15,296 bases of DNA, taken from contig JAKPQT010000177.1 in the NCBI GenBank assembly GCA_029555885.1, positions 1-15,296 of the forward strand, in the 5' to 3' direction. Positions within the stretch are counted from its first letter, which is position 1, and each line of letters starts with the position of its first letter. Origin of the DNA: Chloroflexota bacterium (lineage in GTDB: Bacteria > Chloroflexota > Anaerolineae > CG2-30-64-16). The position numbers and the translations under genes were made by a program. Shown piece by piece: positions 1 to 15,296 of the stretch. The notes beneath the pieces were generated by a model. That model saw only the letters and a list, made by a program, of their open reading frames with translations, had not been told where the DNA came from and did not search any database.

Positions 1-2132
1 TGACCGAACCCGATCGACCGCTGGCAGACCTGCCGCTGCTCTCGGAGGCCGAGCGCCAGCAGATCCTGGTCGCCTGGAACGACACGGCGACCGAACTTCC
101 CGCCGACCCACGCGTCCATCTCCTGTTCGAGGCGCAGGTCAACCGCACACCCGACGCGACCGCCCTGCTCTTTGCCCGCGCAGAGGCCGGCCTGCCCGAC
201 GTAAGCCTCACTTACGCAGAGCTCAACGCACGCGCCAACCAGCTCGCACACCACCTGCGCAGCCTGGGCGTCGGCCCGGAGAGCATCGTCGCCATCTCCG
301 TGGATCGCTCGCCCGAAATGATCATCGGGATGCTCGGCGTTCTCAAAGCCGGCGGCGCCTACCTGCCGATCGACCCCACCTATCCGGCCGACCGCATCGC
401 GTACATGCTGGCCGACTCTGGCGTGCAGATCGTGCTCACCCAGGCGCGCGTCCTGGAAGCTGGAAGCTGGAAACTGGAAACTGGAAGCTGGAAACTGGAA
501 GGCGGCGACGGAAGCCGGCAAGGCAGGCTGGTGCGCCTGGATGCCGACTGGCCCGATATCGCGCGCCAACCGACAACCAATATTCCTAATTCCCAATTCC
601 TAATTCCTAATTCGTTGGCCTACGTCATCTACACCTCCGGCTCCACCGGCCGGCCCAAGGGCGTCATGCTGCACCATCGCGGCCTGTGCAACCTGGTGCT
701 GGCCCAGACACGCGCCTTCCGCGTGACGCCGGAGTGCCGGGTGCTCCAGTTCGCGTCCTTCAGCTTCGATGCATCCGTCTCCGAAACCTTCATGGCCCTG
801 CTGACCGGCGCAACGTTGGTGCTGGCCCCGCAGGCCGTGCTCTCTTCGCCGGATGACCTGGCCGCGCTGCTGCGCGCGCGGCAGATCACCACGGTGACGC
901 TGCCGCCTTCGCTGCTCAAGGTGCTCTCGCCGGACTGCCTGCCTGCGCTGCACACGATCATCTCAGCCGGCGAGCGCTGCACGCCTGAAGCTATCGCGCG
1001 CTGGCTTCCGGGCAGGCGCGTCTTCAACGCCTACGGCCCTACCGAGGCGACCATCGGTCCCACCCTGGGCCTGGTGACCGGCCTGGACGAGGACGCCGTG
1101 AACGTGCCCATCGGCCGGCCCATCGCCAATGCGGCTATCTACCTGCTGGACCGGGCCGGTCAGCCCGTGCCGGTCGGCGTCCCCGGCGAGGTATACATCG
1201 GCGGCGCGGGCGTGGGCCGCGGCTATCTCGGCCGCCCCGACCTCACCGCGGAGAAATTCGTGCCGAATCCGTTTTCCCGGATTGTAGATAGCAGATTGAA
1301 GATTGCAGATTCGCCGGCGACAGGCACGCAATCTTGGCGCAGCCGAGCTTCGCACATCTTCAATCTTGGCGCAGCCGAGCTTCGCACATCTGCAACCCGT
1401 CTCTACCGCACCGGCGACCTGGCCCGCTGGCTGCCCGATGGGCGCATCGAATACCTGCGCCGCATCGACGACCAGGTGAAGGTGCGCGGGTTCCGCATCG
1501 AGCTGGGCGAAATCGAAGCCACCCTGGCCCGCCACCCGAACCTGTCGGGCGTGGCCGTGATGGTGCGCGAGGACGAACCCGGGCAGCGCCGGCTCGTCGC
1601 GTATGTCGTGCCTGCCCAGGAGCCTGCACCCACCGTCACCGAGCTGCGCAGCTTCCTGCTGGAATCGCTGCCCGAATACATGGCGCCGGCCGCGTTCGTC
1701 ACGCTGGATGCGCTGCCCCTCACCCCCAACGGTAAGGTGGACCGCCGCGCCCTGCCCGCACCAGAGGCCGCGCGGCCCAACCTGGCCGCGGCTTATGTGG
1801 CCCCGCGCACGGCGGCTGAGGAAAAACTCGCCGCCATCTGGGCCCGGATTCTCGGCGTCACGCAAGTGGGCATCCACGACAACTTCTTCGAGTTGGGCGG
1901 CGACTCCATCATCAGCATCCAGGTGATTGCCCAGGCGGTGCAAGCCGGCCTGCGTCTGACACCCAAAGACCTGTTCCTGCACCCCACCGTGGCCGAGTTG
2001 GCCGAAGTGGCTGCCACGGCAGCCGTGGCCTCGGAAGCGCCATCCGCCCCATCCTCCGGCGACGCGGCCGATGACTTCGGGTGGAGCCAGGACGACGTGG
2101 ACGATATCCTTTCCGCCTTGGGAGACTTGTAG
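1..2132 (+). CDS. NRPS, 3' part: C/A linker - adenylation - PCP (5' truncated by window)
   Basis: C-terminal part of a nonribosomal peptide synthetase. The frame is open from base 3, so the GTG at 300 is internal. It opens in a typical condensation-to-adenylation linker (LPLLSEAERQQILVAWND). The A domain follows: A1 LTYAELNARANQLAHHLR, A2 AGGAYLPIDPTYP, A3 YTSGSTGRPKG (about 630-662), A5 NAYGPTE (1026-1046), A7 LYRTGDLARW and A10 PNGKVDRRALP. The carrier domain motif FFELGGDSI has its phosphopantetheine serine at codon 1905-1907. Aligned by eye to GrsA, the specificity residues read D-A-S-T-I-A-A-I-G-K, close to published Tyr/Phe codes, so an aromatic amino acid is the best guess. The usual Gly of YLGRID is Arg here (YLRRID). 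The protein ends in an acidic amphipathic tail (FGWSQDDVDDILSALGDL), a likely docking segment for the next NRPS. There is no E or TE domain. Two loops carry 7-bp repeat insertions. Confidence 0.96.
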   Translation, partial: TEPDRPLADLPLLSEAERQQILVAWNDTATELPADPRVHLLFEAQVNRTPDATALLFARAEAGLPDVSLTYAELNARANQLAHHLRSLGVGPESIVAISVDRSPEMIIGMLGVLKAGGAYLPIDPTYPADRIAYMLADSGVQIVLTQARVLEAGSWKLETGSWKLEGGDGSRQGRLVRLDADWPDIARQPTTNIPNSQFLIPNSLAYVIYTSGSTGRPKGVMLHHRGLCNLVLAQTRAFRVTPECRVLQFASFSFDASVSETFMALLTGATLVLAPQAVLSSPDDLAALLRARQITTVTLPPSLLKVLSPDCLPALHTIISAGERCTPEAIARWLPGRRVFNAYGPTEATIGPTLGLVTGLDEDAVNVPIGRPIANAAIYLLDRAGQPVPVGVPGEVYIGGAGVGRGYLGRPDLTAEKFVPNPFSRIVDSRLKIADSPATGTQSWRSRASHIFNLGAAELRTSATRLYRTGDLARWLPDGRIEYLRRIDDQVKVRGFRIELGEIEATLARHPNLSGVAVMVREDEPGQRRLVAYVVPAQEPAPTVTELRSFLLESLPEYMAPAAFVTLDALPLTPNGKVDRRALPAPEAARPNLAAAYVAPRTAAEEKLAAIWARILGVTQVGIHDNFFELGGDSIISIQVIAQAVQAGLRLTPKDLFLHPTVAELAEVAATAAVASEAPSAPSSGDAADDFGWSQDDVDDILSALGDL
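453..501 (+). repeat. Seven tandem heptamers CTGGAAR inside A domain 1 (upstream of A3)
   Basis: Seven consecutive 7-bp units (CTGGAAG or CTGGAAA), 49 bp with no interruption. They encode AGSWKLETGSWKLEG, which has no counterpart in ordinary A domains. The array sits in the variable segment between core motifs A2 and A3, where extra residues are usually tolerated. Confidence 0.95.
582..613 (+). repeat. ATTCCYA heptamer array inside A domain 1 (just before A3)
   Basis: Units ATTCCTA, ATTCCCA, ATTCCTA, ATTCCTA and a partial ATTC. It is an AT-rich island in GC-rich coding DNA and encodes the IPNSQFLIPNS stretch directly before LAYVIYTSGSTG. The same array recurs at 4061-4092 in the second A domain. 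Confidence 0.95.
1280..1312 (+). repeat. GATTGNA heptamer array in the A6-A7 loop of A domain 1
   Basis: Units GATTGTA, GATAGCA, GATTGAA, GATTGCA and a partial GATTC. It lies between A6 (GYLGRPDLTAEKFVPNPF) and A7 (LYRTGDLARW). With the following 32-bp-period repeat it lengthens this loop to roughly 40 residues, where typical A domains have about ten. Confidence 0.9.
1329..1391 (+). repeat. 31-bp direct repeat (period 32) in the A6-A7 loop of A domain 1
   Basis: A 31-base unit at 1329-1359 is repeated exactly at 1361-1391. It starts CAATCTTGGCGCAGCCGAGC and ends TTCGCACATCT. Because the period is 32, not a multiple of three, the two copies are translated in different frames: first as SWRSRASHI, then as LGAAELRTSA. 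The ends of the copies resemble the reverse complement of the GATTGAA/GATTGCA heptamers at 1280-1312. Confidence 0.95.
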
Positions 2133-2143
2133 AGGATTGCAGC

Positions 2144-5100
2144 GTGGATAAGTCACAGCCCACAGCAGCACCGCAACCCGACGCAGCGGCCGCCAAGAAC
2201 ATCGAAAGCTTTTACCCGCTCTCGCCGATGCAGCAGGGCATGCTCTTTCACAGCCTGTTCGCGCCGGAGTCCGGCGTCTACGTGGAGCAGCTCAATACTA
2301 CCCTGCGCGGCCGGTTGGACATCCCCGCGTTCGAGCGCACCTGGCAGCGCGTGGTGCAACGCCATCCCATCCTGCGCACCGCGTTCGCCTGGGAGGGACT
2401 GAAGGAACCCATCCAGGTCGTGCGCCGCGAGGTCAATATGACTATCGCACAGGAGGACTGGCGCGGGCTGGACCCGGCCGAGCAGCAGCGCCGGTTGGCC
2501 GCCTTCCTCCCGGCGGAGCAGGCTCGGGGCTTCGACCTGACCAAGGCGCCCCTCATCCGCCTGGCCCTGTTGCGGCTGGCCGACGACGCCTACGAGTTCG
2601 TCTGGACCCACCACCACATCCTGCTGGACGGCTGGTCCATCCCGCTGCTGCTGCGCGAGGTCTTCGCCCACTACGACGCGTTCAGTCGCGGCCAGGACCT
2701 GCACCTGCCCGCGCCGCGGCCGTTCCGCGACTACATCGTCTGGCTGAGGCGGCAGGACATGGCCCAGGCCGAAGCGTATTGGCGCCGCACCCTCAAGGGC
2801 TTCACCGCACCCACGCCGTTGACCGTCGGCACATCCGCGCCTGACGCCGGCGAAGCCGTGGCCCACGGCGAGTTGGAGGCGCATCTGCCCGCCGACCTCA
2901 CGGAGAAGCTCACCGCCCTGGCACGCCAGCACCGGCTGACGCTGAACACTCTCGTCATGGCCGCATGGGCGCTGCTGCTCAGCCGCTACAGCCGCGAGGA
3001 GGATGTGCTGTTCGGCGCCACCGTCTCAGGACGGCCCGCAGACCTGCCGGGGGCCGAGAGCATGATGGGGTTGTTCATCAACACCCTGCCGGTGCGTGTC
3101 CATGTGCCGCCCGCAGCAGAACTCCTGACCTGGCTGCGTGAATTGCAGGCCCAGCAGGCCGAGCTGCGCCAGTACGAATACACCCCGCTGGTCGAAATCC
3201 AGGGCTGGTCCGAGGTCCCGCGCAGCCTGCCGCTGTTCGAGAGCATCCTGGTCTTCGAGAACCTGCCGCTGGGCCCGGTCACTGCCGGCGGCGCAGGCCG
3301 CGGCGCGCTGGAGGTCGCCGACGTGCGCAGCGCCTCGCATACCAACTACCCCATTACCGTTGTCGCGGTCCCGGATCGCGAGATGCTGCTGCGCCTCTCT
3401 TACGACAAGGCGCGCTTCGACCCAGCGACCATCGAGCGCATGATGGGCCACCTGCGCAGCCTGCTGGTCGGCTTCGCGGAGGACCCGAACCGCCAGTTGC
3501 ACCAGTTCCCGCTCCTGACCGCAGCCGAGCGCCACGCGTTAATCACGCGCTGGGATGCCACGGCCAGGCAGTTCCCTGCCGATGCAACCATCCATGGCCT
3601 GTTCGAGGCCCAGGCAGCGGCCACGCCCGACGCCATCGCCCTCAACCTGCCGTCGGTCGAGGCGTACACCTCGGCGCTGGATACGCTCCCACCGGCGCCT
3701 GCCGGCGTCGCGCTGACCTACGGCGAGCTGAACGCGCGCGCCAACCAGTTGGCCCATCACCTGCGCGGGCTGGGCGTGGGACCGAACGTGCTGGTTGCCA
3801 TGTACGTGGACCGTTCCATCGAGATGGTGGTCGGCATCCTCGGCATCCTGAAGGCCGGCGGCGCTTACGTGCCCATCGACCCGATCTATCCCGCCGAGCG
3901 CATTCAGCACATCCTGGCCGACTCCGGCGCACAGATACTCATCACACAGGATCACCTGACGGCAGACGGCCGGTGGCGGGTGGCAGATGGCGGGTGGCGC
4001 GGAACCGTGGTGCGGCTCGACTCAGACTGGCCCGCCATCGCGCACCAACCGACAACCAATATTCCTAATTCCCAATTCCTAATTCCTAATTCGTTGGCCT
4101 ACGTCATTTACACCTCCGGCTCCACCGGCGTGCCCAAGGGCTGCGGCATCACCCACGCCAACGTCGTGCGGCTGTTCCGGGCCACCGAGCACTGGTATGG
4201 CTTCGATGCGGCAGACGTCTGGACCCTGTTCCATTCCTATGCCTTCGATTTCACCGTGTGGGAGCTGTGGGGCGCACTGTTCTACGGCGGGCGGCTGGTA
4301 GTGATCCCCCACGCGATCACGCGTTCGCCCGAAGCATTCTACCGATTGTTGTGTGCGGAGCGCGTCACTGTCCTCAACCAGACGCCCTCCGCGTTCCGGC
4401 AGCTCATCCGCGCAGAAGAAGCCGTCGGAGTCTGCCCCGACCTCGCGCTGCGTTACGTCATCTTCGGCGGCGAGGCGCTTGAGCTGCAGAGCCTGCGCCC
4501 GTGGTATGCGCGCCACGGCGACACGCGGCCGAAGCTCGTCAATATGTACGGCATCACCGAGACCACGGTCCATGTCACCTACCGACCGCTAAGCCTGGCC
4601 GATGTCGAGGCCGGCAAAGGCAGCGTCATCGGCGTGCCCATCCCCGACCTGCGGGTGTATATCGTGGATGCCAACCTGGAGCCGGTCCCCATCGGCGTCC
4701 CCGGCGAGCTGGTCGTGGGCGGCGCGGGCGTGGCGCCCGGCTACCTCAACCGGCCGGAGCTGACCGCGGAACGGTTCGTGCGAAACCCCTTTGAACCGGT
4801 TGCAGGTTCCAGGTTGAAAGTTGAAGGTAATGCCCTGGCCTACGAGCAACCTGCTAACTTTGAACCTGCCAACTTGCCACACCTCTACCGTTCCGGCGAC
4901 CTGGCGCGCTATCTGCCCGACGGCGACATCGAATACCTGGGGCGCATCGACCACCAGGTGAAGATTCGCGGCTTCCGCGTCGAGCTGGGCGAGATCGAGA
5001 CGCTGCTGGCGCAGCATCCCGGCATCCGTGAGGCCATCGTGCTGGCCCGGGAGGACACCCCCGGCCACAAACGCCTGGTGGCCTACTGCGTGCCCAACCG

Positions 5101-6973
5101 CGCTGCGACACCGGCCCTGAGCGAGCTGCGCGACTTCCTGGCCGCGAAGCTGCCCGATTACATGGTGCCCGCAGCGTTTGTCATGCTCGACGCCCTCCCG
5201 CTGACCGCGCATGGCAAGGTCGACCGCAAGGCGCTCCCTGCGCCCGACGAGGGCCGGCTGGCAGTAGAAACGGCCTACGTAGCCCCGCGCAATGAGACCG
5301 AGGCGCAGTTGGCTGCGATCTGGGCGCAGGCGCTGGGCGTGCCGCGGGTCGGCATCCGCGACAACTACTTCGAGTTGGGCGGCGAATCCATCCTCAGCCT
5401 GCAGATTATCGCCCGCGCCAAAAAGGCGGGCATCGAGTTCAGCCCGCGCCAGCTCTTCGAACACCCCACCATCGAGGCGCTGCTGGTCGCGCTCCAGGGT
5501 GCGCGGGACATCATGGCTGAACAGGGGGTCGTCACCGGACCGGCGCCGCTGACCCCGGTGCAGCAGTGGTTCTTCGAGCATCACCCGGCGTACCCCGAGC
5601 ACTTCAACACCTCCATGCTGCTGCTCACCTGGCCCGAGGTGGACCTGGCCGCGCTGCGCGGCGCTCTGGCTGCCCTGTTGACCCACCACGACGCGCTACG
5701 GATGACCTTCGCCCGCACGGACGCCGGCTGGCAGCAGACCAACGCCGACCTGCCTGTCGATGTGCCATTCGACATCGTTGACCTGTCGGGCCTGGAGCCG
5801 GAAGCACAGGAAGCCGCCCTGACCGCCCGGACAGCAGCCTTGCAGGCCGGCTTCCGCCTGGATGGCGCCGGGCTGCTGGTTCACGCCGCGCACTTCAATC
5901 TCGGCGCCGGCAGGCCGGGCCGGCTCCTGTTGGCATTCCATCACCTGGTGGCCGACGGCGTCTCGTGGCGCATCGTGCTCGAAGACCTGACCACAGCCTA
6001 TCGGGCGCTGCGCCGCGGCGAAATGCCCGGCAGCCTCATGCTGCCGCCCAAGACCACCGCCTATCGTGATTGGGCCGCGCGACTGGCGGAATACGCCGGC
6101 TCACCGGCGCTGCTGGCCGAGGCCCCCTATTGGCGCGAACTGGCCGCACAGCCGGTCGCGGCGCTGCCGGTGGACCACCCGGGCGGCCGCAACACCTACG
6201 GCACCACAGACGATATCACCCTGTCCCTCAGCGCGGCAGAAACGCAGGCGCTGCTGCAAGAGACGCCTGCGGCCTACGGCACACAGATCAACGACCTGCT
6301 GCTGACGGCCCTCGCGCGAACGTTCGCGGCCTGGACCGGCTCCCCGCGGCTCCTCGTGGAGATGGAGGGTCATGGCCGCGAGGACCTCTTCCCCGATATA
6401 GACGTCTCGCGCACGGTCGGCTGGTTCACCAGCATCTTCCCCGTGCTGCTCGACCTGGGCGGCCCAACTGACGGGTCATCGGGGACCGAACGCCCCGCAA
6501 TCCTGGGCAACCAGATCCAGGCCGTCAGGGACCAGCTCCGCCGCGTACCGAACCGCGGCGTCGGCTACGGCATTCTGCGCTATCTTGCAGCCGACCCCGC
6601 GCTGCGGGCTGCACTGGCGGCTGCTCCCGCGCCACAAGTGAACTTCAACTACCTGGGGCAGTTCAACCCGCTCATCTCCGAGGCGGATGACGCAGCCGAA
6701 TCCGCAGTCGAGACGACCGATCCCGAGGCGTGGGCCTTCCTGGGGATCGCGCCCGAGGCACCTGGCCCCGAGCAGGCGCCCGATGCGCCCCGCAGCGCGC
6801 TGCTCTACGTGGTCTGTGTCGTCACTGATGGCGGTATGGATGTCCGCTGGCTCTACAGCCCCGAGCTCTTCGAACGCAGCACCATCGAGCGGCTGGCAGA
6901 GGCCTATCTGCGCGAAGTGCGCAGCATTATCGCCCACTGCCAGGCACAACTCTCTGGAGGAATACGTGGATAA
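2144..6973 (+). CDS. NRPS, single complete module C-A(Thr)-PCP-E
   Basis: Complete NRPS of about 1609 residues. The start is taken as GTG 2144, twelve bases after the upstream stop and behind AGAGGA; an in-frame ATG at 2081 would overlap the upstream gene by 52 bp. The C domain has LSPMQQGMLFH near the N-terminus and active-site HHILLDG at 157-163. The A domain has TSGSTG at 657-662, and its specificity residues read D-F-W-N-I-G-M-V-H-K, the classic threonine code. The PCP motif FELGGESI has its phosphopantetheine serine at about residue 1082. A full epimerisation domain follows: HHLVADG 1266-1272, EGHGRE 1408-1413, RTVGWFTS, VPNRGVGYG and NFNYLGQ 1500-1506. It should therefore load L-Thr, condense it with the upstream peptidyl-PCP and epimerise it. 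No release domain is present. Both A-domain loops carry 7-bp repeats as in the upstream NRPS. The stop overlaps the next gene by 8 bp. Confidence 0.97.
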   Translation: MDKSQPTAAPQPDAAAAKNIESFYPLSPMQQGMLFHSLFAPESGVYVEQLNTTLRGRLDIPAFERTWQRVVQRHPILRTAFAWEGLKEPIQVVRREVNMTIAQEDWRGLDPAEQQRRLAAFLPAEQARGFDLTKAPLIRLALLRLADDAYEFVWTHHHILLDGWSIPLLLREVFAHYDAFSRGQDLHLPAPRPFRDYIVWLRRQDMAQAEAYWRRTLKGFTAPTPLTVGTSAPDAGEAVAHGELEAHLPADLTEKLTALARQHRLTLNTLVMAAWALLLSRYSREEDVLFGATVSGRPADLPGAESMMGLFINTLPVRVHVPPAAELLTWLRELQAQQAELRQYEYTPLVEIQGWSEVPRSLPLFESILVFENLPLGPVTAGGAGRGALEVADVRSASHTNYPITVVAVPDREMLLRLSYDKARFDPATIERMMGHLRSLLVGFAEDPNRQLHQFPLLTAAERHALITRWDATARQFPADATIHGLFEAQAAATPDAIALNLPSVEAYTSALDTLPPAPAGVALTYGELNARANQLAHHLRGLGVGPNVLVAMYVDRSIEMVVGILGILKAGGAYVPIDPIYPAERIQHILADSGAQILITQDHLTADGRWRVADGGWRGTVVRLDSDWPAIAHQPTTNIPNSQFLIPNSLAYVIYTSGSTGVPKGCGITHANVVRLFRATEHWYGFDAADVWTLFHSYAFDFTVWELWGALFYGGRLVVIPHAITRSPEAFYRLLCAERVTVLNQTPSAFRQLIRAEEAVGVCPDLALRYVIFGGEALELQSLRPWYARHGDTRPKLVNMYGITETTVHVTYRPLSLADVEAGKGSVIGVPIPDLRVYIVDANLEPVPIGVPGELVVGGAGVAPGYLNRPELTAERFVRNPFEPVAGSRLKVEGNALAYEQPANFEPANLPHLYRSGDLARYLPDGDIEYLGRIDHQVKIRGFRVELGEIETLLAQHPGIREAIVLAREDTPGHKRLVAYCVPNRAATPALSELRDFLAAKLPDYMVPAAFVMLDALPLTAHGKVDRKALPAPDEGRLAVETAYVAPRNETEAQLAAIWAQALGVPRVGIRDNYFELGGESILSLQIIARAKKAGIEFSPRQLFEHPTIEALLVALQGARDIMAEQGVVTGPAPLTPVQQWFFEHHPAYPEHFNTSMLLLTWPEVDLAALRGALAALLTHHDALRMTFARTDAGWQQTNADLPVDVPFDIVDLSGLEPEAQEAALTARTAALQAGFRLDGAGLLVHAAHFNLGAGRPGRLLLAFHHLVADGVSWRIVLEDLTTAYRALRRGEMPGSLMLPPKTTAYRDWAARLAEYAGSPALLAEAPYWRELAAQPVAALPVDHPGGRNTYGTTDDITLSLSAAETQALLQETPAAYGTQINDLLLTALARTFAAWTGSPRLLVEMEGHGREDLFPDIDVSRTVGWFTSIFPVLLDLGGPTDGSSGTERPAILGNQIQAVRDQLRRVPNRGVGYGILRYLAADPALRAALAAAPAPQVNFNYLGQFNPLISEADDAAESAVETTDPEAWAFLGIAPEAPGPEQAPDAPRSALLYVVCVVTDGGMDVRWLYSPELFERSTIERLAEAYLREVRSIIAHCQAQLSGGIRG
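3972..3999 (+). repeat. GGTGGCG heptamer array inside A domain 2 (upstream of A3)
   Basis: Units GGTGGCG, GGTGGCA, GATGGCG, GGTGGCG. It sits at the position equivalent to the CTGGAAR array of A domain 1 but has a different unit sequence, and encodes part of DGRWRVADGGWRG. Confidence 0.8.
4061..4092 (+). repeat. ATTCCYA heptamer array inside A domain 2 (just before A3)
   Basis: Same four-and-a-half units as at 582-613. It is embedded in a 63-base stretch (4045-4107) identical to 566-628 of the upstream NRPS gene. Confidence 0.95.
4798..4877 (+). repeat. Inverted heptamer arms in the A6-A7 loop of A domain 2
   Basis: Left arm 4798-4828: GGTTGCA, GGTTCCA, GGTTGAA, AGTTGAA, GGT. Right arm 4847-4877 holds reverse-complement-type units CAACCTG, CTAACTT, TGAACCT, GCCAACT. 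The arms are separated by about 18 bp and could form an imperfect hairpin in DNA or mRNA. The insert encodes the extra residues between FVRNPF and LYRSGDLARY. Confidence 0.85.
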
Positions 6974-8285
6974 GCCGACCCGGCTGTGGAACCGGAATTT
7001 CTCCATCCTGTGGCAGGCGCAGTTCGTCAGCCGCCTGGGCCGGCAGGCCTTCAGCATGGCGATGGTACTGTGGATCATGCAGGCCACCGGCTCAGCCTCG
7101 CTGATGGGCGTGTTGTTGGCGGTGTCATCGCTGCCGGGGCTGGTCCTCAGCCCCATCGGCGGTGCAGTGGCCGATCGCGTATCCCGCCGCACCATCATCG
7201 TGTTGAGCGACTTCCTCAGCGGCCTGGTCACACTGGGACTTGGCGTGCTCCTCCTGCTGTACCCGCAAAACACCAACGCCGGGTTAGTGGGGTTGTTCGT
7301 GGCCTCGCTGACGTTGGGAACGCTGGGCGGGTTCTTCAGCCCGGCCATCTCGGCCGCAATCCCCGATATCGTGCCGGCCACCCGGCTGCCGGGGGCCAAC
7401 TCCATGGGGCAGATATCGTCGCAGGTGACGCTCTTCATCGGCCAGGGGCTGGGCGGCACCGTGTTCCGCCTCATCGGCGCGCCGTTCATGTTCATCTTCA
7501 ACGGCATCACGTTTCTGTACTCGGCCACCTCAGGGTATTTCGTCCGCATCCCGCCGCCCGCTCGCCGGGAGCCGCAGAAACTGAGGGCAGTCCTGGCCGG
7601 GTTTCGAACGGACCTGGCAGAGGGGCTGCGCTACATCTGGCGCAACCCCGGCCTGAAGGCACTGGTCTTGCTCTCAGCGGCCAGCAGCTTCTTCGCCACC
7701 CCCTTCGTCGTCCTGCTCCCGTTCTACGTTGAGGGATCACTGCGCGCGCCGGTGGACTGGTACGGCTTCATCCTGGCTGCCTTCGGCGTCGGCTCGCTGT
7801 TGGGGTTCGTCCTGGCCGGTGTAGCCAGCCTGCGCGGTCAAAAGCGTGCTACGGTGCTGATCGTCGTCATGCTGCTGGATGCCGTTTTCTACGGGCTGCT
7901 GGCGCCGGTGCGCACGCCGGTCCTCGCGCTGGTGATGGCAACCCTGGCCGGCCTCACCGGCGGCTTCGTGACGGTCAACATCACGACCCTGTTGCAGTTG
8001 GGCACGCCGACCGAGATGCGCGGGCGCGTCTTCGGCTTGCTGAGCACCATTGCCGGCAGCGTGACGCCCATCGGCACGGGGCTCTCCGGCATCGTGGCGG
8101 ACCTCACGGGCAAACGCATTCCACTGATTTTCGCGCTCAGTGCGCTGGCGCTGTTTGCTATCTCTGCACTCCTGGCTGCGAATCGCAACATCCGGGCGTT
8201 TCTTGCCACGGACCCGCAGCCACCACCGCAGGCGCCACTATTCCTGGAGAGCGCCGCTCCCGCGGGGCACGAGATTAAGGCATAA
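6966..8285 (+). CDS. MFS exporter (EntS-like / MFS_3 type)
   Basis: Integral membrane transporter of about 439 residues, rich in hydrophobic helices and probably of the 12-helix major facilitator type. The cytoplasmic loop between helices 2 and 3 has the family signature GGAVADRVSRR (residues 65-75). Sequence character and cluster context fit the drug/siderophore exporter branch typified by enterobactin exporter EntS. The start is GTG 6966, with GGAGG at 6956-6960 five bases upstream, overlapping the NRPS stop by 8 bp. A longer in-frame reading from 6687 would lie wholly within the NRPS gene and is rejected. Likely role: export of the finished peptide and self-protection. The substrate is inferred from context only. 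Confidence 0.9.
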   Translation: MDKPTRLWNRNFSILWQAQFVSRLGRQAFSMAMVLWIMQATGSASLMGVLLAVSSLPGLVLSPIGGAVADRVSRRTIIVLSDFLSGLVTLGLGVLLLLYPQNTNAGLVGLFVASLTLGTLGGFFSPAISAAIPDIVPATRLPGANSMGQISSQVTLFIGQGLGGTVFRLIGAPFMFIFNGITFLYSATSGYFVRIPPPARREPQKLRAVLAGFRTDLAEGLRYIWRNPGLKALVLLSAASSFFATPFVVLLPFYVEGSLRAPVDWYGFILAAFGVGSLLGFVLAGVASLRGQKRATVLIVVMLLDAVFYGLLAPVRTPVLALVMATLAGLTGGFVTVNITTLLQLGTPTEMRGRVFGLLSTIAGSVTPIGTGLSGIVADLTGKRIPLIFALSALALFAISALLAANRNIRAFLATDPQPPPQAPLFLESAAPAGHEIKA

Positions 8286-8294
8286 GGCAGAACG

Positions 8295-9371
8295 ATGGAC
8301 ACATTGATCGGTTTTTCCTTCACCACATGGCTCAGGCTGCTGGCAGAGAACCGCTTTGCGGTAGACTGGAGCTATCGTGATCGCTGGTTGACGGTGACCC
8401 AGATGAGCCTGCTGAACTCGTTTGGCCGCCGACGCGAAAACCGGCGTTTCGGCGCGCAGGTCGCGGGCACGAAGGTCGAGGCGCCGGTCTTCATCCTGGG
8501 GCATTGGCGCAGCGGCACGACCCTGCTCCACAACCTGCTGATCAACGACCCGCAGTTTGCCTATCCCAACCTGTTTCAGACCACACATCCCCTGACCATG
8601 CTGGTGCGCGAGGAGATGATCGAGAACGCGCTGCGGGATGCTGAGGCTCACGGCCGGCCCATGGACAACATGCAGATTACCTTCCGCAGCCCCGGCGAGG
8701 ACGAAGCCGCGCTGGCGGTGTTGAGCCTGCGCTCGCCGCTCATCGGCTGGCTCTTTCCGCGCCGCGAGGCCCACTATGACCGCTACCTCACCTTCCGGGA
8801 TGTGCCTGAGGCCGACCGGCAACGCTGGGAAGATGCACTGCTATTCTTCATGCGCAAGCTGACGTTTCGTTACAACAAGCGACTGCTGCTCAAGTCGCCG
8901 CAACACACGGGGCGTGTGCGCCACCTGCTGCGGCTGTTCCCCGACGCACGGTTCATTCACATTCACCGCGACCCGTACACCGTCTTCCGCTCGACGCAGC
9001 GCCTCTTTGCCAGGGCGGTGCCAGAAGCCTATCTCCAGCAGCCGCTCCCCGGCGGCCACGATGAGGGGATCCTGCGCCGCTACCGGGCGATGTATACGGT
9101 ATTCTTTGAGGATCGCGACCTGATTCCTGCCGGGCAGTACGTCGAGGTCGCATACGAGGATCTCGAACACGACATGCTGGGTGTGGTGGCACACATCTAT
9201 GACACGCTGAACCTGCTGGGATTCGCTAAGATGCAGCCCGCGCTGCAACAATACGTGGACTCGCTATCCGACTACCAGAAGAACGTTCACGACGCGCTGC
9301 CTGAGACACTCCGCCAGCGCGTCGCCGAGGCTGCCCATGACTGCTTTGCGGCGTGGGGCTATCCGCGGTGA
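8295..9371 (+). CDS. PAPS-dependent sulfotransferase family protein
   Basis: 358-residue cytosolic enzyme of the Sulfotransferase_3 type. The 5'-phosphosulfate-binding loop is GHWRSGTT (residues 69-76, preceded by PVFIL). The 3'-phosphate-binding region is HIHRDPYTVFRST (222-234), and LLLKSPQHTGRV (about 197-208) is typical of the family. It would transfer sulfate from PAPS to a hydroxyl or similar group. In this cluster the plausible acceptors are the predicted aromatic (Tyr-like) or Thr side chain or a lipid/glyceryl cap added upstream; the sequence does not tell which. ATG 8295 lies nine bases after the MFS stop, with AAGG just upstream. No PAPS-synthesis gene is in the window. Confidence is high for family and low for acceptor. 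Confidence 0.9.
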   Translation: MDTLIGFSFTTWLRLLAENRFAVDWSYRDRWLTVTQMSLLNSFGRRRENRRFGAQVAGTKVEAPVFILGHWRSGTTLLHNLLINDPQFAYPNLFQTTHPLTMLVREEMIENALRDAEAHGRPMDNMQITFRSPGEDEAALAVLSLRSPLIGWLFPRREAHYDRYLTFRDVPEADRQRWEDALLFFMRKLTFRYNKRLLLKSPQHTGRVRHLLRLFPDARFIHIHRDPYTVFRSTQRLFARAVPEAYLQQPLPGGHDEGILRRYRAMYTVFFEDRDLIPAGQYVEVAYEDLEHDMLGVVAHIYDTLNLLGFAKMQPALQQYVDSLSDYQKNVHDALPETLRQRVAEAAHDCFAAWGYPR

Positions 9372-9374
9372 TTT

Positions 9375-9403
9375 TCGACAAAGCCGGCTTTCGCAAATAT
9401 ACT
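9375..9403 (+). promoter_or_regulatory. Possible internal sigma70-type promoter before the TEII gene
   Basis: TCGACA (9375-9380), a 17-base spacer, then TATACT (9398-9403) in a locally AT-rich patch spanning the end of the sulfotransferase gene. Expected transcription start is near 9410, which coincides with an in-frame ATG, so any transcript would be leaderless. This is a pattern match only and could be chance. Confidence 0.25.
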
Positions 9404-10177
9404 ATGCCTATGGTCACAGCAACATCCAACAACACCTGGCTTTCCATGCCGCGGCCAAACCCTGCAGCAAAGGTTCGCCTGTTCTGTTTTCCTTACTCCG
9501 GGGCCGCTGCCTCGGTGTTCTACCCGTGGGCAGATGTCTTGCCCGCGACCATCGAAGTCTGTCCCGTCCAGCTTCCCGGCCACGGCACGCGCCTCGCAGA
9601 GCCGCTGCATGACCGTCTGGACCCGTTGGTGGCCGCGCTGGCGGACGGGCTGGCACCCTACTTCGACAAGCCGTTCGCCTTCTTCGGCCACAGCATGGGT
9701 GCACTGCTGAGCTACGAGCTGGCGCGCTTGCTCCGGCGTCGAGGTCTCAGCCCCGTGTATCTGTTCGTGTCGGGTCACGGCGCGCCGCACCTGCCGGACC
9801 GCAACCCGCCCCTGCACCAGCTCCCTGACGGTGAGTTCGTGGCGAAGTTGCGCGAGCTCAACGGGACACCGGAAGAGGTTCTGCAGCACGCAGAGCTGCT
9901 GCAACTGCTGACCCCGATCCTGCGCGCGGATTTCGCCGTGTGCGAGACTTACGCATATTCAGCGGCGCCGCCGCTGACCTGCCCGATCTCGGTCTACAGC
10001 GGACTGGGCGATGGCTACGTGAACCGTGAAGAACTGGAGGGCTGGCGCGAGCAGACGACCGGCACATTCGTGCTCCGGCTGTTCCCTGGCGACCACTTTT
10101 ACCTGAACACCGCGCGCCATTACCTGTTGCAGGCTCTGGTCCGCGATCTCGACGCTGTCCTCATACTCGGCCGCTGA
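9404..10177 (+). CDS. Type II thioesterase (NRPS editing, alpha/beta hydrolase)
   Basis: Stand-alone thioesterase of about 257 residues, the usual TEII size. Numbering from ATG 9404: conserved start VRLFCFPYSG, nucleophile elbow GHSMG with Ser97, acid Asp203 in GLGDGYV, and His231 in GDHFYL, so the catalytic triad is complete. TEIIs hydrolyse misprimed or stalled acyl groups from PCP domains; occasionally they assist release, which could matter because the NRPS here has no TE. The start is uncertain: GTG 9353 would overlap the sulfotransferase, ATG 9404 and ATG 9410 both fit the family N-terminus, and none has a clear ribosome-binding site. Confidence 0.93.
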   Translation: MPMVTATSNNTWLSMPRPNPAAKVRLFCFPYSGAAASVFYPWADVLPATIEVCPVQLPGHGTRLAEPLHDRLDPLVAALADGLAPYFDKPFAFFGHSMGALLSYELARLLRRRGLSPVYLFVSGHGAPHLPDRNPPLHQLPDGEFVAKLRELNGTPEEVLQHAELLQLLTPILRADFAVCETYAYSAAPPLTCPISVYSGLGDGYVNREELEGWREQTTGTFVLRLFPGDHFYLNTARHYLLQALVRDLDAVLILGR

Positions 10178-10192
10178 CGGAAGTTGCGAAGT

Positions 10193-11962
10193 ATGGACGC
10201 TGCTGAACGCACTCGTGACATCTACGAGCAGATCACGGCCTATCCCAAGCCGCCCTTGGTCCCGCTGCCCGGGCCCAATGAGATCGACGCGTTGCTTGCA
10301 GCCAGCGGGTGGCCTCCCGGCAGCGCGGGCAACCGCATCTCTTGGGCGGCATTTGCACTGACCGGGATCAAGCCATTCCTGCGCCGCCTCCCGGACCACC
10401 AGGAGCAGTGGATGCGTCGCTGTGACCAGCGCGGTGCCTGGCTGTTCGCCCCGCTGGTATCAGCCACAATCGCGCTGGAGGATGATCGCCGAGGGCTGAC
10501 CCCCGTGGAACGAGCCGCCACACTGCTGCATGGGGCGCGTTCCCTGCATTGGGACCTGTACGCCGGCCGGCTGCCGCCCGACACCTATCGCGGCCAGCCC
10601 CTTGAAATGGGACAATACCCGAACCTCTTTGCAACCACCCTGATCGTTGAAGGTCGACGTGCGCGCATTTTCAAGAGCAGCCGGCTGGGACAGGTGACGG
10701 TGGTGGTACGAAATCGGCTCTACCTGCTGGATATCGGACAGCCCGGTGATGAAGCGCCGGTTTCCCAGATCATCCAAGGGCTACAGACAATCGTCGAACT
10801 GGCACACGCGCAGGGACCGGCAGATGACACGACCGCGCCGGGCCTTTTGACCTGTGCAAGTCATGTCACCCAGTGCAGGCTCTTTCCGGAACTCAGCCGG
10901 GACGCCAGCAACCGTGCAGCCCTGGACACGCTCCGACACAGCTTCGTGACCCTCTGCCTCGACCTGGACGATGCACCGGCTACATACGCCGAGGCCCTGC
11001 ATCATGCCCACGCAGGTCGGCCAGCAAACCGGTGGTGGCACGCCAGCCTGCAACTGGTCGTAACGGGCAATGCCAAGGCCTGCGCCATCTGCAACTTCAA
11101 CGCATACCTGGATGGCAATGTGATGATGCGGGGTGGAGCCGAAATCCAGCAACGTGCAGCTGCGTGCGTAGTAAGCCCGTCCGACCAGGCCATTCAACCG
11201 CATCCGGCGCCACCGATTGAACTGAAATGGTCGCTCCGGCCAGAATCCACGCACCGGGCGCAGCGCGATCTGGCACCCTTCCTGGATAGCCAACAGGCCA
11301 CCTTCGCCATCGAGGGGCTGGGAAGCACCTTCTTCGCCGCGCACAAGGTGGATGCGATTCCGGCCTTCGTTCTGGCACTTCAGATGACCGCTGTCCGCCT
11401 GAGCGCTGAGCCAGCGAAGATCACGCAGTTCTTGACTATGTCGCGCTATCGCTGTATGGATCTCACTACGGCAACAGTAACTACCCCGGAAGTGCTGCGC
11501 TTTGTGGACTACATGCAGGCTGGGACAGTTGACCGCGCCGAAGCGCGCGCGGCGATGCAAACGGCGATTGCAGCTCAGGTGGAGCGTTGTCGCTTGGCGC
11601 GAGAACGCCTTCCGCTGGAGGACATTATTGGTCTGGCGATATTCGCCAGACGTGGGCTGGCTCGTGCATATACCTCGGCGATATTTGTTCTGCGCGCTTT
11701 GTCATTGCAATGGCTCGGCGGGGTCAAAAGAGCCGGTCGCGATATTATCATCTCACATCCGGAGATCCAGCCTGCGATTCCGCTTGTCGGCCGGCCCGGG
11801 GTGCGTCTGCCCTATGTTCGCCACTTCGCATTGCACTATCAGATGTGGCCGGATAAGATCATCGTTACGTTCATGCCAGGCATGCACTGGAAAATCCCCA
11901 ATGCACAACTGGTCGCGGAGCTGGAGACGGACCTGCGCCGGCTGCAGGCGCTCATTGCGTAA
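10193..11962 (+). CDS. Divergent carnitine/choline acyltransferase-like protein, catalytic His apparently lost
   Basis: Protein of about 589 residues, the usual length of the carnitine/choline O-acyltransferase family. Family-like segments in order: YPNLFATTLIVEG with a following VVVRNRLYLLD strand (141-180); NRWWHASLQLVV (279-290), matching the family's NRW(F/W)xxSxQ; NFNAYLDG (301-308) at the active site; SRYRCMDL...TTPEVLRFVDYM, matching the family STRRFRHGRT...PE region; and a C-terminal ALHYQMWPDKIIVTF strand. Where the family has EHSxxDG with catalytic His, this protein shows F-N-A-Y-L-D-G, so His aligns with Asn303. It may be inactive, use another base, or have changed chemistry. ATG 10193 follows GGAAG; a TTG at 10184 is an alternative. 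Base composition looks somewhat less GC-rich than the NRPS genes. Family assignment is by eye and moderately secure; role unknown. Confidence 0.7.
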   Translation: MDAAERTRDIYEQITAYPKPPLVPLPGPNEIDALLAASGWPPGSAGNRISWAAFALTGIKPFLRRLPDHQEQWMRRCDQRGAWLFAPLVSATIALEDDRRGLTPVERAATLLHGARSLHWDLYAGRLPPDTYRGQPLEMGQYPNLFATTLIVEGRRARIFKSSRLGQVTVVVRNRLYLLDIGQPGDEAPVSQIIQGLQTIVELAHAQGPADDTTAPGLLTCASHVTQCRLFPELSRDASNRAALDTLRHSFVTLCLDLDDAPATYAEALHHAHAGRPANRWWHASLQLVVTGNAKACAICNFNAYLDGNVMMRGGAEIQQRAAACVVSPSDQAIQPHPAPPIELKWSLRPESTHRAQRDLAPFLDSQQATFAIEGLGSTFFAAHKVDAIPAFVLALQMTAVRLSAEPAKITQFLTMSRYRCMDLTTATVTTPEVLRFVDYMQAGTVDRAEARAAMQTAIAAQVERCRLARERLPLEDIIGLAIFARRGLARAYTSAIFVLRALSLQWLGGVKRAGRDIIISHPEIQPAIPLVGRPGVRLPYVRHFALHYQMWPDKIIVTFMPGMHWKIPNAQLVAELETDLRRLQALIA

Positions 11963-11964
11963 TG

Positions 11965-11993
11965 GTGTTCGACAACACGCCCTTCTGCAGGGC
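11965..11993 (+). other. Two back-to-back small hairpins in the acyltransferase-MbtH gap
   Basis: Stem GTGTT/AACAC with loop CGAC (11965-11978) is followed without a gap by stem GCCCT/AGGGC with loop TCTGC (11979-11993). There is no T-tract afterwards, so this is not a clear terminator. It could affect mRNA processing or stability in front of the strongly expressed-looking MbtH start. Confidence 0.4.
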
Positions 11994-12006
11994 ACCGTAA
12001 CATCAT

Positions 12007-12013
12007 AAGGAGG
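12007..12013 (+). promoter_or_regulatory. Strong Shine-Dalgarno for the MbtH-like gene
   Basis: AAGGAGG four bases before ATG 12018, the most complete ribosome-binding site in the cluster. It supports this start and suggests high translation of the small MbtH-like protein relative to the synthetases. Confidence 0.8.
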
Positions 12014-12017
12014 CAAC

Positions 12018-12266
12018 ATGGCCTGGGATGACCAAGAAGACACCACTATCTACCGGGTGGTGGTTAACCATGAAGAACAATACTCCATCTGGCCGGTGGA
12101 TCGCGATATTCCGTTCGGGTGGCGCGACGCGGGCAAGAGCGGCCCGAAGGCCGAGTGCCTGGCGCACATCAAGGAAGTGTGGACGGATATGCGCCCGCTG
12201 AGCCTGCGCAAACAGATGGAGGCTGCCGCCAAACTCCAGCAGGACGAGGGGCAGCAAGACCAATAG
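12018..12266 (+). CDS. MbtH-like protein (A-domain partner)
   Basis: 82-residue MbtH-family protein. It shows the hallmark residues: [10 protein letters not shown] (17-26), PFGW (32-35), the G-K-S-G-x-K loop (39-44), ECL (46-48) and [10 protein letters not shown] (54-63). These small proteins bind the A domain of an NRPS and improve its folding or activation rate; one or both A domains here are likely partners. The gene is complete, with a perfect ribosome-binding site. Its stop TAG shares one base with the GTG start of the PPTase gene, so the two are probably translationally coupled. Confidence 0.97.
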
Positions 12267-13072
12267 TGACAGCCGCACCGGAGATTCCTGGAGTCGCATG
12301 GCTGCCGCCGTCCGGCCAGGCTGACCTGCCAAAGCAAACCGTTCATGTCTGGCAGATTAGCCTGGCTGCACAGGAGGATACCGTCCGGCATCTCGCCGCA
12401 GTGCTCGCCGCGGACGAGCAGGCGCGCGCAGCCAGGTTTAACTTCGCCCAGGATAGCCGCCGGTATATCGCGGTGCGCGGCGCACTGCGCCTGCTCCTGG
12501 CCGGTTACCTGCACCAGGTCGCCGGCACATTGCGCTTCGGCACCACGGAGTACGGCAAGCCGTTTCTGCTGCGCGCTGATGGCCTGCCGGACACGGAAAT
12601 CGCCTTCAATGTCTCACATTCACACGAGTTGGCGCTGCTCGCCTTCACGCGCGGCATGCGCGTCGGCGTCGATGTGGAGCGTGTGAGGCCGGAACTGGCA
12701 GAGGGTCATATCGCCGAACGGTTCTTCTCCCCGCGCGAGGTGACTGTCCTGCGCGGGTTGCCCCAGGCCGAGCAACCGGCCGCCTTCTTCCGCTGCTGGA
12801 CGCGGAAGGAGGCCTTCGTCAAGGCCCGCGGTGAAGGTCTCTCCCTGCCGCTGCACAGTTTCGACGTTTCGCTGGCCCCTGACGAACCCGCGGCCCTGCT
12901 CGACGTGGCAACCGACCCGGCCGAGGCCCAGCGGTGGACCCTCCGTGCGCTGACCCCCACTCTCCCCGGCTACATGGCCGCGCTCGCCGTCGAAGGCCGC
13001 GACGTCGCCCTAGCCTGCTACCAGGTAGCGGAGCTCGCACTCCTATCCAGGCTGGCTCGCGCCGAGCAATAG
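12266..13072 (+). CDS. Sfp-type 4'-phosphopantetheinyl transferase
   Basis: Protein of about 268 residues that transfers phosphopantetheine from CoA to the serine of carrier domains, here the PCPs of both NRPSs. Motifs: NVSHSHELALLAF (115 onward), Mg/CoA-binding GVDVE (124-128) and WTRKEAFVKARGEGL (168 onward), all as in the Sfp/Gsp group. GTG 12266 overlaps the MbtH stop by one base; a longer in-frame ORF from 12119 would lie inside the MbtH gene and is rejected. It is the last gene of the array and is followed by a hairpin terminator. The cluster is therefore self-sufficient for carrier-protein activation. Confidence 0.95.
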   Translation: MTAAPEIPGVAWLPPSGQADLPKQTVHVWQISLAAQEDTVRHLAAVLAADEQARAARFNFAQDSRRYIAVRGALRLLLAGYLHQVAGTLRFGTTEYGKPFLLRADGLPDTEIAFNVSHSHELALLAFTRGMRVGVDVERVRPELAEGHIAERFFSPREVTVLRGLPQAEQPAAFFRCWTRKEAFVKARGEGLSLPLHSFDVSLAPDEPAALLDVATDPAEAQRWTLRALTPTLPGYMAALAVEGRDVALACYQVAELALLSRLARAEQ

Positions 13073-13073
13073 A

Positions 13074-13111
13074 AACGCCGGCCGGAGGCTCTGATAGCTC
13101 CGACCGGCGTT
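13074..13111. terminator. Hairpin terminator between convergent genes, probably bidirectional
   Basis: 14-base arms AACGCCGGCCGGAG (13074-13087) and CTCCGACCGGCGTT (13098-13111) pair with one mismatch around a 10-base loop. It begins one base after the PPTase stop. On the minus strand the stem is followed by TTCTATT, so it suits the minus-strand gene ending at 13153; on the plus strand the T-tract is weak. Confidence 0.8.
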
Positions 13112-13152
13112 CACTCAGGACCGGCTGCGCACAGCCGGGTTCCGGCCAATGT

Positions 13153-13629
13153 CTAGCGACGGCGTCGCCAGATGAGAGCTGAGCCGACCAGCGCGCTGAC
13201 CGCGGCCACGGCTCCCGCACCCAGGGGTAAGCCGGCGCCCGTGAAGCTGCTCAACGAGACCGCGTTCGGCCCCGTGTTGGTGTTCCCTGGCTCGCAAGGA
13301 TAGACCTGCACGCCGCCGCCGCCAGCGGGCGGCACATAGCACACATATGGGTCTGGGTCGCCGCTGGGCCCGGCAGCCGGGTCAATCGTGCAAGTCAGCT
13401 TGGATGGTGACCCTATCGGGATTAGCCATGAACCGTCGGGATTGATAGTGCCCGACCCCACGGAAATCCCGGTCGAGTCCTGCACGCAATCGACCGTCCC
13501 ACCGTGCGTCCACGGATCCCCATAAGCATCGTTGACCTGGCCCTCCACGGCAGTATAGGCCAGGACTACGGGAACGGCCATGAACAACATGGCGGCTACC
13601 AATAAAACCAGGACCGAACTTCGTCTCAT
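13153..13629 (-). CDS. Small secreted protein with C-terminal membrane anchor
   Basis: 158 residues. The N-terminus is a clear signal peptide (MRRSSVLVLLVAAMLFMAVP, cleavage near VLA/YTA). The middle is a short beta-rich domain beginning VEGQVNDAYGDP, similar in style to carboxypeptidase-regulatory or CnaB-like folds, with four cysteines and a Gly/Pro-rich stretch. The C-terminus is a hydrophobic helix (VAAVSALVGSALIW) ending in RRRR. That tripartite end resembles a sortase or exosortase anchoring signal, but no LPXTG is visible (LPLGA precedes the helix). The start is supported by a GGGGGTG purine run just upstream on the minus strand. I do not recognise a specific family. It probably sits on the outer face of the membrane and has no evident link to the NRPS cluster. 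Confidence 0.8.
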   Translation of the reverse strand: MRRSSVLVLLVAAMLFMAVPVVLAYTAVEGQVNDAYGDPWTHGGTVDCVQDSTGISVGSGTINPDGSWLIPIGSPSKLTCTIDPAAGPSGDPDPYVCYVPPAGGGGVQVYPCEPGNTNTGPNAVSLSSFTGAGLPLGAGAVAAVSALVGSALIWRRRR

Positions 13630-13704
13630 AGAGCACCCCCTTCTAATGATGTGGTGAGTCAGCCATCCCTGCCGGGCAAGCGCACTGCCCTAAATGAATT
13701 CTGT

Positions 13705-13726
13705 CGTTAGCCGCTTACGCCTAACG
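13705..13726 (-). terminator. Possible stem-loop at the stop of the secreted stalk protein gene
   Basis: CGTTAG (13705-13710) pairs with CTAACG (13721-13726). The stem continues with two more pairs across one mismatch to a CTTA loop, and one arm contains the stop codon of the minus-strand gene. The sequence after it on the minus strand is AT-rich (AGAATTCATTT) but not a true T-run. It could be a weak terminator. Confidence 0.35.
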
Positions 13727-14914
13727 CACGACGATGGGCAACCAGACCTTCTGCAGGGACCTGGTCGCCGTCGCAGTTGCAGTAGGCGTCACAGTCACAG
13801 TCGCTGTCGAAGTTTCAGTCGCCGTCGGTTCAGCGGTCGCCGTCGGTGTCGTGGTCGGGGTCGCAGTCACAGTCGGTGTCAGCGTTTCGGTGGGCGTTTC
13901 GGTGACAGTCGGTGTAACCTCCAGTGTTTCGGTCTGGGTGGGTGTGGCGGTCGCGGTCTCGGTCGCAGTCGGCGTCACGGTGGGCGTTTCGGTCGGTGTC
14001 TCAGTTGGCGTTACCGTCGGGGTGTTTGTCGGCTGCAGCCGGACGCCGAAATTGATGATCGGACTTTGCCCGGTAGCCAGCGTCACCTGGACGGAGGTTG
14101 GCGTGGTCGGGATATAGCCGGCGGGTATCTGTGCGCTCACCGCATACGAACCAGGCGTGATATCGAAGATCTCGTACCAACCGGAAGGCGCGGTCGTTAT
14201 GCCCTGCATCACAACCTGATCGGCCTGCTTGAGTTGAATCGTCACCAACGACAGCCCAGCCTGCTCATCTGCCTCCCGGAAGCCGTTGCCGTTGGCATCG
14301 ATGTATACATAGCCGCGCAAGTAGGGCAGAACCTGGACAGTGACCCAATCCATCCGCGAGACAGAGGTGCCGGCCGCGTCCTTTGCCTCCCAAGTGGCGA
14401 TGTTCGTGACGTTGCTCGTCACGGGCGCATTCGGATTTTCGCCGATGAACCCGATTTGGCCGCCCGGATTGACGTAAATGATCTCCGGCCCCCAACCGCC
14501 CAGCTTGTCGTCGTTGAAAGTATGGGTCACAAAGGTCGTCGTGCCGATATTGGCGAAGAAGTAGCAGTAGGTGACGTTCACGCCATACTTGACGGTCAGC
14601 GCCTCGACCGAGCCTGCGCAGCTCTGCGTCTGCTCGTAGTCCGTGGTGAGCATGACCTTCTTGTTGAAGGTGAAGTCGGCTGCAGCAGGACTTTGGGCCG
14701 CGTCAGCCTGGCGGCCCGACTCCTCCGCAGGCTCCAACCAGTAGAAAGACCCGAGGCCTGTTGCAGAGATGCGCGCCGCAGCGCCATCCCCCGCCGGTTC
14801 CGCCTGCATCGCAGCAACCGGCGCGGCGCGCACACTTAGGAACACGATCCCTACCAATACTGAGGCGACCAACGCGGCTATCAGCCACCCGCCAGTCCGA
14901 AGATTCAAGGTCAT
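13721..14914 (-). CDS. Secreted protein: SdrD_B-like domain, Thr/Pro stalk, LPIVVR tail
   Basis: About 397 residues. Start ATG 14914 has GGGAGTG six bases upstream; an ORF start at 14992 lacks such support. Regions in order: N-terminal hydrophobic signal/anchor (LIAALVASVLVGIVFLSVRA); a unique domain of about 170 residues with an NVTYCYFFANIGTTTF segment; an SdrD_B/CnaB-like beta domain (GYVYIDANGNGFREADEQAG ... GWYEIFDITPGSYAV); a Thr/Pro/Glu-rich low-complexity stalk of roughly 90 residues; and a terminal VWLPIVVR. Such tails after TPT stalks are common in secreted Chloroflexota proteins and may be a surface-sorting signal, although their function is not established here. The calcium-binding-like DANGNG motif suggests an extracellular structural or adhesive role. 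Ligand unknown. Confidence 0.88.
   Translation of the reverse strand: MTLNLRTGGWLIAALVASVLVGIVFLSVRAAPVAAMQAEPAGDGAAARISATGLGSFYWLEPAEESGRQADAAQSPAAADFTFNKKVMLTTDYEQTQSCAGSVEALTVKYGVNVTYCYFFANIGTTTFVTHTFNDDKLGGWGPEIIYVNPGGQIGFIGENPNAPVTSNVTNIATWEAKDAAGTSVSRMDWVTVQVLPYLRGYVYIDANGNGFREADEQAGLSLVTIQLKQADQVVMQGITTAPSGWYEIFDITPGSYAVSAQIPAGYIPTTPTSVQVTLATGQSPIINFGVRLQPTNTPTVTPTETPTETPTVTPTATETATATPTQTETLEVTPTVTETPTETLTPTVTATPTTTPTATAEPTATETSTATVTVTPTATATATRSLQKVWLPIVVR
13763..14036 (-). repeat. Low-complexity Thr/Pro-codon repeat tract
   Basis: Degenerate tandem repetition of ACN/CCN/GTN/GAA codons on the minus strand, encoding TPTETPT, TATPT and TPTVT-type units. Its skewed composition creates long false open frames on the plus strand (for example a Val/Gly/Ser-only reading). 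Confidence 0.85.
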
Positions 14915-14999
14915 CACATGCACTCCCTGGATATCATCTGTATGCTGGCACGGCTGCTCGTGGCAACGTCCGCTGTGGCGCAATCGCAGCACCAGACCG

Positions 15000-15028
15000 A
15001 TTATACCACAGGAAATCCTGGATCCGAA
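15000..15028 (-). promoter_or_regulatory. Sigma70-type promoter with extended -10 for the secreted stalk protein
   Basis: On the minus strand: TTCGGA (-35, 15023-15028), a 17-base spacer, then TGG-TATAAT (perfect -10 at 15000-15005 with the extended TGn element). Expected start is near 14993, giving a 5' leader of about 80 bases before ATG 14914. I see no riboswitch-like fold in that leader. Confidence 0.65.
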
Positions 15029-15043
15029 CCACGAAATTTGCGT

Positions 15044-15296
15044 TTATGGCGTTGAGCTGCCCGGCTCGACCGTCACCTTCGCGGTCATATTCCATTTCAA
15101 CCGGTCATCGCTCCGGTCAGGACTCACGACGACGGTGTAGGTGATGTCGCCCTGCGTGTTCTCTCCGATGGACCTGATGCGAAGGACCTGACCGGACACC
15201 GTGAGCCCGGGAATGGCATCAAAGGTCAGCACGGCGCGATCACCCGGCTGCACGCCGACGATGTTCAGTTCGGTGAGGTCGCGCGTCTCCACGAGC
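15044..15296 (-). CDS. HlyD/MacA-type efflux periplasmic adaptor, C-terminal end (truncated by window)
   Basis: The frame is open to the window edge; only the last 84 or so residues are visible. GVQPGDRAVLTFDAIPGLTV ... GQVLRI ... ITYTVVVSPD ... MTAKV is the beta-barrel and membrane-proximal pattern of membrane-fusion proteins that pair with MacB-type ABC or RND transporters (flow of x-V-x-P-G-x-x-V-x-x-x-x-D-A-x-P-G-x-x-x-x-G-x-V). The gene runs leftward and ends upstream of the promoter at 15000-15028. The transporter partner would lie outside the window. The family call rests on this short segment. Confidence 0.65.
   Translation of the reverse strand, partial: LVETRDLTELNIVGVQPGDRAVLTFDAIPGLTVSGQVLRIRSIGENTQGDITYTVVVSPDRSDDRLKWNMTAKVTVEPGSSTP

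Follow-up and report, generated by a model that had tools for sequence, protein, structure and literature searches.

The 15,296-nt window, i.e. the whole stretch of DNA that was analysed, begins inside a non-ribosomal peptide synthetase (NRPS) gene, such that the assembly line is only partly visible. The operon, belonging to a gene cluster of the peptide-antibiotic type, is read from the plus strand in the order NRPS, MFS exporter, sulfotransferase, type II thioesterase (TEII), the gene studied here, MbtH and 4'-phosphopantetheinyl transferase (PPTase), all separated by short gaps or overlapping. The first NRPS gene (3..2132, its 5' end lying outside the window) encodes A-PCP, with matches to AMP-binding, AMP-binding_C and PP-binding; the second (2081..6973) encodes C-A-PCP-E without a TE, with two Condensation stretches (HHILLDG and HHLVADG), A and PCP. 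Its coordinates are the ORF limits, the true start being further in, and the E domain is assigned from the second Condensation stretch and its motif. Next are the MFS exporter (6966..8285, with a presumed GTG start at 6966 behind GGAGG), a sulfotransferase (8295..9371; Sulfotransfer_3, E 2.9e-37) that weakly matches 2z6v, 2zq5 (uncharacterised) and 4gox ('Polyketide synthase'), and TEII (9353..10177; PF00975, E 2.8e-50). On the other side are the MbtH-like protein (12018..12266; PF03621, E 3.6e-23) and the PPTase (12266..13072), whose ORF opens at 12119 and whose GTG start is placed at 12266 by interpretation. The first-pass annotation had put the gene between TEII and MbtH in an NRPS operon, next to an NRPS lacking a TE, and this setting holds: these two genes flank it, two NRPS genes lie upstream, and the last of them ends in an epimerization-type domain (HHLVADGVSW), with no TE in the window. 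Between 6900 and 13200, promoter-like and terminator-like sites were not above shuffled sequences (1 vs 1.1, and 2 vs 3.8, respectively). Past the operon are two minus-strand genes (13153-13629, and 13721-14992 with an SdrD_B-like match), homologs of which are on the same side of the operon at a related locus (L036, below), so that synteny reaches beyond the NRPS operon. A 381-aa ORF on the plus strand (13694-14839), antisense to the SdrD_B gene and with no Pfam match, looks spurious.

The gene itself (10193..11962, plus strand) is an open ORF for a 589-aa protein, P0001, of the carnitine/choline acyltransferase fold. The in-frame starts are ATG at 10193 and TTG at 10184, and the N-terminus of the family (MxxxERTRDIYEQI) agrees with the ATG. 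The PF00755 profile matches at E 1.5e-38 and 133 bits against a curated cut-off of 22.3, and structure comparison shows that the CPT/ChAT fold spans the whole protein. Similarity to the acyltransferase fold is thus detectable in the fold comparison that the earlier annotation had called for, and both its family assignment and its description of the gene as free-standing (a separate ORF) are confirmed. Several homologs are annotated at source as choline/carnitine O-acyltransferase, a name that is probably misleading. One database protein, P0002, is 100% identical to the window protein, and its cluster record names 5 contigs. A search with the window protein gave 191 matches at E 0.001 or better, and the best 120 of 191 were used; P0002 was set aside as identical with the query, so that 119 homologs and P0001 (120 rows) remained. 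Addition of 16 locus proteins gives the 136 rows counted below, which are not deduplicated (P0009 is probably the L036 protein).

The His of the EHSxxDG motif is the textbook catalytic residue of this superfamily. Its counterpart in the window protein, from hhalign, HMMER and row counts, is FNAYLDG (residues 302-308; 11096..11116, plus strand), the same substitution that had been read from the letters, and the His is absent in either alignment. The comparison with CrAT proposed for naming the replacement gives N303: in hhalign of the family (101 of the 120 rows used) against 13 vertebrate CrATs, N303 falls on mouse CrAT His343 and D307 on Glu347. The gap placement of HMMER instead sets F302 on the catalytic His column; neither residue is a His.

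The missing His is a family trait, not chance. Not one of the 136 rows has His at 302 or 303; position 302 is Phe in all 136, and position 303 is Ser (57), Asn (35), Thr (35), Asp (4), Gly (3) or Ala (2), a small polar residue (Ser, Asn or Thr) thus standing there in 127/136. Nearby, His occurs at 301 in one of the 120 rows (P0091) and at 305 in five of the 120. The family motif reads C-N-F-[STN]-[AT]-Y-L-D-G-N-x-M-x-R, with D307 conserved in 132, G308 in 136, M311 in 136 and R313 in 135 of the 136 rows, and R80 and Q412 are likewise fixed. At least 95% conservation is reached at 68 positions, across rows that diverge to about 30% overall identity. A second search, with the distant copy L041 as query, returned nine proteins, eight of them with new identifiers (P0242 is that of L041 itself); FxxxxDGNxMxR and SHP (a family motif described below) are present in 8/8 of these and HYQ, by pattern, in 6/8. 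No canonical His-bearing copies were found in the same groups. A PF00755 search of the phylum of G002 found 12 places in 9/40 genomes, each also found by the A1 search, which gave one place more, a C-terminal fragment in G439; among 400 genomes in the phylum of G004, the PF00755 search found G004 only. The only His-bearing rows in a wider quick tree are two vertebrate CrATs.

A second conserved site is S521-H522-P523 (11753..11761, plus strand), the counterpart of the end of the STS motif according to the fold alignment of a truncated model and row counts. The C-terminus aligns poorly by sequence, and the register was therefore taken from structure, with residues 1-523 folded alone (pLDDT 92.0; 73 for the last block). 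Provided that no gap lies among the last aligned residues, S521 is the partner of mouse CrAT Ser554, CrAT 552-554 being STS (letters checked). As read from 23 CPT2, CrAT, COT and ChAT rows, residue 523 pairs with CPT2 592, mouse CrAT 556 (535 in 1nm8 numbering), COT 546, human ChAT 542 and rat ChAT 552. With the STS Ser that we take to be 590 in CPT2 and 540 in human ChAT, the S521 register would hit the STS Ser there too. Among rows with a residue, Ser521 is present in 135/135, His522 in 133/135 and Pro523 in 135/135, and the two residues preceding S521 are aliphatic in nearly all. On the truncated-model alignment, then, the family has apparently kept the last Ser of STS and set a nearly invariant His directly after it, although H522 may face outward, as is common for the strand neighbour of an inward-facing residue. 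If H522 does reach the site, it might be the different active-site His that the first-pass annotation had named as grounds for refutation. A further family-specific motif, H548-Y549-Q550 (11834..11842, plus strand), is located in the C-terminal hairpin (H in 133, Y in 135 and Q in 134 of 136 rows).

By alignment, neither the CoA Lys pair nor the carnitine Tyr/Thr is kept in the family. In hhalign, window Ser378 and Ala382 stand on CrAT Lys419 and Lys423, which we take to be the CoA 3'-phosphate anchors, and T411 (variable) and L424 on Tyr452 and Thr465, presumably the carnitine residues. A basic residue occurs at the Lys419 column in 94 of the 136 rows, at the Lys423 column in 21 and at both in 13; CoA binding is possible in other members because of those 94.

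The window operon is retained at two other loci. In L004, from a Caldilineales bin, an E-terminated NRPS is accompanied by a sulfotransferase, an MFS exporter joined to the His-less protein, TEII, MbtH and PPTase. L036 (genome G411, of the same order as the Anaerolineae bin G005) has NRPS, sulfotransferase, MFS, His-less protein, TEII, MbtH and PPTase, and a TE domain closes its NRPS (residues 1931-2159 of 2186). Downstream of the NRPS, the set of six genes is conserved at 43-82% identity to that of the window, whether or not a TE is present. The exporter and His-less protein of L004 form a single 1182-aa ORF (L004:3265-6813), which may be a genuine fusion or the result of an assembly indel; about four EAVTTKEDAPLSSGGFSRP-like repeats are inserted into its acyltransferase part, in the loop near residue 330. 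A sulfotransferase accompanies the gene at 3/3 window-group loci but gave no match in the second group described below (scan of L015, L037, L038 and L042 with their extensions), and we therefore rejected it as a constant partner.

A neighbourhood search had been suggested for the same subfamily beside NRPS or PKS genes, and it bears this association out at 8/17 loci, the window included (16 loci and the window; L046, a C-terminal fragment, was left out). Five of these form a second group (L015, L037, L038, L040 and L042), in all of which (5/5) the gene sits between large PKS/NRPS genes. The upstream gene contains, by Pfam, AT, DH, ER and ACP (with KR in L037 and KS in L038) and then C-A-PCP, the L040 piece containing ACP-C-A-PCP only; the downstream gene in L037 and L038 is KS-AT-KR-ACP. 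The assignments at L015 and L042 come from motifs and tblastn alone. The reducing PKS genes fused to C-A-PCP in L037 (1-8994) and L038 (10861-19899) are from genomes in the phylum of G002, and their ACP is recognised by ACP_SdgA_C, the Pfam model for a fungal highly reducing PKS.

The nine remaining loci have no NRPS/PKS neighbour; four of the nine are on contigs shorter than 9 kb (a class comprising L002, L003, L019, L040 and L045), and an NRPS could lie beyond. At three loci, a 448-aa gene of one ORF cluster is directly ahead of the non-NRPS copy (L002:111-1457, L039:7601-8947, L003:2931-4277); it is an SNF-family (sodium:neurotransmitter symporter) gene by Pfam in L002 and by cluster membership in L003 and L039. 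Other neighbours are trigger factor and C69 peptidase (L043), PGM and a sigma factor (L041), M28 peptidase and PEPCK (L044), oligopeptide transporter genes (L017), and ABC-2 and SpoIIE (L045). Beyond this symporter of L002, L003 and L039, no metabolic neighbour common to the non-NRPS copies was seen. In L019, from a Bacteroidota bin, positions 2058-8837 encode APS kinase, PAPS-reductase-type (CysD-like), EF-Tu/APS-kinase (CysNC-like) and inositol-phosphatase (CysQ-like) proteins, the cys names being our interpretation; a 733-aa protein without assignment lies beside the His-less protein, and the contig ends with an MbtH match. Taken with the window sulfotransferase, these sulfate-activation genes hint at a sulfated product.

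The gene is unevenly spread. It was found in 9 of 40 genomes in the phylum of G002 (a group that includes G003), 1 of 400 in the phylum of G004 (1 of 6 in the order of G004), 2 of 10 in the order of G005, and 1 of 294 in the class of G001 (1 of 96 in its order); these tallies include the centre genome, and scoring in the large searches was limited to the leading few candidates of each genome (e.g. three in the phylum of G004). Three genomes (G002, G414 and G448) have one copy in the cluster and a second copy outside it. A mobile origin was considered and set aside, there being no match in plasmids or viral contigs.

In the tree, the NRPS/PKS-linked rows form two groups, one comprising the window, L004 and L036 (support 95/95) and one the five others (90/97). 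The best tree needs two changes for NRPS/PKS linkage and the wider quick tree agrees on two, although the AU test does not reject joining all NRPS-linked rows in one clade (p-AU 0.15). Four forks of the best tree are open, the L044 branch is long, and five rows, including that of the window, have an unusual composition. Asn303 is present at 6/8 NRPS/PKS-linked loci and at 0/9 others (Fisher p 0.0023, kinship ignored), the two linked loci without it, L004 and L036, both having Thr. A kinship-aware check has one independent pair on supported branches and two on all branches, which is too few, and we regard Asn303 as a lead, i.e. a candidate mark of assembly-line members.

The His-less protein is kept and highly conserved across several bacterial phyla and probably does an as-yet-undescribed job; to our knowledge, no substrate or activity is known for any family member. 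Within the open-access literature, we found no report, among the matches listed, of a bacterial His-less PF00755 protein or of a PF00755 protein in a bacterial NRPS cluster; the accessible part of PMC12184294 makes no mention of carnitine. Polar residues of the site stay strictly conserved while the sequences diverge widely, which speaks for an active protein; the His has been lost together with the CoA and carnitine determinants, which speaks against the textbook reaction. Our preferred reading, which we hold tentatively and at somewhat less than even chances, is that of a rewired enzyme that handles thioesters and works in trans on the intermediates of the assembly line. The window protein would then be an enzyme and not a relic, its old two-sided tunnel taking a thioester-bound acyl or peptidyl chain, which in NRPS/PKS operons would come from the pantetheine arm of a carrier protein and not from free CoA. 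S521 would be the oxyanion or positioning residue, and catalysis would be done by a relocated base, for which H522 is the first choice, or else the D307 side or the substrate itself. For the window, this would mean acylation of a hydroxyl or amine of the lipopeptide-type product, or passage of the chain to it, either ahead of or following TE/TEII release; the protein would act alongside the sulfotransferase and exporter and not as a TE substitute. A carrier protein is not the general partner of the family, because 9/17 loci are without NRPS/PKS genes and second copies exist in G002, G414 and G448. A bolder form of the proposal, which we consider rather doubtful, is a CoA-independent, His-less transferase class, with its base on the STS strand (S521-H522), acting in trans on carrier-bound chains of bacterial lipopeptide lines and with Asn303 marking the assembly-line members.

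Several alternative explanations for these proteins can be weighed against that of a rewired enzyme. The fold may bind an acyl chain or synthetase domain and control chain length, docking or export without catalysis. There are precedents for such a partner in the His-independent BAHD-like proteins CER2 and GL2, which serve plant fatty acid elongation, and in the X domain, which recruits P450. However, D307, S521, H522, Q412, R80 and R313 are conserved beyond the needs of a surface scaffold, and the suggestive ORF fusion of L004 is seen in a single metagenome bin, where an assembly indel could have produced it; we judge a partner role possible but doubtful. Still less probable is other chemistry on the same fold (hydrolase, dehydratase, heterocycle-forming or other group transfer) from general metabolism, recruited to NRPS operons. 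This would accommodate the copies beside the SNF symporter and the neighbours at L043, L041 and L019, and C-type folds with different reactions do exist (e.g. the dehydratase entry 8s6l among the fold matches), but among the neighbours seen, none common to the groups would name a reaction.

The first-pass annotation had also raised a dedicated chain-release factor in place of the missing TE. The window and L004 synthetases do end in an E-type domain without a TE, and there is a parallel in the ester release of polyketides by fungal cAT domains, but those domains retain His and Ser, as far as the available part of the source describes them (PMC10901484). Members without NRPS neighbours exist, and at L036 the same gene set stands behind a TE-ending NRPS, which weakens the claim and disfavours TE replacement as a general role; we consider this reading improbable. 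Another of its suggestions, a pseudoenzyme, is weakened in the sense of decay. Decay or a sequencing artefact would explain a missing catalytic residue, but the loss is common to 136/136 rows, few parts of the family are as conserved as the altered site, the ORF is intact and the identical P0002 has a cluster record with several contigs; conservation rules this explanation out for practical purposes, and we give it almost no weight. A multi-phylum branch with the His gone and the rest of the site frozen poses a broader question: can the fold catalyse without its base? It raises a second, namely the role of a free-standing PF00755 member for an NRPS/PKS line.

The known PF00755 enzymes (CrAT, CPT2, COT and ChAT) share the fold of the window protein over its whole length. 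They differ from the window family in that the latter is without the catalytic His, has aliphatic residues in place of the Ser-Thr before the apparently kept Ser, has lost the CoA Lys pair and carnitine Tyr/Thr, and has SHP, HYQ and DGNxMxR motifs of its own. NRPS condensation and other C-type proteins align over about 300-350 residues only, some 18 Z units below the CPT/ChAT rows, and the condensation motif HHxxxDG is absent from the window protein, the site being FNAYLDG. A further parallel is with fungal highly reducing PKS (HR-PKS) lines, some of which bear a fused PF00755 cAT domain (PMC10901484, PMC8582187); in the parts of these sources available, cAT domains such as those of Tv6-931 and LtbA keep the catalytic His and Ser and release polyketides as esters (PMC10901484). 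Like these, the members of the second bacterial group would be PF00755 units serving a reducing PKS, and their loci resemble the fungal lines in that synthases with DH, ER, ACP and C-A-PCP adjoin the gene. The fungal cAT, as far as those sources describe it, is a fused C-terminal domain with both His and Ser, whereas the bacterial protein is free-standing and His-less and has apparently kept the Ser.
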